From Planctomycetaceae bacterium (GTDB lineage Bacteria > Planctomycetota > Planctomycetia > Planctomycetales > Planctomycetaceae), in assembly GCA_019636285.1 (NCBI GenBank), contig JAHBXV010000005.1, positions 124,001 through 188,000 of the forward strand: a DNA stretch of 64,000 nucleotides, given 5' to 3'. Of this stretch, positions 1 through 64,000 are shown piece after piece. A model generated the notes under the pieces. That model worked only from the letters and a program-made list of their open reading frames with translations, was not told the origin of the DNA and did not search any database. Position 1 is the stretch's first letter. Each line of letters opens with the position of its first letter. The translations under genes and the position numbers were made by a program.

Positions 1-2931
1 CATATCGCCAATCCCGAATTGCCTCCGCAGATCCACGTTCCGCAAGTGAGAGAGGCTTTCGAGCCGTCGTAAATCATCATCCGTCCAATGCTCGGCGATG
101 TGAGTCGGCAGCGCGATGGCAACCAACCGGAACCGCTCGCCGGGGAGATCTCCTGATTCCTGCAAGGTATCGGCCGCGCCATTATCACGTTCGATCGAAA
201 CGGTGCCGCCAATACGCAACACCCATTCGGCGACCTCTCGATCCGAATTCTGGCGTGGTGCTGACAACAGTTTCTTAACTCCGTCAACCGACATCATGAC
301 GCGAAAACCAATGAATCCGAAGCGTGTGTTCGCCGCGAAGCCATTGCGATGGGCCGCGCGGCTCCAGTTCGGGCCATAGCCCATGAATCCTCCTCGTACG
401 ACGCGGAGCGGCTGGCCGGTCCACGTGACGGCCCCCAGAGGATCGACGGCCGGCGTCTCGGCAAACGGCTTGTAAGAGTCTTTGTTCCACCAGTCCTGAA
501 CCCATTCCCAGGCGTTGCCATGGATGTCGAAGAGACCGAACGGATTCGGACGCAGCTCGCCGACGGCGTGCGTTCGCTGTTCCGAGTTCGCGCCGTACCA
601 GGCAGCCTGATCGAGAGACTCGGCGTTCCCCCCGGTCCAGAACCGGGAGGTCGTTCCCGCTCGACAGGCATATTCCCACTCCGCTTCCGTGGGTAACCGA
701 TAGCCGTCCCCGGAGGACAACGACAGCTCGCCGGCACGCAGTTCGACCTTGGGAGCAATTAGAGATTCGCTCAGGCTCAGTTGATCGCAGAATTCGAGTG
801 CTTCATCCCAGGTCACGCGTTCCACCGGGAAATCAGAAGTGTCCTTGCCGGCGATCTGGTCGCGGCCCTCACCAGAAGCGGAGAATTGCGACGGATTCGC
901 GCGGATCATCCGTTCGTATTGCCGCTGAGTGACTTCATGCGTGCCAAGATAGAACGGCTGTGTCAGCTTCACCCGATGCACCGGCGTTTCGCTTTCCAGG
1001 CACTGGATCAGCCAGGGATCGCCGTTCAATGTGGGAAGAACGGACTCGTATTCATCGGCGGGAGTTCCACGACTGTATTCACCGGGTGGGATCAACCGAA
1101 AATTCATCCCAATGCTGTTCGTGAACTCGACCGGTACGCCAAGATGTTTGGCCCATGCCTCCTGGGACTCCCGCGCCTGTTCCGCCGTGAAGGGTGCCAC
1201 CGCCGATTGCGGACTTCCCGATTCCTTGTTGGTCTCCACTCGCGCGATGTTCCAGTTCTTCCCCTCCTTCTCAACCGCGAACCGCATGCGTTCGACGACC
1301 TGATCGCCTCGCCTGATGACCAGCTCATGGTCACCCGGAGTTAGCTCGATCGGCTGGCCAATCTGTTCGGCCGCGATCGGTTTCTCGTCGAGAAAGAACG
1401 CCAGCGAGGTATCTTCCAGATCGACACCCGGCGGCAGCGGAACCTGAATGAGAATCGTTGTGTCGCCCGCCCTCACGAAGAACAAAATTCCCAACAGAAC
1501 CACCAGACCCATGAATCCGGAACCAGCCAGGCTGACCCAGAGAGGCGGGCGTCCCGCGCCCCCAAACAGGCTGGCCTGACGCACCATGCGGCCAGCGACC
1601 CGATTGATCTTCGATTCGACATCGGACGAAACCGCGGCAACCAGCTTGGCGAGTTGCTCGGTGTGCAGCGGGTCTCCCGAACCCAAGGCATCTTTACGAG
1701 ATATTGCGGCACCTGGCTTGGCATTCGCCATGGTTGTCGCGTACTGCGCCAGCGCGGTCGCGAAATCTTTCATTGAGGCGTAACGTTCTTCCGGGCGCTT
1801 GGCGATCGCTTTCAGACAGATCGACTCAAGGTGGGGGTCGATTTCTTGGCGGAACTGGCTCGGCGGTGGCGGTTCCACATGCAGAATCTGACCGATGACT
1901 TCCGTGACCGTTCCCTCGAACGGTCGGCGGCCGCAAAGCATCTCATACATGACCAGGCCGAGGCTGTAGAGATCGGAGAGCGGCCCTACTCCCTTAATAT
2001 CTCCCCGCGCCTGTTCGGGAGACATATACGCCGGCGTCCCCATGATCTGACCGCTATGACTGATCTGCGCGTCGGTCGCCGTCGCCCGACGTGCCAGACC
2101 GAAGTCCATGATGACCGGTTCGCCCTTCCGGTTAATCATGATGTTCGCGGGCTTCAGATCGCGATGAATGATCCCCTTGGCGTGAGCCTCTTCCAGCGCG
2201 AGGGCCAGCCGCCGGATGGCATTCACGATCTGGCGATCCGTCAGGCGCTGGGGAGCCTGTAAGACTCGCGAAAGCGGACGGCCTTCGATAAAGGCCATCA
2301 CAATGTAGTCGCGTCCCTCGGGAGTAGTCCCCACCTCATAAACGGGGCAGATATTGGGATGATGCAGAGCGGCGGCCGCTCGCCCCTCGCGCAGGAATCG
2401 TTCCCGCTCTTCGTCCGACCGGTGCGAAGCCGAGCGGGGAACCTTGATGGCGACTTCGCGGTCAAGCTGAGGATCGTGCGCTTTGTAGACCGATCCGAAC
2501 GCCCCTTCCCCCAGCAGCGTGACGACCTGAAAACGGCCAATCGCCGAAAGAGGCAAAGAGACGCTGGCAGGGGGAGGATTGGCTTTCTTGGCCCCGGGAC
2601 CGCGCGAAGTCTCGACGCCAGTGATAATCACCGACGAACGCTTTCCCGGAAAATCGCGAGCGCGCTGGATCGCCGCGTCGATGATCTGGAGATACTCCGG
2701 AAATCGAGTCGCATAGTCCTCGGTGGCGAACGACTTTCCCTGTGATTGCCGGAGCTCCAGCTCCACCTCCAGCAAACTCTGAAACAACTTCGAACGATTA
2801 GTCTCGGTCACGTCCGCCAGAAACGCTTCGAGTCGGGGGTGCTGGCCCGCACGAAATTCCGACTCGAAGCGGTCGCAGGCGGCATCGACCTGGGCGGCCA
2901 GGGAGAGATCATCGGCTGGAGTCGCGGTCAT
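1..2931 (-). CDS. Ser/Thr protein kinase fused to FGE-sulfatase (SUMF1-like) and LRR-like domains, 3' end outside window
   Basis: Reading leftwards from ATG at 2931, an open frame continues to the window edge, giving 977 residues. A helical N-terminal region of about 135 residues precedes a Hanks-type kinase domain with glycine loop GEGAFGSV (141-148), VAIK lysine 163, HRD at 256-258 and DFG. A single membrane segment lies near 462-485. From about 597 to 882 there is a formylglycine-generating-enzyme-like domain (NSIGMNF, RLPTEAEWEYACRAG, GNAWEWVQDWW, VRGG). The tail after about 890 resembles leucine-rich repeats (LESLSHLRNVDL). The topology suggests a cytoplasmic kinase with an external sensor. 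In proteins of this kind FGE folds often act as ligand-binding rather than sulfatase-maturing domains, so I do not call it a sulfatase activator. It lies 54 bp downstream of an exported protein and an ECF sigma factor on the same strand. Confidence 0.93.
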   Translation of the reverse strand, partial: MTATPADDLSLAAQVDAACDRFESEFRAGQHPRLEAFLADVTETNRSKLFQSLLEVELELRQSQGKSFATEDYATRFPEYLQIIDAAIQRARDFPGKRSSVIITGVETSRGPGAKKANPPPASVSLPLSAIGRFQVVTLLGEGAFGSVYKAHDPQLDREVAIKVPRSASHRSDEERERFLREGRAAAALHHPNICPVYEVGTTPEGRDYIVMAFIEGRPLSRVLQAPQRLTDRQIVNAIRRLALALEEAHAKGIIHRDLKPANIMINRKGEPVIMDFGLARRATATDAQISHSGQIMGTPAYMSPEQARGDIKGVGPLSDLYSLGLVMYEMLCGRRPFEGTVTEVIGQILHVEPPPPSQFRQEIDPHLESICLKAIAKRPEERYASMKDFATALAQYATTMANAKPGAAISRKDALGSGDPLHTEQLAKLVAAVSSDVESKINRVAGRMVRQASLFGGAGRPPLWVSLAGSGFMGLVVLLGILFFVRAGDTTILIQVPLPPGVDLEDTSLAFFLDEKPIAAEQIGQPIELTPGDHELVIRRGDQVVERMRFAVEKEGKNWNIARVETNKESGSPQSAVAPFTAEQARESQEAWAKHLGVPVEFTNSIGMNFRLIPPGEYSRGTPADEYESVLPTLNGDPWLIQCLESETPVHRVKLTQPFYLGTHEVTQRQYERMIRANPSQFSASGEGRDQIAGKDTSDFPVERVTWDEALEFCDQLSLSESLIAPKVELRAGELSLSSGDGYRLPTEAEWEYACRAGTTSRFWTGGNAESLDQAAWYGANSEQRTHAVGELRPNPFGLFDIHGNAWEWVQDWWNKDSYKPFAETPAVDPLGAVTWTGQPLRVVRGGFMGYGPNWSRAAHRNGFAANTRFGFIGFRVMMSVDGVKKLLSAPRQNSDREVAEWVLRIGGTVSIERDNGAADTLQESGDLPGERFRLVAIALPTHIAEHWTDDDLRRLESLSHLRNVDLRRQFGIGDM

Positions 2932-2985
2932 GATTCGATCCTGTACGCCCAATGCCGCCCAATCGCCGACGTGGACTTCGCTTCC

Positions 2986-4200
2986 TCAAGCCTTTGCCGG
3001 TGCCGGTTGAGGAGCTGGCGCCGGAACCGGGACCGAGACGCCGGGAGGAGCCGGGGCGGGTGGCGCGTCCTGGGGGGCATACGGAGCGGGCGCGTGGCCG
3101 GGGACGGGCGCACAGACCGGGGCAACCGGTGGCAAAGTGATCCCCCGCAGAACGAACACGCTGGGTTTGATGTTCTGCAACCAGAACTCGTCGATGGGAC
3201 GCCCATCGCGCGAGAGGAGCGCGGCCGATTCGCCCGCCGGCATCTTTTCTTTCGCCCGGTCGGGGGTGATGTCGCCGCTGCCCGGCTGCGTCAATCGCAC
3301 CAATCGCCAAGGGACGAGGGTCGACACGCTGTGCCGCACCGTTCTCGGAGACGTGATTTTTTTTTGCGGCGAGACCGACGAGTCATTCGTGCGGACGGTG
3401 ACCTCCACATCGTAGGTCGCCTCGCTGAACTGGCGAATCTTCAGCGCGTCGACGCCATCGCGACCGAGAAACACCAGTTCGGGGGCCGGCGAATCCGGAA
3501 GGGACGGCCCGGTCCTGGGAACCTCCGTCTCCACCAACAAGGGAGCTGGCTGCGAGACAAACCGGGCGGCCAGCGGACGAGCCGCCGAAGTCTGAGGGGC
3601 TGGCGCGGGTTGAGGAGCCGGGACTGGCGCCGCGGGGGCCGGCTGAGGAATTGGAAAGGCCGGCTGCGGAAGGGCCGGGGCCATCATTGGCGGAACAGCG
3701 GCGGTCGGAACCGCTAGAATGATCGTGCCGGGCTTGAAGATCGCGGCGTAATAGTCGGGAATCATCTCCTCGCCACTTGTGACGACCACCAGCGTCTCGC
3801 CGCGACAGCGCCGGGTGACTTCCTCAACCGAGATCGGCCGACCGTCGGTCTCGAAGGCCTTAACCGTCCTGGGATCGACCGGCTGACAGAACATGGTCGA
3901 CACCATTTTGCAGACGACTTTGGTAGCGGTCTTGGTCTCCGGAACCATCTTCTCGACCTGCACATCCTTGAAGACTCCGTTCTCTTCCACCTTTTGCGTG
4001 AAGGTCTGGGGGACCATCACGGTATAGGCGTACTGAACTTGCTCACAGACGGATTTCTGGATCTGCCCGGTCAACTCCCACCCGTTCTCGGAGCTGATCT
4101 TCAGGAGTTGCTGCGTGGGGGCTTCGGCAGTCGCCGAACGAAGCCCGCCCACCAAACACGCGGCGGAAAGCATGCCCAAAATGATGGCCCAATGTCGCAT
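2986..4200 (-). CDS. Exported proline/alanine-rich hypothetical protein
   Basis: 404 residues starting MRHWAIILGMLSAACLVGG, a clear signal peptide. Residues about 50-150 contain repeated aromatic/Val-rich stretches with regularly placed cysteines (VCEQVQYAYTVMVPQTF, VVCKMVSTMFCQPV), a pattern I associate with exported planctomycete proteins of unknown function. The middle (about 165-225) and the C-terminus (about 350-404) are low-complexity Pro/Ala tracts (APAPQPAPA type), probably flexible wall-spanning or linker segments. No catalytic motif was recognised. It sits between a sigma factor (137 bp upstream) and the kinase fusion (54 bp downstream), all on the minus strand, so it may be the envelope component of that regulatory set. 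Function unknown. Confidence 0.85.
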   Translation of the reverse strand: MRHWAIILGMLSAACLVGGLRSATAEAPTQQLLKISSENGWELTGQIQKSVCEQVQYAYTVMVPQTFTQKVEENGVFKDVQVEKMVPETKTATKVVCKMVSTMFCQPVDPRTVKAFETDGRPISVEEVTRRCRGETLVVVTSGEEMIPDYYAAIFKPGTIILAVPTAAVPPMMAPALPQPAFPIPQPAPAAPVPAPQPAPAPQTSAARPLAARFVSQPAPLLVETEVPRTGPSLPDSPAPELVFLGRDGVDALKIRQFSEATYDVEVTVRTNDSSVSPQKKITSPRTVRHSVSTLVPWRLVRLTQPGSGDITPDRAKEKMPAGESAALLSRDGRPIDEFWLQNIKPSVFVLRGITLPPVAPVCAPVPGHAPAPYAPQDAPPAPAPPGVSVPVPAPAPQPAPAKA

Positions 4201-4337
4201 GGTCGATTTCCCTTGGTGAGTGGAAAGAAGTCAGACGTGTTTGACAGGGAATTGCCGAAATCGCGCGTCGGGACGACAACGCATTTGGCACAGTCGACGA
4301 AATTTCAGAAAATTCTCGCACCGGGCTGCGGCGGCAC

Positions 4338-4946
4338 TCAGCTCGTTTCGAACCGCCGTTCCCAGTGCAGTCGCACTAACTCCAGCTTCCGCTGCACTTT
4401 CCGTTGCGTGCAGTTCAGCAGTTGCGCGACTTCCGCGGACGAATGGCCCAACAATCGCAAAACAGCGAATTCCTGCAACTCTTCGGGAAGCCCTTCCAGG
4501 AGTTCCGCGGCACACTGATCGACGGTTGTCGCTGGCTGACGGGCCAGTTCGGCAAGCGCCTGGCCCGACAACTCGCTGCCGAATTCCGACTCCCGGATCA
4601 CCTGGCCGCCGCCACGTTTCCCAGCCGATTCGCGCCGGGCAAGATGACCGGTCTTATAGACAGTGAACCGCGCGAGAAGTCCCCACAGATGATCGCGATT
4701 GGCCAGTTCGTCGAAAGCGCCGGCTCGCGTGCGGCCCCAAAAGCTGACAAGCGCTTCCTGCACCGCGTCATCGGCGTCGGCAAGCGGGCCGGGATAGCGG
4801 GCAAGTACTTTCCGCGCGAGCCCCAACAGTCGCGGCAGAAATCGCTGCCAGAGCTGATCCAGCGCGGCGTCGTCCCCATCCCGGAACCGGGCAAACAGCC
4901 ACGTCACGGAACCAGGCGAATCTGCTCGTGGATCATGATCCGCCAT
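4338..4946 (-). CDS. ECF-type RNA polymerase sigma factor (Sigma70_ECF family)
   Basis: About 202 residues from the ATG at 4946 (MADHDPRA). A longer frame to 5090 exists, but its extra N-terminus is Arg/Cys-rich and unlike the family, and AGGA lies about 10 bases before the chosen start. Region 2 is visible as FRDGDDAALDQLWQRFLPRL and DADDAVQEALVSFWGR, and region 4 as LPEELQEFAVLRLLGHSSAEVAQLL followed by the recognition helix NCTQRKVQRKLELVR. No separate anti-sigma gene is adjacent. Instead an exported protein and a transmembrane kinase follow on the same strand, a context in which kinase-controlled ECF factors are known. The acidic DADD stretch of region 2 is intact, so direct phospho-gating of the ECF43 kind is not specifically supported. 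Confidence 0.9.
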   Translation of the reverse strand: MADHDPRADSPGSVTWLFARFRDGDDAALDQLWQRFLPRLLGLARKVLARYPGPLADADDAVQEALVSFWGRTRAGAFDELANRDHLWGLLARFTVYKTGHLARRESAGKRGGGQVIRESEFGSELSGQALAELARQPATTVDQCAAELLEGLPEELQEFAVLRLLGHSSAEVAQLLNCTQRKVQRKLELVRLHWERRFETS

Positions 4947-5329
4947 GGGGCCCGAATCCTGACGACAATTCGGTCTCGCGACGACCCATTTTGACCTTCT
5001 TGAGGTGTACGCATTTGAACCGGTCCTGATTCCTGCCGTCAAACCCGGAAAACAGTTCCGCGAACAAGTGCCGCGCGGTTGCAACTTCAAGGCGGTCGGC
5101 GAGACGGTTATTCTGGAAGACTTGAGCTTCCGTCAAAACCCGGTTGGCGGCTCGGAAACACTTGTGAATTCAGGAAAGATTCGGACGTCCAGAGGGTTTT
5201 GACGGTACTAGTTGCAAGTCACCAGTCGACACCGGTTCGATCGGAAGTCCGGGCCATCGTGCGATCGAAGGCATTCGCCTGAACCGCTCCGCCCCTGCCA
5301 CCAAGACGCGACATCAGGGAGATCCTGGC
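4947..5329. other. Divergent intergenic region between sigma factor and module A
   Basis: 383 bases separate the sigma-factor gene (minus) from the DUF1549/DUF1553 gene (plus), so promoters for both should lie here. No -35/-10 pair is convincing on either strand. An AGGGAG-like ribosome site at 5311-5316 precedes the ATG at 5330. The in-frame open stretch upstream of the sigma factor is not credible coding sequence. Confidence 0.5.
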
Positions 5330-7342
5330 ATGAGAATCGCCGTCAGCGTCTTTGTCGTCGCTTACCTTCCGTCAATCGCTTTCGGCGTCGACTACGAGCG
5401 CGACATTAAGCCACTCTTCCGTCAGCGGTGCGCGCCCTGCCATGGGGCGGTGAAGCAGGAAGGCGACCTGCGACTCGATGCCGGAGCGTTGATTCCCAAG
5501 GAACTGCACGCGGAGCTGCTGCAGCGGATTGCCTCCGAGGACGAATCGACTCGGATGCCGCCGGAAGGGGCAGCTCTTTCCGAACAGCAGATTGCGTTGG
5601 TGAAAGCCTGGATCGATGCCGGCGCCCCGTTTCCGGCTTATGAAGTCGTCCCGCGCTCGCCAGCCGAGCACTGGGCTTTTCAGCCGATTGAGAGGCCAGC
5701 CGTACCAAAGTCGCCGCACGAGCATCCGATTGATGCGTTTTTGTTTCGCGATGGAGCGATCCCTACACCTGCCTCTTCACAGGCTCTGCTGAGACGAGTC
5801 TATCTCGATCTCGTGGGTCTGCCCCCCTCCCTCGACGAACAGGATCGATTCGCTAAGCACGCCGACTGGCAGCGGGTTGTCGACGAACTGCTGGCGCGGC
5901 CGGAGTATGGCGAACGCTGGGCACGTCACTGGCTCGATGTCGTTCGCTACGCGGATACGAACGGCTACGAGCGCGATGCCGAAAAGCCTTTCGTCTGGAG
6001 ATATCGCGATTATGTGATCGAGTCGCTGAACGACGACAAGCCGTACGACCGGTTCGTCCTCGAGCAGATCGCCGGGGATGAGCTTCCCGACGCCACGGTC
6101 GAGACGCGGATCGCAACGGGGTTCCTTCGATTGGGGCACTGGGACGACGAACCCGCCGATCCGCCGACCGATCGATACGATCAGTTGGATGACATCGTGA
6201 ATACCATCGGCGGCGCGTTTCTCGGGCTGACGATTGGCTGCGCCCGCTGTCACGACCATAAGTTCGAACCGCTGAGCACCGCCGACTATTACAGCCTGGT
6301 CGCGGTCTTTAACCCACTCGAACGACCCCGCAACGGCCGCACGGAAGAGCCCCTCACGATTGGCGCGACCGAGGTCTACGCCTGGCGCGAACCCTCGGCG
6401 AAAGCGCCACCCACGCACATTCTGCTTCGGGGATCTGCGACTCGGCCGGGAGACGTTGTCGAACCTGCGGTTCCCGTCGTGCTGGTTGATTCGCAGCCTT
6501 CTTTCCCGGTCCCCGATGACAAGACGACGCGACGGCGATTGGGACTCGCACTGTGGATCGCCGACGAAGAGAATCCGCTTACGGCCCGCGTGATCGTCAA
6601 TCGTGTCTGGCAACAGCACTTTGGCGAAGGCTTGGTCCGCACGGCGAATGATTTTGGGCTGATGGGCTCGCCGCCAGCCCATCCCGAACTTCTCGATTGG
6701 CTGGCCCACTGGTTCATGCACGATGCTGACTGGTCGCTCAAGAAGTTGCATCGCCTGATTCTGACGAGCGATGCCTGGCGTGCCCGTAAGACCGCCGATT
6801 CGACGATTCGCTATCGACGACTGGAAGTCGAAGCGATTCGAGATTCGATGCTGGCGGTCAGTGGAACCTTGAACTCCAAACGGTTTGGCCCCGCGTTCCG
6901 ACCAGCCATTCCTCTCGCGGCGGTCGAAGCGAATACAGATAAGGCATCTGTCTGGAAGCCGTCCGAAGAACCTGAGGCATCGCGCCGTAGCGTCTATGCG
7001 TTTATCAAACGGGGTCTCGTCATTCCGATGTTCGAAACGCTCGACCTCGCGGATACCGTCAGCAGTTGTCCGCAACGACAGGTGACGACCGTCGCGCCGC
7101 AGGCACTGACGCTCTTTAATGGCGAGTTCACCCAGAAGCAGGCCCGTGCGCTGGCGGAACGATTGCTGAACGAAGCGGGGGATGATGCGAATCTCCAGAT
7201 CGAACTCGTCTATCGACTGGCTCTATGCCGTGAACCGACCGAGCCGGAGCGAATGCAGGTGCGAGCATTTCTGACTGACGAATCGCTCGAAGAACTTTGC
7301 CGCGTTGTCCTCAACCTCAACGAATTCGTCTACCCGGAGTAA
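5330..7342 (+). CDS. Module A: exported c-type-cytochrome-like DUF1549/DUF1553 protein
   Basis: 670 residues with an N-terminal signal peptide (MRIAVSVFVVAYLPSIAFG). A PSCyt1-type haem site follows at once: CAPCH at 34-38, with MPPEG further on as a possible axial Met region. The DUF1549-type core has RRVYLDLVGLPPS, YGERWARHWLDVVRYADTNGY and YDRFVLEQIAGDEL, with a second CXXCH, CARCHDHKFEP, at 304-308. The C-terminal DUF1553-type region has NPLTARVIVNRVWQQHFGEGLV, SPPAHPELLDWLA and the closing LNLNEFVYPE typical of the family. The ATG at 5330 is preceded by an AGGGAG-like site. The DUF1501 gene starts 5 bp after the stop, so the pair is surely co-transcribed. The family is probably periplasmic or surface redox-related; its reaction is unknown to me. 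Confidence 0.93.
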   Translation: MRIAVSVFVVAYLPSIAFGVDYERDIKPLFRQRCAPCHGAVKQEGDLRLDAGALIPKELHAELLQRIASEDESTRMPPEGAALSEQQIALVKAWIDAGAPFPAYEVVPRSPAEHWAFQPIERPAVPKSPHEHPIDAFLFRDGAIPTPASSQALLRRVYLDLVGLPPSLDEQDRFAKHADWQRVVDELLARPEYGERWARHWLDVVRYADTNGYERDAEKPFVWRYRDYVIESLNDDKPYDRFVLEQIAGDELPDATVETRIATGFLRLGHWDDEPADPPTDRYDQLDDIVNTIGGAFLGLTIGCARCHDHKFEPLSTADYYSLVAVFNPLERPRNGRTEEPLTIGATEVYAWREPSAKAPPTHILLRGSATRPGDVVEPAVPVVLVDSQPSFPVPDDKTTRRRLGLALWIADEENPLTARVIVNRVWQQHFGEGLVRTANDFGLMGSPPAHPELLDWLAHWFMHDADWSLKKLHRLILTSDAWRARKTADSTIRYRRLEVEAIRDSMLAVSGTLNSKRFGPAFRPAIPLAAVEANTDKASVWKPSEEPEASRRSVYAFIKRGLVIPMFETLDLADTVSSCPQRQVTTVAPQALTLFNGEFTQKQARALAERLLNEAGDDANLQIELVYRLALCREPTEPERMQVRAFLTDESLEELCRVVLNLNEFVYPE

Positions 7343-7347
7343 CGACG

Positions 7348-8781
7348 ATGAACCGATTCATCGCGAACCAAACCCCCTGCGGGCTGACACGGCGCGAATA
7401 CCTGTGGCAGGTTGGCGGCGGGTTCGCCGGGCTGGCACTCGCCGATCTGTTGCAGGCCGAGACTTCATCGACGTCGCCCCTCGCTGCAAAACAAGGCCAT
7501 TTTCCGGCCAAGGCGAAGCACTGCGTGTTTCTGTTCATGAATGGCGGTCCCAGCCAGGTCGATACGTTCGACCCGAAACCGCTGCTCACCAAGCATGACG
7601 GCCAGCCTTACACCGGAGATGCCAAGGTCGGTTCGAACGGACGGCCGATCGGCCGCCTGATGGCTTCGCCGTTTGAGTTCACGAAACATGGCGAAAGCGG
7701 GCTGGAGATCAGCAGCCTGTATCCCCAGCTTGCGCTGCACGCCGATGAGCTGTGTGTCATCCGGTCGATGCATGCCGATACGGCGGCTCATGCCTCCGGT
7801 TGCCTGCAGATGAACACCGGCAGCATCTTCATCGGACGACCCAGCCTGGGTTCCTGGCTGAGCTATGGGCTCGGGACCTCAAATCAGAATCTGCCCGGTT
7901 TCGTGGTGATGACCGATCCCCGCGGAGGCCCCATCGGGAGCGCTTCGAATTGGTCGGCGGGCTATATGCCGGCTGCGTATCAGGGAACCCTGTTTCGCGG
8001 GACGGGGTCGCCGCTCTTAGATCTGGCCACCCCCGAGGGGACAACCGACAAAACACAACGGCGGAGTCTCGATCTATTAAAGTCATTGAATGAGGAGCAC
8101 CTTCGTCAGCGTCCCGAGGAGAGCGAACTGGCAGCCCGCATCGAGTCGTACGAACTGGCATTCCGCATGCAGACCGAAGCCACCGAGGTCGTTGATCTCT
8201 CGCGCGAGACGGCATCGACGCTGGAAATGTATGGCATCAACAACCCACAAACTGCTGACTTTGGTCGCAAGTGCCTCATCACGTGCCGCCTGATCGAGCG
8301 GGGAGTGCGGTTCATCCAGCTGTACTCCGGCGGTGGGCACATCGAAGACACCTGGGATGGCCATACCGACTGCATCACCAACCATAAGACGCATGCGGGC
8401 GAGACCGACCAGCCCATCGCCGCGCTGATTGCCGATCTGAAGCAGCGCGGGCTCTGGCAGGAGACGTTGCTGGTCTGGGGCGGTGAGTTTGGACGGACGC
8501 CAACGAGTGAAGGCATCGGCAAACCAGGTCGCGACCACGACTGGCATGGATTCACCATGTGGCTGGCCGGCGCAGGCGTGAAGGGCGGCCAGGCGATTGG
8601 CGCAACCGATGACCTGGGCTTCGCCGCTGTTGAAAATCGCTGTCATGTGAGCGATCTGCACGCCACGATCCTGCATCTCATGGGCCTCGACTATACGCGG
8701 CTCACGTTTCCGCATCTCGGGCTGGACCAACGCCTGACCGGCGTCGAGGAACGACACCTTGTGGCCGAGGCTCTGCGATAG
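7348..8781 (+). CDS. Module A: DUF1501 twin-arginine exported protein
   Basis: 477 residues from ATG 7348, chosen over an upstream in-frame start inside the preceding gene because it lies 5 bp past that gene's stop and places LTRREYLWQVGGG, a Tat-type signal, near residue 14. The rest is typical DUF1501, a family I place in the alkaline phosphatase/sulfatase fold: KHCVFLFMNGGPSQVDTFDPKP, LGSWLSYGLGTSNQNLPGFV, RGVRFIQLYSGGG, VWGGEFGRTP followed by GRDHDWHGF, and DLHATILHLMGLDYTRLTF. The RR signal implies export in folded form, perhaps with metal bound. It should work with the haem protein encoded just upstream. Substrate unknown. Confidence 0.93.
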   Translation: MNRFIANQTPCGLTRREYLWQVGGGFAGLALADLLQAETSSTSPLAAKQGHFPAKAKHCVFLFMNGGPSQVDTFDPKPLLTKHDGQPYTGDAKVGSNGRPIGRLMASPFEFTKHGESGLEISSLYPQLALHADELCVIRSMHADTAAHASGCLQMNTGSIFIGRPSLGSWLSYGLGTSNQNLPGFVVMTDPRGGPIGSASNWSAGYMPAAYQGTLFRGTGSPLLDLATPEGTTDKTQRRSLDLLKSLNEEHLRQRPEESELAARIESYELAFRMQTEATEVVDLSRETASTLEMYGINNPQTADFGRKCLITCRLIERGVRFIQLYSGGGHIEDTWDGHTDCITNHKTHAGETDQPIAALIADLKQRGLWQETLLVWGGEFGRTPTSEGIGKPGRDHDWHGFTMWLAGAGVKGGQAIGATDDLGFAAVENRCHVSDLHATILHLMGLDYTRLTFPHLGLDQRLTGVEERHLVAEALR

Positions 8782-8872
8782 TTCTGGAAGTGCCACTGTT
8801 CGGTGGTCGCCTCGAAAAAATCTTGGCCGTTGCGGAGTCGACAGTTGCAATTTCCTGGCTGAGAAACCAAAG

Positions 8873-8890
8873 ATGTCAGACAAGTTGACA
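8873..8890. promoter_or_regulatory. Candidate FadR/FCD-type operator and -35-like box
   Basis: The 11-mer ATGTCAGACAA (8873-8883) fits the palindromic GT-N3-AC core known for FadR-subfamily regulators at all but the first fixed position. It directly abuts TTGACA (8885-8890), a perfect -35 hexamer, and TGTCA/TGACA also forms an inverted repeat with a 7-base spacer. No good -10 was found. The position, about 40-55 bases before the regulator start, suits autoregulation. Confidence 0.4.
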
Positions 8891-8916
8891 TTCTCGCGGC
8901 GTGTTCGCGGTCGGGT

Positions 8917-8921
8917 GGAGG
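8917..8921 (+). promoter_or_regulatory. Ribosome binding site that fixes a GTG start
   Basis: GGAGG lies 7 bases before the GTG at 8929, supporting that codon as the regulator start. No in-frame ATG lies nearby that keeps the whole DNA-binding domain. Confidence 0.7.
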
Positions 8922-8928
8922 TGAATTC

Positions 8929-9627
8929 GTGGAGATTCCGGCGGTCGAGCGACATACGACGGCTGACCTCGTTGTTGAACGCATCGCACACGTCATCCGG
9001 GAACGGAATCTGACGGCGGGGATGCGATTGCCCGGCGAGCATGAACTGGTCGGTCAGCTCAAGGTCAGCCGTCCCGTGTTGCGCGAGGCGCTAGCCCGCC
9101 TGCAAAGCATGGGGCTTGTTGACGTACAGCGCGGACGCGGCACGTTCGTCGGCAATCGTACCAGCCTCGCCAATTGCGTGAAGCTGCTTCGATCAGCCGT
9201 GACCATCTCGCCGCGCGAGTTACGGTCCTATGTCGAATTACGCATGGCGATCGAGGTTCAGGCGGCTCGTCACGCGGCTGAACATGCCACCGATGATGAT
9301 GTCGCCGAGCTGACCTCGCTGCTCGACGAATTGAATGACACCGCGCTGCCGTACGCTGAGGCCCTGGAGATCGATTTTCGCTTCCATCGCCGATTGATCG
9401 ACATCGCGGGCAATCCGCTGATGGCCAACCTGATGGAGGTCATCTATGAATTCGTACTGACCCAGATGGCCCGCACAACTCCGACCCAGCGAGACAACGT
9501 CCTCGGGCGACGCCTGCACAAGGCCATTCTGTCCGCCATTCGCGAACGCGACCCCGAAGCGGCGGCGAGCGCGATGCAGGAACACATGCTGGCCGTCCTC
9601 GAACGACTCGAACAGGAGCCGTCATGA
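8929..9627 (+). CDS. GntR-family transcriptional regulator, FadR/FCD subfamily
   Basis: 232 residues starting at GTG. The N-terminal winged helix is clear: TTADLVVERIAHVIRERN, then LPGEHELVGQLKVSRPVLREALARLQSMGLVDVQRGRGTFV (about 30-75). The C-terminal all-helical FCD domain carries ELRMAIEVQAARHAAEH, DFRFHRRLIDIAGNPLM and a late KAILSAIRERDPEAAASAMQEHM. Aspartate and histidine side chains of this kind bind a metal in many FCD proteins, which usually sense small organic acids. Its last codons overlap the next gene (ATGA at 9624-9627), so it is translationally coupled to the haem protein/DUF1501 pair it probably controls. A candidate operator lies upstream at 8873-8883. Effector unknown. Confidence 0.92.
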   Translation: MEIPAVERHTTADLVVERIAHVIRERNLTAGMRLPGEHELVGQLKVSRPVLREALARLQSMGLVDVQRGRGTFVGNRTSLANCVKLLRSAVTISPRELRSYVELRMAIEVQAARHAAEHATDDDVAELTSLLDELNDTALPYAEALEIDFRFHRRLIDIAGNPLMANLMEVIYEFVLTQMARTTPTQRDNVLGRRLHKAILSAIRERDPEAAASAMQEHMLAVLERLEQEPS

Positions 9628-12155
9628 GAAATCTCGTCAGTGCCCTGTTCGTCCTGATCGCTCCCACTTCGTTCATCCACGCCAGCGAACCGCCCAAGTT
9701 CACCGAAGCGGAGCTGACGTTCTTCGAATCGAAGATTCGCCCGGTTCTCGTCGAACATTGCCATGAATGTCACTCGGCAGACTCAAAGATTCTGCAGGGG
9801 GGACTCCGTGTCGATCATCGCGCCGGACTACTCACTGGGGGCGACAGCGGGGCTGCCATCGACCCCGACAAACCTGCTGACAGCCTGTTGCTGAAGGCAC
9901 TGCGTCACGATGTATTCGCGATGCCGCCGAAAGGGAAGCTGCCCGACTCCATCATCCGCGACTTCGAAACCTGGATCGCCATGGGTGTGCCCGATCCGCG
10001 TGAAGCCGTGACTGGACTGACTCAGCGAGCCGTCTCTTTGGAAGAAGGACGCCGTCACTGGGCCTTCCAGATCATCACTGACCCGCCAGTTCCGGCTGTC
10101 AGTGACTCGAACTGGTCACTCGATCCGCTCGATCACTTCGTTCTCGCAAAGTTGGATGCGGCAGGACTTCGTCCGGTCGCAGATGCCAATCGCCACGTCT
10201 GGCTGCGACGGGTGAGCCTCGACCTCACCGGTCTACCGCCGACACCCGCTGACATCGATGCGTTTGTGCGTGATGATTCGCCCGACGCCTACGCCGTGGT
10301 CGTCGATCGTCTGTTAGGCTCCCGCGCGTTCGGCGAGCGCTGGGCACGGCATTGGCTCGATCTGACCGGCTATGCCGACATGATGGGGACGTCAAACAAC
10401 GTGTTCGCTGAACACGCCTGGCGCTATCGCGACTATCTGATCGACGCCTATGCGAAGGATAAGCCCTTCGATCGATTCGTCCGCGAGCAGATCGCGGGTG
10501 ATCTGATGCCGGCTGGCTCGCCCGAAGAGCAGGCCGAAAACATCACCGCGACCGGGTTCCTGATGGTGGGCGACGTCGAAATCGTCGAGCCCGACAAGGC
10601 CAAGATGGAAGCCGACCATATCGACACGCAGGTGACCAAGATCGGCATGGCGTTTCTGGGAATGACGCTGGGCTGTGTCCGCTGCCACGACCACAAGTTC
10701 GACCCGATCACCCTTCCCGAGTACTACGGCATCGCGGGAATTCTTCGCAGTTCGCCCGCGACACACAAGATTCCATTCGGAGTCTGGAGCCGCCTCAACG
10801 CGACTGATCTGCCCGAGACGTCGGAACAACTCGCCGCTCGAACGAAACAGGAAGCAGAGCATGAAGCGCACCTCGCGGCGATGAATAACGAGCGCAGCCA
10901 GCTCGAAACGGAAAAAGGTTCGGTCCTCGAAGAGCTCAAGAAGCTGGAACAGGCGGCATCGGCCGGCAGCGAAACGGTCGAAGCCAACAAGGCCCGTGCC
11001 GAGTCGTTGACCAAGCGGCGCGACGAGATCGCCGGACGACAGGGGACGCTGGGGCGGCTGATTCAGCATGCCGAGTTCTTTCGGTCGAAGGCTCCCCGCG
11101 CGTATGCCATGCACGATGGCGACCAGCCAGCCGACATGCCGATCTACATTCGTGGCAATCCGTACGCACCGGGAGCGGTCGTCCCGCGCAGTGCGATGCT
11201 CGTCCCGTCCTGGGAAGCGTTTCCGGAGATTCCCGCTGGCCAAAGTGGCCGTCTGCAACTCGCCGAGTGGCTCGCCGATCGCCGCAATCCGCTGACTCCG
11301 CGCGTCGCCGTGAATCGCATCTGGCAGAAGCTCTTCGGCGAGGGCATTGTCCGCAGTGTCGACTATTTCGGCACTCGCGGCGATCTCCCCAGTCATCCGG
11401 AACTCCTGGATCACCTGGCGACACGCTTCCTGCAAAACGGCTGGTCGCAGAAACAGCTCATTCGCGATCTGGTCCTTAGCCGGACCTATCGACTGAGCAG
11501 CACGAACGACGCGGCTTCGGCCGCGGTTGATCCCGATAGCCGATTATTGTGGCGGATGAACCCTCAGCGACTCGACGCCGAAGCGCTGCGCGACAGTCTG
11601 CTGGCCATCAGCGGCGAATTGATCGCCAGCAACGGTGGGCCTGGGCTGGTGCTTGAGGATGTCGACAATTGCGGCGACCTCGTTCAAGCCGGCGTGAATC
11701 CGCCGAACTATGCCCATCGCAAGCCGCGACCGGGCCAGGAATTTCAGCGGACTATCTATCTGCCGGTCCTGCGCATCAACACCACCGGCGATGACCGCAT
11801 TCGCACGCACTTCGACTTCGTGAACCCCGCCCAGATCGCCGGGCAGCGGTCACAAACCGTCGTTCCGACGCAGGCCCTCTTCGTGATGAACGGCGACCTG
11901 TTCCGTAAACGAGCCAAGGGACTGGCTGACTCGCTCCTCGCGGAATCACCGGAGACTGGCACACGCCTGGAGCAACTGTGGCTGCGCGTCGTGAACCGCC
12001 CGATCAGCGACGCCGAGCGATCGACGGCGGCCGCGTTCCTGACGGAACTCGGCGCCATGATTAATGAGACCGATAGCGCGGCTCGCGACAGCCTTGCCTG
12101 GCAGGAACTTTGCCATAGCCTCCTGGCTTCCAACGAGTTCCTGTTCCGTCTGTAA
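9624..12155 (+). CDS. Module B: exported c-type-cytochrome-like DUF1549/DUF1553 protein with coiled coil
   Basis: 843 residues whose ATG overlaps the regulator's stop by 4 bases. The signal peptide (MRNLVSALFVLIAPTSFIHA) is followed by a haem motif CHECH at 46-50 (VEHCHECHSAD), then by LRVDHRAGLLTGGDSG, a usual PSCyt1 continuation. DUF1549-type landmarks are RRVSLDLTGLPPTPADID, FGERWARHWLDLTGYADMMG and FDRFVREQIAGDLM, with the second motif CVRCHDHKFDP at 351-355. Between the two halves, about residues 395-480, lies a Glu/Lys/Ala-rich predicted coiled coil that module A lacks. The DUF1553-type half includes NPLTPRVAVNRIWQKLFGEGIV and ends NEFLFRL. It has the same family role as module A; the insert suggests oligomerisation or partner binding. 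Confidence 0.93.
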   Translation: MRNLVSALFVLIAPTSFIHASEPPKFTEAELTFFESKIRPVLVEHCHECHSADSKILQGGLRVDHRAGLLTGGDSGAAIDPDKPADSLLLKALRHDVFAMPPKGKLPDSIIRDFETWIAMGVPDPREAVTGLTQRAVSLEEGRRHWAFQIITDPPVPAVSDSNWSLDPLDHFVLAKLDAAGLRPVADANRHVWLRRVSLDLTGLPPTPADIDAFVRDDSPDAYAVVVDRLLGSRAFGERWARHWLDLTGYADMMGTSNNVFAEHAWRYRDYLIDAYAKDKPFDRFVREQIAGDLMPAGSPEEQAENITATGFLMVGDVEIVEPDKAKMEADHIDTQVTKIGMAFLGMTLGCVRCHDHKFDPITLPEYYGIAGILRSSPATHKIPFGVWSRLNATDLPETSEQLAARTKQEAEHEAHLAAMNNERSQLETEKGSVLEELKKLEQAASAGSETVEANKARAESLTKRRDEIAGRQGTLGRLIQHAEFFRSKAPRAYAMHDGDQPADMPIYIRGNPYAPGAVVPRSAMLVPSWEAFPEIPAGQSGRLQLAEWLADRRNPLTPRVAVNRIWQKLFGEGIVRSVDYFGTRGDLPSHPELLDHLATRFLQNGWSQKQLIRDLVLSRTYRLSSTNDAASAAVDPDSRLLWRMNPQRLDAEALRDSLLAISGELIASNGGPGLVLEDVDNCGDLVQAGVNPPNYAHRKPRPGQEFQRTIYLPVLRINTTGDDRIRTHFDFVNPAQIAGQRSQTVVPTQALFVMNGDLFRKRAKGLADSLLAESPETGTRLEQLWLRVVNRPISDAERSTAAAFLTELGAMINETDSAARDSLAWQELCHSLLASNEFLFRL

Positions 12156-12199
12156 GTGTGTGACTTTGATTGATGAACCTACGGGTTAAGGTTTTGACC

Positions 12200-13600
12200 A
12201 TGTCTTTTCCCCCTCCGTTTTCGCGTCGCCGCATGTTGCAGACGGCCGCTTGTGGCTTTGGCGGGCTGGCGCTGGCGGATCTCGTGCATGCCGCGAGCCC
12301 AACCGCGACGCAGTTACCGGGTTTCATGCCTCGGGCGAAGCGAGTGATCTTCCTGTTCATGGCGGGTGGTCCGTCGCAGATGGACCTGTTTGATCCCAAG
12401 CCCTTCATCCGTGAACGCCACGGGCAGAAGATCGATTCGCCCCTGCCGCCCCAGGTCATTCAGGTCGGCACCGAAAAGTACCTGGCTCTGAGAGAAATGG
12501 CGCCGGTGCGGCCGCGCGGCGAGTCGGGAATGATGATTTCCGACCTCATGCCGCATCTGGCGAGTGTCGCGGACGAGATCTGCCTCCTACGCGGCATGAA
12601 CGCCGACAATCCCCAGCATGCCAGCGCGACGAACCAGTTTCATACGGGCGTTTTCACCGAGGTCCGCCCGTCAATGGGGGCCTGGATCAGCTATGGCCTC
12701 GGAACCGAAAATCAGAATCTGCCGAGCTTCGTGAGCATTCACGCCCCCGGCGTCCGAACGTACGGCTCCGGTTTTCTTCCGGCCGCTCACCAGGGGACGC
12801 CACTGACGGTTCCGCTGAATGAGCAGACGCTCCCGATCGAGAACCTGCGGAATGCGTCACCCAGCGAGTCGATCCAGCGACACCGACTCAATCTGACGCA
12901 GCGGCTGAATCAGAGTCTGGCCGAGTCTGTCCGCGGCGACGCCAACATGGAAGGGATGATCCAGAACATGGAGCTCGCCTTCCGGATGCAGACGACCACG
13001 CCCCGGCTGGTCGACCTGTCGAACGAGACGAAAAACACGCTGGAGCTGTACGGAATCGGTGGCGGCAAGCCGAGCGACCGGCATGGCCGGGCATGCCTGC
13101 TCGCGCGGAAGCTCAGCGAGTCGGGAATCCGTTTTGTGCAGGTCACCATGGATGGCTGGGACCATCACGGCGACATTCGCGGCAATCTTCCCCGGTTGTG
13201 CGCACAGACCGATCAGCCCGTCGCCGCCCTGCTGAAAGACCTCAAGCAGCGCGGCCTGCTTGAAGAGACGCTGGTCCTCTGGTCGGGTGAATTCGGCCGT
13301 ACACCGTGGAGCCAGGACCTCAGCGGCACTGCTCCCATCGATACCCATGGCCGCGAGCACCAGCCGGAAAGTTTCTGCGCGTGGATGGCGGGGGGCGGCA
13401 TTCGCGGAGGCATGACGTGGGGCGAAACCGATCACATGGGTTACAACGTCGTCTCGGGCAAGGTCCACATCCATGACCTGCACGCGACGATGCTGCATCA
13501 ACTGGGCGTCGACCACACACGGCTCACCTGGAACCACCTCGGCCGCGACTTCCGTTTGACCGATGTCCATGGCTCCATCGTCCGCGAAATTCTTGCGTGA
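12200..13600 (+). CDS. Module B: DUF1501 twin-arginine exported protein
   Basis: 466 residues from ATG 12200. In-frame TTG (12170) and ATG (12173) codons lie upstream, but 12200 has AAGG about 8 bases before it and gives the usual short N-terminus before the SRRRMLQTAACGFGGLALADL Tat-type signal. Family landmarks: KRVIFLFMAGGPSQMDLFDPKP, MGAWISYGLGTENQNLPSFV, SGIRFVQVTMDGWDHHG, WSGEFGRTPW, then DTHGREHQP and DLHATMLHQLGVDHTRLTW. The histidine-rich strings are shared with the other DUF1501 copies and may hold metals, as in related phosphatase-fold enzymes. It starts 44 bp after the haem-protein stop and is the last gene of the regulator-led operon. Confidence 0.92.
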   Translation: MSFPPPFSRRRMLQTAACGFGGLALADLVHAASPTATQLPGFMPRAKRVIFLFMAGGPSQMDLFDPKPFIRERHGQKIDSPLPPQVIQVGTEKYLALREMAPVRPRGESGMMISDLMPHLASVADEICLLRGMNADNPQHASATNQFHTGVFTEVRPSMGAWISYGLGTENQNLPSFVSIHAPGVRTYGSGFLPAAHQGTPLTVPLNEQTLPIENLRNASPSESIQRHRLNLTQRLNQSLAESVRGDANMEGMIQNMELAFRMQTTTPRLVDLSNETKNTLELYGIGGGKPSDRHGRACLLARKLSESGIRFVQVTMDGWDHHGDIRGNLPRLCAQTDQPVAALLKDLKQRGLLEETLVLWSGEFGRTPWSQDLSGTAPIDTHGREHQPESFCAWMAGGGIRGGMTWGETDHMGYNVVSGKVHIHDLHATMLHQLGVDHTRLTWNHLGRDFRLTDVHGSIVREILA

Positions 13601-13807
13601 CGCCTGACTTTCGCACTTCAGGGCTCGTCCCGCGCGCATTCGGCAGGCTCCAGATTCAACAATGTTGATTGCGGCCCTCTCGAAGGCGCTTCACCGCTAC
13701 GTTTCTTGACATTCGGTGCAACCTGACTCGTGGTGTCATTCAAGTCGGGGGAATCGTTCCACCGACCAAAGCAGCCACGTGCAGCTTGTCCCTTACCAAC
13801 CCCTCGA

Positions 13808-14437
13808 TCAATGGCAAGACTGCCTGTATCTCGCAACAACCCGACTGATGACCATACCGAGTTCGTTGTACGCGATAATTTGCCGGCGCTCATTACAGCA
13901 GTGATGAGGGTGCCCGGCTTCGAGTAAAAAGAAGCGCGTCGTTCCGTCGCACAGATTTGCGCAGTACAGGCTTCCGTAAACACCTAAGCGAGAATCGCAA
14001 TAGTTGCGGACAAAAGTGAGTTTGCCGTGTTCAAAGAAGTCGTTGTGAGGAAAACGTGCTTGAAACATCGCCATATACTGGTTGACGCCGCCTCCCACAC
14101 GAATTGCCCCGTAAGATGTGACAAATCCTTCGGCAATCTTTCCCCCTCCCACGAGTGGAACGTGTCCTGACGTCGCCGTCATCGCTCCGGAATCAAGCTG
14201 ACCGGCGGCAGGAGATTGGGGCACGGAGTCGAATGAGGATTGATTCAATGCACTTGCCAGTGCGATATCGCTGATTGAAACCGGATTGAGGTCGATCGCG
14301 AGCGCGATGGCATCACCAAACGGCTCGGCGGATAGGGGCGTTTCGGCAAATGCGGTCTCATCGGCCATGCTGCTCGCATGCCCAACAACCAGAAGCAGAA
14401 TCGATGTCGACATAACACTTGCTAGCACAGACTTCAT
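13808..14437 (-). CDS. Exported hypothetical protein
   Basis: 209 residues with a clear signal peptide (MKSVLASVMSTSILLLVVG...SSMA). The middle is Ser/Ala-rich with a Gly-rich patch (LVGGGKIAEGF, RVGGGVNQYMAM). The C-terminal third contains five or six cysteines (RNYCDS, LYCANLCDGT, HHCCNERR), suggesting disulfides or metal binding after export. I recognise no family. It converges with the module B DUF1501 gene across about 207 bp. The upstream DNA is noticeably richer in A and T than the surroundings, which might indicate separate acquisition. Confidence 0.7.
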   Translation of the reverse strand: MKSVLASVMSTSILLLVVGHASSMADETAFAETPLSAEPFGDAIALAIDLNPVSISDIALASALNQSSFDSVPQSPAAGQLDSGAMTATSGHVPLVGGGKIAEGFVTSYGAIRVGGGVNQYMAMFQARFPHNDFFEHGKLTFVRNYCDSRLGVYGSLYCANLCDGTTRFFLLEAGHPHHCCNERRQIIAYNELGMVISRVVARYRQSCH

Positions 14438-14955
14438 TGCACGGCCCTTGAATCGCGTTGGAAGTTTACCTCACATCCTTTCCACCCTTGACCGGCACGC
14501 CATAAAGCCACTCAAGGGAAGACTGGTGAAATTATCATCACTGCGGCGATTAAACAGAATACGCAAAATGCAATATGTCACAAAAAAATAAAGCGTCGCA
14601 TCAGTAAGTGATTACACCTACTTGCGCATGTGTAATCACGCATTTCTCGAGCCTGGCGCAATTCCTTGACGGGATAACGAGAAAAAGCCCCTCTGACCGC
14701 GTGATGAGAATGCATGGAAATTCGCGCCTGGACACCATAAGCACTCCATCCATGATGGCGTCTCCGGGCCGGCAAATCGGACATCGGGCGACTCCCCCCA
14801 CGACCAGCAACAACACTTCCCAGGTCGGAGTCAATGGAGTTCATCAAGGCGGGAAGGGATTCACTCTTGCATGGATCTTCCAAAGCCACACACACGCCAT
14901 GACCAGAAGACACTCACTTCTGGAGCCGTAGTCGGAAGAGGTGGCGTCCGCGGCC
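14438..14955. other. 518-base intergenic stretch, AT-rich in part
   Basis: It lies between the exported orphan gene (start 14437, minus) and the end of the TIGR03790-like gene (14956, minus), so it must contain the orphan gene's promoter and the terminator of the other. Only one structured element stands out (inverted repeat 14608-14639). A 77-codon minus-strand frame (14601-14834) containing CPICRPG is open but lacks a ribosome site and family features, so I do not call it. Confidence 0.5.
14608..14639. repeat. Perfect 10-bp inverted repeat with 12-base spacer
   Basis: GTGATTACAC (14608-14617) is repeated in inverse as GTGTAATCAC (14630-14639). There is no U-run on either side, so it is a weak terminator candidate. 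The arm-to-arm centre spacing of 22 bases (about two helical turns) would suit a dimeric or tetrameric repressor. Confidence 0.6.
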
Positions 14956-17900
14956 TTACTTCGGCGGCAATCGCCACCACGCGCATTCCACCCAGAAGAA
15001 AGTGCTGTAATACAGCCGCGAGTAGTCGTAGCGGGTCAGGACGTTCTCGATAGCCGCGCGGTGCTCATTCACCACGGTCGCGTCAGGACAAAGTGTCACG
15101 ATCCACGCAGCCGAGGTTGGCTCGCGGATGAACGCGGTTTCCTTCAGGCGGCGCGGCGAAGTCTTGATGAACTCGCGAAGCTGCTGTTCCGCAAGTTTCA
15201 CCGCCTCCTGTTCGTTCCGTTGCGGCTTCCACAGCGGGAGCATACTGGCCCGCCAGTCCATCTCGAACTTACTGTCGTCCTGCGGATTGTACTGTTCCGC
15301 CAATGTCAGACTCTCGGCAGCAAGCCTGGCGCTCTCTGTTAAACCACGCGCGTAGGCGGCTTTCAGTGGTTCATCGGATTCAAGTTCCCACAGTCCGCGC
15401 AAGGCACTCACGGCCGTGCAGGACGTCCAGTTGTGCGTCTTCGCATAGAAGAACTTCATGCCGGCTTCGCAGATTTCCAGCTTGGTCATGTTCTTGTCGC
15501 CACCGCGAACGTCGAGTTCGCGTCGATACTTCTCTTGCCAGCTCTCATCGCCCGTGATCGCCGCCATAAGTTTCATGGTAAACAGCATGCGGGCCGCCTC
15601 GTCGAAGTGGAAGCCCTGAAAGGTGCCGCGAACACCAAACGGCGGTTCGGCTGGCATCTTCCAATCGAGCTTCACGATCTCTTCGACCGTCTCGACGAGA
15701 TGCCGGGCGATGCGCGTCTTTTCTTCCGGCGTCGCGAGTTCCGACTGCCAGTACCGCCATAAGCCGACCAGCCACGGGAGCGTCTGGTCGTTGGAGCCCA
15801 TCGGGTAGTGCGACTTCCCGTCGGTACTCACGCCCCGACCGACAAATCCTTTGACGTCGCTGATCGAGTTCAGCGTGAGCAGACCTTCCATCAACCGTCT
15901 GGCCTTGGCGGCGTCTTCCTCGGATCGCGTGTGCTCCCACCGCCGGATCGCCGCATCAAGGTACAGCCCGTTGAACATCGCGCCGTTCTCGATCGGAGAC
16001 CACCAGCCAAGAGCATTCGGCTTGCCTTCGCGACACTCTTCCGGCGTCGGGTATGTCACATTCCCGTCGAGATCGGCAAAGTCGAGCATGATGCCGTGCG
16101 GATCGACGAACCGACGCCAGATCTCGCGATGGGCCGACTCGACGGCTTCCGCCGCGCTGGGGTCCGCAGCCTGCCGTACATTCCGTACATTCACGGTCAG
16201 GACCGCCCTTGCAATGCTCTGCACGGCGTCATCACCGCGTGCGATCAGCGTGAGGACGTGCTCGCCATCGCCGTGTTGTCGCGTGTCCCAGCGGAGCGGC
16301 TCCTTCGCGGGGACCGACGCCGCCCGTCGGCCGTCGACATAGAGCTCCCACTCGGCGGGGGCAATGCCATCGCTCGACTCAGTTTTTGGCTTCAGAACCA
16401 CATCACCCGAAAGTGGTTGATCCGGCACCAGTCCCTGAGACTTCAACGAGAAATCTCGCCGCCAGGGCTGGGCCAGTGGATCTCCGACGACCAAAAGCTG
16501 ATAGGGACCGGTCACGGACTGATAGTATGCCTCCACGAGCGTGCAGCCACTTGCATAATGAACGTGCAGGAACGGCGATGGAAACTTGGCCTGAATCGCG
16601 TAGGGTTCGGTCACCGTCCCCGAGGAACCAGCGGCCCCGTTTCTGAGGAACTCCGTCAGCGGAGTTTGCCCGGCATCCTTCGACATTGCTCCGCCAAAGC
16701 TCGTAAGGTGCTCGACAATCGCCCCCGGCAGAATTGTGCTCTGGCTACCCGCCCAGTCAAAGTCGGCTGCCCCGATGACGGCCCCCGCTACGTCATTCTT
16801 CTCGCGGGGCAGAATCCCATCTTCGACAATCGCCCGGACACCCATCGCTTCCAACTGGCGGGCCGCATTGCGAAAGGCCCATTCACGGGTCGTCGATCGA
16901 ACGTCGCCGTTCTTCTCGAAGTAGATCGTCCCCGGCGGTCGTGAACCATCCGCTGCGACAGCGCGGCGAAGACTGGTAACGGCCTCATCCACGCTCGTTC
17001 CACGGCCGGTCGTGCAGGCGAGAACTGTTGACAGCAGGTAACGGGGAGCCCGCGCGTCCACCGTCGACATTCCATTCGGCAGCCATCCCTGCGTCGAACG
17101 AAACCCGACCGCCGGTTGCGCGTCGAAATCGATCGACTTCATCTCCTCGACCAGCGTCTTAAAGTCGTCTCGCTCACGTAGGATTTTCAGATCGTCATCG
17201 CGAAGCGTCTGCTGGACGTCCCACCAGCCTGAATTCACGGCCGCCTGCAGCGCTTCGATGGCCGCATCGGGTTGATCGGCTTGCGCCAATAAGCAGGCCC
17301 GGTTGTAGTGCAAGTCACTGGAGTGGGGATGCCGCTGCTGCAACTCGTCCAAAACGTCGACGGCTTCTTGCATGCGGACAGCCGTTTGTGTGGTTTCTTG
17401 CTCCGACGGTTGTTCGCCGTCCTTGCGTTGCCGAATGGCCCGCTGGTGCAGTTGCAGCATCATGAGAACACTTGCGTACCGCTGCTGATCGTTGCTGTTC
17501 CACGGCTCGTCCCTGGGAGCATTCACGATCCGCCGGGCATACCAGTTACTGTTCAGATCGAGATAACGAATGTCCTTCGCCAGCACGGCCTGATGCAAAA
17601 ACGTCAGGCCGTTCACCGACGCCGTGGGCGTGAAGATTTTCGGGAGCTTCCGCTCACCGATGTCGCTACGAACATCAATCGCCGTCGGAATCTCCGCTGA
17701 GTAGGCAATGACCGCTATCTGCGGCATCAGCCGCGCGTCGGTGAGCATCTTGAACACCGGCTCCAGCACTCGCTCGCGAAACTCGTCGACCGGGATCGTC
17801 TCGGTGTTCGACAGCCCGTGAATCGTCACGATGTTGCCGGCGGGAACTCCCCTCAAGCTTGCATATTCCGCCGCGATCGTTTTCGAAGCCTCGCTCTCAC

Positions 17901-18012
17901 CATTGACGACGATGGCAACGTTTTCGGGTGCCACGCCGCCATGCAATCCGCCGACGCATGTGACCTCGACGAGAATCGACAAGAGCGCGCGGAGAGACAG
18001 CGTCCCGTTCAT
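14956..18012 (-). CDS. TIGR03790-family protein with TPR-like and C-terminal helical (alpha-toroid-like) regions
   Basis: 1018 residues with an N-terminal signal sequence. Residues about 28-290 match my memory of TIGR03790 (NVAIVVNGESEASKTIAAEYASLRGVP, then IPVDEFRERVLEPVF and IAVIAYSAEIPTAI). That family occurs mainly in species with exosortase-type sorting. A short TPR-like helical segment (HYNRACLLAQADQPDAAIEALQAAVN) is inserted near 240-265, and the N-terminal half resumes to about 510 (LLVVGDPLAQPW). An Ig-like stretch near 530-620 precedes a long helical region from about 640 with repeated Trp/Arg helices (AIRRWEHTRSEEDAAKARRLMEGLL, WELESDEPLKAAYARGL), resembling six-hairpin or alpha/alpha-toroid folds. 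It is 52 bp downstream of a DUF1501 gene and probably co-transcribed. The reaction is unknown. Confidence 0.85.
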   Translation of the reverse strand: MNGTLSLRALLSILVEVTCVGGLHGGVAPENVAIVVNGESEASKTIAAEYASLRGVPAGNIVTIHGLSNTETIPVDEFRERVLEPVFKMLTDARLMPQIAVIAYSAEIPTAIDVRSDIGERKLPKIFTPTASVNGLTFLHQAVLAKDIRYLDLNSNWYARRIVNAPRDEPWNSNDQQRYASVLMMLQLHQRAIRQRKDGEQPSEQETTQTAVRMQEAVDVLDELQQRHPHSSDLHYNRACLLAQADQPDAAIEALQAAVNSGWWDVQQTLRDDDLKILRERDDFKTLVEEMKSIDFDAQPAVGFRSTQGWLPNGMSTVDARAPRYLLSTVLACTTGRGTSVDEAVTSLRRAVAADGSRPPGTIYFEKNGDVRSTTREWAFRNAARQLEAMGVRAIVEDGILPREKNDVAGAVIGAADFDWAGSQSTILPGAIVEHLTSFGGAMSKDAGQTPLTEFLRNGAAGSSGTVTEPYAIQAKFPSPFLHVHYASGCTLVEAYYQSVTGPYQLLVVGDPLAQPWRRDFSLKSQGLVPDQPLSGDVVLKPKTESSDGIAPAEWELYVDGRRAASVPAKEPLRWDTRQHGDGEHVLTLIARGDDAVQSIARAVLTVNVRNVRQAADPSAAEAVESAHREIWRRFVDPHGIMLDFADLDGNVTYPTPEECREGKPNALGWWSPIENGAMFNGLYLDAAIRRWEHTRSEEDAAKARRLMEGLLTLNSISDVKGFVGRGVSTDGKSHYPMGSNDQTLPWLVGLWRYWQSELATPEEKTRIARHLVETVEEIVKLDWKMPAEPPFGVRGTFQGFHFDEAARMLFTMKLMAAITGDESWQEKYRRELDVRGGDKNMTKLEICEAGMKFFYAKTHNWTSCTAVSALRGLWELESDEPLKAAYARGLTESARLAAESLTLAEQYNPQDDSKFEMDWRASMLPLWKPQRNEQEAVKLAEQQLREFIKTSPRRLKETAFIREPTSAAWIVTLCPDATVVNEHRAAIENVLTRYDYSRLYYSTFFWVECAWWRLPPK

Positions 18013-18063
18013 GGGTCACCAAAGACAGAGGAAAGTGATGATGTCGCGTAGTCCGCGGGCCGC

Positions 18064-19422
18064 TCAAATCAGCTCGCGGACCGGATCGCGGTGATCGACC
18101 AGATACTGCGGACGGCCGGCCTGATCGGGAATGGTCGCGTTGCCGACGTCGATCCCGAGGCGGTGATAGAGCGTCGCGAAGACTTCCTGGTAATGGACCG
18201 GCCGGTCCTGCGGGACTTCGCCGAGGCGATTCGTCGACCCGATGACCTGTCCGGTCCGCATGCCTCCACCCGCCATCAGGCAACATGAAACCTGCGGCCA
18301 GTGGTCGCGTCCGCCGTCCTTATTGATCCGCGGCGTCCGGCCGAACTCGCCCCACGCGATCACGCTCACGTCCTGGTCGAGACCGCGCTGGTGCAAGTCT
18401 TCGACGAGCGCGGTGATCCCCTGATCGAGCTTGTCCAGTTGGGTCGGCAGCCGTTCGAAGTTGCCGCCATGGCGATCCCAACTGCCGAACGACAGCGTCA
18501 CGCACCGCACTCCCGCTTCGACGAGGCGGCGAGCCATCAGGAACTGATCCATCCAGTGCGGACCGGCATCTTCCCCGAACGCCGGGTCGGCGCTGCCCCG
18601 TCCGTACCGATCGCGGATGGCGGCGTCTTCCTTTTCGAGATCCAGCGCTTCGACCAGTTTGCTCGACGTCAGCACATCAAACGCTTTCCCGGTCAGCGAG
18701 TCGACTCCGCGATAAAGCTCCTGCTGATCGACTTCCCGGCGAAACCGGTCAAAGCTGGCGAGTAGCTCTCGGCGATCGCGCAGCTTGTCGAGCGTGATCC
18801 CGTTCAGCCGCATGTTGGCCATTCTCTCGCCATCGGGCTGGAACGGTGCATGGGCGGCCCCCAGAAAGCCAGGCTCGCCCGGATTGCAGTAGGGGTCGTG
18901 GCGAGTCTTGATCGTCAGTCCGACGAAGGGCGGCACCGCCGGATCGACCGGTCCCTGCAATCGGGAGACAGCCGAGCCCAGCGAAGGGTGATTGTCCTGC
19001 CGCCCTCGCGCGCCGATCGGGTAACCGCTCAGGCACAAGTCGGATGCGTGCTGGTCGGGGCAGCCATAGAGCGAACGGATGATGGCGAACTTGTCCATCA
19101 TCTTCGCCAGCCGCGGCATGTGCTCGCAGATTTCGATCCCGGGAACATTCGTCGCGATGGGCCGGAACGAACCCCGGATTTCGGCGGGGGCTTCCATCTT
19201 CAGGTCGTACATGTCCTGGTGGGACGGCCCGCCGGACAGGTAGATCATGATGACGGCTTTGTGCGATCGCGAACGCCCCGGCGTCAGCGGAGCCGACGCT
19301 TCCGCGCGCAACAACTGCGGTAGCGAAAGTCCGCCCAACGCCAGGCCGCCAATCTTGAGGAAATGCCGTCGCGAGTGACCATCACAGTGCGTGGCGGGAA
19401 CGCGTCCGAGGAGATCGAGCAT
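18064..19422 (-). CDS. DUF1501 twin-arginine exported protein (TIGR03790-linked copy)
   Basis: 452 residues. The Tat-type signal is SRRHFLKIGGLALGGLSLPQLL near residue 17. Typical DUF1501 strings follow: KAVIMIYLSGGPSHQDMYDLK, DKFAIIRSLYG, AGVRCVTLSFGSWDRHGGNF, IAWGEFGRTPRI then GGRDHWPQVSCCLMAGGG, and YHRLGIDV near the end. Unlike modules A, B and D it has no adjacent DUF1549/DUF1553 gene; its partner downstream is the TIGR03790-like protein (52 bp). Of the window's other copies it most resembles the module C protein (27962-29329), with which it shares GGRDHWP and the RCVT string. Confidence 0.92.
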   Translation of the reverse strand: MLDLLGRVPATHCDGHSRRHFLKIGGLALGGLSLPQLLRAEASAPLTPGRSRSHKAVIMIYLSGGPSHQDMYDLKMEAPAEIRGSFRPIATNVPGIEICEHMPRLAKMMDKFAIIRSLYGCPDQHASDLCLSGYPIGARGRQDNHPSLGSAVSRLQGPVDPAVPPFVGLTIKTRHDPYCNPGEPGFLGAAHAPFQPDGERMANMRLNGITLDKLRDRRELLASFDRFRREVDQQELYRGVDSLTGKAFDVLTSSKLVEALDLEKEDAAIRDRYGRGSADPAFGEDAGPHWMDQFLMARRLVEAGVRCVTLSFGSWDRHGGNFERLPTQLDKLDQGITALVEDLHQRGLDQDVSVIAWGEFGRTPRINKDGGRDHWPQVSCCLMAGGGMRTGQVIGSTNRLGEVPQDRPVHYQEVFATLYHRLGIDVGNATIPDQAGRPQYLVDHRDPVRELI

Positions 19423-19815
19423 GGCGGGCTCACCGGGGAGAGACGGAGGTTGGGGGTCTCGCGACAGCGCGTTGCGCAGCCGCTGGAAGCGATCGAAAGG
19501 CAGGAAAAAGAAGCGGCAGGGTGGACGGAACCAGATCCCGGAGAAGCTCGCGATTAGCAGACGATCGGTCGGCGCGGAATGCCGCCGCGCGACGTCGATC
19601 GAGTGGGCCGTAAGGCCGAGGCATGAGCGGACTCCTCTTTAATGGAGCCCTAGTCTCACACAACGCGACGGATCAATCCAGATCCATGCGATTTTTTGCG
19701 TTTCGGGCGTCACCAGCTTTCACCGGTTGCCGTTCGCAATCGCCAATGGCAAAAGAGGTTACAGCAGACCAATCCATCGCGAGTCGTAACCGCAACGTTC
19801 CCTGGAGAACGGCTG
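19423..19815. other. 393-base intergenic region, likely promoter of the DUF1501-TIGR03790 pair
   Basis: Both flanking genes are on the minus strand, so this DNA should hold the promoter for the 19422 gene and the end of the PQQ-propeller transcript. A short A/T run (19690-19697) is present. No convincing -35/-10 pair or hairpin was found, and the small open frames here have no coding features. Confidence 0.45.
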
Positions 19816-21048
19816 CTACTGTTCGCGGATGGCAATCACATCCTGCTCGCTGCGGATATACAGCGTGCCGTCAACGATCGCGGGCGTGGTCTGAATCAGC
19901 ACATCGCCCAGTTCGTTGCGAGCCAGTTCCTGGAAGTCGGGTCCATTCGCGATCACCGTGCAGGCTCCGGAATCTTCAAAGATGTAAATCCGGTCGCCGG
20001 CCGCCACGGGCGAACTGTAGACCTTTCCGAACCGCCGCTCGGTCAGCAGAACCTTCCCCGTCGCCGGTTCGATGCAGGTGTAAATTCCCTGATCGTTGGC
20101 AATGTGCAGATAGTCGCCGAAGAGGACGGGCGAAGGGACATACGGCATCGAGCGATCCGACTTCCACGCCAGGTCGGAGTACTTCAGTTTGCCAGTCTTC
20201 CCGAGCGGAATCGCATAGCCCGATTTGGAGGGCGAACCGCCAAAGCTGAAAACCAGCCCATGGCCAACGGAGGGAGTGCAGACAAACTTCTGACTCGGCC
20301 CGTCGGTGCTCCAGATCAGCTTTCCCGTCGCCGGGTCGAGCCCGACCGTTTCGCTCGATCCGGAAAGAATCAGTTGCTCTTGTCCGTTATGCTCGATCAA
20401 CACGGGCGTCGAGAAGGATCGCAGGTTTGTCGCCGGTCGATACCGCCAGACTTCCTTGCCGGTCTCGGGGTCGAGCGTGACCACAAACGAGTTGTCCCCA
20501 TCCTGCTGGCCGTTGATGACGAGGCCATAGTCCGTCAAGACAGGGCTCGCGGCGAAGCCATGCTGCGAATAATAGGTTCCCGGCTCGACACGCCAGGCGA
20601 CTTCGCCATTCAGATCGACGGCGACGACCGTCATGGCGGTATCATCCACAAAGACCGCGTAGACCCGCTTGCCGTCGGTGACGGGGGTGCTGGAAGCGGT
20701 CGTATTTTGACGATGGGCCTGCCCGGCCGGCCCAGTGTGGACAACCGCGTTCCACAACACGCGGCCGTTGCCCGCATCCAGTGCGATCACCCGCCGGGAG
20801 AGATCTTCCTCGACGCCGCTCGTGACATACACCCGTCCCGCGGAAACGATCGGCGACGATCGCCCGATTCCCGGGATCGGCGTCCGCCAGGCAATGTTCT
20901 TATCTGGTCCCCAGGTCAACGGACCAACGTCGGCAGTCGTTCCATCGCCATGAGGTCCGCGCCAACCGGGCCAGTCTTCGGCCATCGCCGTCGGGACGAG
21001 GAGTGCGAGCAGGGAAAATGTCAGAAGCGACCGTCGGCACGTGGCCAT
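19816..21048 (-). CDS. Exported PQQ-binding-like beta-propeller (BamB-like) protein
   Basis: 410 residues with signal peptide MATCRRSLLTFSLLALLVPTAMA, followed by the WPGWRGPHGDG opening of planctomycete PQQ-like propellers. Repeating blades are visible: VIALDAGNGRVLWNAV, VVAVDLNGEVAWRVE, VVTLDPETGKEVWRY, TVGLDPATGKLIWST and GIYTCIEPATGKVLL. Several are the A-x-D-x-x-T-G-x-x-x-W type found in quinoprotein dehydrogenases and BamB. No quinone-binding or dehydrogenase catalytic residues were identified, so it is best read as an exported scaffold. It is the last gene of the module C run, 61 bp after the cytochrome-WD40 gene. Confidence 0.9.
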   Translation of the reverse strand: MATCRRSLLTFSLLALLVPTAMAEDWPGWRGPHGDGTTADVGPLTWGPDKNIAWRTPIPGIGRSSPIVSAGRVYVTSGVEEDLSRRVIALDAGNGRVLWNAVVHTGPAGQAHRQNTTASSTPVTDGKRVYAVFVDDTAMTVVAVDLNGEVAWRVEPGTYYSQHGFAASPVLTDYGLVINGQQDGDNSFVVTLDPETGKEVWRYRPATNLRSFSTPVLIEHNGQEQLILSGSSETVGLDPATGKLIWSTDGPSQKFVCTPSVGHGLVFSFGGSPSKSGYAIPLGKTGKLKYSDLAWKSDRSMPYVPSPVLFGDYLHIANDQGIYTCIEPATGKVLLTERRFGKVYSSPVAAGDRIYIFEDSGACTVIANGPDFQELARNELGDVLIQTTPAIVDGTLYIRSEQDVIAIREQ

Positions 21049-21109
21049 AAACCCATCCTCGATGCGGCGTCCACTCTCTTGATTCGTGTGGTCGATTGTG
21101 TTCGACCGA

Positions 21110-22690
21110 TCAGCGCGATTGCTCGGCAGCTATCTTCTTAAGCCGCGCGGCGGTTTCCTTCAATCGCGAGACGGCTTCTTCCGCCGTCGCGATGGCTTTT
21201 TCCGCGTCGACAATCGCCTGCAACAGTTCGCCCTGGTTTGTCGTCACGCTCACCGTGGGCAGCACAATCTTGGGCGGTTTGGCCCGCTCGCGACGCGGCC
21301 AATCAGCCACTTTCGCGACGGCCGTACTCGCAATTGGCAACGGAATCTCGCCGACAATTGTCGCGCCTTGGCCTGAGTAGACGCGCAGAGCCCCTAACGC
21401 GTCGGCTGTCAGTAACTGATCGGACTCGCCCAGGAAGCGAACATGCGCGGCTTCGTCGGAAAGTTTCGCGCGTTCGCCGATCTCGCCGGAACGAGACAGA
21501 ATGGCGGTCGTTCCCGATCGTCCCGCGACCGCGATCCGGCCATCGGCATGCCAGTCTGCATCCAGCAGGCCGCCAAGTCCCGGCTTCAGTTCGACCCGTT
21601 GTTCGCCACGATGCATGTCCCAGATTCGAATAGATCCATCATCGCTGGCCGACAGGAGTTCATCAGCACTCGGCGACCAGATCACCCGATGAATGGGCCC
21701 CGTGTGTCCCCGCAGCGTCCAGAACTCTTTTCCCGTCCGCGTTTCCCAGACGCGCACGCCCCCGAATCGATCGCCCCCGGCGACCAGGAGTCCATCCGGA
21801 CTGAACGCGGTGGAGAGAACCCAGTCGGTGGGCCCCGTCAATCGGTGGTGCTCGCGACCATGTTCCAGGTCGTGCAGCGCGACCGTCTTCCCAGGTCCGC
21901 CGAGCGCCAGCCAACGCCCGTCGCCGCTCACGTCGACAGTCAGCACGGCATCACCGGGTTCTTCTATTGCAACAAGCCGCTCACCCGTTTCGGCATCGAA
22001 GATGACCGCCAGGCCGCTTTCACCCGCGAGGCCGCCGCCCACCACGAGCTTCTTGCCGTCGGCTGAAAACGTCAGCGCACAGATCTCTCCTTCGGGGAAG
22101 GGAAATGCCCGAACCGGCCGTAGTGGAGAGCCCTCGAACACAATCACCTGTTGACGTCCGGGAATCGCCAGCCGTTGTCCATTACGACTGATCGCAAGGT
22201 CCGCAAGGGCCGTCGGACGTGGCCACTCTTCAATCGGGACAATCTTCGGCAGGGATTTGCCCGCGACGGGCATCGGGGACGATGGCGCGGGAGAGTCCTG
22301 TTCGAGCGAAGCAATCCAGTCATGGATGATCTTCAGCTCGCGCTCGGGGATTCTGGGCTGACCTGGCGGCATCCGCGGCGTTTCGAGGTGGGCAGTCAGT
22401 GTATACAAGAGACTCGCTTCGGGTTCGCCGCGAACCAACACCGGACCCGATGTGGAACCTGCCGCAATCGCCGCTTCGCTGCGAAGATCGAGGCCGCCGC
22501 GAAGTTCGCCACGGCCATGGCATGTGACGCAGCGCTTGGCAATGACCTCCCGCACCTTTTCAAATGCCATCGCCGAATCGGTCGCCTGCGCGAAGACGTT
22601 CGGACCCGACACGACGGCAACCAGCAGCGACGCGAATCTCGCAAACAGGTGCCGCCCGGCACAGACACAACCTCGATCCGCGAAACTCAT
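21110..22690 (-). CDS. Module C: exported cytochrome-c-like domain fused to WD40 propeller
   Basis: 526 residues. After a probable signal region, one haem site CVTCHGRG lies at 54-58, followed by LRGGLDLRSEAAIAAG and MPPGQPRIPERELKIIHDWI, a PSCyt1-type domain ending near 130. Residues about 165-480 form WD40 repeats (LTFSADGKKLVVGGGL, LSTAFSPDGLLVAGGDRFGGVRVWETRTGKEFW, HRVIWSPSADELLSASDDGSIRIWD). The last 45 residues are a Glu/Ala/Lys coiled coil (IVDAEKAIATAEEAVSRL). It lies downstream of the DUF1549/DUF1553 gene on the same strand, separated by 165 bp that include a strong palindrome. Known as a domain combination in planctomycetes; electron-transfer function is assumed, not shown. Confidence 0.9.
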   Translation of the reverse strand: MSFADRGCVCAGRHLFARFASLLVAVVSGPNVFAQATDSAMAFEKVREVIAKRCVTCHGRGELRGGLDLRSEAAIAAGSTSGPVLVRGEPEASLLYTLTAHLETPRMPPGQPRIPERELKIIHDWIASLEQDSPAPSSPMPVAGKSLPKIVPIEEWPRPTALADLAISRNGQRLAIPGRQQVIVFEGSPLRPVRAFPFPEGEICALTFSADGKKLVVGGGLAGESGLAVIFDAETGERLVAIEEPGDAVLTVDVSGDGRWLALGGPGKTVALHDLEHGREHHRLTGPTDWVLSTAFSPDGLLVAGGDRFGGVRVWETRTGKEFWTLRGHTGPIHRVIWSPSADELLSASDDGSIRIWDMHRGEQRVELKPGLGGLLDADWHADGRIAVAGRSGTTAILSRSGEIGERAKLSDEAAHVRFLGESDQLLTADALGALRVYSGQGATIVGEIPLPIASTAVAKVADWPRRERAKPPKIVLPTVSVTTNQGELLQAIVDAEKAIATAEEAVSRLKETAARLKKIAAEQSR

Positions 22691-22758
22691 TCATCCACCC
22701 TCTGCAATTGAATCACCGTCGGCTGCGACTACGTCCGCAAACACTCTTTCGTGTGCCT

Positions 22759-22819
22759 CTGGCTCTGCCAGTGTGCCTTTAGCTGTCCTTAAGACTTGCA
22801 CTGGCAGAGCCAGTGCAAA
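22759..22819. repeat. Palindromic hairpin repeat (two inverted copies)
   Basis: CTGGCTCTGCCAGTG (22759-22773) recurs inverted as CACTGGCAGAGCCAG (22799-22813), a perfect 15-bp stem. The second copy is itself a hairpin: TTGCACTGGC/AGA/GCCAGTGCAA (22797-22819). The element sits between two genes of the module C run and lacks a U-run. It looks like a dispersed REP-type palindrome, though attenuation or transcript processing is possible. Confidence 0.7.
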
Positions 22820-22855
22820 CGGACGGAAATCCAGGCTAACTTTCCAACCACACTC

Positions 22856-25309
22856 TTAATGGTTAAACAGAAACTCGTTCGAATTCAGGATCGCCCAGAA
22901 GAGGTCGGTCAGAGCGGTTTCAACATTAGTTTCACCGCGCAGCCGTTGCGCAATCGCGGCTTGTTCCCGCTCCGTGGGCGTTCGACAGAGGCAACGCTCG
23001 TACAACTCCGCGGCAATCGCTTCCGGCTTCTTCCCACTTGCCACCAGCCGCTGCACGACCCCGCCCTCCTGGATCTTTCCAGACGTCGTCTCGCCATTCA
23101 GCAAATGCAGCGATTGCGACAGCGTCGGGGCGGTGGAGACTTCGCACGAACAGGGGGTACTGCGGTCCGACCGGCCGAAGGTCGACAGGAAGTAGTTCGG
23201 AGTCGTTCCATCAATGATATGGACGGCCCGGCTGCCGGGAGGAAGACCCTGCCATTCCTGATTGGCTTCGGTCACCTGATTAATGCAATCCAGCAGCACC
23301 TCCGCGCGAAGCCGGCGGATGCGGGCATGCGAGAAGTGCCGATTATCCCAGCGGTTTTCCGGCAGCAACTTCGACGACAGTTGATAGGTTTGCGACAGGC
23401 AGATTTCGCGAACCAGCGGTCGAATGTCAAAGTTCGAGTCGGCGACCCGATCGGCAATATGATCGAGCAGCCGCGGATTCGAGGGCGGATTGCTCACGCG
23501 GACATCGTCGACCGGCTCGACAATCCCAATGCCGAAGAAATGCGACCAGACCAGGTTCCCGATGTTTCGAGAAAATGCCTTGTTCTCACGCTCGGTCAGC
23601 CAGACCGAGAGAGGTTCCCGGCTGTCGGCTGATTCGGCGAGTTCCGGAATGTCACCCCCCAGAAACTTCGGAGAGACCGGCTGCTTCGTCACCGGATGAG
23701 TCATCTCGCCGGACGCCAGATTGAAGATGACCAATTCGCGTGGGTCGGCGGCCTGCTTGTAACCAACCTGGCTGAAGAACGCGGCGAATCCGTAGTAGTC
23801 GCTCATCGTCCAGCGATCGAACGGGTGGTTATGGCATTGCGCGCATTGAATTCGCATCCCCAAAAACGCCTGGGCCACGTTCTCCGCCAGAAGCTGCGGC
23901 GTCGTCTCGGTCTGGTAGTAGTTCGTCGCGGGGTTTTCGAACGTGCTGCCGGTCGCGGGAATGAGTTCTTTCAGCACCTCGGCCACCGTCGCCCCCCCGC
24001 GAATTCGTTCGCGCAGCCACTGGTCATAGAGCCGCAGGGCCTTGGAACTCAGCCCGTTCGCCGAACGCATCTGGAGCAGTTCCGCCCACCGCATCACCCA
24101 CAGGTCCAGAAACTCAGGACGGTTCACGAGTTCGTCGATCAGCTTCTCCCGCTTGGCGGCATCGGTGGACGCGACGAAGGCCCGTCGATCTTCAATGGTC
24201 GGCATCAGGCCAATCAGGTCGATCGTGGCGCGACGCAGGAACTCATCATCCGAGGCTGGCTCCGACGGCACCAGTCGCAGATTCTTCCAGTGAGCGAACG
24301 TGAGCTCGTCGATGCCATTCGCGGGACTGATGTCGGGGAAAGGTATGGCCGTTTTTGGACGAACAATCAGCGACGTCCCCTGGCTGAATTCATCGAACCG
24401 GGCGGTGATGAACGCCGATCCCGGCCCCGTGGCCGTCACGACGCCATCTTCGGTGACTGTCGCCACCGCGTCGTTATTGCTCATGAAGACCGCGAAGTCG
24501 GTCACATCACGATCGCTGCCGTCGCTGTAATGGGCCATCACCATGAGCAGTTGCTGGCTGCCTTCTTCCCCAAAGATGAGATCTTTAGGAAAGACTTCGA
24601 TGCCGACGGGCAACGGCATGTCGGCCGGATCAGCCGGGGCACCCGCCTCCAGCCAGTCCAGGAGAATGCGTTCATTGCGGCTGCCCGATTCAATGCGGGC
24701 ACCACCCGTGTGGGGGACGTTGCCGAGGGCCTTGTTCATAAGCAGGCAATCGGCGGGGGCCGCCAGATTAACTCGTCGGCCACCGAGCTCCCGCGTGATC
24801 CGGTGATAGTCACCCAGCGGATCATACCCGAACAGGCTGAGGCGGAAGCCATCTTTACCGGATGCGGCACCGTGGCACTTGCCCGAATTGCAGCCCGTCC
24901 GCGTCAGCACGGCGAGGACATCGTTGCGGAACGTGACAGGCGCCGGAGCGGTCGCATTCTTGACGCGTACCACAATTGTGGTGGTCAGATCCCCATGCGC
25001 GACGACCACGCGTGTCTCTCCATCGGCCACGGGCTCAATGAGCCCCTCCCGAACCTGAATCAGTCCAGGTTGTTCGGGACGCAATTCGACCGTGGTCGAG
25101 ACATCGGTCGTCGCGCCATCGGTATCGCGGACAATCGCCGTGATCGCCTGCGAGTCGCGACTTGAATCGAGCGTGACGACTTCGGGCGAAACGACGAGCT
25201 GACGCGGCGTGCCGGTAGCAGGCTCGGCAGCCACCGCGAACCCGGTCAGGCTCAACGTGGCAAGAATGGCGCTGCTAAGTGTGCCGAGTAAGTAGGTTCT
25301 TACAGACAT
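22856..25309 (-). CDS. Module C: exported Ig-like plus DUF1549/DUF1553 protein with CX4CH motif
   Basis: 817 residues from ATG 25309 (MSVRTYLLGTLSSAILATLSLTGFAVA, a clean signal peptide; a 13-residue extension exists but is unlike a signal). Residues about 35-115 and 225-320 look like bacterial Ig-like domains (VVTLDSSRDSQAITAIVRD, VTATGPGSAFITARFD). The first Cys-His motif reads CNSGKCHG at 140-146, that is CX4CH instead of CXXCH. DUF1549-type landmarks follow (RRATIDLIGLMPT, ANGLSSKALRLYDQWLRERI), with CAQCHNHPFD at 489-493. The DUF1553-type half has SRNIGNLVWSHFFGIGIV and ends NSNEFLFNH. It belongs to a different subfamily from A, B and D, being Ig-led with a divergent first motif. It is flanked by the PPC and WD40 genes. 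Confidence 0.92.
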   Translation of the reverse strand: MSVRTYLLGTLSSAILATLSLTGFAVAAEPATGTPRQLVVSPEVVTLDSSRDSQAITAIVRDTDGATTDVSTTVELRPEQPGLIQVREGLIEPVADGETRVVVAHGDLTTTIVVRVKNATAPAPVTFRNDVLAVLTRTGCNSGKCHGAASGKDGFRLSLFGYDPLGDYHRITRELGGRRVNLAAPADCLLMNKALGNVPHTGGARIESGSRNERILLDWLEAGAPADPADMPLPVGIEVFPKDLIFGEEGSQQLLMVMAHYSDGSDRDVTDFAVFMSNNDAVATVTEDGVVTATGPGSAFITARFDEFSQGTSLIVRPKTAIPFPDISPANGIDELTFAHWKNLRLVPSEPASDDEFLRRATIDLIGLMPTIEDRRAFVASTDAAKREKLIDELVNRPEFLDLWVMRWAELLQMRSANGLSSKALRLYDQWLRERIRGGATVAEVLKELIPATGSTFENPATNYYQTETTPQLLAENVAQAFLGMRIQCAQCHNHPFDRWTMSDYYGFAAFFSQVGYKQAADPRELVIFNLASGEMTHPVTKQPVSPKFLGGDIPELAESADSREPLSVWLTERENKAFSRNIGNLVWSHFFGIGIVEPVDDVRVSNPPSNPRLLDHIADRVADSNFDIRPLVREICLSQTYQLSSKLLPENRWDNRHFSHARIRRLRAEVLLDCINQVTEANQEWQGLPPGSRAVHIIDGTTPNYFLSTFGRSDRSTPCSCEVSTAPTLSQSLHLLNGETTSGKIQEGGVVQRLVASGKKPEAIAAELYERCLCRTPTEREQAAIAQRLRGETNVETALTDLFWAILNSNEFLFNH

Positions 25310-25393
25310 TCGACCTGGTCCCCCTAGTGGCGTCCAGAATCGCAGCACTTTCGCGATTCAGACGGACCCGATTCGACCCATGAAAACAGACTG

Positions 25394-27859
25394 TCATGTT
25401 CCCGGCGTCGCCACCGGCTGATCGGCCAGACGCAGTCGATCAAGCGGACTGAGCGGTCGACCGTCGGGACCAAATTGCAGTTCGCCCTTCGGAACCACGG
25501 TCACCGCGGCTCCGCGCCCTAGCAGATAGGCAACCGGACGGCCGGAGACGTCACCCGCCAGGCGACAGACCACCGTGGTCGTTCGTCCCGGCGGAACATC
25601 AGCCTCCGCTCGCAACCGGAACTGGATCGACGCGAATGGTCCGTCAATTTCCACGGCATCGGCGACCACGCGGCTCGGTAAGCCTTCGAGGGTGGCCGTC
25701 AGTCGTTGGGGGAGCGGCCCGGAAGTCGTCACCGGAATGTTGACGACCATCGTTCCTCCGGCTTCGAGATAGACTTCGCCGATCTCGCCAGCCACTGGAG
25801 CCTTCGCGATCGTCAGCGGCACGATCTCGGTCGCCACGGGCGCGCTGCTCATCTGTCGGCGCGAACCGCGACCTCGAAAGGACGGAACTCCCGCGGCGGC
25901 TCCGCTGTTGGGGTCACTCGCCGGCCTCAGCCCCGGCCGACCGACCGCAACAAGCGGCCACTCTCGCGCCGCGGCCTGAGGATGTGCCCGCACCACGAAC
26001 GTGGTTGAATCGGCATTGTGCGGAATCGTGACCTTCTCGGGACCATCGGTCCACGGCGGCAAATGCGGAAACGTGACGTCGATCGGGCGATCGAAACCGT
26101 CCTGACGAGTCGCCCGAACCGTGAGCGTCAGTTCGCCATCGATGGGCAATTCGCAATGGGGGACATCGAGATCAATCTGATAGGGAACGTCATCCACAAC
26201 GGCCACGGCCAGTCGCTCGACCGTCGTTCCCAGGTACAACTGGTCCGCGCTCCCGGCGACCAGATCGACCGGTTGCTGAAATCCGCCAGTCACGGTGGTC
26301 GAACCGGCAGTCCCATGAGCGATGACCGGGAAAAGACCACCGCCAATCGCCGCCGTTGACCCCGCTTCAAAGAGAACCGGAACGAGGTATCCGTCCTCGG
26401 GGACCGGATTGACAACGGTTGTCACCGCGCCGGGCAATTCGGGAAAGACGATCTCCGCGGGCCCTGTCCAATCGCCACGACGAACAGCCACGAATGCCAC
26501 GGATCGATTGCCGCGCGGGACAACAATCGTCTGGCCAACCTGGGTCAGGCGATCCGGTCGCGGCAGGAACGTGGCGATTTCAGGCCGCTTGAGCTGACCC
26601 TCGACGCGATAGAGGGCGTCCGCACCGCCGATGCCCCGTTTGTCTTCAACCTGAAGGAGATACTCGCCGGTGGCAGGACACGTCCACCGCAAGATGCTGT
26701 CGAGCGCCGCCGCGTCATCGTTTCTTGCCAGCGCCTGCCCGCCGGTCGTGAGAACGGTGACGATCGAGTCGACCGGTGAGCCAAGCCGGGCTGTCCACGA
26801 TTCGAACTCGACGACATCCCCCTCTTCCGCGATGAACCGGAACTGGTCCACATCGCCTGGGGCTTCGAGAATTCCGTTGAACGCGATTGGCAGGCGAACG
26901 GCGTTTGCCGGGATTTCGCCCGTCTGGCGATTCTCGACCACATTGCCGAATGAAACGATGCGAAATGGCTGAGCGGTCGGGGCCGCCACCCCGTTACGAC
27001 TCGGAAACAGTCCCGTTCGCGCGAGTTCGTCCGTCACCGAAATCCGGGACGTCCAGACCTCGCCATCGGTTTCCTGAAAGGCGACTTCCAGCAGCTCTCC
27101 GAGCGGACCGCCAGACGGAAAGACCGATTGCGGCCGGGGGAAGGAACCCAGGTGGATGACGTATTGGCTTTCGCTCGTCCCCTCGCCATCCGACGAGGCG
27201 ACTTCGATCACGTATTCGCCATCGAGTTCCGCGATCAACGAGACAAAAGGATCCTGACCAAAGAGCAGCGTGTCATCGACGCTCGCGACGATCGCGCCGT
27301 TCGGATCGCGAACTCGCAGGACGGTATCGAGCAGGCCCTGCCCCAACCGAAGCGCTTCAACTTCCACGGACAGTCGCTCGCCGGCTTTGCGAGACAATCG
27401 ATAGCAATCGACGTCGAGACCAGGCAGCGTTCCAAGATAACTGGCAGGTTCGTCAACAAGTGGGCCGGTTACTGGCTCGTTATTCGGTTCGGCTTCTGCC
27501 CGAACAGGAGTCGCCGCCATCCGCAGGATCTTCAGTTCCGAAAGTCCGGTGCGGGACCGCAGACGAAACGGCTGATCGCCACGAGGACAATCGGCGGCGG
27601 CTTCCAGACGAATGACAAGCCCGTCATCCTCTGTCGCTTTGAATTCGACCGCCTTCAACCCCGCCCGGTAGAACAGCACCTCTTCTACATCGGCGAGACC
27701 GGAGCCCACGATCTGGATTTCGAACGTGGTGCCAACTTGGCCGGCGGCCGGCGTGATCCGTTCTATCGTGGGAGCCGCCAACAAGGCCGTTCCTGACAGG
27801 AGCATCACCAGGGCTGGAAACCAAACCGTCAAGAAACGGGGAGTGTGCTGCAACGTCAT
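25394..27859 (-). CDS. Module C: exported protein with IPT/TIG and pre-peptidase C-terminal (PPC) domains
   Basis: About 821 residues from ATG 27859, which has GGAAAG 8 bases upstream and begins a good signal peptide (MTLQHTPRFLTVWFPALVMLLSG). Alternative starts at 27883 and 27925 cannot be excluded. An IPT/TIG domain (IERITPAAGQVGTTFEIQIVGSGL) is followed by a PPC domain (YLGTLPGLDVDCYRLSRKAGERLSVEVEAL) and a second PPC-like unit (GDVDQFRFIAEEGDVVEFESW). More beta-rich modules follow, with long Pro/Val-rich strands. No enzymatic domain is visible; PPC domains usually aid secretion or substrate binding. It lies between DUF1501 (102 bp) and the haem protein (84 bp), so it is likely the adhesive or substrate-recognition member of this operon. 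Confidence 0.88.
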   Translation of the reverse strand: MTLQHTPRFLTVWFPALVMLLSGTALLAAPTIERITPAAGQVGTTFEIQIVGSGLADVEEVLFYRAGLKAVEFKATEDDGLVIRLEAAADCPRGDQPFRLRSRTGLSELKILRMAATPVRAEAEPNNEPVTGPLVDEPASYLGTLPGLDVDCYRLSRKAGERLSVEVEALRLGQGLLDTVLRVRDPNGAIVASVDDTLLFGQDPFVSLIAELDGEYVIEVASSDGEGTSESQYVIHLGSFPRPQSVFPSGGPLGELLEVAFQETDGEVWTSRISVTDELARTGLFPSRNGVAAPTAQPFRIVSFGNVVENRQTGEIPANAVRLPIAFNGILEAPGDVDQFRFIAEEGDVVEFESWTARLGSPVDSIVTVLTTGGQALARNDDAAALDSILRWTCPATGEYLLQVEDKRGIGGADALYRVEGQLKRPEIATFLPRPDRLTQVGQTIVVPRGNRSVAFVAVRRGDWTGPAEIVFPELPGAVTTVVNPVPEDGYLVPVLFEAGSTAAIGGGLFPVIAHGTAGSTTVTGGFQQPVDLVAGSADQLYLGTTVERLAVAVVDDVPYQIDLDVPHCELPIDGELTLTVRATRQDGFDRPIDVTFPHLPPWTDGPEKVTIPHNADSTTFVVRAHPQAAAREWPLVAVGRPGLRPASDPNSGAAAGVPSFRGRGSRRQMSSAPVATEIVPLTIAKAPVAGEIGEVYLEAGGTMVVNIPVTTSGPLPQRLTATLEGLPSRVVADAVEIDGPFASIQFRLRAEADVPPGRTTTVVCRLAGDVSGRPVAYLLGRGAAVTVVPKGELQFGPDGRPLSPLDRLRLADQPVATPGT

Positions 27860-27961
27860 CGAACAGGCTTTCCGATTCGCCATCGACTGAGTTGGCGACT
27901 CCGTTCGCGGGGCCGCGCGCTTCATCCCGAGCGCGCTGATTCACTTCGACGAGCAACGAGA

Positions 27962-29329
27962 CTAGGCCAGGAGCCCATCAACCAGATTTCCGTTCATGAC
28001 GATCTGCTGCGGACGGTCGCCGGGAGACATCAGGTCTTTCCGGGCATCGATTCCCAACAGGTGATAGACCGTGTGGTTGTAGTCCTCGACTGACAGCGGA
28101 CTGTCGGCTGGTTCCGCGGCCAGGGCATCGGACGAACCGTAAATCTGCCCGCGACGGACGCCGCCGCCTGCCAGAACAATGCTGAAGACGCGCGGCCAGT
28201 GGTCGCGTCCGCCGCCCGCGTTGATCTTTGGCGTCCGTCCGAACTCACTGGTGACCAGCACCAGCGTCGAATCGAGCATCCCGCGTTGTTCAAGATCGCG
28301 GATGAGGCCCGCGAAGCCCCGGTCGAAGTCCGGAAGCTGGACTTCGATGCCGCGATAATGAAACGCGTGCGTGTCCCAGGCTCCATAAGTCACGGTGACG
28401 CACCGCACCCCGGCTTCGACCAGACGACGCGCCATCAGGAGCCGAGCACCTGCCGAAGGCCGCAGGACCGGCCCCCACGGATTCATGCCGTAGAGTTCCT
28501 GCGTCTCGGCCGATTCGCCTTCCAGTGAGAAGGCGTCGCGAGCTTCCTGCGACGCGAGCAGGTCATACGCGCGGCGATAGAACGAATCCATCGTGTCGAT
28601 CGAGTCATCTTCGGCGAGCCCGCGGAAGTGGTCGTCGACGAGATTCTTCCACGACTTGCGACCTTCGAACCGATCCTCGGTGATTCCCTTAGCCATGTTC
28701 AGGTCGCGGACCTGGAAACCCCGCCGCGAAGGATCCGCACCAATCGAAAACGGCCCGAACGCGTTGCTCAGATAGCCGCTGCCGTGATACTGGCTTCCCT
28801 GGTTCGGAACGCAGACATACGGGGGCGTCGCCCCGCGCTGACCCAGTTCGTGCGAGACCACGCTGCCGATACTCGGGTAGACCAGTGCCGGGCTGGGGCG
28901 ATACCCCGTAAACATGCTGTGCTCGCCCCGCGTATGATCGACCTCGGTGTGCGTCATGCTGCGCACCACGGTCATCTTGTCGGCGATCTTTGAGCACTCG
29001 GCCATGTGCGAGCTGAAGCGAACACCGGGAAGCGAAGTCTGAATCGAGTCGAGAATCGTGCCGCGATACTCGACGGGCGAATCGGGCTTGGGATCGAAAC
29101 TATCCATGTGGGCGAAGCCGCCCTGCAGATAAATCTGAATCACCGAACGTGCTTGGGGCTCGATCTTGCCGCCGGTCCGCTCTTCCGCCCGGCTTTGCCC
29201 CGCGAGCAAGTCGCCCAGCGAAATCCCCAGTCCGCCGAGCCAGCCCGCGCGGAGGAACTCGCGCCGAGTCGGTCGGCTGAAGTGGGAAGAATCGGCCAAC
29301 CATGTCCCCGGAGCCGGTCGCTTTGTCAT
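27962..29329 (-). CDS. Module C: DUF1501 twin-arginine exported protein
   Basis: 455 residues with Tat-type signal TRREFLRAGWLGGLGISLGDLL near residue 21. Landmarks: RSVIQIYLQGGFAHMDSFDPKP, DKMTVVRSMTHTEVDHTRGEHSMF, VYPSIGSVVSHELGQ, AGVRCVTVTYGAWDTHAFHY, VTSEFGRTPKI then GGRDHWPRVFSIVLAGGG, and YNHTVYHLLGIDARKDL. The long His/Glu-rich segment near 125-140 is absent from modules A and B. It probably heads the five-gene run 29329-19816, since the DNRLRE gene ends 93 bp upstream on the same strand and may or may not share its transcript. Confidence 0.93.
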   Translation of the reverse strand: MTKRPAPGTWLADSSHFSRPTRREFLRAGWLGGLGISLGDLLAGQSRAEERTGGKIEPQARSVIQIYLQGGFAHMDSFDPKPDSPVEYRGTILDSIQTSLPGVRFSSHMAECSKIADKMTVVRSMTHTEVDHTRGEHSMFTGYRPSPALVYPSIGSVVSHELGQRGATPPYVCVPNQGSQYHGSGYLSNAFGPFSIGADPSRRGFQVRDLNMAKGITEDRFEGRKSWKNLVDDHFRGLAEDDSIDTMDSFYRRAYDLLASQEARDAFSLEGESAETQELYGMNPWGPVLRPSAGARLLMARRLVEAGVRCVTVTYGAWDTHAFHYRGIEVQLPDFDRGFAGLIRDLEQRGMLDSTLVLVTSEFGRTPKINAGGGRDHWPRVFSIVLAGGGVRRGQIYGSSDALAAEPADSPLSVEDYNHTVYHLLGIDARKDLMSPGDRPQQIVMNGNLVDGLLA

Positions 29330-29422
29330 CGGATCAGTCCTTCGTGGAAACAGAATTCTGTGGACCAGGACACTGAGTATTCACGCGATCCCTCGCCGCG
29401 CGAGGATTCGCAACGGAGATAG

Positions 29423-30154
29423 CTACGGAGAGACCGAAGAGCTTTCCTGACTCGCGACGGCCGTGGCAGCCGGAGCGACAAACTCGACAACCAGACGGGG
29501 GCGCTGCTCCGGCTTGTCGAACTCGCTGGCATAAAAATCCCAGCCATTTCCACCCGTGTTGAGAAACACCCAACCATGATTTGGCGCGCCGCTCGCCCAG
29601 GCCTGCACGGTGTCGGTGACATCGAACGGCACTTCCGAGGCATTCGCGGCAATTTTTCCGAATGTCAGAGCGTCCTTGCGGCGGGACGCCTCGAGATCGT
29701 CGGCGGAGACTCCCGAAATCAGCGAGTTCCACGTTGGCGCGGGCCCGAATGGAACCAGCATGCGGTGCAGGTTGACCGTGGACCCCTGGTCGAATGCACT
29801 GACGTACAATCGCGCGGACACGATGCTCGCGCCCGGCGGAATCTGATCGGCACGGCTGCCCAGAATGTCGTCGAACCGCATCAGCACCTGGCTCTCTCCG
29901 CCGTCGTTATTCGCGTCGGAGGTTACCTGGGGATTGGTGTTGAGAATCGTCGTCGGAGCGAGATACCAGATTTCGGCGTCGACCGTCTTCGTGTATCCGT
30001 TAACTCCCTGGCAAAACGAGACGGTTCGCGTGCGATTCGATTTCGCGGCGACCTCTTCCGCGAAACCCCAGGTCGCGGCGATCTGACAAATCGCGGCCGC
30101 GAGGCAGGCAACAAGTGGTCGACGGACACGCTGGCGAACCATAAATGGCGTCAT
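29423..30154 (-). CDS. Exported DNRLRE-domain protein
   Basis: 243 residues with signal peptide (RRPLVACLAAAICQIAATWGFA). Residues about 40-236 form the beta-sandwich known as DNRLRE (SQVLMRFDDILGS, SARLYVSAFDQGSTVNLHRML, PTWNSLI, FDVTDTVQAWASGAPNHGWVF, NGWDFYASEFDKPEQRPRLVVEF). Such domains are common on large secreted proteins; here it stands alone, so a surface-adhesion or carbohydrate-binding role is possible. The start is fixed by AGGAGG five bases upstream. It lies next to module C on the same strand and diverges from the Gfo/Idh gene. Confidence 0.85.
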   Translation of the reverse strand: MTPFMVRQRVRRPLVACLAAAICQIAATWGFAEEVAAKSNRTRTVSFCQGVNGYTKTVDAEIWYLAPTTILNTNPQVTSDANNDGGESQVLMRFDDILGSRADQIPPGASIVSARLYVSAFDQGSTVNLHRMLVPFGPAPTWNSLISGVSADDLEASRRKDALTFGKIAANASEVPFDVTDTVQAWASGAPNHGWVFLNTGGNGWDFYASEFDKPEQRPRLVVEFVAPAATAVASQESSSVSP

Positions 30155-30460
30155 GACAGCCTCCTCATTTTTTCGGCTGGGAACCGATTCGAGACGGCGG
30201 TGACTGTAGAGTCCGAATGTTCAACGACCGCGAAGACCACGTGAAAATTCGGCGAAGCCGGTCAATCGCCGCCCCCGCGCGGGAATGCATCTAATTCAGC
30301 CGCCGCTGTCCCGTTCGCCCCTGGCCACTCGTTTTGGACGCCGAATCGTGGCCTTGGCGGTCGGGCTCGGGTACGCTGCTGGATGACCGATTCGTGAAAC
30401 CGGGTAGGCCAACTAAGACTCTTCACCTCTGTTTCCTCATTCACATCCGTGGAGTACCTG
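30155..30460. other. Divergent promoter region, 306 bases
   Basis: It separates the DNRLRE gene (minus) from the Gfo/Idh/MocA gene (plus). Ribosome sites are visible at both ends (AGGAGG on the minus strand at 30160-30165; GGAG at 30451-30454 on the plus strand). No clear -35/-10 pair or repeat was recognised. Confidence 0.5.
30160..30165 (-). promoter_or_regulatory. Strong Shine-Dalgarno sequence for the DNRLRE gene
   Basis: The minus strand reads AGGAGG five bases before the ATG at 30154, favouring that start over the in-frame ATG at 30142. Confidence 0.7.
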
Positions 30461-31774
30461 ATGTCGAAGACGAACGCGCGACTTCATCGGCGTGGATTCC
30501 TGAAATCCACCTTTTCAGCGGCTGGTGCCGCCGTCCTCGCACCCACGATCATTCCCGCTTCGGCGCTGGGACTGGGCGGAACCGTTCCTCCGAGTGAACG
30601 AGTCACTGTCGGCGGTATCGGTATCGGCAATCGCGGCAGCTACGACCTGGGCTGCTTTCTCGAACAGAAGGATGTCCAGTTCACCGCGGTTTGCGATATC
30701 AAGGAGGCGCGGCGCATCGCCGTCAAGAAGCAGGTCGACTCGCTGTATGGCACGCAGTACTGCTCGATGTATCAAGACTTCCGCGAGTTGCTCGATCGCG
30801 ACGACATCGACGCGGTCCTGATCGCCACCGGCCCCAACTGGCACGCGACCGCCGCCATGGCCGCCGCCCGGGCGGGAAAAGACATGTATTGCGAAAAGCC
30901 GTGTACGAAGAACATCGCGCAGAGCCTGATTCTGAAGGACACGATGGCGCGCACGGGCCGCATCTTTCAGGCTGGTACGCAGCGGCGGAATCTCCCCCAT
31001 TTCGCCTTTGCCTGCGAACTGGCACGGACCGGCAAGCTCGGCAAGCTCAAGCGCGTGTACGCACAGCCCCGCGGCATGACCACTCTGATGAGCGGTTGGC
31101 AGCCCGCCGAACCCGAGCCGGAAAAGAATGTTATCGACTGGGAAATGTACCTGGGGCCAGCCGCCTGGCGACCGTATAACGCCAACCTGCTCGATGGCTT
31201 CAACTTTGAAAAGGGAGGCGGCTTCATCGCCGGCGACGTACGAACTCCCAACATCGGCGGCGGCTTGCTCGAGTGGGGCTCCCACTGCGTCGACCTGTGC
31301 CAGTGGGCCGTGAACGACTGCCCCCCGCCGGTCGAGTACAACCCGCCCAAAGATGGTCAGGTTCTGACCAGGTACGAAAGCGGCATCGAGCTCGTCTTCC
31401 GCGACGACGGTTGGATTCCGCTGGGATCCTGCCCCGTTCGCTTCGAAGGCGAGGACGGCTGGGTCGAAGCCGGTGACAGCGGCAAAATCGTCCTCAGTTC
31501 GCCAACGCTCCTGGCGGGACGCACGGTGGAAGAAATTGGAGGCTACCCGGCCACGTTCCACGTCCGCGACTTCCTTGACTGCGTGAAGACCCGCGCCCAG
31601 CCGAAGGGGAATGCCGAGGCGGCCTGCAATGCTCACATTGTCTGCCACGCCGCGAACATCGCGGTTCTCCTGAACCGCAAGCTCACCTACGACCCGAAAA
31701 CCAACGAATTCGTGGGCGACGAAGAAGCCAACCGGCTGCGTTCCGAGGCGCTCCGCGAACCCTGGCGAATCTAA
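30461..31774 (+). CDS. Gfo/Idh/MocA-family NAD(P)-dependent oxidoreductase, Tat-exported
   Basis: 437 residues from ATG 30461 (GGAG six bases upstream; the in-frame GTG at 30449 has no such site). A Tat-type signal HRRGFLKSTFSAAGAAVLAP precedes the Rossmann fold (VTVGGIGIGNRGSYDLG), and the family's EKP motif is present (MYCEKPCTKN), holding the usual catalytic lysine. RPGRxFQAG-like and GGGLLEWGSHCVDLCQW strings belong to the C-terminal alpha/beta substrate domain. Family members oxidise or epimerise sugars and inositols. The exported form is common in planctomycetes and presumably uses a cofactor bound before Tat export. It stands alone; the neighbours give no substrate clue. Confidence 0.93.
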   Translation: MSKTNARLHRRGFLKSTFSAAGAAVLAPTIIPASALGLGGTVPPSERVTVGGIGIGNRGSYDLGCFLEQKDVQFTAVCDIKEARRIAVKKQVDSLYGTQYCSMYQDFRELLDRDDIDAVLIATGPNWHATAAMAAARAGKDMYCEKPCTKNIAQSLILKDTMARTGRIFQAGTQRRNLPHFAFACELARTGKLGKLKRVYAQPRGMTTLMSGWQPAEPEPEKNVIDWEMYLGPAAWRPYNANLLDGFNFEKGGGFIAGDVRTPNIGGGLLEWGSHCVDLCQWAVNDCPPPVEYNPPKDGQVLTRYESGIELVFRDDGWIPLGSCPVRFEGEDGWVEAGDSGKIVLSSPTLLAGRTVEEIGGYPATFHVRDFLDCVKTRAQPKGNAEAACNAHIVCHAANIAVLLNRKLTYDPKTNEFVGDEEANRLRSEALREPWRI

Positions 31775-31799
31775 TACTTGCTTGCGGCCCGACGAATCG

Positions 31800-31893
31800 T
31801 TCGGGTGGCACGCCCTGAAGGCTTTGCGAAAGGGCGTGGGACTTGTTCGTTCGTCACGCCCTTCGAAGACTCAGGGCGTGTCACCCACCCGAA
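31800..31893. repeat. Long nested hairpin element (about 94 bases)
   Basis: Three consecutive stems pair: TTCGGGTGG (31800-31808) with CCACCCGAA (31885-31893); CACGCCCTGA (31809-31818) with TCAGGGCGTG (31871-31880), leaving a 4-base bulge; AAGGGCGTG (31830-31838) with CACGCCCTT (31855-31863), leaving a 16-base loop. It lies 26 bases after the Gfo/Idh stop and before the HEAT gene. With no U-run it looks more like a palindromic dispersed repeat than a standard terminator, though it could end or stabilise the upstream transcript. Confidence 0.75.
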
Positions 31894-32025
31894 CAAGAAG
31901 TACTGGCAGAGTCAGAGTACCTGCGGCGCTACGGCCGATGGGCTCTCGAAAACCGCCTCATGCGTTGTCCTCATTTCACCCAATCAATCGACCTCGCTGC
32001 GATGAACAGACCGGGAGCGAAAGCG

Positions 32026-33933
32026 ATGCTAATGGTTCGACATGTTTCACGAGCGGCCAGATTCCTGGCCATCACCTGGCTGGCGACCCTTGTCACCACA
32101 CAGACAGGATTCTGCCAGTCCGATCTTCCCACCACCGAGCCAGAACTGCTGGCCATTCTGACCGGAGACGCGCCCCCTGCCCGCAAGGCGTTGGCCTGTA
32201 AGGGGCTCGCCATCCATGGCTCCCCGGCCGCGGTCGCCGAACTGGCCAAACTGCTGACCGATCCTCAACTCGCCTCGTGGTCGCGAATTGCCTTGGAAGC
32301 CATTCCCGGCAAAGAAGCCGATGAGGCCCTCCGCAAGGCGACAGAATCGCTCGAGGGGAATCTGCTGATCGGCGTCATCAATTCAATCGGTATTCGCCGC
32401 GATGTCGGTGCCGTGGAACTCCTGACGGCACGCCTGAAGGATCAGAACAGCGAAGTAGCCGACGCGGCTGCCATCGCGCTCGGTCATATTGGCGGCGGCG
32501 ACGCGGCGAAAGCCCTGCAAGAATCGCTGGCGTCCGCCGCGCCGTCGCTCCGCAATGCCCTGGCCGAAGGCTGCATTCTGTGCGCGGAGCAATTCCACGC
32601 GAACGGGAAGGCCACCGAAGCCACCGCGCTCTACGACCAGATTCGCGAAGCCGATGTTCCCAAGCAGCGCAAGCTGGAAGGTCTGCGCGGGGCTATTCTG
32701 GCTCGCGGCGATGCCGGCCTTGCTCTGTTGGCCGAAGCGCTGCAGTCTGAAGATAAACGAGTCTTTCAAATGGCACTCGGAACGGCTCGTGAAATTCCTT
32801 CGAAAGAAGTCGACAAGGCCCTGGCGACTGAGTACGGCCGGGCCGCTCCCGAGCGGGCCGCCATTCTGATCGCTGTGATGGCCGATCGACCGGAAACCGC
32901 GAATTCGGCCCTCATTCTCAAGGCGGCGGGACCAGGCCCCAAGCCGGTCCGGCTCGCGGCTCTGGCGGCACTCGGCCGCGTCGGCAACGAGAACAGTCTG
33001 TCGACCCTGCTCGACGCGGGACTCGATGAAGATGCCGAGGTGGTCGCGGCCGCTCAAGCGGCGCTCGGTTCACTTCCCGGAGACGGTATCAATCAGGAGA
33101 TCGTCAAGCGGCTGTCGGCGGCCGATGACAATCTGCTCCGATTGCTCCTCGAAACGATTGGCCAGCGGCGGATCGACGCGATTCCCGAGCTCGTCAAAGC
33201 GCTCGATCATCCGGAACAGCCGGTCCGTGCCGCCGCTCTGATCGCGCTCGGCAACACGGTCACTCCCCAGAGCCTGAACGTCCTCATCGCGCAGGCTGTC
33301 GCGCCGAAACTGGCCGATGACGGAACGGCCGCCCTCGCAGCCCTGAAGACGGCTGCCGTGCGGATGCCCGATCGCGAGGAGTGCGCCGCCCAACTAGCGG
33401 CCGCCCTCAATCGCGGCGCGCCGGCGGCCAAGGATGCCATTCTGGAGATCCTCAGTGAAATGGGAGGCCCCAAAGCCCTCGAGACGGTCGGCGCGGCCGC
33501 CAGCGGCAACGACCCGCAGTTGCAGGATACCGGCAGCCGTCTGCTGGGTAAGTGGAGCACCCAGGACGCAGCCCCGGTCCTCCTGAACCTCGCGAAGACG
33601 TCGCCCAGCGATAAGTATCATGTGCGGGCGATCAGGGGTTACATCAGCCTCGCCCGCCGATTCGCCGCCATGCCCGAGCCGCAGCGACTGGAAATCTGCC
33701 AGAACGCGCTGGACGTGGCCAAACATCCTGCCGACAAGAAACTGGTGCTGGATGTCTTGCAGCTTTATCCCACCGTGGCTTCGTTGCAAATGGCCATCCG
33801 GGCTCGCGAGATTCCCCAATTGAAAGACGATGCGACGGCAGCCGCGCTCACCATCGCCGGGAAAATCAAGGGGAACGAAGAACAGGTGAACGAGATTCTC
33901 GCCAAAGCCGGACTTGGCAAGAAGAAGTCGTAA
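32026..33933 (+). CDS. Exported HEAT-repeat protein
   Basis: 635 residues from ATG 32026 (GGAG 9 bases upstream; signal peptide RAARFLAITWLATLVTTQTGFCQ). A longer frame reaches back to 31843, but that would place coding sequence inside the hairpin element. After the signal the protein is a run of helical pairs typical of HEAT/PBS-lyase repeats (AVELLTARLKDQNSEVADAAAIALGHIGGGDAAKALQESL, AALGRVGNENSLSTLLDAGLDEDAEVVAAAQAALGSL, VKALDHPEQPVRAAALIALGNTV). No catalytic domain is present, so a protein-binding scaffold in the periplasm is likely. It stands between the Gfo/Idh gene and the convergent amidohydrolase. Confidence 0.9.
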   Translation: MLMVRHVSRAARFLAITWLATLVTTQTGFCQSDLPTTEPELLAILTGDAPPARKALACKGLAIHGSPAAVAELAKLLTDPQLASWSRIALEAIPGKEADEALRKATESLEGNLLIGVINSIGIRRDVGAVELLTARLKDQNSEVADAAAIALGHIGGGDAAKALQESLASAAPSLRNALAEGCILCAEQFHANGKATEATALYDQIREADVPKQRKLEGLRGAILARGDAGLALLAEALQSEDKRVFQMALGTAREIPSKEVDKALATEYGRAAPERAAILIAVMADRPETANSALILKAAGPGPKPVRLAALAALGRVGNENSLSTLLDAGLDEDAEVVAAAQAALGSLPGDGINQEIVKRLSAADDNLLRLLLETIGQRRIDAIPELVKALDHPEQPVRAAALIALGNTVTPQSLNVLIAQAVAPKLADDGTAALAALKTAAVRMPDREECAAQLAAALNRGAPAAKDAILEILSEMGGPKALETVGAAASGNDPQLQDTGSRLLGKWSTQDAAPVLLNLAKTSPSDKYHVRAIRGYISLARRFAAMPEPQRLEICQNALDVAKHPADKKLVLDVLQLYPTVASLQMAIRAREIPQLKDDATAAALTIAGKIKGNEEQVNEILAKAGLGKKKS

Positions 33934-33949
33934 CCTTGAAGCATTTGGC

Positions 33950-33983
33950 CACGGGAACCATCGGCCATCCGATGGTTCCCGTG
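33950..33983. terminator. Bidirectional terminator-like hairpin
   Basis: A perfect 15-bp stem, CACGGGAACCATCGG (33950-33964) and CCGATGGTTCCCGTG (33969-33983), closes a 4-base loop (CCAT) between the convergent HEAT gene (ends 33933) and amidohydrolase gene (ends 34014). There is no U-run on either strand, so termination is inferred from position and strength. Confidence 0.7.
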
Positions 33984-34013
33984 CCTCAGCTTCTCCTGCC
34001 GACCCGTTATCGC

Positions 34014-34964
34014 CTACGCATAGAAGAAGACCTTCTCGGCGGTCTTCCGCAGCATCCAGTCACGGTCGTCCTTCGACAGGAAATCGATGCGGTCGCGGAC
34101 CAGGCTGATCGACGCCTTGTAGGTATTATCGCCCCCAATCTGGTACGGCGAATCGCTGGCCCACATTAGCCGTTCGGGACCAAAGGTTTCGTAAAGGCGC
34201 TTGATCATCGGGATCAGTTCATCGTGCGGGGGCTTCTTCTGCCCCAGCGCGTAGAATGCCGAGACCTTGACGCTGGCGTGCTTATGCCGGGCAAGACGGC
34301 AGAGATTGCTGATATCGCTGTCGCGCATCTGCCCATCGACGCCAATACGAGCAAAGTGGTCGATCACGATCGGCGTCTCGGGATGCTTTTCGCACATCCT
34401 GTCCGTCGCCGGCAGGTCCGAGGCGTTGATTAACAGGCACATTGCCTGCCGGGTCTCGGCTCCGGTTTTCCACATTTCCTGCATGCCTGGCGTCTCCAGC
34501 CACTTCGGCTGGTCCTCGGGCTTGCGGACAAACGGAGTGATGCGAAACCCGGTGACGCCCTGCGGCAGCAGCTTCTTCATCGCCGCGCCGGGATTCGGCA
34601 GATGGTCATCGACCATCCCCTGCACTCGGAACAGTTTGGGATGCCGCTTCACCGCATTGACGAGGTACGAATTGTCGAACAGATGGTAGACCGAGTGCTG
34701 AATGAGGACGACCCGGCCCACCCCTTCCGGCCGGGCAATCGCCATCAATTCATCGTCAGTGAAACTGGGTGGAGCCAGATCCTTGGTCGTCAGCCCCGGA
34801 GCCAGCGGATACTTGTCCGCATCCGGCGGCCAGATGTGCGAATGGGCATCGATCCAGGGAAGATCGTCTTCAGCGGCGGAGAGAGAACTCGTCATCAAAC
34901 TCCCCGCCACCGCTAGATTGGCGGCCAGAAACTGGCGGCGGTCCAAGTTCACGAAACTGGGCAT
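34014..34964 (-). CDS. Amidohydrolase-family (TIM-barrel) exported hydrolase
   Basis: 316 residues from ATG 34964 (GAGGA 8 bases upstream; the upstream frame of 61 residues is not family-like). A Tat-type signal NLDRRQFLAANLAVAG leads to WIDAHSHIWP, the metal-binding HxH of amidohydrolase_2 proteins. LIQHSVYHLFDN, IDHFARIGVDG and WASDSPYQIGG give the remaining His and Asp ligands. The size suits lactonases and decarboxylases of the 2-pyrone-4,6-dicarboxylate hydrolase/amidohydrolase_2 type. Export by Tat suits a metalloenzyme. It converges with the HEAT gene; substrate unknown. Confidence 0.9.
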   Translation of the reverse strand: MPSFVNLDRRQFLAANLAVAGSLMTSSLSAAEDDLPWIDAHSHIWPPDADKYPLAPGLTTKDLAPPSFTDDELMAIARPEGVGRVVLIQHSVYHLFDNSYLVNAVKRHPKLFRVQGMVDDHLPNPGAAMKKLLPQGVTGFRITPFVRKPEDQPKWLETPGMQEMWKTGAETRQAMCLLINASDLPATDRMCEKHPETPIVIDHFARIGVDGQMRDSDISNLCRLARHKHASVKVSAFYALGQKKPPHDELIPMIKRLYETFGPERLMWASDSPYQIGGDNTYKASISLVRDRIDFLSKDDRDWMLRKTAEKVFFYA

Positions 34965-35162
34965 GGGCGATCCTCGGCGACAACACGCGATAGAGTGAAA
35001 GAAGCGGCCAGCGTGCCATGTCCGCTGGCCGCTTCCTAATCTACCACGGTTCTGCCTCCGCGAGCTATTGACCGCATCAAGCCTCGCAAAAACAACGTGA
35101 ACCAACCGGTCCATCTGGCACTCGGAAAGTTTGCCCGCACATCCCAAGGGCGGGTGTCGTCG

Positions 35163-35483
35163 TCAGAATGTATCGGGGAGGGATGTCCCCGCGGCATCCA
35201 GGAACCAGCAATTCACCCTGAACGATACTGGCTCGTCGGTCAATCCCATCTCAGACCCCTGCCAAGTTGTGGGCTGCGTCAGAGGATTCGAGTCCTGACG
35301 AATCATGTCAATTGAGTTGCCGATCTGGACGTTTGAGCTATTAAAAAGTTGTAGGTATGGGATCGGCTGCCAGTCCGACACCTGACACCCTGAAGACGGC
35401 GTGATGACTGCCGTCACCGACACGTTCCAGTCCATGCCGCCAGTGGTCTTGGACTTCGAAGTGATCGTTATGCTTCCACTCAT
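35163..35483 (-). CDS. Small hypothetical protein downstream of kinase
   Basis: 106 residues from ATG 35483, preceded by GAGGG about 9 bases upstream. It is beta-rich with many Ser/Thr residues (SGSITITSKSKTTGG, WNVSVTAVITP, QPIPYLQLFNSSNVQIG) and resembles a small Ig-like or sandwich domain. It has no signal peptide and no recognised family. It begins 60 bp after the kinase stop on the same strand, so co-transcription and a role as kinase substrate or partner are possible but unproven. Confidence 0.6.
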   Translation of the reverse strand: MSGSITITSKSKTTGGMDWNVSVTAVITPSSGCQVSDWQPIPYLQLFNSSNVQIGNSIDMIRQDSNPLTQPTTWQGSEMGLTDEPVSFRVNCWFLDAAGTSLPDTF

Positions 35484-35543
35484 ACCGTTTGGCCCTCTAT
35501 CTGGAACTCGTTTCAAAAGCTCTGCGCCCAGGATTTACCCAAC

Positions 35544-37484
35544 CTACTTTTCAACCGACTTCGCACGGACCCCGAATGCCGCGACAGTAATCGGCGATTC
35601 GACGCCGACAACGCCGACGGGCTTGCCTTCGGGTTTGATTTCACCCCATTGAGTGGGAAGCGATACTGGCCGTGCAAGAATCGACGTGTCATTCAGCAGC
35701 ACGCTTTCGACCTTGTCCGAACTCACAACCGCGACGAGGTGGTTCTGCGGAAGATTCGAGGACTCAACTTTGCGTGCCATCACGATTTCGCCATCGTAGA
35801 CAATGTATCGGTCGGATACGGGTCGCAGTCGATGAAGCCGAATCTCCAGTTCACAGGGACTGCCGAAAGAGTCGCGGCCGACCAGCAGGCTCCAGCATCT
35901 CCCCATCCCTTCCGAGTCAATCGTCAGCCCCCAGAAGAAACCGCACTTACCCTGGAGTGGGTTCACTTTGACTTGCATATCGAGTTCGATCCGGTCACCG
36001 GACGCAACCCCCGCCTCGAACATCGAGAAAAATCCGGCATCGAATCGAAACTGGTTCGTCGCCGCATTCCACTCGTAGGTCTCGCTCTGCGAAAACGGCA
36101 TCCAGGCCACCGGGCGCAGATTAAGCGGCCGAACCTCCACCGGCGCGGCGGTTGTCGCCACGGATGATCCCACCACGGCGGCTATCGCCGTTCCCGTCGA
36201 CTCCGTCGCATCGCGTTCCCTGCCAGCCGCCATGACGAACCACAGGAACAGCCCCACCCCGGTCACCGTCCCGACTTGCACCATCGCGTTGGGCAAAAAC
36301 GCCCTCCAGCGGTGAGGTCTCCGTCGTTCGGCAAGCCAGCATTCAATCGTCTCGATCATCTCGGCGACCGACGACGGTCGATCCGCGGGAGACTTGTGCA
36401 GGCACTTGAGAATCAGATTCTCGAGCGCCACCGGAATGTCGGGACTCAACGAACGGGGCGTGGGAGGATCCTTGTGAAGAATCTGCTCGCGAAAATCGCT
36501 CCAGTCGACGCCCACGAACGGCAACCGACCCACGACCAGGCGATACAGCAACACTCCCAGCGAGTAAATGTCGGAACGCGGGCCGCAGAAATGCGACTCC
36601 CCGCGCGCTTGCTCGGGAGACATGTAACCGGGCGTCCCCGCGGCGCTCGGCTTCTCGGAAAGTTGCTGCCATTCGGAGGCCGCCAGTCCAAAATCGCCCA
36701 GCCGCGCCTTGCCGTCATCGTCAAACAGAATATTCGACGGCTTGATGTCTCGATGAACCAGTTCTCGCTCATGGGCATGCTGCACGCCGCGAGCAATCTG
36801 CAGAAAGATCTGAATCCCTTCCATAAGATCGACCGGCCCCTGTTTCAGGCGATCGTCGAGGGTTCCCCCTCTCATGAGCTTCGAAGCCAGAAACGCCTGA
36901 CCGTCCGGCGTGAAACCGGCGTCATAGATCGGGACAATCCCGGCATGATCCAACTGTGAAACCCGCTGGCCTTCGCGAATCAGGTTCTCGATCGCCGCCG
37001 GAGTGATCGATTCCTGCCCGCGCAACAGCTTGAGCGCGACCGGACGGTTCAGCAGCGGATCGTGAGCCCGCCAGACTACGCCAAACGCGCCGTGGGCAAT
37101 GCGCTTGATCAATTGGTATCGGCCCGCGAACTTCGTTCCCCCCTCGGCCGCCCCCCCGTTCGCATCGATCCCTTGCGTCGGCGCGACACCGCCCAGGCTC
37201 GTCAACTCCGTGAACCACTGTGGTTCGCCGCGCTGACACAAAATGGGAAAGCGCTCGACATACTGCTCCCACGACGGCAATTCACCGCGTTCCCTCCGAT
37301 GCGACACCTCCAGCCGGATCAGCGCCAGAATCAAATCGGGAGAACTCGGCTCCGCCCGGCTCCCGAGAATTTCTTCCACACGCGCGAGGCGACCGGTCGC
37401 GAGATCCTGTCGAAACCGATCACGCAATTCGACATCCGCCGGCGAAAGCTTTCCGTCCAACGCAAGTTCAACCGTGGAATTCAT
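35544..37484 (-). CDS. Transmembrane Ser/Thr protein kinase with extracytoplasmic sandwich domain
   Basis: 646 residues from ATG 37484 (MNSTVELALDG). Residues 1-118 form a helical N-terminal region that recalls the equivalent segment of the other kinase in this window. The Hanks kinase spans about 122-395: loop IAHGAFGVV (129-137), catalytic lysine in VALKLL (152), HRD at 244-246, DFG at 264-266, then GTPGYMSPEQARG and DIYSLGVLLY. One membrane segment near 410-430 (GTVTGVGLFLWFVMAA) is followed by a 200-residue extracytoplasmic region rich in strands (RIELDMQVKVNPLQGKCGFFWGL), like the concanavalin-type or DUF1080 sandwiches. All catalytic residues are present, so it should be active. Its signal is unknown. 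Confidence 0.93.
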   Translation of the reverse strand: MNSTVELALDGKLSPADVELRDRFRQDLATGRLARVEEILGSRAEPSSPDLILALIRLEVSHRRERGELPSWEQYVERFPILCQRGEPQWFTELTSLGGVAPTQGIDANGGAAEGGTKFAGRYQLIKRIAHGAFGVVWRAHDPLLNRPVALKLLRGQESITPAAIENLIREGQRVSQLDHAGIVPIYDAGFTPDGQAFLASKLMRGGTLDDRLKQGPVDLMEGIQIFLQIARGVQHAHERELVHRDIKPSNILFDDDGKARLGDFGLAASEWQQLSEKPSAAGTPGYMSPEQARGESHFCGPRSDIYSLGVLLYRLVVGRLPFVGVDWSDFREQILHKDPPTPRSLSPDIPVALENLILKCLHKSPADRPSSVAEMIETIECWLAERRRPHRWRAFLPNAMVQVGTVTGVGLFLWFVMAAGRERDATESTGTAIAAVVGSSVATTAAPVEVRPLNLRPVAWMPFSQSETYEWNAATNQFRFDAGFFSMFEAGVASGDRIELDMQVKVNPLQGKCGFFWGLTIDSEGMGRCWSLLVGRDSFGSPCELEIRLHRLRPVSDRYIVYDGEIVMARKVESSNLPQNHLVAVVSSDKVESVLLNDTSILARPVSLPTQWGEIKPEGKPVGVVGVESPITVAAFGVRAKSVEK

Positions 37485-37901
37485 AGCGCCGTCCCCGATA
37501 AAAGGCCGATCCCGGCGGTCGCAATGTGCCGCGGCAACTGGCAAGCGGGATAGGGAGTCGTCGCGAACAGGTCGTGAATCGCGGAAATACGTCAGGAACG
37601 GGTTGCCGTCGCTGTTGTCAACTAATTACCGGTGGCAACAGCTTATCGGAATCAGTCAAAGAGGATCCGCTAGATTAGCCCCAGCAGTCTAAAGACGGCC
37701 GCGGCGAATTCGCAAGGGGGCCGGTCCGGAAAACGAATGAGGTCGTTGCCCCCGTGGCACGACGACTTAGGCTAAATACCAGAGAGGTTGCGTAGTTATC
37801 CCAGTCCTGAATTCACGACTCTTCGGACAGCATCGGTTTCCCCGAACGGGCCAGATGTTCGCGAATCGCCACCCGGATCGTCACCAAGACTCCGGGTGTC
37901 C
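37485..37901. other. 417-base intergenic region upstream of kinase
   Basis: Both neighbours are on the minus strand, so it should hold the kinase promoter. A minus-strand TTGACA lies at 37616-37621 without a recognisable -10 at 16-18 bases. Nothing coding or repetitive is convincing here. Confidence 0.45.
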
Positions 37902-39425
37902 TCACGGCTGTTTCACGGTCAGCCGAAACGGTGTCGCCGGAAGCGAAGCATTGTTGACGAGTACGGCTTTCGGATTGTTCGACCACGCATAACGGACTTG
38001 CGTCGGGTTCGCGATTTCGGAACTCGACAGAATGACGCTGCCGTTCCCCAATCGCGCCGCCGCCGGGACGAACTTGCCATCCGGACCGGCAATCTCGAAG
38101 CCCTCCGGCTCCCCGTTGAACTTCAAACCGTCGCCATATCGAAACCAGATCTCGAATTCGCGGCCCCGCACCGCATGCTTGAGCGGCAGCGGACCCGACG
38201 CGACGCGAGGCCGACCATGCACAGTATAGAGTGCCCAATTCGCCAGCCGACGACCGACATCCTGCTTGTTGCGCGGATGGATATCATCGGCTTCCCCAAG
38301 GTCCAGGCAAGTTGCCATTCCGGTAAACGGCACCGACAACGATTCGAGCATCCCTTCGCGAACCAGCGGCCACTGGCGATCTGCCGGAGTGTTGAAGTTG
38401 GGAAGCTGAACCCACGCGAACGGAAAATCTCCCTGCCCCCACCGCGAGCGCCAATCCTGAATGAGCAGCGGCAATTGAATGCGATAAAGATCGGCGACTT
38501 CCGGGCGGCAGTTGTTCTCTCCCTGGTACCAGATTGCTCCCCGGATGGCATACGGAATCAGCGGCGCGATCTTGCCATTGAAGAGATTCGCCGGATGATT
38601 GCGGTCCTCGCGCGGCCGGACGGGAGCCACCGGACGACGCGGCGGCGGCGTGTTCGCGGCACGAGCCTCCGCGGCCGCCTTCTGCCAGTTGGCAAGCGCG
38701 ACTTCGTACCGTTTTTGGGCGGCTTCGGGTTGATACGCCTCGTCGCGCAATCGCCACGCGGCGAGCATCTCCTTCAATTCCGGCTTGGCCACCTGCGGCT
38801 CCATGCTGGTCCATGCTTCAATCGACGTCCCCCCGACCGACGAATTGATGAGCCCCACGGGAACCCCCAGTTCCTGGTGAATCGCCTTCCCGAAGTAGTA
38901 AGCGGTCCCCGAGAATCGGCCAACCGTTTCGGGCGAGCAGACCGTCCAGACGCCCGTACATTCGGCCTGCGGCGTCGTCGCTGCTCCAGACGTGACGGTA
39001 AACATCCGGATCTTCGGAAAGCTGGCCTGGGCCTTCTCCTGTTCGAAATTCAGGCAGCGATCGACCGTCATCGCCATGTTTGACTGCCCGCTCGCCAGCC
39101 AGACTTCGCCGACGAGCACATCCTTGATGGCAAGTTCGTTCGCCCCCTTCACCGAGATCGAAAGCTCCTGATCCCGCTCGAACGGCCCCAGCACGGCTTT
39201 CCAGCGGCCATCGGCACCAGCGGTCGCGGTGCATGACTGGTCATCCACGGTGATCGTGACGACCTCTCCCGGATCGGCCCAGCCCCAGATGGGAACCGGG
39301 CGATCGGCCTGCAGAACCATGTGATCCGAGAAGATCGCAGGCAGCTTAACCGCCGCGAGGCCGGGTGAAACGGACAGCCAGCCGGCCACGAAGGCCAACC
39401 CCAGTAGCAGTGATCCACGGCGCAT
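37902..39425 (-). CDS. Sialate O-acetylesterase-like exported esterase
   Basis: 507 residues from ATG 39425 (MRRGSLLLGLAFVAGWLSVSPGLAA signal peptide). An N-terminal beta domain (LPAIFSDHMVLQADRPVPIWGWADPGEVVTITV) is standard for this family. The SGNH-like esterase core follows with LASGQSNM (nucleophile Ser of the GxS type), INSSVGGTSIEAWTS, and GAIWYQGENNC with its conserved Gln-Gly-Glu-Asn. DIHPRNKQDVGRRLANWAL supplies the late Asp and His. Such enzymes remove acetyl groups from acetylated sugars, so extracellular glycan turnover is likely. It is transcribed towards the kinase and diverges from the AAA+ gene. Confidence 0.92.
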   Translation of the reverse strand: MRRGSLLLGLAFVAGWLSVSPGLAAVKLPAIFSDHMVLQADRPVPIWGWADPGEVVTITVDDQSCTATAGADGRWKAVLGPFERDQELSISVKGANELAIKDVLVGEVWLASGQSNMAMTVDRCLNFEQEKAQASFPKIRMFTVTSGAATTPQAECTGVWTVCSPETVGRFSGTAYYFGKAIHQELGVPVGLINSSVGGTSIEAWTSMEPQVAKPELKEMLAAWRLRDEAYQPEAAQKRYEVALANWQKAAAEARAANTPPPRRPVAPVRPREDRNHPANLFNGKIAPLIPYAIRGAIWYQGENNCRPEVADLYRIQLPLLIQDWRSRWGQGDFPFAWVQLPNFNTPADRQWPLVREGMLESLSVPFTGMATCLDLGEADDIHPRNKQDVGRRLANWALYTVHGRPRVASGPLPLKHAVRGREFEIWFRYGDGLKFNGEPEGFEIAGPDGKFVPAAARLGNGSVILSSSEIANPTQVRYAWSNNPKAVLVNNASLPATPFRLTVKQP

Positions 39426-39878
39426 CGACGACTCCCGTTGCAAGAATCCCGGAACGAAGGCGATTTTCCTGTTTTGGCAACGATACTCGATGCCTCGGGA
39501 AAACCCAAATCGAGAGACCGTTGACCTTGGCTCTCACGGTTGAGATTACGTCTCTTTCAAATCCGCAGTCGTCTTGGCATTCAGCAGCGCTTGGCTGGAA
39601 ACGTAACGTTGCCCCATCGTGAAGGCAGTATTCTTGCCGCTTTTTGAAGTCGTGGCGTTGAGGACTTCACTCTTTAGCTGGAGCCCACCCCGTGATTGAG
39701 TCGCCACTCCACCCGCTCTACGATCTCCCACGGGTGCCTCTCCGCGAATGTGACCTATGCTTCTTGTCGGTCCAGCCGCTCCATAGAATTGATAGTGAAC
39801 CCTTCGCGGAATTTCGGTGTCGCGTGAACATGGCTCGCGTTTCTCGAAGTCAAACCCTCGCAGGAGAGGCCGCTGCAA
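39426..39878. other. 453-base divergent intergenic region
   Basis: It lies between the esterase (minus) and AAA+ (plus) genes. A purine-rich AGGAGAGG site (39858-39868 area) precedes the ATG at 39879. On the minus strand 39546-39690 an open stretch with a Lys/Ser/Thr-rich reading could be the tail of a decayed gene, but it has no start, ribosome site or recognised family. No promoter is clear. Confidence 0.4.
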
Positions 39879-41309
39879 ATGGCTGAACTCGGCTGGCTGC
39901 TCGTGGGGTTGTTGATTGGCGGCGGAGCCATGTTCTGGTTTGTTCGGCGGCAACGAGGCCGGGAAGACCAGGGGCCGCCGTCGATCTCGAAGCTGCTAAC
40001 CGCGCACTTCGCGCCAACGGTGATCGACAACATCACCATTTCCGAGCGGCAGTTCCCATTTCGAGTGCGTGCAGACCTGCAACGGGCGATTGATCGGCTG
40101 TTTGACGATCGGACCAGGATTCTGCATTTCTGTGGTATTCGACGAGAGTATTCCCACGAGGGGGTCAACCTGTCGGATTGCATCATCGAAAGCCAGCACA
40201 ATCCCGCCCGGTCCATTCCCCCGGAATATGAGGAACTTTACGTTGGCGAAGAACTGCCGATTCGGGTGTTGAAGAACGGTCTCTGGCTTCTCGAAAAGAA
40301 TGGGATTCGGTTCGCTGTGCTGCTGGCCCCCATCTCGCGATACGGCCAGACCACCGGAATGCAGTTTCAGGTCGGCACGCCGAACGCCGTGGAAGGGACT
40401 CGGATCACTCAGGATTTCTTCAAGCATCTCGAAGAGTCGATTCTCAAAGCCGAGTCCTATCGAGGCAAAATTCTGTCGCTGGAGCTGGCCGAACATTCCT
40501 ACTCGGGGCATTCCACGGGCATCACGGTTCACAAACTCCGGGAAGTTGCACGGGATCAGGTGATCTTACCGGCCTCGACGCTGACGCTGCTGGAGCGAAA
40601 CGTCATTCAGTTTGTGAAGCAGCGCGAGAAGCTGGCCCAATTTCGGCAGGCGACGAAGAAAGGGATTCTGTTCTACGGTCCTCCGGGGACCGGTAAGACT
40701 CATACGATCCATTATCTCGCCCGGGCGCTGGAAGGTCACACCACCTTATTGGTCTCGGCGGAGCAGGTTGGCTTATTGAGCGAATACATGACGCTGGCCC
40801 GGCTGCTTCAACCCAGTATCGTTGTCATGGAGGACGTGGATCTGATCGCCCGGGATCGCGAGCAGATGAACAGCGCCTGCGAGGAAGTACTGCTGAATAA
40901 GCTGCTCAACGAGATGGACGGCCTGAAGGAAGAAGCCGACATCCTGTTCATCCTGACGACGAATCGACCGGAAACCCTGGAAGCGGCTCTCGCGTCACGG
41001 CCCGGCCGCATCGACCAGGCGATTGAGTTTCCCCTTCCGGATGAGGCGGGCCGGGAAAAACTCGTCCTGCTATATGCTCATGGGACGAACTTGTCGGGGG
41101 ATATCGTGGCCGAGATCGTTCGCCGGACGCAGGGCGTGAGCGCCGCGTTCATCAAGGAACTGATGCGGCGCATCGTTCAATTCCACATCGAACGCAACGG
41201 CGGCAGCGAGATCGACCGGGCCGATGTCGACGCCGCCCTCGACGAAATGCTCTTCAGCGGCGGGAAGCTCAATCTCAAGTTGCTTGGAGCCAGTGAGGTG
41301 GCGACGTAG
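39879..41309 (+). CDS. Membrane-anchored AAA+ ATPase
   Basis: 476 residues. An N-terminal segment GWLLVGLLIGGGAMFWFV is one membrane helix. Residues about 35-235 form an N-domain I do not recognise. The AAA core is clear: Walker A GPPGTGKT at 267-274, Walker B-like SIVVMEDVDLIA, sensor-like ILTTNRPETLEAALASRPGRIDQAIEFPLPD, and the small helical lid. It resembles CDC48/FtsH-type AAA modules, but no protease domain follows. EDVD replaces the usual DE-box, still with acidic residues, so ATP hydrolysis is plausible. It may remodel or extract membrane proteins. No partner gene is obvious; the antitoxin gene follows at 92 bp. Confidence 0.9.
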   Translation: MAELGWLLVGLLIGGGAMFWFVRRQRGREDQGPPSISKLLTAHFAPTVIDNITISERQFPFRVRADLQRAIDRLFDDRTRILHFCGIRREYSHEGVNLSDCIIESQHNPARSIPPEYEELYVGEELPIRVLKNGLWLLEKNGIRFAVLLAPISRYGQTTGMQFQVGTPNAVEGTRITQDFFKHLEESILKAESYRGKILSLELAEHSYSGHSTGITVHKLREVARDQVILPASTLTLLERNVIQFVKQREKLAQFRQATKKGILFYGPPGTGKTHTIHYLARALEGHTTLLVSAEQVGLLSEYMTLARLLQPSIVVMEDVDLIARDREQMNSACEEVLLNKLLNEMDGLKEEADILFILTTNRPETLEAALASRPGRIDQAIEFPLPDEAGREKLVLLYAHGTNLSGDIVAEIVRRTQGVSAAFIKELMRRIVQFHIERNGGSEIDRADVDAALDEMLFSGGKLNLKLLGASEVAT

Positions 41310-41400
41310 GTCGACGCGACTTCGGAACTTTCCGTCTACATTTGCTGGTTGTGAGGCTTGACCGGCAACGAATACAATGCGAGTCAGCAGGAGATAATTG

Positions 41401-41643
41401 ATGTCGCAAGAGCCGCTGAACCTTCTCGACGCCGCGCTCCAGCTTCCGATGGCGGAACGCGGACAACTCGCCGCACGGCTGATCGAAAGTCTCGAAGGCG
41501 AGGACGATAGCCAAGTCGAGGAGGCATGGTCGAACGAATTGCGTCGACGCCTGGAAGAAATCGACAGCGGTCGCGTGGAAATGATTCCCTGGTCGGTCGC
41601 TCGACTGCAAATCCGAGGACAGGATGGAACCTCGGCCGATTGA
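41401..41643 (+). CDS. Addiction-module antitoxin (TIGR02574-like)
   Basis: 80 residues from ATG 41401. The pattern LLDAALQLPMAERGQLAARLIESLEGEDD, then VEEAWSNELRRRLEEIDSGRVEMIPW, is the signature of short antitoxins in ParE/RelE modules: an N-terminal helical DNA-binding or dimerisation part and a C-terminal toxin-neutralising tail. It overlaps the toxin-like frame by 20 bases (toxin start 41624), the usual coupled order. The toxin is truncated, so the antitoxin may be an orphan remnant or may still act against chromosomal toxins. Confidence 0.85.
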   Translation: MSQEPLNLLDAALQLPMAERGQLAARLIESLEGEDDSQVEEAWSNELRRRLEEIDSGRVEMIPWSVARLQIRGQDGTSAD

Positions 41644-41806
41644 GCTGCATCCAAAGACGGTCGCTGAAGCCATCGCCGCTCGGCAGTGGTACGCTGAAAT
41701 CGAACCATCGCTTGGTGAATCGTTTTCGCAGGAACTGGATCAGGTTGTTGACCGGATTGAACGTCATCCGGAACGATGGAGCCAGCACCTGTCTGGGACG
41801 AGGATC
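41624..41806 (+). pseudogene. Truncated ParE/RelE-family toxin fragment
   Basis: The first 60 codons match the start of a ParE-type toxin (PIELHPKTVAEAIAARQWYAEIEPSLGESF, then DRIERHPERWSQHLSGTR). A full toxin continues with RFLLRRFPY-like strands and about 35-40 more residues carrying catalytic and ribosome- or gyrase-contact positions. Here the reading diverges at about 41803 into sequence antisense to the HEAT gene. The frame stays open to 42304, but those residues are the complement of the neighbouring gene. Together this indicates loss of the 3' third, probably when the neighbouring genes arrived. Confidence 0.8.
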
Positions 41807-41814
41807 GTTGGGTC

Positions 41815-42918
41815 TCAGTTCACTCCGTTATCGGTCGCACTCAGCCATTCCCTTATTGCAGCCCTGAGCCATTCCCGAATCTCTTCGTCGCTTGAGGCGG
41901 AAACCAGATCTTCTCGCATCAGCACCCACTCAGATTCTTCTCCCGCAACCGCGAGAGCAGCAGCGGTTCCCGCGCGTCCCGTAGACTTCGACAATTCCAG
42001 CATCAGCCGCAAGCGGGTCTCGTTCCCGATTGGCAATGCATACAACTCATCCAATATCGCTTCCTGTTCCTCGACGTCGTTTCTTCGAATTGCCTCTTTG
42101 ACGGCAGTCATGGCGCGTCCCGTCACGAATGTTTCCCGATCCAGCCCAATACTCCTTGGGTCCAGCGCCAGGGAGAGAATGAACTTCACTCGTCCGTCTT
42201 CGGAAGACGCCGCTTTTTGTGCTACGATGCTCCTTGCCTCGACATCGCTTTCCAAATCTGTTGACAACAACAGTCTCGCGGCATCCCACGCCAGTGGACT
42301 CTGATCCGCGAAATCCATCGACACCCATCGAGTCCGCATCGCCTCGGAATCCAGCAAAGCGACGACATCCGGGAGCGCGCTTCTTCTCAAGTCGGGACAT
42401 CTTGAGAGAAACTGAAGAACAGCGAACTGAACATCGCCATTCTCGTCTCGCAACAGTTCCGTGAGTCGGCTCGCAGTCGGATTCGTAATTGCTTCGGCAT
42501 CCCCGAGTGCATAAACGGCTGCAATTCGGACGCGCGGATCACGATCTCCAATCGCATTTCGCAAGCAGTCTTCAATGGCGGCAATTGAGTCTCCACGGCA
42601 TGCGCTGCCCAGCGCTCTGATACTTGCCACGCGAACCTCGACGTCCATCGCCGTCGCCAACGCGATAAGCTGTCGCTCAAAGAGCCTTGCTTGCTGGTGG
42701 TCGGAAACAAGTTCATACAGTGCCTTGATCCGGTCTTGAATATCGCGACTCGATAGTCGTCGCGAAAAAGACTCAGTTTTCTCCAGCTTGATGGTAGAAA
42801 GTTCTTCCGCTGAAGGCACCACAACAATTGGTGGGTCGGCGGGCGCGCTCGCCGGAAAGGCAAGCATGAATGCGGCGCCCATGGCAATGCCAAGCAGGGA
42901 AGGGAGTCGCGTACGCAT
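41815..42918 (-). CDS. HEAT-repeat exported hypothetical protein
   Basis: 367 residues from ATG 42918, preceded by GGAGAGG (revcomp of 42921-42929 region), with signal peptide (SLLGIAMGAAFMLAFPASA). Helical pairs resembling HEAT repeats occupy most of the chain (AMDVEVRVASIRALGSACRGDSIAAIEDCL, DPRVRIAAVYALGDAEAITNP, NGDVQFAVLQFLSRCPDL). The C-terminal half (about 210-367) is helical without repeat signatures. It begins the right side of the truncated-toxin junction and reads towards it. No enzyme motif. Confidence 0.8.
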   Translation of the reverse strand: MRTRLPSLLGIAMGAAFMLAFPASAPADPPIVVVPSAEELSTIKLEKTESFSRRLSSRDIQDRIKALYELVSDHQQARLFERQLIALATAMDVEVRVASIRALGSACRGDSIAAIEDCLRNAIGDRDPRVRIAAVYALGDAEAITNPTASRLTELLRDENGDVQFAVLQFLSRCPDLRRSALPDVVALLDSEAMRTRWVSMDFADQSPLAWDAARLLLSTDLESDVEARSIVAQKAASSEDGRVKFILSLALDPRSIGLDRETFVTGRAMTAVKEAIRRNDVEEQEAILDELYALPIGNETRLRLMLELSKSTGRAGTAAALAVAGEESEWVLMREDLVSASSDEEIREWLRAAIREWLSATDNGVN

Positions 42919-43005
42919 CTGACACCTCTCCAATCCAATGGCCAATTGGAACCGTCGTTCCTGATTTTTGTCGGCATACAAATCAGTTGAAGCGGCGCTA
43001 CGCTT

Positions 43006-43686
43006 TTAATTGGCCTGCACTGTGTGGTCAAAAAGCTTGAGTCCGCCCTTGTGCTGGTATTGGCGAGCGAGGCGTAGGCATGGGCCTCGATTCACGTGGC
43101 TGAGTAGACAACGCCGTGCAATCCCGCTGGATTCAGATCGGTAGACAAGATTGGTCTGATAACCTTGTTTGCCACGGCAGAGCTGAACGCCAAGGACATC
43201 GTCTCGGCGAATTGCGATGTGGCAGTCCGTCGCTTTGATGAGGACCGTGTTTTCATCACGATCAAAGACGATTCGTTGGCCCTTGACGTTCCGGAACCAA
43301 TACGCGCCCGCTGCACAGATTCCTCCCCAAGCGAATCCACCTGCAATAAAGTACTTCATCTTCGGGCCGTTACCAATCAACGCGAGTGCGTCCCAAGGAA
43401 TGAAGCACACTGCAATTGCGACAGCGCACATCGTGGCCGCGAAGATGAGGTAAGAGTACGACGATTCGTGAACCAGGCGATTGTCGCGCCGGTGAAGGGC
43501 TACATCGGGAAACCAACCGGCACTTGTGACGCGACACGACGCTGGCTCTATCGAGAGATTCTCCAAAGTCGCATCTTTGGGCGTCGATTCAGCATCTGTC
43601 CCGATATTCGATTTTGTCCAATTGCACTGCGAGCAAAACGTCACATTTTTTTCCAGTGCGTTTCCACACGCGGGACAGGGGTACAT
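43006..43686 (-). CDS. Zinc-ribbon membrane hypothetical protein
   Basis: 226 residues from ATG 43686; a TTG directly precedes it, but the ATG fits better. It opens with a two-CXXC zinc ribbon (YPCPACGNALEKNVTFCSQCNW). Two hydrophobic segments near 85-105 (IFAATMCAVAIAVCFIPW) and 112-128 (YFIAGGFAWGGICAAGAYWF) make a helical hairpin. The C-terminal 90 residues look like a PH-like or DUF-type beta domain (RIVFDRDENTVLIKATDCHIAI). Function unknown. It lies on the minus strand between two other orphan genes. Confidence 0.75.
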   Translation of the reverse strand: MYPCPACGNALEKNVTFCSQCNWTKSNIGTDAESTPKDATLENLSIEPASCRVTSAGWFPDVALHRRDNRLVHESSYSYLIFAATMCAVAIAVCFIPWDALALIGNGPKMKYFIAGGFAWGGICAAGAYWFRNVKGQRIVFDRDENTVLIKATDCHIAIRRDDVLGVQLCRGKQGYQTNLVYRSESSGIARRCLLSHVNRGPCLRLARQYQHKGGLKLFDHTVQAN

Positions 43687-43785
43687 CAAGGCACTCTTCT
43701 CATTTCGCAGTGGGGGCAGCGTAGTGGTTCAAGGTGTGCGTGACTGAGATTCAGAAACATTTGTCAGGATCGGCCTTACCTACAT

Positions 43786-44955
43786 CTACTTGGCTGCACG
43801 CCACTTGTCTAATAGCCGCACTGCCCGTCGACTCGCTCCATCCGCCACCTTTGGACGTTGCGAGAAGTTCTGGATCACTTCACATTCCGATTCCGAACCT
43901 GTCCCGCATTCGGAAAGACATTCAAACGCCGCGTTCAGCAAGCACTGGCGTTCCATGTCTTCACCGGCCTCGGACGCAATCACGGCTAACGCCGCCTCCG
44001 CGGCAGCCTGCATGGACTGCTCCGGTGTCTCCTTCAGCACTCCGAGACCCTGACTTCGCAAGTGCAAAGAATGGCTTGGATCTTTCACGATCTCCGCGCA
44101 GGCGATCACGAGTTTCGCCGTTGGAGCGGTTTGGGACATCCCGTTGTTCAACCACAAATCGCTCGACCACACATCGATTGCTGCCGTTCGCACGCCGTCA
44201 GTCAGACCGTTATCGCAGACGGCGCTTTCCGCCGTGACGTACATGTCCCGTCGCGTTGCGTCGGACACGACTTCCTGCATGATCGGTGCCAAACGCGCCA
44301 CGTCGGCGATGATTGCAAATGCGCAACCACGGCAGCCGGGGGATGCTTCAGGCAGTGCCGCAAGTAGCAGCATCTGGTTGATTGCTGCTTCTGCTGTCAC
44401 GCATTTGCGCAGAACCAGGTTGCTGACCCCGTAGAGGCGAATCGAAGCGGACGGCGAGATCTCATCTTTGTCTACTGCGAAATCAATGTCTCGGTCGTGT
44501 AACATGATCTCCGCGTATTTGCGGAGCACGTACGAGCCAGACAGGCCGTACGACATGGACTGCATGATCGCCATGTGTTGCAGAATGGTGTCGCCATCAG
44601 TCGACAGGAGGCGGCAAGCTAATCGATCGGCCCTCTCCGGGAATTCCTCCATCCGCATCCACAATGAAACCAGTTCCAGCGATCGCTGACGAACGTCACC
44701 CGAGAGCTTCGTGTGTGCTGCCAGGCTCAGAGCGTATTCAATCTGTTGTTCTCCGTGGTCGTTTTCCTGTTCGTGTCGGTCCAGCCAGTCCGAGGCTGAT
44801 CGATCGGTCACGTCGGTGGCTATCGGCCGAATAGGATCGATCGAGAAATGTGCGGGCGCGGTGTTATCGACATTATGCGGCGTGGCGGAAACTTGAGCAC
44901 AGAGGGAATGGGGGAGCATCGTCAACATAAGGAGACAGCTCGCGAAGACCGTCAT
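43786..44955 (-). CDS. Exported helical hypothetical protein
   Basis: 389 residues with signal peptide MTVFASCLLMLTMLPHSLCAQ. The chain is nearly all helical with repeated alternating hydrophobic patterns (RLACRLLSTDGDTILQHMAIMQSMSYGLSGSYVLRKYAEIM, AAINQMLLLAALPEASPGCRG). This may be a degenerate HEAT/ARM repeat fold, similar in style to 41815-42918 two genes away. Many cysteines occur in the second half. No catalytic motif was recognised. Two genes of this style within one islet suggest related substrates or a duplicated ancestor, which I could not verify. Confidence 0.75.
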   Translation of the reverse strand: MTVFASCLLMLTMLPHSLCAQVSATPHNVDNTAPAHFSIDPIRPIATDVTDRSASDWLDRHEQENDHGEQQIEYALSLAAHTKLSGDVRQRSLELVSLWMRMEEFPERADRLACRLLSTDGDTILQHMAIMQSMSYGLSGSYVLRKYAEIMLHDRDIDFAVDKDEISPSASIRLYGVSNLVLRKCVTAEAAINQMLLLAALPEASPGCRGCAFAIIADVARLAPIMQEVVSDATRRDMYVTAESAVCDNGLTDGVRTAAIDVWSSDLWLNNGMSQTAPTAKLVIACAEIVKDPSHSLHLRSQGLGVLKETPEQSMQAAAEAALAVIASEAGEDMERQCLLNAAFECLSECGTGSESECEVIQNFSQRPKVADGASRRAVRLLDKWRAAK

Positions 44956-45023
44956 GGATGTATCCTGAATGTTGCGTGGCCTCTAACGTGCATCGTGTGC
45001 ACACCCAACGGTCCTGATGTTCA

Positions 45024-45047
45024 TGTGGTGCGTCTTGACGCACCACA
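45024..45047. repeat. Near-perfect palindrome, 11-bp stem
   Basis: TGTGGTGCGTC (45024-45034) and GACGCACCACA (45037-45047) pair around TT. It lies in the 98-base gap between two minus-strand genes and has no U-run. The element is either a terminator for the 45536 gene or a copy of a dispersed palindrome. Confidence 0.65.
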
Positions 45048-45053
45048 CGAGGC

Positions 45054-45536
45054 TTACGAACGCTTACCAGTCCACTTCTTTCGAACGAAGTCAATCAGAT
45101 AGACGGCTCCGAATCCGGTGACCAGTGCATTGATTGTGCTTACGGCCGAAGAGTTCTTGGCGACGTCGAATCTAAGCACGTCACACGCACCGGCTGTCGC
45201 GAGGCATGTCAAATTCCAGAGGATCGAGACGACGATGAGATACAGGATCGTTTCAAGAATACCTCCCCGTCTCGCCGGAATGTCGTGAGCCGACCCTTGG
45301 CCGCGCCGCTTCTTGATCCAGCCAATCCACGCGGTTCTCGCCAAGTACAGGCAAAACAGTAGGACCAAAACAACATGGCCCAGCCAAAGCCATTGCGGTT
45401 CATCGGACCTCGGACCGAAGACGAGTAGGCAGACACTGATAGCTCCGGTCACGACGGCTAGAAATGCTGCGTCCGACCAGTCGATCTGGTCTGCGGACTT
45501 CTGCTCTTGAGAGGCCGAATCCTGAGGTTCATTCAT
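45054..45536 (-). CDS. Small multi-pass membrane hypothetical protein
   Basis: 160 residues from ATG 45536 (MNEPQDSASQEQKSADQ...). After about 20 polar residues come four hydrophobic segments (AAFLAVVTGAISVCLLVFG, WLGHVVLVLLFCLYLARTAW, ILETILYLIVVSILWNLTCLA and TINALVTGFGAVYLIDFV). A basic stretch KKRRGQG lies between the second and third. A longer frame begins at 45572. No family was recognised. It is the first gene of the minus-strand orphan islet (45536 to 41815). Confidence 0.75.
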   Translation of the reverse strand: MNEPQDSASQEQKSADQIDWSDAAFLAVVTGAISVCLLVFGPRSDEPQWLWLGHVVLVLLFCLYLARTAWIGWIKKRRGQGSAHDIPARRGGILETILYLIVVSILWNLTCLATAGACDVLRFDVAKNSSAVSTINALVTGFGAVYLIDFVRKKWTGKRS

Positions 45537-45775
45537 GCCAACCTCGTCTCCGCTGATTCGTGACCGCTGCAAACAGACACTTTCCGAATGAACGCCGCGT
45601 CATACTAACGGATGTTCACCGGGCCGACTAGATGTTTGGCGGTCGGCGACTTCATGAACTTTCAACGAATCATCCCGCAACAGTTGCAAGATCGCCGATC
45701 CTCGCCGACAGTGCGAGGCTATCGCCCCACCGCGAATGCATGCCTGCACGTCCCCCTTCGAGAGAATTGCCACCG

Positions 45776-47338
45776 ATGCTGCCTCATGACCAACTCGCTC
45801 TGAATCGTCGCGCGTTTGTGCTCTCCGGTCTGGCACTCGCGGGTTTGCCGTGGCGGGCACAGGCGGATTCGCTGGTCATCAAGCGGCGGCAATCGCTGGG
45901 GGACAATCCCTTCACCCTGGGTGTTGCCTCGGGCGATCCGACTCCCACCGGGGCGACGCTCTGGACCCGGCTGGCTCCGCAACCGCTCGAAGAAGGGGGG
46001 ATGCCCAACGAGAACATCGAGGTCCGCTGGGTCGTCGCCCATGACGAGGGGCTGACCAGAATCGCGAGGGAAGGCCGGGCCATTGCCACGCCGCTGTTCG
46101 CGCATTCGCTTCACGTCGATGTCGAGGGCCTGGAGCCCGATTGCTGGTACTACTATGGGTTCTTCACCGGAAATGAGTCGAGCCCGGTTGGCCGCGTCCG
46201 CACCATGCCCGCGCTGAGCGCCAAGCCGGACCGACTGCGTTACGCTTTCGCCTCCTGCCAGCATTATGAAAGCGGGTTGTTCACTGCTTACGAGCACATG
46301 GCGAAGGATGACCTCGACCTGATCGCTCACCTGGGCGACTACATCTACGAGGGTCCGGGGCGCGAAAAGCAGGTTCGCAAGCATGTCGGCCCGAAGCTCG
46401 ATTCACTCGCCGACTATCGCAACCGGCATGCCCAGTATAAGACCGACCCGCATCTGCAAGCCGCCCACCGGCTCTGCCCCTGGCTGGTTGCCTGGGACGA
46501 CCACGAATTCGAGAACAATTGCGCGGGGGATATCTCCGAGCGGGCCGGTGTCGATCCGGCCAATTTTCTCAAGCAGCGTGCCCGTGCCTATCGGGCCTAT
46601 TATGAACACATGCCGGTGGGACCGCAGAGCCTGCCGCAGGGGCCGTGGATGCGGCTGTACAAGAACATTCAGTTTGGCAGCCTGGCGCAGTTCTCGGTCC
46701 TCGATACGCGGCAGTATCGAACCGATCAGCCCTGCGGGGACGGCAACAAGGCTCCCTGCGACGGGGTCTTCGACCCGGCTGCCACGTTGCTCGGCCCCGA
46801 GCAGGAAGACTGGCTTAACAACAGCCTGCTGGCTTCCCCCTGCCGGTGGAACATCCTCGCGCAGCAGGTGATGATGGCTCGCGTCGATCGCAAAAACGGC
46901 CCCGAGGTCGCCTGGAGCATGGACCAGTGGGCCGGTTACGACGTCGCCCGCAAACGGCTATTAAATTTCATGGGCGAACGGAAGATTGCCAATCCGATCG
47001 TTCTCACGGGCGACATTCACACCAACTGGGTGAACGACCTGAAGGTCGACTTCGACGCCCCGGATTCGCCGACCGTCGCGACCGAATTCGTCGGCACCTC
47101 CATCAGTTCCGGCGGCAACGGCAGCCAGACCCGAGCCGACACGGCCGGAGTGCTCGAGGACAATCCGTTCGTCAAGTTCTACAACGCAGAACGGGGCTAT
47201 GTCCGCTGCGAGATCACGCCGGACGAGTATCGGGCCGACTACCAGGTGGTCGAGTACGTCGATCGTCCCGGCGCGCCCCTCGTCACCCGCGCGTCGTTCG
47301 TCGTGGAAGACGGCCAACCCGGCGCGAAGCCAGCCTGA
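45776..47338 (+). CDS. phoD: Alkaline phosphatase D-type phosphodiesterase/phosphatase (PhoD family), Tat-exported
   Basis: 520 residues from ATG 45776 (a 48-residue upstream frame is not family-like). A Tat-type signal NRRAFVLSGLALAGLPWRAQA is followed by the N-terminal Fn3-like part (FTLGVASGDPTPTGATLWTRLAP). The PhoD catalytic core then runs FASCQHYESGLFTAY, HLGDYIYEG, WLVAWDDHEFENNCAG, LARIDRKNG-like MMARVDRKNG and LTGDIHTNW. The Asp, Asn and His ligands for Fe/Ca are in place. The enzyme releases phosphate from mono- and diesters outside the cell. No pho box was identified upstream. It stands alone; the next gene starts 318 bp on. Confidence 0.9.
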   Translation: MLPHDQLALNRRAFVLSGLALAGLPWRAQADSLVIKRRQSLGDNPFTLGVASGDPTPTGATLWTRLAPQPLEEGGMPNENIEVRWVVAHDEGLTRIAREGRAIATPLFAHSLHVDVEGLEPDCWYYYGFFTGNESSPVGRVRTMPALSAKPDRLRYAFASCQHYESGLFTAYEHMAKDDLDLIAHLGDYIYEGPGREKQVRKHVGPKLDSLADYRNRHAQYKTDPHLQAAHRLCPWLVAWDDHEFENNCAGDISERAGVDPANFLKQRARAYRAYYEHMPVGPQSLPQGPWMRLYKNIQFGSLAQFSVLDTRQYRTDQPCGDGNKAPCDGVFDPAATLLGPEQEDWLNNSLLASPCRWNILAQQVMMARVDRKNGPEVAWSMDQWAGYDVARKRLLNFMGERKIANPIVLTGDIHTNWVNDLKVDFDAPDSPTVATEFVGTSISSGGNGSQTRADTAGVLEDNPFVKFYNAERGYVRCEITPDEYRADYQVVEYVDRPGAPLVTRASFVVEDGQPGAKPA

Positions 47339-47656
47339 CACGAATTCCCAAAAAAATCGCGCCGCCACCTCGACGGAAGATCATCCGCTGCAATGATATA
47401 AGCTGAGGATCGATCGCGGGATCTCCATGCGGATTTAAGAGCGCGGTGAACGGACGCACGGCTGCGTCTGGGTGTCCGCGCGAACCGGGCGATGTCCGCG
47501 ACCGTCACAATTGGCAGAACAACGTGGCGAACACCCGGCTGCCACCCTAGACTACTGGGACGTTCGAATTTGCCGCCAATCCGGGAGCCGCTGCCAACTC
47601 CGGCTGCCCGAAGTGACGTCCGGGTTCCGTGCCGCTCTGGTGTTTCGAGTTCCTCC
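47339..47656. other. 318-base intergenic region with GC-rich hairpin
   Basis: It separates two plus-strand genes. Within it an imperfect hairpin at 47441-47481 may terminate PhoD or mark the promoter side of the next gene. No coding frame with a ribosome site is seen apart from the 5' extension of the next gene, which I reject. Confidence 0.45.
47441..47481. terminator. Imperfect GC-rich hairpin
   Basis: GCGCGG (47441-47446) pairs with CCGCGC (47476-47481), and GACGCA (47453-47458) with TGCGTC (47463-47468) around CGGC. The two stems are separated by an internal loop of 6 and 7 bases. A U-run is absent. Confidence 0.35.
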
Positions 47657-49282
47657 ATGCAGCGACTAGGTTCAGCACGATTCGGCCGGTCGACGTTGCC
47701 GCGGCTCGGGCAGATTCTCCTCATCAGTTGGCTCCTGCTGCTCGGCGGCATCGAGCTATTGGGACGACGCACCGGGTCCGATCTCTTCGAGGCCTGCGGC
47801 TGGCTGCTGGTCGGGGTCGCCTGCGTCATCACGGGAGCCGTGCATGCGGCCCAACCCCAGTACCCGCTCGTGGTCGCCCGCAAACGATTGAGCCGCCGCA
47901 TCAACCGCCTGCTCGAATCGCTGCGGAATTACGGCATCGACTTCCGCGACTCTCCCGCCTATCCGACGCGGGTGCCGGCCGGTTGGTCGACTTTGCTGAC
48001 CGTCTGCGGCGCCGCCGTTCTGGTCGGTGCGGTCGTTTCTCCCTGGATGCCCGGTCTGGCTCGCGGCTGGCTCGCCGATCGCGTCTACCTCGTCTGGCTC
48101 GCGATCTGGGGCGTGCTGATGATCGGCAGCCTCGCATCGATCGCCCTGTATTCCTTCCTGATCTGGGGGGGCGTTCACGATCAATTCGTCGAACGGCAAA
48201 AGCCGGCTCATCCTCGCCCCATGGAAGGCGAGTTCGCCACGCTGACGGGAATCGCCATCGCTGTCATTCTATCGGCCTACTGGCTCTCTCCGGCGATCGC
48301 CATGGTAGCGTTGGCCGGACTGGTCGTCGTTCATACCGCGGCGGTCCTCGTTTCCGGACCGGGAATGACCCTGTCCTGGCGACACCGATCGACCGGCGTC
48401 CTCTATCGTCTCGACGGTCGCTGGATGCTCTGGATTCAGTGGATCGCCCCCTGGGCGGCAACCACCGCGCTGTTACTGATGACCACGCCCTCCGACCAGC
48501 ATTCAACGTCTGCCATGGCGGAGACTCCGCTACTCACCGCCGTCGGACGCCTGCACGCGTGGGTGGCCGTCGCGGGCTCGGTCGTCATCACGCTTCTCAG
48601 CGTTCGCTATACGTGCCTCGCGAACTGGGGGAACCCCGCCCGCGGCCCCAATCACGAACCCAGCTTCGACATGCCCCCCGAGATTCGCCGTGGAGAAATC
48701 ATCGCCCGGCGGAAAATCATCAAGGGCCTGGAGCGGCTCTTCAAGCGCGCCGCCAGCTCGCGCGGAGATACCGGAACCGGCTACTGGATCGGCCTGCAGC
48801 ACTGGTACATCCTGGGGCTATCGCGCGACGAGGAAGTCGCCGGAGTCATTCACCGCGACGAAACCGTGTTCGATCGGATCATCGGCCTGCCGTTCTATCG
48901 GGTGATTCCCCAGTCGGCTCGCCACCACTACTGGCAAATGCTCCAATCTCTTGAAATCGATCTGATGTTCGTCGAGAAGGGTGTTCCCTTTCGGCGACTG
49001 ACCCGCGTGTTTCGCACGATCTTTGAACTCTACGATGTCCACGGCGGACGCCAGCGGGCCGAGGAACGATTCTTTACCGGCCTCCCGGGAATTCGCGTGG
49101 TTCTGCACGATTACGACACGGTCGAGTCCCCCTCGCACCAACTGACGAAGTACCCCGAAGCCGACTACGACGACATCAGCCGGGCCCGCATTCTGCATAT
49201 CTTCAAGGATCGCGGCGCCGACGAAGTCGAAGACTTCGTTCCAGACAACTGGGAAGGCCAACCCCTCTTCTCCGGCACCTGA
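47657..49282 (+). CDS. Orphan multi-pass membrane protein with C-terminal soluble domain
   Basis: 541 residues from ATG 47657. The N-terminal 360 residues contain about eight hydrophobic segments in an Arg/Trp-rich context (ILLISWLLLLGGIELLG, LLVGVACVITGAVHA, VWLAIWGVLMIGSLASIALYSFLIWG, AVILSAYWLSPAIAMVALAGLVVVHTAAVLV). The C-terminal 180 residues are soluble and conserved-looking (WIGLQHWYILGLSRDEEVAG, IIGLPFYRVIPQSARHHYW, LMFVEKGVPFRRLTRVFRTIFELYDVHGG). I recognise no family. Membrane sensor or transporter are both possible. Neighbours are PhoD and a dehydrogenase, with no shared operon evident. Confidence 0.8.
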   Translation: MQRLGSARFGRSTLPRLGQILLISWLLLLGGIELLGRRTGSDLFEACGWLLVGVACVITGAVHAAQPQYPLVVARKRLSRRINRLLESLRNYGIDFRDSPAYPTRVPAGWSTLLTVCGAAVLVGAVVSPWMPGLARGWLADRVYLVWLAIWGVLMIGSLASIALYSFLIWGGVHDQFVERQKPAHPRPMEGEFATLTGIAIAVILSAYWLSPAIAMVALAGLVVVHTAAVLVSGPGMTLSWRHRSTGVLYRLDGRWMLWIQWIAPWAATTALLLMTTPSDQHSTSAMAETPLLTAVGRLHAWVAVAGSVVITLLSVRYTCLANWGNPARGPNHEPSFDMPPEIRRGEIIARRKIIKGLERLFKRAASSRGDTGTGYWIGLQHWYILGLSRDEEVAGVIHRDETVFDRIIGLPFYRVIPQSARHHYWQMLQSLEIDLMFVEKGVPFRRLTRVFRTIFELYDVHGGRQRAEERFFTGLPGIRVVLHDYDTVESPSHQLTKYPEADYDDISRARILHIFKDRGADEVEDFVPDNWEGQPLFSGT

Positions 49283-49450
49283 TTTTCAATCCATCGGCAA
49301 TTTGCGCGCCCGCTAGCCGCGACCCACCGGAGAGCGCTGCCTTTCGCGTCCGCCAGCCGATATACTGTCGGTTTACGGTAACTTGTTCCGACGAGGAACT
49401 CCGACCGGAACGCGATGAGGCGGACGAGAGATTTCGTGGAAAGCAGTGGT

Positions 49451-50371
49451 ATGGCTGATTTGACGATTGAACCAGGCAAGACACGGATCGGCTGGATCGG
49501 CACCGGTGTCATGGGCTGCAGCATGGTCGGCCACCTCATGGCCGCCGGATATTCCGCGACGGTTTACAACCGCTCCAGGAGCAAAGCCGAACCCTTGCTC
49601 GCCAAAGGGGCCGCCTGGGCCGACACGCCGAAAAGAGTCGCCGAGCAGTCCGACGTGATTTTCTCCATCGTCGGCTTTCCATCGGATGTCCGCGAGGTGA
49701 CGCTCGGAGCCCAGGGTTCTCTGGCGGGCGCCAGCGCGGGAGCAATTCTGGTCGACATGACCACCAGCGAACCCTCGCTGGCCGTCGAGATCGCCGAGAC
49801 CGCCAAGGCAAAGGGTGTCCACTCGGTCGACGCCCCCGTCTCGGGCGGCGACATTGGCGCCCGAAATGCCGCCCTGTCCATCATGATCGGCGGCGAGAAA
49901 GCGATCGTTGAAAAGCTCACGCCCCTATTTCAGGCGATGGGCAAGACGATCGTTCATCAGGGTGGGCCGGGGGCGGGGCAGCACACCAAGATGGCGAACC
50001 AGATTCTGATCGCCACGAACATGATCGGCGTCTGCGAGTCGCTGCTGTATGGCTACAAGGCGGGCCTGAACCTGGAGACCATGCTCCAGTCGGTCGGACC
50101 GGGAGCCGCCGGAAGCTGGTCGCTCTCCAATCTCGGCCCGCGAATCATGCAGAACAATTTCGATCCCGGCTTCTTCGTGGAACACTTCATCAAGGATATG
50201 GGCATCGCGCTGGCCGAGGCCAAACGGATGGGGCTCTCGCTCCCCGGCCTGGCCCTCTCCGAACAGCTTTACCTGTCCGTCAAGGCAAAAGGCTGGGGGC
50301 GTAACGGCACCCATGCCCTGATGCTCGCGCTCGCTGAAATGTCGGGACTTGATTGGCCTAAACGAAAGTGA
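49451..50371 (+). CDS. NAD(P)-dependent beta-hydroxyacid dehydrogenase (3-hydroxyisobutyrate dehydrogenase family)
   Basis: 306 residues from ATG 49451 ([12 protein letters not shown]). The Rossmann motif is [23 protein letters not shown], then [11 protein letters not shown]. The family's substrate-binding string [22 protein letters not shown] is intact, followed by [14 protein letters not shown], which contains the catalytic lysine. The last third is the all-helical dimer domain ([22 protein letters not shown]). The substrate could be 3-hydroxyisobutyrate, tartronate semialdehyde or succinic semialdehyde; the sequence does not decide. It precedes dapA by 165 bp on the same strand. Confidence 0.93.
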
Positions 50372-50536
50372 ACGTATTCCGATTCGAGAAGAGGCCAACA
50401 GGGAGAGACTCAACCGGACAACGCGGTGATCGATTCGAACCCGATCCCGCTAATTTGTGTCGAATCCCATCCGCGATTCTCCAAAGGTGTCGAGTTTCGC
50501 GAACTGAAATTTCCTTCCTGAAGACCGAGATTTGCC

Positions 50537-51424
50537 ATGTCCCGTAAGGGCGATCAATTTGCCGGCCTCACTGTCGCGCTCGTGACTCCGTTTCGCTCGG
50601 GTGAAGTGGACGTCCCGGCCCTGAAGGGCCTGGTCGACTTCCACGTGAGCGCTGGAACCAACTGTCTGTGTCCTGTCGGAACAACCGGCGAATGCCCGAC
50701 GCTGTCGCACGAAGAGCATTCGAAGGTTGTTGAAATCGTCTGTGCGCACGCCGCGGGACGTATCAAGGTGATGGCGGGCACGGGCTCGAACAGCACGACC
50801 GAAGCCATTCAGTTGACGAAGCATGCCAAGTCGGTCGGTGCGGATGGGGCGATGATGGTCGCCCCTTACTACAACAAGCCGACGCAGGAAGGGTTCTATC
50901 AGCACTTCGCGAAAGTGGCTGAAGCGGTCGACATCCCCATCATTCTCTACAACATTCCCGGTCGAACCGCCAAGAACATGGAAGCGGAGACGATTGCCCG
51001 ATTGGGGGAAATTCCCAACATCGTGGCGATCAAGGAAGCGACTGGCTCGATGGACCAGGCGTCGCAGGTGCTCGCGATGAGCCGACTGACCCTGCTGTCT
51101 GGCGATGACAGCCTGACGCTGCCGCTGATGGCTCTCGGCGGCGCGGGCGTGATCTCGGTCGTGGGGAACATCGTGCCGCAGGACGTTCTGGGACTGATCG
51201 CCGCCTTCCGCGCCAACGACCTGGAAGCGGCACAGATGTGGCATTACAAGCTCTTCACGCTGTGCCGCGATCTCTTGGGGCTGTCAACCAACCCCATTCC
51301 GATCAAGGCCGCCATGAAGCTGCTGGGGCGCGACACGGGCGAACTGCGACTGCCGCTGACGCCGCTGGGCGATGACGAAGAACGCAAGTTGGCGCGCACG
51401 CTGACGGAATACGGGCTGCTGTAG
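50537..51424 (+). CDS. dapA: 4-hydroxy-tetrahydrodipicolinate synthase
   Basis: 295 residues, the normal DapA length. It carries [17 protein letters not shown] (Thr49/Thr50 of the pyruvate site), [16 protein letters not shown] (Tyr112), LYNIPGRT (Tyr138) and VAIKEATG with the Schiff-base lysine at 166. It condenses pyruvate with aspartate semialdehyde in the first committed step of lysine and diaminopimelate synthesis, in the cytoplasm. A few paralogues in the family act on sialic acid or sugar acids, but the GTTGE, YYNKP and NIPGRT set favours DapA. No other lys/dap gene is in the window. Confidence 0.92.
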
Positions 51425-51605
51425 TACCGGCTGTTGTAGTAACAGTCGCATGGAGAGAGCGAACGGGACGGAACCCGCGACACGGTGAGAAAGTGATCCA
51501 TCGTCTTCCTGACACAACTGGTCGTGCCTGCCAGAAACCTGGGTTTACCAGGCAAACAGTTCGCCGCACACAGGTTGTGTTAGAAACTCATAGGGGAGTC
51601 GTCTC

Positions 51606-52919
51606 GTGATTTTTGGCCTGTTCGGTGGCGGCAAGTCGGACCAGCCCGACGATGAAGAAGAGATGGAACTGGTCGCCTTTCAGGGCGCGCTCAACGGCAA
51701 AGCGGCCGACCTGAAGGCGAACGCCCGGCTCGTGGAAGCCGGCCTGGTTCCCGCGAAGGAAATGGTCAGCGAGGCCCTTAGCCGTCGCGCCGAAATGATT
51801 CGCCTCGAAACCAAGGGCGATCGAGCCGCTGCGACTCTCTTTATCGACGGCGTTGCTTATGCGGGCCAGCGCTACCCCCGCCAGCAGGCGACCGCCATCG
51901 TCCAGATGATCAAGCTGCTTGCCGGGCTCGATCACAAGCTCAAAGGTCGCCACCAGGAAGGGGGGCTGAAGGCCGAGTTCACCGAACTTCCCTACGAAAT
52001 TCGCGTGGAAGTTACGCCCGTCGCAGAGGGACAGGAGCGGCTGGTTCTCAAGTTCCGCAATCTTAAAGAGAAGATGTCGACGCCCGAAGAACTCGGCATC
52101 CCCCCCGAGACCAAGCAGAAACTGCGCGACGTCTGCGGCGGCAAGCACGGACTGGTCCTCGTTGTCGGTCCTCCTTTCTCGGGAGTGACCACGACCTATT
52201 ACGGCTTGCTGCGCGGGATTGACGTCTATCTGCACGCGGCTTTCACGATCGCCGCTCCCAGTGATCGCGATGTCTACAACATCTCCCGATTTGAGGTGAA
52301 CGAGGGAGACAGCTTCGAGCAGACCTGCCGCCGCATGATTCGCTCGGAAGCCGACATCATCTCCGTCGATCCACTCAGGGATGGCGAAACAGCCAAGACG
52401 CTTCTGGAACTCGCCGAGAATGTCTGCTTCATCTGCGAGATGCCAGCGAAGGATTCCGGAGCCGCGATCGAGCAACTCGTGAAGTGGACGTCCGATCCGC
52501 AACTGGTCTCCACCTCGCTCGATGCGATCTTCAGCCCGAAGCTGATCCGCAAGCTCTGCACGGAATGCCGGGAAGCTTTCCGCCCCAATCCCAAACTGCT
52601 CACCAAAATGGGGCTTCCCGACGACCTGAAGGTCATGTATCGCAAAGGCGAGCCACCAACCGATCCCAAGACCGGCGAAGTCGGCGAACCATGTGCTCGT
52701 TGCGACGGCGTCGGCTATCTGGGTCGGACGGTCATGCTCGAAGTGCTCGAAATCACTCCGGACATCCGCGAGCTCATCGCCAAAGGCGCGCCTCCCGACC
52801 AGATCAAGGCCAAGGCCCGCGCGGAAGGCCAGACCACCTTCCAGAAAGAAGGCCTGCGCCTGGTCGCCGAGGGAATCACCTCCCTCGAAGAATTGCAGCG
52901 GGTCTTCAAAGCGGGTTAG
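51606..52919 (+). CDS. PilB/GspE-like secretion-ATPase homologue lacking Walker A lysine
   Basis: 437 residues from GTG 51606, the only start keeping the N-terminus (MIFGLFGGGKSDQ). An N-terminal N2-like domain (about 60-150) precedes a C-terminal RecA-like fold. The Walker A region reads GPPFSGVTTT (188-197): lysine is replaced by Val194. The Walker B-type GEIRD is replaced by DIISVDPLRD (250-259). Zinc-binding cysteines remain as CTEC (318-321) and CARC (363-366), with GYLGRTVMLEVLEI and the usual tail. By this reading the ATPase is catalytically compromised and may be structural or regulatory. Two other explanations are that a partner supplies catalysis or that sequencing errors altered the site. 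No pilus or secretion genes flank it. Confidence 0.82.
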   Translation: MIFGLFGGGKSDQPDDEEEMELVAFQGALNGKAADLKANARLVEAGLVPAKEMVSEALSRRAEMIRLETKGDRAAATLFIDGVAYAGQRYPRQQATAIVQMIKLLAGLDHKLKGRHQEGGLKAEFTELPYEIRVEVTPVAEGQERLVLKFRNLKEKMSTPEELGIPPETKQKLRDVCGGKHGLVLVVGPPFSGVTTTYYGLLRGIDVYLHAAFTIAAPSDRDVYNISRFEVNEGDSFEQTCRRMIRSEADIISVDPLRDGETAKTLLELAENVCFICEMPAKDSGAAIEQLVKWTSDPQLVSTSLDAIFSPKLIRKLCTECREAFRPNPKLLTKMGLPDDLKVMYRKGEPPTDPKTGEVGEPCARCDGVGYLGRTVMLEVLEITPDIRELIAKGAPPDQIKAKARAEGQTTFQKEGLRLVAEGITSLEELQRVFKAG

Positions 52920-52927
52920 CAACCCGC
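52911..52927 (+). terminator. Short GC hairpin over a stop codon
   Basis: GCGGGTT (52911-52917) and AACCCGC (52921-52927) form a 7-bp stem around AGC at the stop of the PilB-like gene. No U-run follows. Confidence 0.35.
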
Positions 52928-53824
52928 CGATCGTCGCGGCATTCTCCATCAACGAGCAACGCGCGGGTTCCCGAGCAGAGGAACCCATGTCGCGTTTCGT
53001 GGCTCATCCACTTTCCGGCCCTCCAGTCATCCACTGCTAATCCCACCGATCGCTCCACTTACCTCGGCAATCGACCCGCTGCAACAATCGCCGAGGGAAG
53101 CGGAAGCCTCTTCCTTCCCCACCACTTTCCGACTATCAGTGACTGCCTGAACACGTCTTCAGCCGGAATGCCTGTTCTTTTTAGCAGTTCGAGTACCGAA
53201 GTGGCGCTTCAGCACGGCCTAACGTAATATCCATTTCATCAGACATAGCAGACCGCGACGCGCTTTGCCGCGCGAGATTGCTTGCCCGGCATCCAACCGG
53301 CACATCGCACGCTCGACAAGCGGATGACCCAGCTCTCACTAGCCAATCCTCCCAATCGTTACGCGCGCTCCTCGCTATCGCGCGAACGCCGCGGCTATCC
53401 GAGAAAACAGGCCCGAAAACTTCGCAGGCAGACTACGACGGCCTGTTATTGCACGGCTCCGGCGCGTTGGACACTTCGAAGCCGTTGATTTCATCGTCAG
53501 TTTTTCGCACCGCCGCGCGTCCCCTCAAAACTCATCTAGCAGCATGGCGACACGGCTCAGTTGGTCAATCCTTTAAGAATTAGCTGGTCGGTGCGTAGAA
53601 ATACCATGGAATGGTAATTAGAATCCCTACACCGTTTGGGGGCGATCAAGCTGGAGGTCCAATTCCAACTTGGCCAGGTCGTCCTTGGTCGACTGGCAAC
53701 GCAAGACGTTTCGCGTTGCCTCGTGGCGGCCCTTGCCTCGTTGACCAGACTTAATGTTGGCACGGAGCGTTCCTACACGCCCGGCCAAGTTCGATTGAAT
53801 GAAAAACTGAACAAGGAGCGATCG
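52920..53824. other. 905-base gene-free region
   Basis: It lies between the PilB-like gene and the small basic protein gene, both on the plus strand. No plausible coding frame with a ribosome site, no tRNA and no recognised RNA element was found. A short symmetric site TACCAT/GGA/ATGGTA occurs at 53602-53616. It probably holds the promoter of the downstream gene. A small RNA cannot be excluded by reading alone. Confidence 0.5.
53813..53818 (+). promoter_or_regulatory. Ribosome binding site for the basic protein gene
   Basis: AAGGAG lies six bases before ATG 53825 and argues against the longer in-frame start at 53636. Confidence 0.65.
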
Positions 53825-54244
53825 ATGGCGAAGAAGGCGTTTGTTGCGGGAGAAACCAACAAGTCCCAGGCAATTCGCGATGCCATTCAGGCCATCGGCG
53901 GAAGCGCCGACAACGATGCCGTGAAGACGCACATTGCCGAAAACTGGAATGGCTTCGGCTGGAGCTCGAATCCGGCTGCCGACATTGCCGCCGCCCGTAA
54001 GGCATTGGCTAAGGCCGATGGCCAGCCGGTGAAGCGCGGCCGCCGCAAGGGCGCCAAGATTCGCAAGAAAGTCGCCGTCCGTAAGGGCGCCGTCGCGTCG
54101 GCTCCCAGCCAGAGCCCGTTGATCCTCGCCCTCCAGTTCCTCGCCAGCACGCCGGACGCCGATGCCGTGCTCAAGAAGGCCAAGATGCTCGTCAGCGCGG
54201 TCGGTTCGCCGACCAAGGCCATCGACGTCGTCAAAGCCCTGTAA
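53825..54244 (+). CDS. Small basic, possibly nucleoid-associated protein
   Basis: 139 residues, pI clearly basic. The N-terminus NKSQAIRDAIQAIGGSADNDAVKTHIAENW resembles a small winged-helix-like repeat (NKSQAIRD) I associate with short planctomycete DNA-binding proteins. A strongly basic linker follows (KRGRRKGAKIRKKVAVRKGA, about 73-92), then a hydrophobic helical tail. It suggests DNA compaction or binding, but the family is not confirmed. AAGGAG six bases upstream fixes the ATG, and an intrinsic terminator follows. Alone on its transcript. Confidence 0.75.
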   Translation: MAKKAFVAGETNKSQAIRDAIQAIGGSADNDAVKTHIAENWNGFGWSSNPAADIAAARKALAKADGQPVKRGRRKGAKIRKKVAVRKGAVASAPSQSPLILALQFLASTPDADAVLKKAKMLVSAVGSPTKAIDVVKAL

Positions 54245-54258
54245 CAACCGCGCGGTTG
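54245..54258. repeat. 14-bp perfect palindrome after a stop codon
   Basis: CAACCGCGCGGTTG is self-complementary and lies immediately after the stop of the basic-protein gene, just before the terminator hairpin. It may add stability to the 3' end. Confidence 0.4.
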
Positions 54259-54272
54259 CTGACACGAGCAGG

Positions 54273-54308
54273 AAGGGATGGCAGGATGATTCCAGCCATC
54301 CCTTTTTT
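54273..54308 (+). terminator. Intrinsic terminator
   Basis: AAGGGATGGC (54273-54282) pairs perfectly with GCCATCCCTT (54295-54304), and a T run ends at 54308 (TTTTTT from 54303). It lies 29 bases after the basic-protein stop and a few bases before the end of the opposing HisA-like gene. Confidence 0.88.
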
Positions 54309-54310
54309 CG

Positions 54311-55039
54311 TCATTGAGCAGCACGATTTCCGAGGGGCAGGTCTTCGGGCAGAATTCGCCCGTCGTGTAGCGCCGACGCAACAAGAACCGCGGCAGCCCC
54401 CGCTCTCGCGAGACGGCCAAGGTCTTCCATTCCGCGAATGCCCCCTCCCGCGATGAGCGGCGGCATCTCCCGCTCGCGGCTCAATTCATGTAACAACGCA
54501 TCGGTCGATCCCCCCGTCCCGGTTCCCACATCGCCCAGATCGAGCAGCAGCACGCCATCGACGTGAGGCGCTGCCTCGCTCGCGATTTCGCGCGAGGACG
54601 ATTTTTTCCAAATCGCTCCCTCGGCGATTCGTGGAACGCCCCCTTTCAGGTCGAGCGAGAAAATGAGTTCGACATCAGGGATCTCCGCGCGCAGTCGCGG
54701 CAATTCTCCGGGATCGATCCACGTCTCCAGGCCAATCACGATTCCCGTCACGCCCGCATCCCGTAACCGCAGACAATCGACAGGTCGTCGAACTCCCGCA
54801 TCAATCCACACTTTTACGCCAAGGTTCGCTATCCGCCGGTATAAGCCGAAGGCCGGGCGCTGATGCAAGATGGCATCCAGGTCCGCCACGTAAAGTCGCG
54901 AAGACCGGTAGGCATCGACCAGCGCGCCCGCGACCTCGGCCGGATCGATCGAACGGGTCCAGCGCGTTTTCAAATCGTCATAGCAACCGCGCTCCCCCGC
55001 GATGCCTCGCACGGCTCGTCGTTCAAGGACGTCGATCAC
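54311..55039 (-). CDS. HisA/HisF-related TIM-barrel protein
   Basis: 242 residues. IDVLERRAVRGIAGER, then SRLYVADLDAILHQRPAFGLYRRI, VIGLETWIDPGELPRL, LIFSLDLKGGVPRI, VLLLDLGDVGTGTGGSTDALL and PPLIAGGGIRGMEDLGRLARAGAAAVLVASALHDGRI follow the half-barrel repeats of HisA, with phosphate-binding glycines in the last two strands. It is not beside any his gene. A HisA-like group (COG1411 as I remember it) occurs with C1-transfer genes in methanogens, methylotrophs and planctomycetes; that link is memory, not shown here. It converges with the basic-protein gene and diverges from moaC. Confidence 0.82.
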   Translation of the reverse strand: MIDVLERRAVRGIAGERGCYDDLKTRWTRSIDPAEVAGALVDAYRSSRLYVADLDAILHQRPAFGLYRRIANLGVKVWIDAGVRRPVDCLRLRDAGVTGIVIGLETWIDPGELPRLRAEIPDVELIFSLDLKGGVPRIAEGAIWKKSSSREIASEAAPHVDGVLLLDLGDVGTGTGGSTDALLHELSREREMPPLIAGGGIRGMEDLGRLARAGAAAVLVASALHDGRILPEDLPLGNRAAQ

Positions 55040-55241
55040 CGGTACAACCTCCGGTATCCGCCCGGCTGTGATTTCTGATGGCGTGATGGCGATTGTCCTT
55101 CAAATGCTGATCGTCGATGACGCGAGACCGCGAGTTCCGCACTGTCGCCGGATTTCGACCGACAGCGTATCATCCGCAGAGAAAGGGAGCCCGTGATCGA
55201 GCCCCTTCCCCAGGAATGTCATTGCTCCACGAGGTCTCGCC

Positions 55242-55721
55242 ATGTCCTCCCTGTCGCACTTCGGCCCCGATGGCTCCAGCCGCATGGTGGACGTTTCGGA
55301 AAAGCCCATCACGCGCCGCCTGGCCCGAGCCGAGTCATTCGTGACGATGGCTCCCGAGACATTGTCGCTGATTCTCGATCGCCGCGTGGCGAAGGGAGAC
55401 GTGCTGGAAGTCGCCCGGCTGGCCGGCATTCTGGCCGCCAAGCAAACCGGCAACTTGATTCCGCTGTGTCATCCCCTGGGGATCGATGCCGTCGAGCTCG
55501 TCCTGGAGCCTGTCGACGACCAGCGAGTGAGAATCGAAGCCACGGTCACGGTCCACGGCCGCACCGGCGTCGAAATGGAAGCTCTCACCGCCGTCTCGGT
55601 CGCCGCCTTGACCGTCTACGACATGTGCAAAGCCGTCGATCGCGCGATGACCATCGGCCCCACCCGCCTGCTGGAGAAGCAGGGAGGTCGCAGCGGGCAT
55701 TATGTCGCGGAACTTGAGTGA
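55242..55721 (+). CDS. moaC: Cyclic pyranopterin monophosphate synthase
   Basis: 159 residues, typical MoaC length. GAGG lies 7 bases before ATG 55242. The family's [18 protein letters not shown] opening, then [22 protein letters not shown] and [26 protein letters not shown], are intact. Catalytic positions expected from E. coli are present as Lys51, His77, Asp127 and Lys130. With MoaA it makes cPMP, the first step of molybdenum cofactor synthesis, in the cytoplasm. No other moa gene is adjacent. Divergent from the HisA-like gene. Confidence 0.94.
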
Positions 55722-55823
55722 ATAACCGTCTGGTGAATAATTCGCGCCCCGGGAAATCATCTCGCTCAACGCGGCACGTGGAAGAAGGCATCGGCAGTTG
55801 CTGTCCTGGATAGGACATCGCCT

Positions 55824-57803
55824 CTACCTCTCTGGCCTCGCAACATCCGATTGTCGAATGGTCCAGTCGTGACTGGCCGAGTAGAGGGACTTCCCATCGC
55901 GGGAGAAAGTCACGCGATTCACGCCGAACTTGTGACCCGTGATGGGCCGCGGCGCTTTCTCAAGAGTGTGGTGCCATAGATAAAGCGTGTTCTCGATCGG
56001 TTGTTCCCAGTGCGGAGCGCGGATTCCAAACGCGAGCGTTTTACCCTCTGGCGAGAACGCCAAAGTAATCACCTCCCACGGCGGGGATGAGAATGACAGC
56101 TGTTCGACCAAGGACTCCGCACTCAACCGAAAGACATCCCCTTTGTTTGTGCCAACCGCGATGTGCTCCTTGGAAGCAGCCAGGCAGTGCAAGGGGCTGT
56201 CAGCCACCCGCCGATCCACGACCTGCGCGCCGGTCTGATGATTGACAAGGAGGACGCGCCCATCGCTTCCGGCCATGGCAAGGTGGTCGCTACCGGGCAC
56301 GAATGCCAGTCCGTATACTTGGCGAGGCGTGGTCGGCTCCCAAGTCCGCTCTGTCTGGCCAGTCTCGAGATTGATCATCACAACAGTACCTGCCTCATCG
56401 CCGACAGCCAGCAAGCCACCCTCCGGCGAAAACGCGGCCTTGATGATTCGTTTCGGCGTGGGTTGCAACTCAGCAGACTGACCTCGACCGAGATCGAGTA
56501 ATAGCAGGCCAGGCCGGTTCTCGAACCCGCACGCCATCAGTCCAGTTTGCGGATGGATCGAGGCGGTATCCGCCCATAGTCCCTCGAGATATATCCAGCC
56601 TTTCCGTTTTCCAGTTGCCGAGTCGTGAAAGCGAATGCCATAACCCCAATTGACACTCACCAACAGATCGGCTTCGCCCACGGTTTGCAGGGCCATGACC
56701 GAATGGGTGTGCCCTAGAAATTGCCGTCGCTGGCTTCCCGCCATCATTTCCGGAGTGATACGTTCTCGAAACTTGTCAAGATTGATTTCCGTCTCTTCCC
56801 AGCTCTTGCGCCGCAAGACAGGGCCAATCTTTGCCATGATTTCGTAAACGACATCCAGATCTTCCACCATGAAGGCCAATTGGGCTTCATCGTTCCAATG
56901 TTCGCGAGAATCGGGATAGATTCGTTCCAGGTCACGAAACCCGCGACGGATGCGCGGCCAGTCAAACGCATGCGTATCGAGAAGATATGATTTGACCATC
57001 TCTTTGGCTGCGATGACCGCTGTCGTGTATTGCAGATCGCCGCAATCGTCCTGGGTTCGGTCGGCCACTTCTTTGGCGAAACGCTCCAACTCACCCGGTT
57101 CGCCAAACCAACGGGGGAGCAGACAGATCGCCATCCCATGCACCAGCTCCATGTCGCGCGGGTCGTGTCGGAGTCCCTCATACACCAGCTCCAGATCCGT
57201 TTTTTCGCCCAGTCCTTTCGCAATCTCCATGCGCAGGCGGCGGTAGACAGCGTCCACGGGAAGTTTCAGGCTGTCGATGCGGTCCAATGCCGCTGATGCC
57301 TTCTCGCAACGTTCCTGAAACAGATCGAGTTGCTGTTGCGGTGTTTCGATCGCTATCCGACCTCCGCGTGCCTGAAACGAATACTTTTGCCAGACGTGCG
57401 CCTCCACGAGCAAGGCATTCACGGAATCGGGTCGGTCAGTTTTCCATGCGTCGATCAGTCGAAACGCGTTGTCATACTCCTCATCGCTCATGTCGCCGAG
57501 ATTCGGTGTCAATGGGCACCATGCAAATCGCCAAAGTTTGCCCCGTCCGTTGGGGTATTTCGCCAGTTGCGAGCGCAGGTCATCGGCGATCTCGTCCAAC
57601 TGCTTGAATTCGCGTCTCTGAAACAGATCTCGCCAAAGCTTGCGATCTCGGGCCAACAGCTCGTCAAAAGTTGCCGATTTCGCTTGATCGGCCGCCACGC
57701 CGTCTCTCACGATGCAGGGTTGCAAGCAGGTCCAGAGGACCACGAATACCGTTCTCGACGCGAGACTCCCGCATCCCATCATAGTTTTTCTTCCATAACA
57801 CAT
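55824..57803 (-). CDS. Exported WD40-propeller protein with TPR-like N-terminal half
   Basis: 659 residues. The start at 57803 has AGGAG 10 bases upstream; an ATG at 57782 is an alternative. The signal region (SRTVFVVLWTCLQPCIVRDGVAA) leads to a helical section of about 300 residues with TPR-like spacing (QEQCEKASAALDRIDSLKLP-type stretches). A propeller follows: AAFSPEGGLLAVGDEAGTVVMINLETGQTERTW, LAFVPGSDHLAMAGSDGRVLLVN, RVTFSRDGKSLYSASHDWTIRQSD. No enzyme motif was seen. The combination suggests an exported scaffold or sensor. It converges with moaC and is transcribed in tandem with the 58101 propeller across a gap of 297 bp containing a hairpin element. Confidence 0.87.
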   Translation of the reverse strand: MCYGRKTMMGCGSLASRTVFVVLWTCLQPCIVRDGVAADQAKSATFDELLARDRKLWRDLFQRREFKQLDEIADDLRSQLAKYPNGRGKLWRFAWCPLTPNLGDMSDEEYDNAFRLIDAWKTDRPDSVNALLVEAHVWQKYSFQARGGRIAIETPQQQLDLFQERCEKASAALDRIDSLKLPVDAVYRRLRMEIAKGLGEKTDLELVYEGLRHDPRDMELVHGMAICLLPRWFGEPGELERFAKEVADRTQDDCGDLQYTTAVIAAKEMVKSYLLDTHAFDWPRIRRGFRDLERIYPDSREHWNDEAQLAFMVEDLDVVYEIMAKIGPVLRRKSWEETEINLDKFRERITPEMMAGSQRRQFLGHTHSVMALQTVGEADLLVSVNWGYGIRFHDSATGKRKGWIYLEGLWADTASIHPQTGLMACGFENRPGLLLLDLGRGQSAELQPTPKRIIKAAFSPEGGLLAVGDEAGTVVMINLETGQTERTWEPTTPRQVYGLAFVPGSDHLAMAGSDGRVLLVNHQTGAQVVDRRVADSPLHCLAASKEHIAVGTNKGDVFRLSAESLVEQLSFSSPPWEVITLAFSPEGKTLAFGIRAPHWEQPIENTLYLWHHTLEKAPRPITGHKFGVNRVTFSRDGKSLYSASHDWTIRQSDVARPER

Positions 57804-57986
57804 GACAAGATCACTCCTAAATCGGAGTCTAAGTAGCCGGGCACTTTAGCTGCGAGTCTACAATCGGCCGCGCTGGTCCGCGAAGGTTGTGTCCTGCCTC
57901 GATTGAGAATGGACTCTGAGTCTGGTTGGGTTGGGTTGGTACATCCTGACTGGAGAGATTCCATGAGTCTTACCCGTCGTCGTTTT

Positions 57987-58049
57987 CCCCCGGAGCAAAA
58001 CGCCCCGTAGGCTGAGTTCGCCAAGGGCGTAACCCAGGCTTCCGGGGGG
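57987..58049. repeat. Triple-nested hairpin element
   Basis: CCCCCGGAGC (57987-57996) pairs with GCTTCCGGGGG (58038-58048) with one bulge. ACGCCC (58000-58005) pairs with GGGCGT (58025-58030), and GGC/GCC (58010-58012, 58020-58022) close the loop. It lies in the 297-base gap between two minus-strand propeller genes. It fits a dispersed palindromic repeat or a processed transcript end; there is no U-run. Confidence 0.65.
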
Positions 58050-58100
58050 CAATGCGAAACGTGCGGGGTGACGCCTGATGGCGGACCTAGCCCGTGAGAT

Positions 58101-59105
58101 TCACTTCGACGAAACGAAATACAGCGTCTTTCCATCTGCAGTCCAGCCATTCCCGCCGTTGTGGCGGTCCGTTGGTTGGCCGGGAAACAGCTCTCGCCCT
58201 TCAGGGCTTACCTTCCACAATTGACCGGGCTTTCCGGGAGCTGCTTTTGAGGGAAGTACGAGGAACGAGTCGTCTTTCGACCAGCCGATATCCGGATTGA
58301 AGTCGCTCCCGGCGCCATACACCTGCAAGTCGGGATCGCCCTTCTCGGCAGAGACCGTGGCCACCTCGGCCTCCTTTTGGCCGCGCGGCACTCCCAGAAA
58401 CGCCACGCGGCGCGAATCGGGCGACCACTTCGGGTTGTGGTAAATGTGGGAAAACGGCGAGGGAGACTCGTCGAACACCAGATGCCGCTCGTTCGTTGCC
58501 AGGTCGACAATCATCAAGTCGCCGCGAACAACATAGGCCAATCGCTTTCCATCAGGCGACCAGGTAATGGCCCAGCCTTCTTCGTCAATCCGGGCTTCTT
58601 TGGTCCCATCGATCGTGCCGACAAACACACCGCGATCCTCCCCGTTTCGCCCATACCGCGAATAAGCGATCCATTTGCCATCCGCGGACCAGGACGGCAT
58701 CGCCCCCAATCCAAGATCGACAATCGCCCCCGTCTTGAGATGGATCAGCACGATGTGCGCGTCGGTCAGATCTTCATCATGCGTCCAGCCATCGACGCCC
58801 ACCCACTCTCCATCCGGAGAGACTTCCGGCGAATTGATGATGGGGTAGTGCGGGACCGTCGCGATCTTTCTCCAATTCGAGCCGTCCGCGTCGATCGCGT
58901 TGAGCACCATGTGCGGCCCCACGGCGCGCGGAATCGGTTCTACGTCGGGGATCGTAATCGAGGTCGCGCCATCATCGACGAAAGTTTCAGCCGTAACGTC
59001 CGATCGCGGGAGAGCGCTGGACTCGTCGGCGACGACAAATTCGACCGGTCCCTGGGTAACCAGAAGGATGGTCATGCACAGCGATCGTCTGACGGAAGTG
59101 ACCAT
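58101..59105 (-). CDS. Exported TolB-like PD40/WD40 beta-propeller protein
   Basis: 334 residues from ATG 59105 (GGAG about 12 bases upstream; 59138 is a longer alternative). Signal region RRSLCMTILLVTQGPVEFVVA. Propeller units with the TolB-type pattern follow: SPEVSPDGEWVGVDGW, MPSWSADGKWIAYSRYG, AITWSPDGKRLAYVVRGDL, NPKWSPDSRRVAFLGVP and GNGWTADGKTLYFVS. These resemble the beta-propeller of TolB and of prolyl-oligopeptidase-like receptors without their enzymatic domain. Likely an exported binding scaffold; no Tol-Pal genes are adjacent. Confidence 0.87.
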   Translation of the reverse strand: MVTSVRRSLCMTILLVTQGPVEFVVADESSALPRSDVTAETFVDDGATSITIPDVEPIPRAVGPHMVLNAIDADGSNWRKIATVPHYPIINSPEVSPDGEWVGVDGWTHDEDLTDAHIVLIHLKTGAIVDLGLGAMPSWSADGKWIAYSRYGRNGEDRGVFVGTIDGTKEARIDEEGWAITWSPDGKRLAYVVRGDLMIVDLATNERHLVFDESPSPFSHIYHNPKWSPDSRRVAFLGVPRGQKEAEVATVSAEKGDPDLQVYGAGSDFNPDIGWSKDDSFLVLPSKAAPGKPGQLWKVSPEGRELFPGQPTDRHNGGNGWTADGKTLYFVSSK

Positions 59106-59277
59106 GGAAGCGCGTCTCCGTGAACGAGGGACTCTCATTCTCTGAACAGGAGACTCCCACTATGCCCCAACACGACACGAAATCAACTAGAATCTCATCA
59201 GGAATCGAGGCCACCCGATCGCCACGTCCGGTTCCCTCGTTTCCTCTGGCACTCACCACACGCATCGACCATGATAA

Positions 59278-62200
59278 ATGCTTTCAAGCGACGTGTACCG
59301 AACAGCGGGTTCAACATCAGTGATCGTCTCCCTCCCAAATCGCGCGAGAGTCAGTCTCCTCGCCGCGGCGATCTGCGCTCTGTTCGGCTCCACCGCCATT
59401 GCGGACGATGATCTCTTTCGCGACCGCGTCGCACCGCTGCTCGAACGGCGGTGTCTGAGCTGTCACAATGCCCGGGATGCGAAAGGGGATCTTTCCCTCA
59501 CCACCGCGGCCGGGCTGATGGAAGCCGGCTATGTCGTGGCCGGCGATCCGGCGGGGAGTCATTTGCTGGATGTCGTCACTCCGGTCGATGGCCGGGCCAG
59601 CATGCCCAAAGACGGAGATCCCCTCACCGCCGACGAGATCGACCTGCTGCGGCAATGGATCGCCAAAGGGGCCGCCTGGCCAGCCGACAAACGGTTGGAA
59701 CTTCCCTCGGTCTCGAGTCGCGACTGGTGGTCGCTCAAGCCGCTGCCTTCGCAGTTATCGACCATCCCGGAAGACACGCATCCGGTCGATCATTTCCTCA
59801 ACGCCGAATTAGCCCGGCGCGGATTGACGGCATTGCCCGCAGCCGATGCGATCACCCGGTTGCGTCGCCTCACTTATGACCTGACGGGCCTGCCCCCCAC
59901 GCTCACCGAAATTGATACCTTCGTCGCTGCCGACAAGGCTGACCCCGCGCGGGCCTGGGAAGAACTGGTCGATCGTCTGCTTGCCTCGCCCACATTTGGC
60001 GAGAAGTGGGGCCAGCACTGGCTCGATGTGGCCCGCTACGCCGAGACGCACGGTTACGACAAAGATAAGCTTCGCCCGAATGCGTGGCCCTATCGCGACT
60101 ATGTCATTCGCAGTTTAAACGATGACAAACCCTACAATCGCTTTGTGCAGGAGCAAGTCGCCGGAGACGCTCTCTTTCCTGGCGACCCGGATGGTGTCCT
60201 GGGGCTGGGATTTCTCGCCGCCGGTCCCTGGGACTTCATCGGCCATGTGGAAGTCGGCGAACAGAAGCTTGATGGCCGCCTCGCCAAGCATCTCGATCGC
60301 GACGAAATGGTCTCCGCCGTCTTTAACGTCTTTCTCAGCACGACGGTCCAGTGCGCGCAGTGTCATCATCACAAGTTCGACCCCATCCGCATGGAAGACT
60401 ATTACCGCCTGCACGCCGTCCTCGCGGCAGTCGATCGGGCCGATCGTGTTTATGCGGGACTTTCCGGTGAACAGGAGCAGCGTCGCCTCGAACTTGTCGA
60501 AGCGATTCGCCTGTTAGAAATCGAAGAGGGCAAACTCAAAAAGCAGCAGCAGGATCGCATCGCGGCCAAGACCGGTCCGCTCGATCGTCGTCTCGATGAA
60601 CTCATGCGGCAGCACGCCGCCCCGCTCCGGCCAGAGTATGGCTATCACAGCGCCATCAGTCCCACGCAGGACGTCGCCAAGTGGGTTCAACTGGATTTGG
60701 GCAAAGCGCGGCCGATCCAGGAAGTCCGCCTGCATCCCTGTTTCGACCACTTCAATAACATCGGTGCGGGGTTCGGTTTCCCTGTCCGTTATCGCATCGA
60801 AGGTTCGAACGATCCGCAGTTCGCGCAGAACGTCGTCCTCCTTAACGACGCCAGCAGCTCTGATCAACCCAATCCCGGCACCGAAGCTCAATCGTTCGCC
60901 GTTACGGCTCCGCCGCTGCGCTATCTGCGCATCACAGCCACTCGATTAGCTCCCCGGCAGAACGATTACATCTTCGCCCTCGCTGAAATCGAGGCGATCG
61001 GCGGCGAGGATGGCGGCAATGTCGCATCAGGAAACGCGATCACCTCGCTCGATTCGATCGAAGCCCACCCCCGCTGGAGCCGCAAAAATCTGACGGACGG
61101 CATTTATCACCAGGAACTGTCCGACGCCGCAGCGATGGCTGAGTATCGCTCATTAAGCCGGCAGCGGGCGGCCGTTGTCGCGGAACTTCAGTCGCCGGAA
61201 CTCGAACAGCAACTCCAGTCGCTCGGTCAGCGACTCACCGCAGCTCGTGCCGAATTCAGCCAGCTTCCTGCCGGGAAGCTCATCTATGCCGCGACGACCA
61301 GCTTTCAGCGATCCGGCAACTTTGTCGCCACGGACGGTCGCTCCCGCGAGATCCACCTTTTGAATCGCGGCGACCTCAAGTCGCCCGGCGACGTCATGTT
61401 TCCCGGCACTCCGCCACTTTGGGAGACGGCAGCAGCGTCGACCACGCAGAAGAGTCTTTCAGACCTTGAAGCCCGCGCCACGCTCGCATGCTATCTGACC
61501 GATCACGATAACCCGCTTGTCTGGCGGTCGATCGTCAATCGCGTCTGGAGCTGGACGTTCGGCCACGGCCTGGTCGAGACGCCCAACGACTTCGGCCGCA
61601 TGGGGCAGACTCCCAGTCATCCGGAGCTGCTCGATCATCTGGCCGTTCGCCTGCGCGACGACCCCCGGCAATCGCTCAAATCGCTCATTCGGCTGCTCGT
61701 CACCAGCGAGGCTTATCAACGGTCCGCCGCGCACCATGCCTACAATGCCGCGATCGACGCTAACAACACTTATCGCTGGCGGGCCGATCGCCGACGTCTC
61801 TCGGCGGAGGAGTTCCGCGATTCATTGCTGGCGATCAGCGGCAGGCTTCGCCTTGAAGATCGCAGCGGTCCCAGTTTCCAGGATTTTGTCATCGAGAAGC
61901 CAGAGCACTCTCCCCATTACGAATATGGCCTCTTCGATCCTGCCAATCCGTCTGCTCATCGCCGGACGATCTATCGCTTCGTGGTTCGCTCGCAGCCGCA
62001 GCCGTTCCTGACCACGCTTGACTGTGCCGACCCCTCGATCAGTGTCCCTCGCCGCGATGAATCAACGACCGCGCTGCAGGCGCTCGCGCAGTGGAACAAT
62101 CGCCTCGTCGAAGTCATGGTCCGCGAGTTTTCCAACCAGGTTCGCGAAGAAGGCGACCCGATCGGAACCGCCTGGCGACTGGCGACCGGCCGTGCTCCTT

Positions 62201-62304
62201 CCGACGATGACCGTCGCGCGCTGGTCGATTACAGCGCGCGTCACGGTCTTGAAAATGCCTGCCGTGTGATTCTGAATCTCAACGAGTTTGTGTACATCGA
62301 CTGA
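59278..62304 (+). CDS. Module D: exported cytochrome-like DUF1549/DUF1553 protein with internal discoidin-like domain
   Basis: 1008 residues. The signal region (RVSLLAAAICALFGSTAIA) is followed by CLSCHN (59-63) and MPKDGDPLTADEIDLLRQWI. DUF1549-type landmarks RRLTYDLTGLPPTLTEIDTF, FGEKWGQHWLDVARYAETHGY and YNRFVQEQVAGDALF precede the second motif CAQCHHHKFDP (359-363). Between the halves, about residues 450-580, a coagulation-factor-5/8-type (discoidin) domain is inserted (AKWVQLDLGKARPIQEVRLHP, PVRYRIEGSNDPQF, LRYLRITATRLAP). The DUF1553-type half has NPLVWRSIVNRVWSWTFGHGLV and ends VILNLNEFVYID. The insert may bind glycans. DUF1501 follows 32 bp on. Confidence 0.93.
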   Translation: MLSSDVYRTAGSTSVIVSLPNRARVSLLAAAICALFGSTAIADDDLFRDRVAPLLERRCLSCHNARDAKGDLSLTTAAGLMEAGYVVAGDPAGSHLLDVVTPVDGRASMPKDGDPLTADEIDLLRQWIAKGAAWPADKRLELPSVSSRDWWSLKPLPSQLSTIPEDTHPVDHFLNAELARRGLTALPAADAITRLRRLTYDLTGLPPTLTEIDTFVAADKADPARAWEELVDRLLASPTFGEKWGQHWLDVARYAETHGYDKDKLRPNAWPYRDYVIRSLNDDKPYNRFVQEQVAGDALFPGDPDGVLGLGFLAAGPWDFIGHVEVGEQKLDGRLAKHLDRDEMVSAVFNVFLSTTVQCAQCHHHKFDPIRMEDYYRLHAVLAAVDRADRVYAGLSGEQEQRRLELVEAIRLLEIEEGKLKKQQQDRIAAKTGPLDRRLDELMRQHAAPLRPEYGYHSAISPTQDVAKWVQLDLGKARPIQEVRLHPCFDHFNNIGAGFGFPVRYRIEGSNDPQFAQNVVLLNDASSSDQPNPGTEAQSFAVTAPPLRYLRITATRLAPRQNDYIFALAEIEAIGGEDGGNVASGNAITSLDSIEAHPRWSRKNLTDGIYHQELSDAAAMAEYRSLSRQRAAVVAELQSPELEQQLQSLGQRLTAARAEFSQLPAGKLIYAATTSFQRSGNFVATDGRSREIHLLNRGDLKSPGDVMFPGTPPLWETAAASTTQKSLSDLEARATLACYLTDHDNPLVWRSIVNRVWSWTFGHGLVETPNDFGRMGQTPSHPELLDHLAVRLRDDPRQSLKSLIRLLVTSEAYQRSAAHHAYNAAIDANNTYRWRADRRRLSAEEFRDSLLAISGRLRLEDRSGPSFQDFVIEKPEHSPHYEYGLFDPANPSAHRRTIYRFVVRSQPQPFLTTLDCADPSISVPRRDESTTALQALAQWNNRLVEVMVREFSNQVREEGDPIGTAWRLATGRAPSDDDRRALVDYSARHGLENACRVILNLNEFVYID

Positions 62305-62336
62305 CGCCGCAGTCGGCTTGTTGGAACAATCGACTT

Positions 62337-63800
62337 ATGTTCGACGCTTCGCCTCTCTCCCGCCGCGGGTTCATGTCCCATGCTTCGATGGGCATCGCCG
62401 GCATTGCTCTCGCCGATCTTTTCCGTCGCGAAGGCCTGCTCGCCAATTCCGCCCTTCCGCAGGGTCTGCACCATCCTCCGCGGGCTCGGCGTGTGATTCA
62501 GCTCTTCATGGCCGGGGCCGCCAGCGCGGTGGATCTGTTCGACCACAAACCGCTGCTCACGAAAAAGCACGGCGAACCGTGGGATCCTGGCGAACAGGTG
62601 GAGCTCTTCCAGAGTACGCCCGGCGCCTGCCTCAAGTCGCCGTGGACCTTCCGGCCGTATGGCGAGTCGGGCAAGGAGCTCAGCGACGTTGTCGCTCCCC
62701 TCGGAACCGTCGTTGACGACATCGCCTTCATTCATAACGTCGTCGGCAAGACCGGCGTCCATAGCCAGGGAACACTCCTGCAAACGACCGGCTTCAACAT
62801 GCCGGGCTTTCCCAGTTGCGGCTCCTGGATTTCCTACGGCCTCGGCAGCGAAACCGAAAACCTCCCCGCCTTCGTTGTCCTGCCCGATCATCGCGGCCTC
62901 GCTTCCAATGGCGCGAAGAACTGGTCAAGCGCCTTTCTCCCAGCCGAGCATCAGGGGACCGTCATCCGCCCCGGTCAGGCTGAACCGATCGCCGACCTTC
63001 GGCCGCCAGCCAGTTCGTTCATCACGGCTGACAGCGACCACGATGGGCTTGACCTCTTATCGCGACTCAATCGCCGCTATGCCGAGGAGCGTTCGGGCGA
63101 TGATCGCCTTTCCGCCCGCATCCGCAGCTACGAACTCGCGGCAGCCATGCAATTGAGCGCGACCGAGGCTCTCGATCTGGCGCAGGAACCGCGCTACATC
63201 CACGACCTGTACGGCCTCGCCCCCGAAGGCCCCGGAGTCGATGACACCACGATCAACGAGAAGGCCGAGACCGAATTCTTCGGCCGCAAATGCCTCGTTG
63301 CCCGGCGGCTCCTGGAACGCGGCGTCCGCTTCGTGCAGATCTGGAGCGGTAACGACAATGGCTTTCCTCGCCGCAACTGGGACAGCCACGAAGACGTCCA
63401 TCGCGATCACGGTCCGCTGGCGGCCGGCATGGCTCGCGGGACGGGGGCCCTCATCGCCGACCTCAAGCAGCGCGGCTTGCTCGATGATACCCTCATCCTG
63501 TGGACCACCGAGTTCGGCCGCATGCCCTGCTCGCAGGGGTCACAGGGCCGCGACCACAACCCGTTCGTCTTCACGAACTGGCTCTGCGGCGGCGGCGTTC
63601 GCGGCGGAGTCTACGGCGAAAGCGACGAATGGGGCTTTAAGCCCCTCGACCGCGATCACCCGACCCAGGTTTACGACATCCACGCGACCGTGCTGCACCA
63701 ACTGGGGATCGACCACACCAAACTGACGCTCCGCCACAACGGCATCGACCGCCGCCTCACCGACGTCCACGGCCACGTCCTCCACGATCTCCTTTTATGA
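62337..63800 (+). CDS. Module D: DUF1501 twin-arginine exported protein
   Basis: 487 residues with signal SRRGFMSHASMGIAGIALADLF near residue 8. Landmarks: RRVIQLFMAGAASAVDLFDHKP, CGSWISYGLGSETENLPAFVVLPDHRG, RGVRFVQIWSGNDNG, WTTEFGRMPCSQGSQGRDHNPFVF and DIHATVLHQLGIDHTKLTL. The usual GGPSQ is replaced by GAASA in this copy, and GRTP by GRMP, unlike the other four DUF1501 proteins here. It starts 32 bp after its haem-protein partner. Same proposed role as the other modules. Confidence 0.93.
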   Translation: MFDASPLSRRGFMSHASMGIAGIALADLFRREGLLANSALPQGLHHPPRARRVIQLFMAGAASAVDLFDHKPLLTKKHGEPWDPGEQVELFQSTPGACLKSPWTFRPYGESGKELSDVVAPLGTVVDDIAFIHNVVGKTGVHSQGTLLQTTGFNMPGFPSCGSWISYGLGSETENLPAFVVLPDHRGLASNGAKNWSSAFLPAEHQGTVIRPGQAEPIADLRPPASSFITADSDHDGLDLLSRLNRRYAEERSGDDRLSARIRSYELAAAMQLSATEALDLAQEPRYIHDLYGLAPEGPGVDDTTINEKAETEFFGRKCLVARRLLERGVRFVQIWSGNDNGFPRRNWDSHEDVHRDHGPLAAGMARGTGALIADLKQRGLLDDTLILWTTEFGRMPCSQGSQGRDHNPFVFTNWLCGGGVRGGVYGESDEWGFKPLDRDHPTQVYDIHATVLHQLGIDHTKLTLRHNGIDRRLTDVHGHVLHDLLL

Positions 63801-63827
63801 AAAGCCGTCGCCGCTGGCGACGGTCTT
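63801..63827. terminator. Bidirectional terminator-like hairpin
   Basis: CCGTCGCC (63805-63812) and GGCGACGG (63816-63823) pair around GCT, with flanking AA and TT bases, between the convergent DUF1501 gene (ends 63800) and the next PQQ gene (ends 63836). Confidence 0.6.
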
Positions 63828-63835
63828 CAATCCCA

Positions 63836-64000
63836 TCACTTCACATCATAAACCAGCAACTTGTCCTGATCACGCAGATACAGCTTCCCCCCCGCCACCA
63901 CGGGGTGCGACCACGCTGGCCGGTTGCTGCGTTGCGGCTGATCGAAGCGTCCCTTCTCGACGTAGGCCTTTGGCGAAGCCTCCACGAGCGCGACCGGCCC
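63836..64000 (-). CDS. PQQ-binding-like beta-propeller protein, C-terminal fragment at window edge
   Basis: 55 codons on the minus strand reach the stop at 63836-63838, with the rest beyond the window. The readable sequence, GPVALVEASPKAYVEKG then NRPAWSHPVVAGGKLYLRDQDKLLVYDVK, is the usual C-terminal blade of exported PQQ-like propellers in planctomycetes, as in the 19816 gene. No upstream part is available. Confidence 0.8.
   Translation of the reverse strand, partial: GPVALVEASPKAYVEKGRFDQPQRSNRPAWSHPVVAGGKLYLRDQDKLLVYDVK

Follow-up and report, generated by a model that had tools for sequence, protein, structure and literature searches.

The window analysed here, 64,000 nucleotides of genomic DNA from a Planctomycetaceae bacterium, contains a gene for a PilB/GspE-like protein in which valine stands at the position of the catalytic Walker A lysine. 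This raises the question of what such a protein does in the cell, and whether it is a motor, the remnant of a motor, or a protein that works without burning ATP. The initial annotation, made from the letters of the sequence, favoured a non-catalytic role. All functional statements below are based on the sequence and the predicted structure.

The Gene and the Predicted Fold of Its Product

The frame at 51606–52919 (+ strand) is open throughout, starts with GTG and encodes a product of 437 amino acids, referred to below as pseudo-GspE/PilB. Direct reading of the sequence reveals a ribosome-binding-like stretch, AGGGGAG (51592–51598, + strand), 7 nt 5′ of the GTG. GTG was also assigned as the start of about 28 of 35 orthologues by a heuristic start choice, and the N-terminus of many orthologues reads (V/M)IFGFG, followed by acidic residues. 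An antisense ORF of 466 aa (window 51588–52988, − strand) spans the whole gene and is probably a high-GC shadow frame.

The protein matches the Pfam family T2SSE (PF00437) with 135.8 bits (cut-off 24.9, E = 1.9e-39), and a Pfam scan at E ≤ 1 returns no other domain. Its best NCBIfam match is the GspE equivalog TIGR02533, with 182.1 bits against a cut-off of 630.25; the PilB equivalog TIGR02538 scores 154.9 bits against a cut-off of 675.65. The AlphaFold2 model (alignment of 69 sequences) has a pLDDT of 91.8 and a pTM of 0.85. The top Foldseek matches of the model are PilB, the type IVa pilus extension ATPase, and PilF (1.2e-33), with GspE and PilT next. VIA-align gives Z of 34.8 over 374 residues against PilB, and Z of 31–35 over 362–378 residues across PilB/GspE structures. 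The rmsd to the known structures is about 4.7–5 Å, which would fit a differing arrangement of the N2 and ATPase domains. By sequence family and by its N2/RecA-like fold, pseudo-GspE/PilB is a member of the PilT/VirB11-like secretion ATPases (PilB/GspE clade), and a PilB/GspE fold is predicted with confidence.

The initial annotation considered the overall length to be retained. This holds for the N2 domain and the ATPase core of PilB; the N-terminal N1/MshEN-type domain is missing. In place of the N1 of PilB/GspE there is an acidic tail, MIFGLFGGGKSDQPDDEEEM (51606–51665, + strand; pLDDT 42–63), which is acidic in the aligned orthologues as well. Residues 1–20 are thus acidic and of low prediction confidence, and residues 1–50 of the predicted structure amount to this tail and a short segment. 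The cyclic-dinucleotide binding suggested earlier finds no support here, as the region that would hold an MshEN or other N-terminal domain is absent (Pfam, E ≤ 1). Lacking the N-terminal MshEN domain, the protein does not qualify as an MshE-type c-di-GMP-binding ATPase.

Catalytic Motifs Lost and Other Motifs Kept

Motifs were counted in 101 distinct orthologues from the order Planctomycetales, with 25 intact relatives from the same genome and from other orders as the comparison set. The Walker A lysine, the ASP-box Glu and the catalytic Glu are each present in 25/25 of the intact relatives. In the window protein, the degenerate Walker A motif GPPFSGVTTT (residues 188–197; 52167–52196, + strand) has Val194 (codon 52185–52187) at the lysine position, as first noticed. 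The initial annotation had proposed a comparison of this position across planctomycetes, with lysine in orthologues counting against its reading. None of the 101 orthologues has lysine; the residues found are V (69), T (19), L (11), I (1) and S (1). Among the lysine-less orthologues are those of the isolates Alienimonas chondri (L118) and Thalassoglobus neptunius (L132), and a state common to 101 distinct orthologues is due neither to chance nor to a read error.

The replacement of the Walker B motif by DIISVDPLRD (residues 250–259; 52353–52382, + strand) likewise stands: D255-P256 occupies the place of GE in PilB, and at the position of the catalytic Glu, Pro is found in 86/101 orthologues and Glu in 2/101. 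The degeneration turned out to be broader than first described, extending to the ASP box, the HIS box and Arg finger 1. The ASP-box Glu position is Ala216 (52251–52253, + strand), with Glu in 0/101 orthologues vs. 25/25 intact paralogues. The degenerate HIS box, NVCFICEMPAKD (residues 272–283; 52419–52454, + strand), has lost both His in all orthologues (0/101) and carries the family-specific Glu278, present in 99% of the pseudo-ATPase family; 96% of intact/active relatives have the HIS-box Thr at this position. The Arg-finger positions were located via alignment to L004, the closest full-length relative in the genome, and not via PilB coordinates. At Arg finger 1, Arg is found in 0/101 orthologues, the intact paralogues themselves varying there (R13, S11, H1), and at Arg finger 2 in 20/101, with Arg133 retained in the window protein.

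Several other features are kept. Both P-loop glycines, the Thr/Ser following the lysine position and the N2 Asp of the Asp-Gly motif are each present in 101/101 orthologues. The zinc-site CxxC pairs recognised from the start, C318 + C321 (52557–52568, + strand) and C363 + C366 (52692–52703, + strand), make up a tetracysteine zinc motif, with Cys in 100/101 orthologues. In one orthologue (L050, genome G018), all four zinc cysteines are gone together and the remaining fold motifs are kept.

From these sequence comparisons, the loss of catalysis in pseudo-GspE/PilB is near certain, and the protein presumably does not hydrolyse ATP. As the catalytic Glu is kept in 2/101 orthologues and Arg finger 2 in 20/101, nucleotide binding would still be formally possible. 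An NTPase that stays active through an unusual arrangement of its catalytic site, with some other lysine or acidic residue substituting, could make use of the P-loop backbone, D255 beside Walker B and the conserved R246 and E278. This seems very unlikely, since the lysine, the Mg-binding ASP Glu, the catalytic Glu, the HIS box and Arg finger 1 are jointly gone in essentially all orthologues, whereas in the active PilT-like family the Walker residues, the catalytic Glu, the two Arg fingers and the ASP-box Glu are completely conserved and the HIS-box His is highly conserved (PMC5424180).

Conservation and Selection

Orthologues were sought in genome contigs across the order with an alignment query. 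They are present in 162/170 Planctomycetales genomes, where the best matches are stronger than ~1e-120 and well apart from paralogues; in the remaining 8/170, the best match is weaker (~1e-103 or less) or there is none. Among the named orthologue loci are those of Schlesneria, Planctomicrobium, Alienimonas, Thalassoglobus and Fuerstiella, names that suggest a place for the window genome within Planctomycetales. A plasmid search returned distant T2SSE matches only, the best among the matches listed having 28–29% identity. The main text of the essential-gene paper on P. limnophila does not name the gene.

The median dN/dS is 0.08 (range 0.025–0.251) in 59 close pairs, which are non-independent but give low values throughout. 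The gene is under strong purifying selection. The low dN/dS indicates that pseudo-GspE/PilB is functional despite evolving faster than its intact relative, the branches of the pseudo-ATPase family being longer than those of the intact paralogue. This faster divergence is the one point in favour of a decaying pseudogene or a sequencing error, an idea that is hardly credible and is refuted by the conservation: the frame is open in the orthologues examined, the gene occurs in nearly all genomes of the order with the dN/dS given above, and the 101 distinct sequences carry a small or hydrophobic residue at the lysine position.

Paralogues in the Genome and Ancestry

Above the Pfam cut-off, 15 T2SSE matches occur in the genome, and among the full-length T2SSE proteins examined the window protein is the sole one without the lysine. 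The genome search that the initial annotation recommended turned up intact PilB/GspE/PilT-type proteins. They include L004 (contig C52, 658 aa, ~3 TM segments, 34% identity), a planctomycete membrane-anchored GspE-like protein with every catalytic motif intact. The PilT orthologue of the genome is L015 (contig C13). The proposal of a non-catalytic role is well supported by the lack of lysine in all 101 orthologues, the strong purifying selection and the presence of these intact proteins.

The L004 gene is followed by a CvpA/Colicin V-like gene that scores 27.6 bits, below the Pfam cut-off of 29.3; the same family scores 30.2 bits at L219. A matching operon in other orders comprises a PilT-family ATPase, the membrane-anchored GspE and the CvpA-like protein, with a hisF-like gene upstream in several cases. 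Genes for CvpA/Colicin V-like membrane proteins lie after a lysine-bearing membrane-anchored GspE gene at L217 (10041–10811) and L219 (9524–10267).

In a 67-sequence tree, the window family is monophyletic (100/100) and lies inside the membrane-anchored GspE clade (100/99), with a lysine-less membrane-anchored branch as its sister (97/81). The tree thus places the ancestry of pseudo-GspE/PilB within the planctomycete membrane-anchored GspE family. A duplication from L004 confined to Planctomycetales is not clearly rejected (p-AU 0.0501), so the lysine may have been lost once or twice. Long branches may also have influenced the deep part of the tree.

Lysine Loss in Other Families of Planctomycetia

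The membrane-anchored GspE lacks the lysine in 41/41 proteins sampled from eleven families (f5, f7, f10, f11, f13, f14, f16, f17, f18, f21 and f22; proteins L195–L197, L237–L266, L288–L291, L293, L295 and L296) and has it in families f1, f2, f3, f4 and f6. The matches in f15 have the lysine, but cluster with ordinary PilB/GspE proteins in the tree. Like the window family, to which they form the sister clade, the lysine-less membrane-anchored homologues have lost the Walker A lysine (L, M, F or Y instead) and the HIS box. Unlike it, they mostly keep the membrane anchor, most of them keep the ASP-box Glu, and their gene adjoins an intact PilT gene in the three loci checked (3/3: L220, L221 and L223). 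In the clustering of neighbouring genes, the CvpA-like gene was not found at these three loci. The membrane part is also lost in three f5 proteins (L210, L240 and L256), and there are partly eroded forms that still bear the lysine (L188, L191 and L193).

By this pattern across the families, loss of catalysis is a theme of the membrane-anchored GspE family. Tentatively, an assembly-type GspE/PilB-like protein may have turned, in many Planctomycetia, into a dedicated subunit that does not hydrolyse ATP and works alongside an intact ATPase of the PilT family. It is possible, if rather doubtful, that one natural class of pseudo-motors within the type IV filament superfamily would then cover both the soluble copy of Planctomycetales and the membrane-anchored protein of the eleven other families.

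Gene Neighbourhood

The stable neighbours of the gene in 72 orthologue loci are dapA and a dehydrogenase gene, and no pilus or motor gene adjoins it. In the window, dapA (4-hydroxy-tetrahydrodipicolinate synthase; 50537–51424, + strand) scores 346.8 bits with TIGR00674, above the cut-off; in 41/72 loci it immediately precedes the pseudo-ATPase gene in the same orientation, with a median gap of 83 bp. The gene for a 3-hydroxyacid dehydrogenase (HIBADH/tartronate semialdehyde reductase-like; 49415–50371, + strand; best match TIGR01505, below its cut-off) precedes the pseudo-ATPase gene in the same orientation in 44/72 loci, and neither neighbour is found in 25/72. Neighbour clusters 5, 11 and 24 were dropped, as they seem to be shadow translations, read out of frame, of dapA, the dehydrogenase gene and the pseudo-ATPase gene.

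A small lipoprotein gene lies downstream in 26/72 loci (e.g., L078, 9431–9778). The lipoprotein family has the motif GQTLPS..YYL.DDVQYFPAGPEF, and the window genome has a copy elsewhere (G000:C44:38376-38570, L216). The lipoprotein was rejected as an obligate partner, since it was not found after the pseudo-ATPase gene in the window, nor in 45 further loci among the 72.

The dapA, dehydrogenase and lipoprotein neighbours give no pointer to pilus function. They would agree with a structural protein tied to the lysine/dehydrogenase gene cluster or the cell envelope, with no pilus or secretion link; we consider this improbable, as about a third of the loci have neither upstream neighbour and the zinc and C-terminal motifs still present are of the PilB/GspE kind.

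Proposed Function

The replacement of the catalytic residues, together with the near-universal retention of the gene under strong selection, suggests that the protein is probably a non-burning partner or sensor and not a motor. We are inclined, by a modest degree, to regard it as an ancient and conserved pseudo-ATPase, belonging to the PilT/VirB11-like secretion-ATPase superfamily, whose role towards an active motor of the PilT/GspE type would be that of a structural or regulatory partner. It would descend from a copied gene of the membrane-anchored GspE lineage of planctomycetes, having lost the membrane anchor and the catalytic residues but not the N2 domain and ATPase core, nor the P-loop backbone, zinc module and C-terminal helices. 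Most probably the protein forms or joins a ring that burns no ATP, and assembles with an active motor of the PilT/GspE type, or against one, in the manner of a non-hydrolysing adaptor or clutch. The candidate motor partners in the genome are L004 and L015; that the protein joins a hetero-oligomer or otherwise acts as a partner, and with which motor, is what we infer. Partnership of a regulatory or structural kind is plausible and has a precedent in V. cholerae, where PilT with dead Walker motifs continues to support retraction driven by PilU (PMC6762196). Walker A-dead PilB and the non-hydrolysing ArlH, taken up below, are further precedents.

A less probable but serious alternative is a signalling or sensor protein that is part of no motor: with a ligand or a protein bound by its P-loop backbone and N2-C cleft, it would report the state of a motor or of the envelope to another pathway. 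The P-loop glycines and the Thr/Ser are invariant (101/101) despite the loss of lysine, and the gene lies among metabolic genes, away from motor genes. There are also precedents: Myxococcus PilB K327A has no ATPase activity and still supports exopolysaccharide production, i.e., has a signalling role (PMC5544727), and ArlH binds ATP without hydrolysis and regulates ArlI, the archaellum motor (PMC8978795). However, an extra sensory domain is absent, and the glycines could serve folding only.

Comparison with Known Systems

PilB of G. metallireducens (5TSG/5TSH) and PilF of T. thermophilus (5OIU) share with the window protein the N2 domain and RecA-like core (Z ~34), the tetracysteine zinc module and the C-terminal helices. 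Unlike them, the window protein is without N1, the Walker A lysine, the ASP and HIS boxes and Arg finger 1, and its family has all but lost the catalytic Glu. GspE/EpsE, the type II secretion ATPase (1P9R, 4KSR), has a similar core fold (Z 31–32) and a zinc site, whereas the window protein scores far under the equivalog cut-off, lacks the catalytic residues and lies outside any T2SS operon. L004 belongs to the same clade, but only L004 has the membrane anchor, all catalytic motifs and the CvpA/Colicin V-like gene after it.

A functional likeness is seen in Walker-dead PilT with PilU, in which a catalytically dead PilT-family ring serves an active paralogue; that ring was made by laboratory mutations, whereas the window family is a natural pseudoenzyme clade (PMC6762196). 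ArlH offers another likeness as a RecA-fold, non-hydrolysing regulator of a PilB-like motor, but it belongs to a KaiC-like family, binds ATP and autophosphorylates (PMC8978795). Walker-dead PilT and PilB with partner or signalling functions were previously laboratory-made, and searches of the open-access literature found no account of Walker-dead PilT/PilB-type proteins forming a natural lineage across a whole order. The secretion and attachment machinery of the planctomycete phylum is poorly known. If the partner role is true, the function of the ring would be separable from ATP burning, and the family would offer a natural system for studying the coupling of type IV filament motors to membrane partners.
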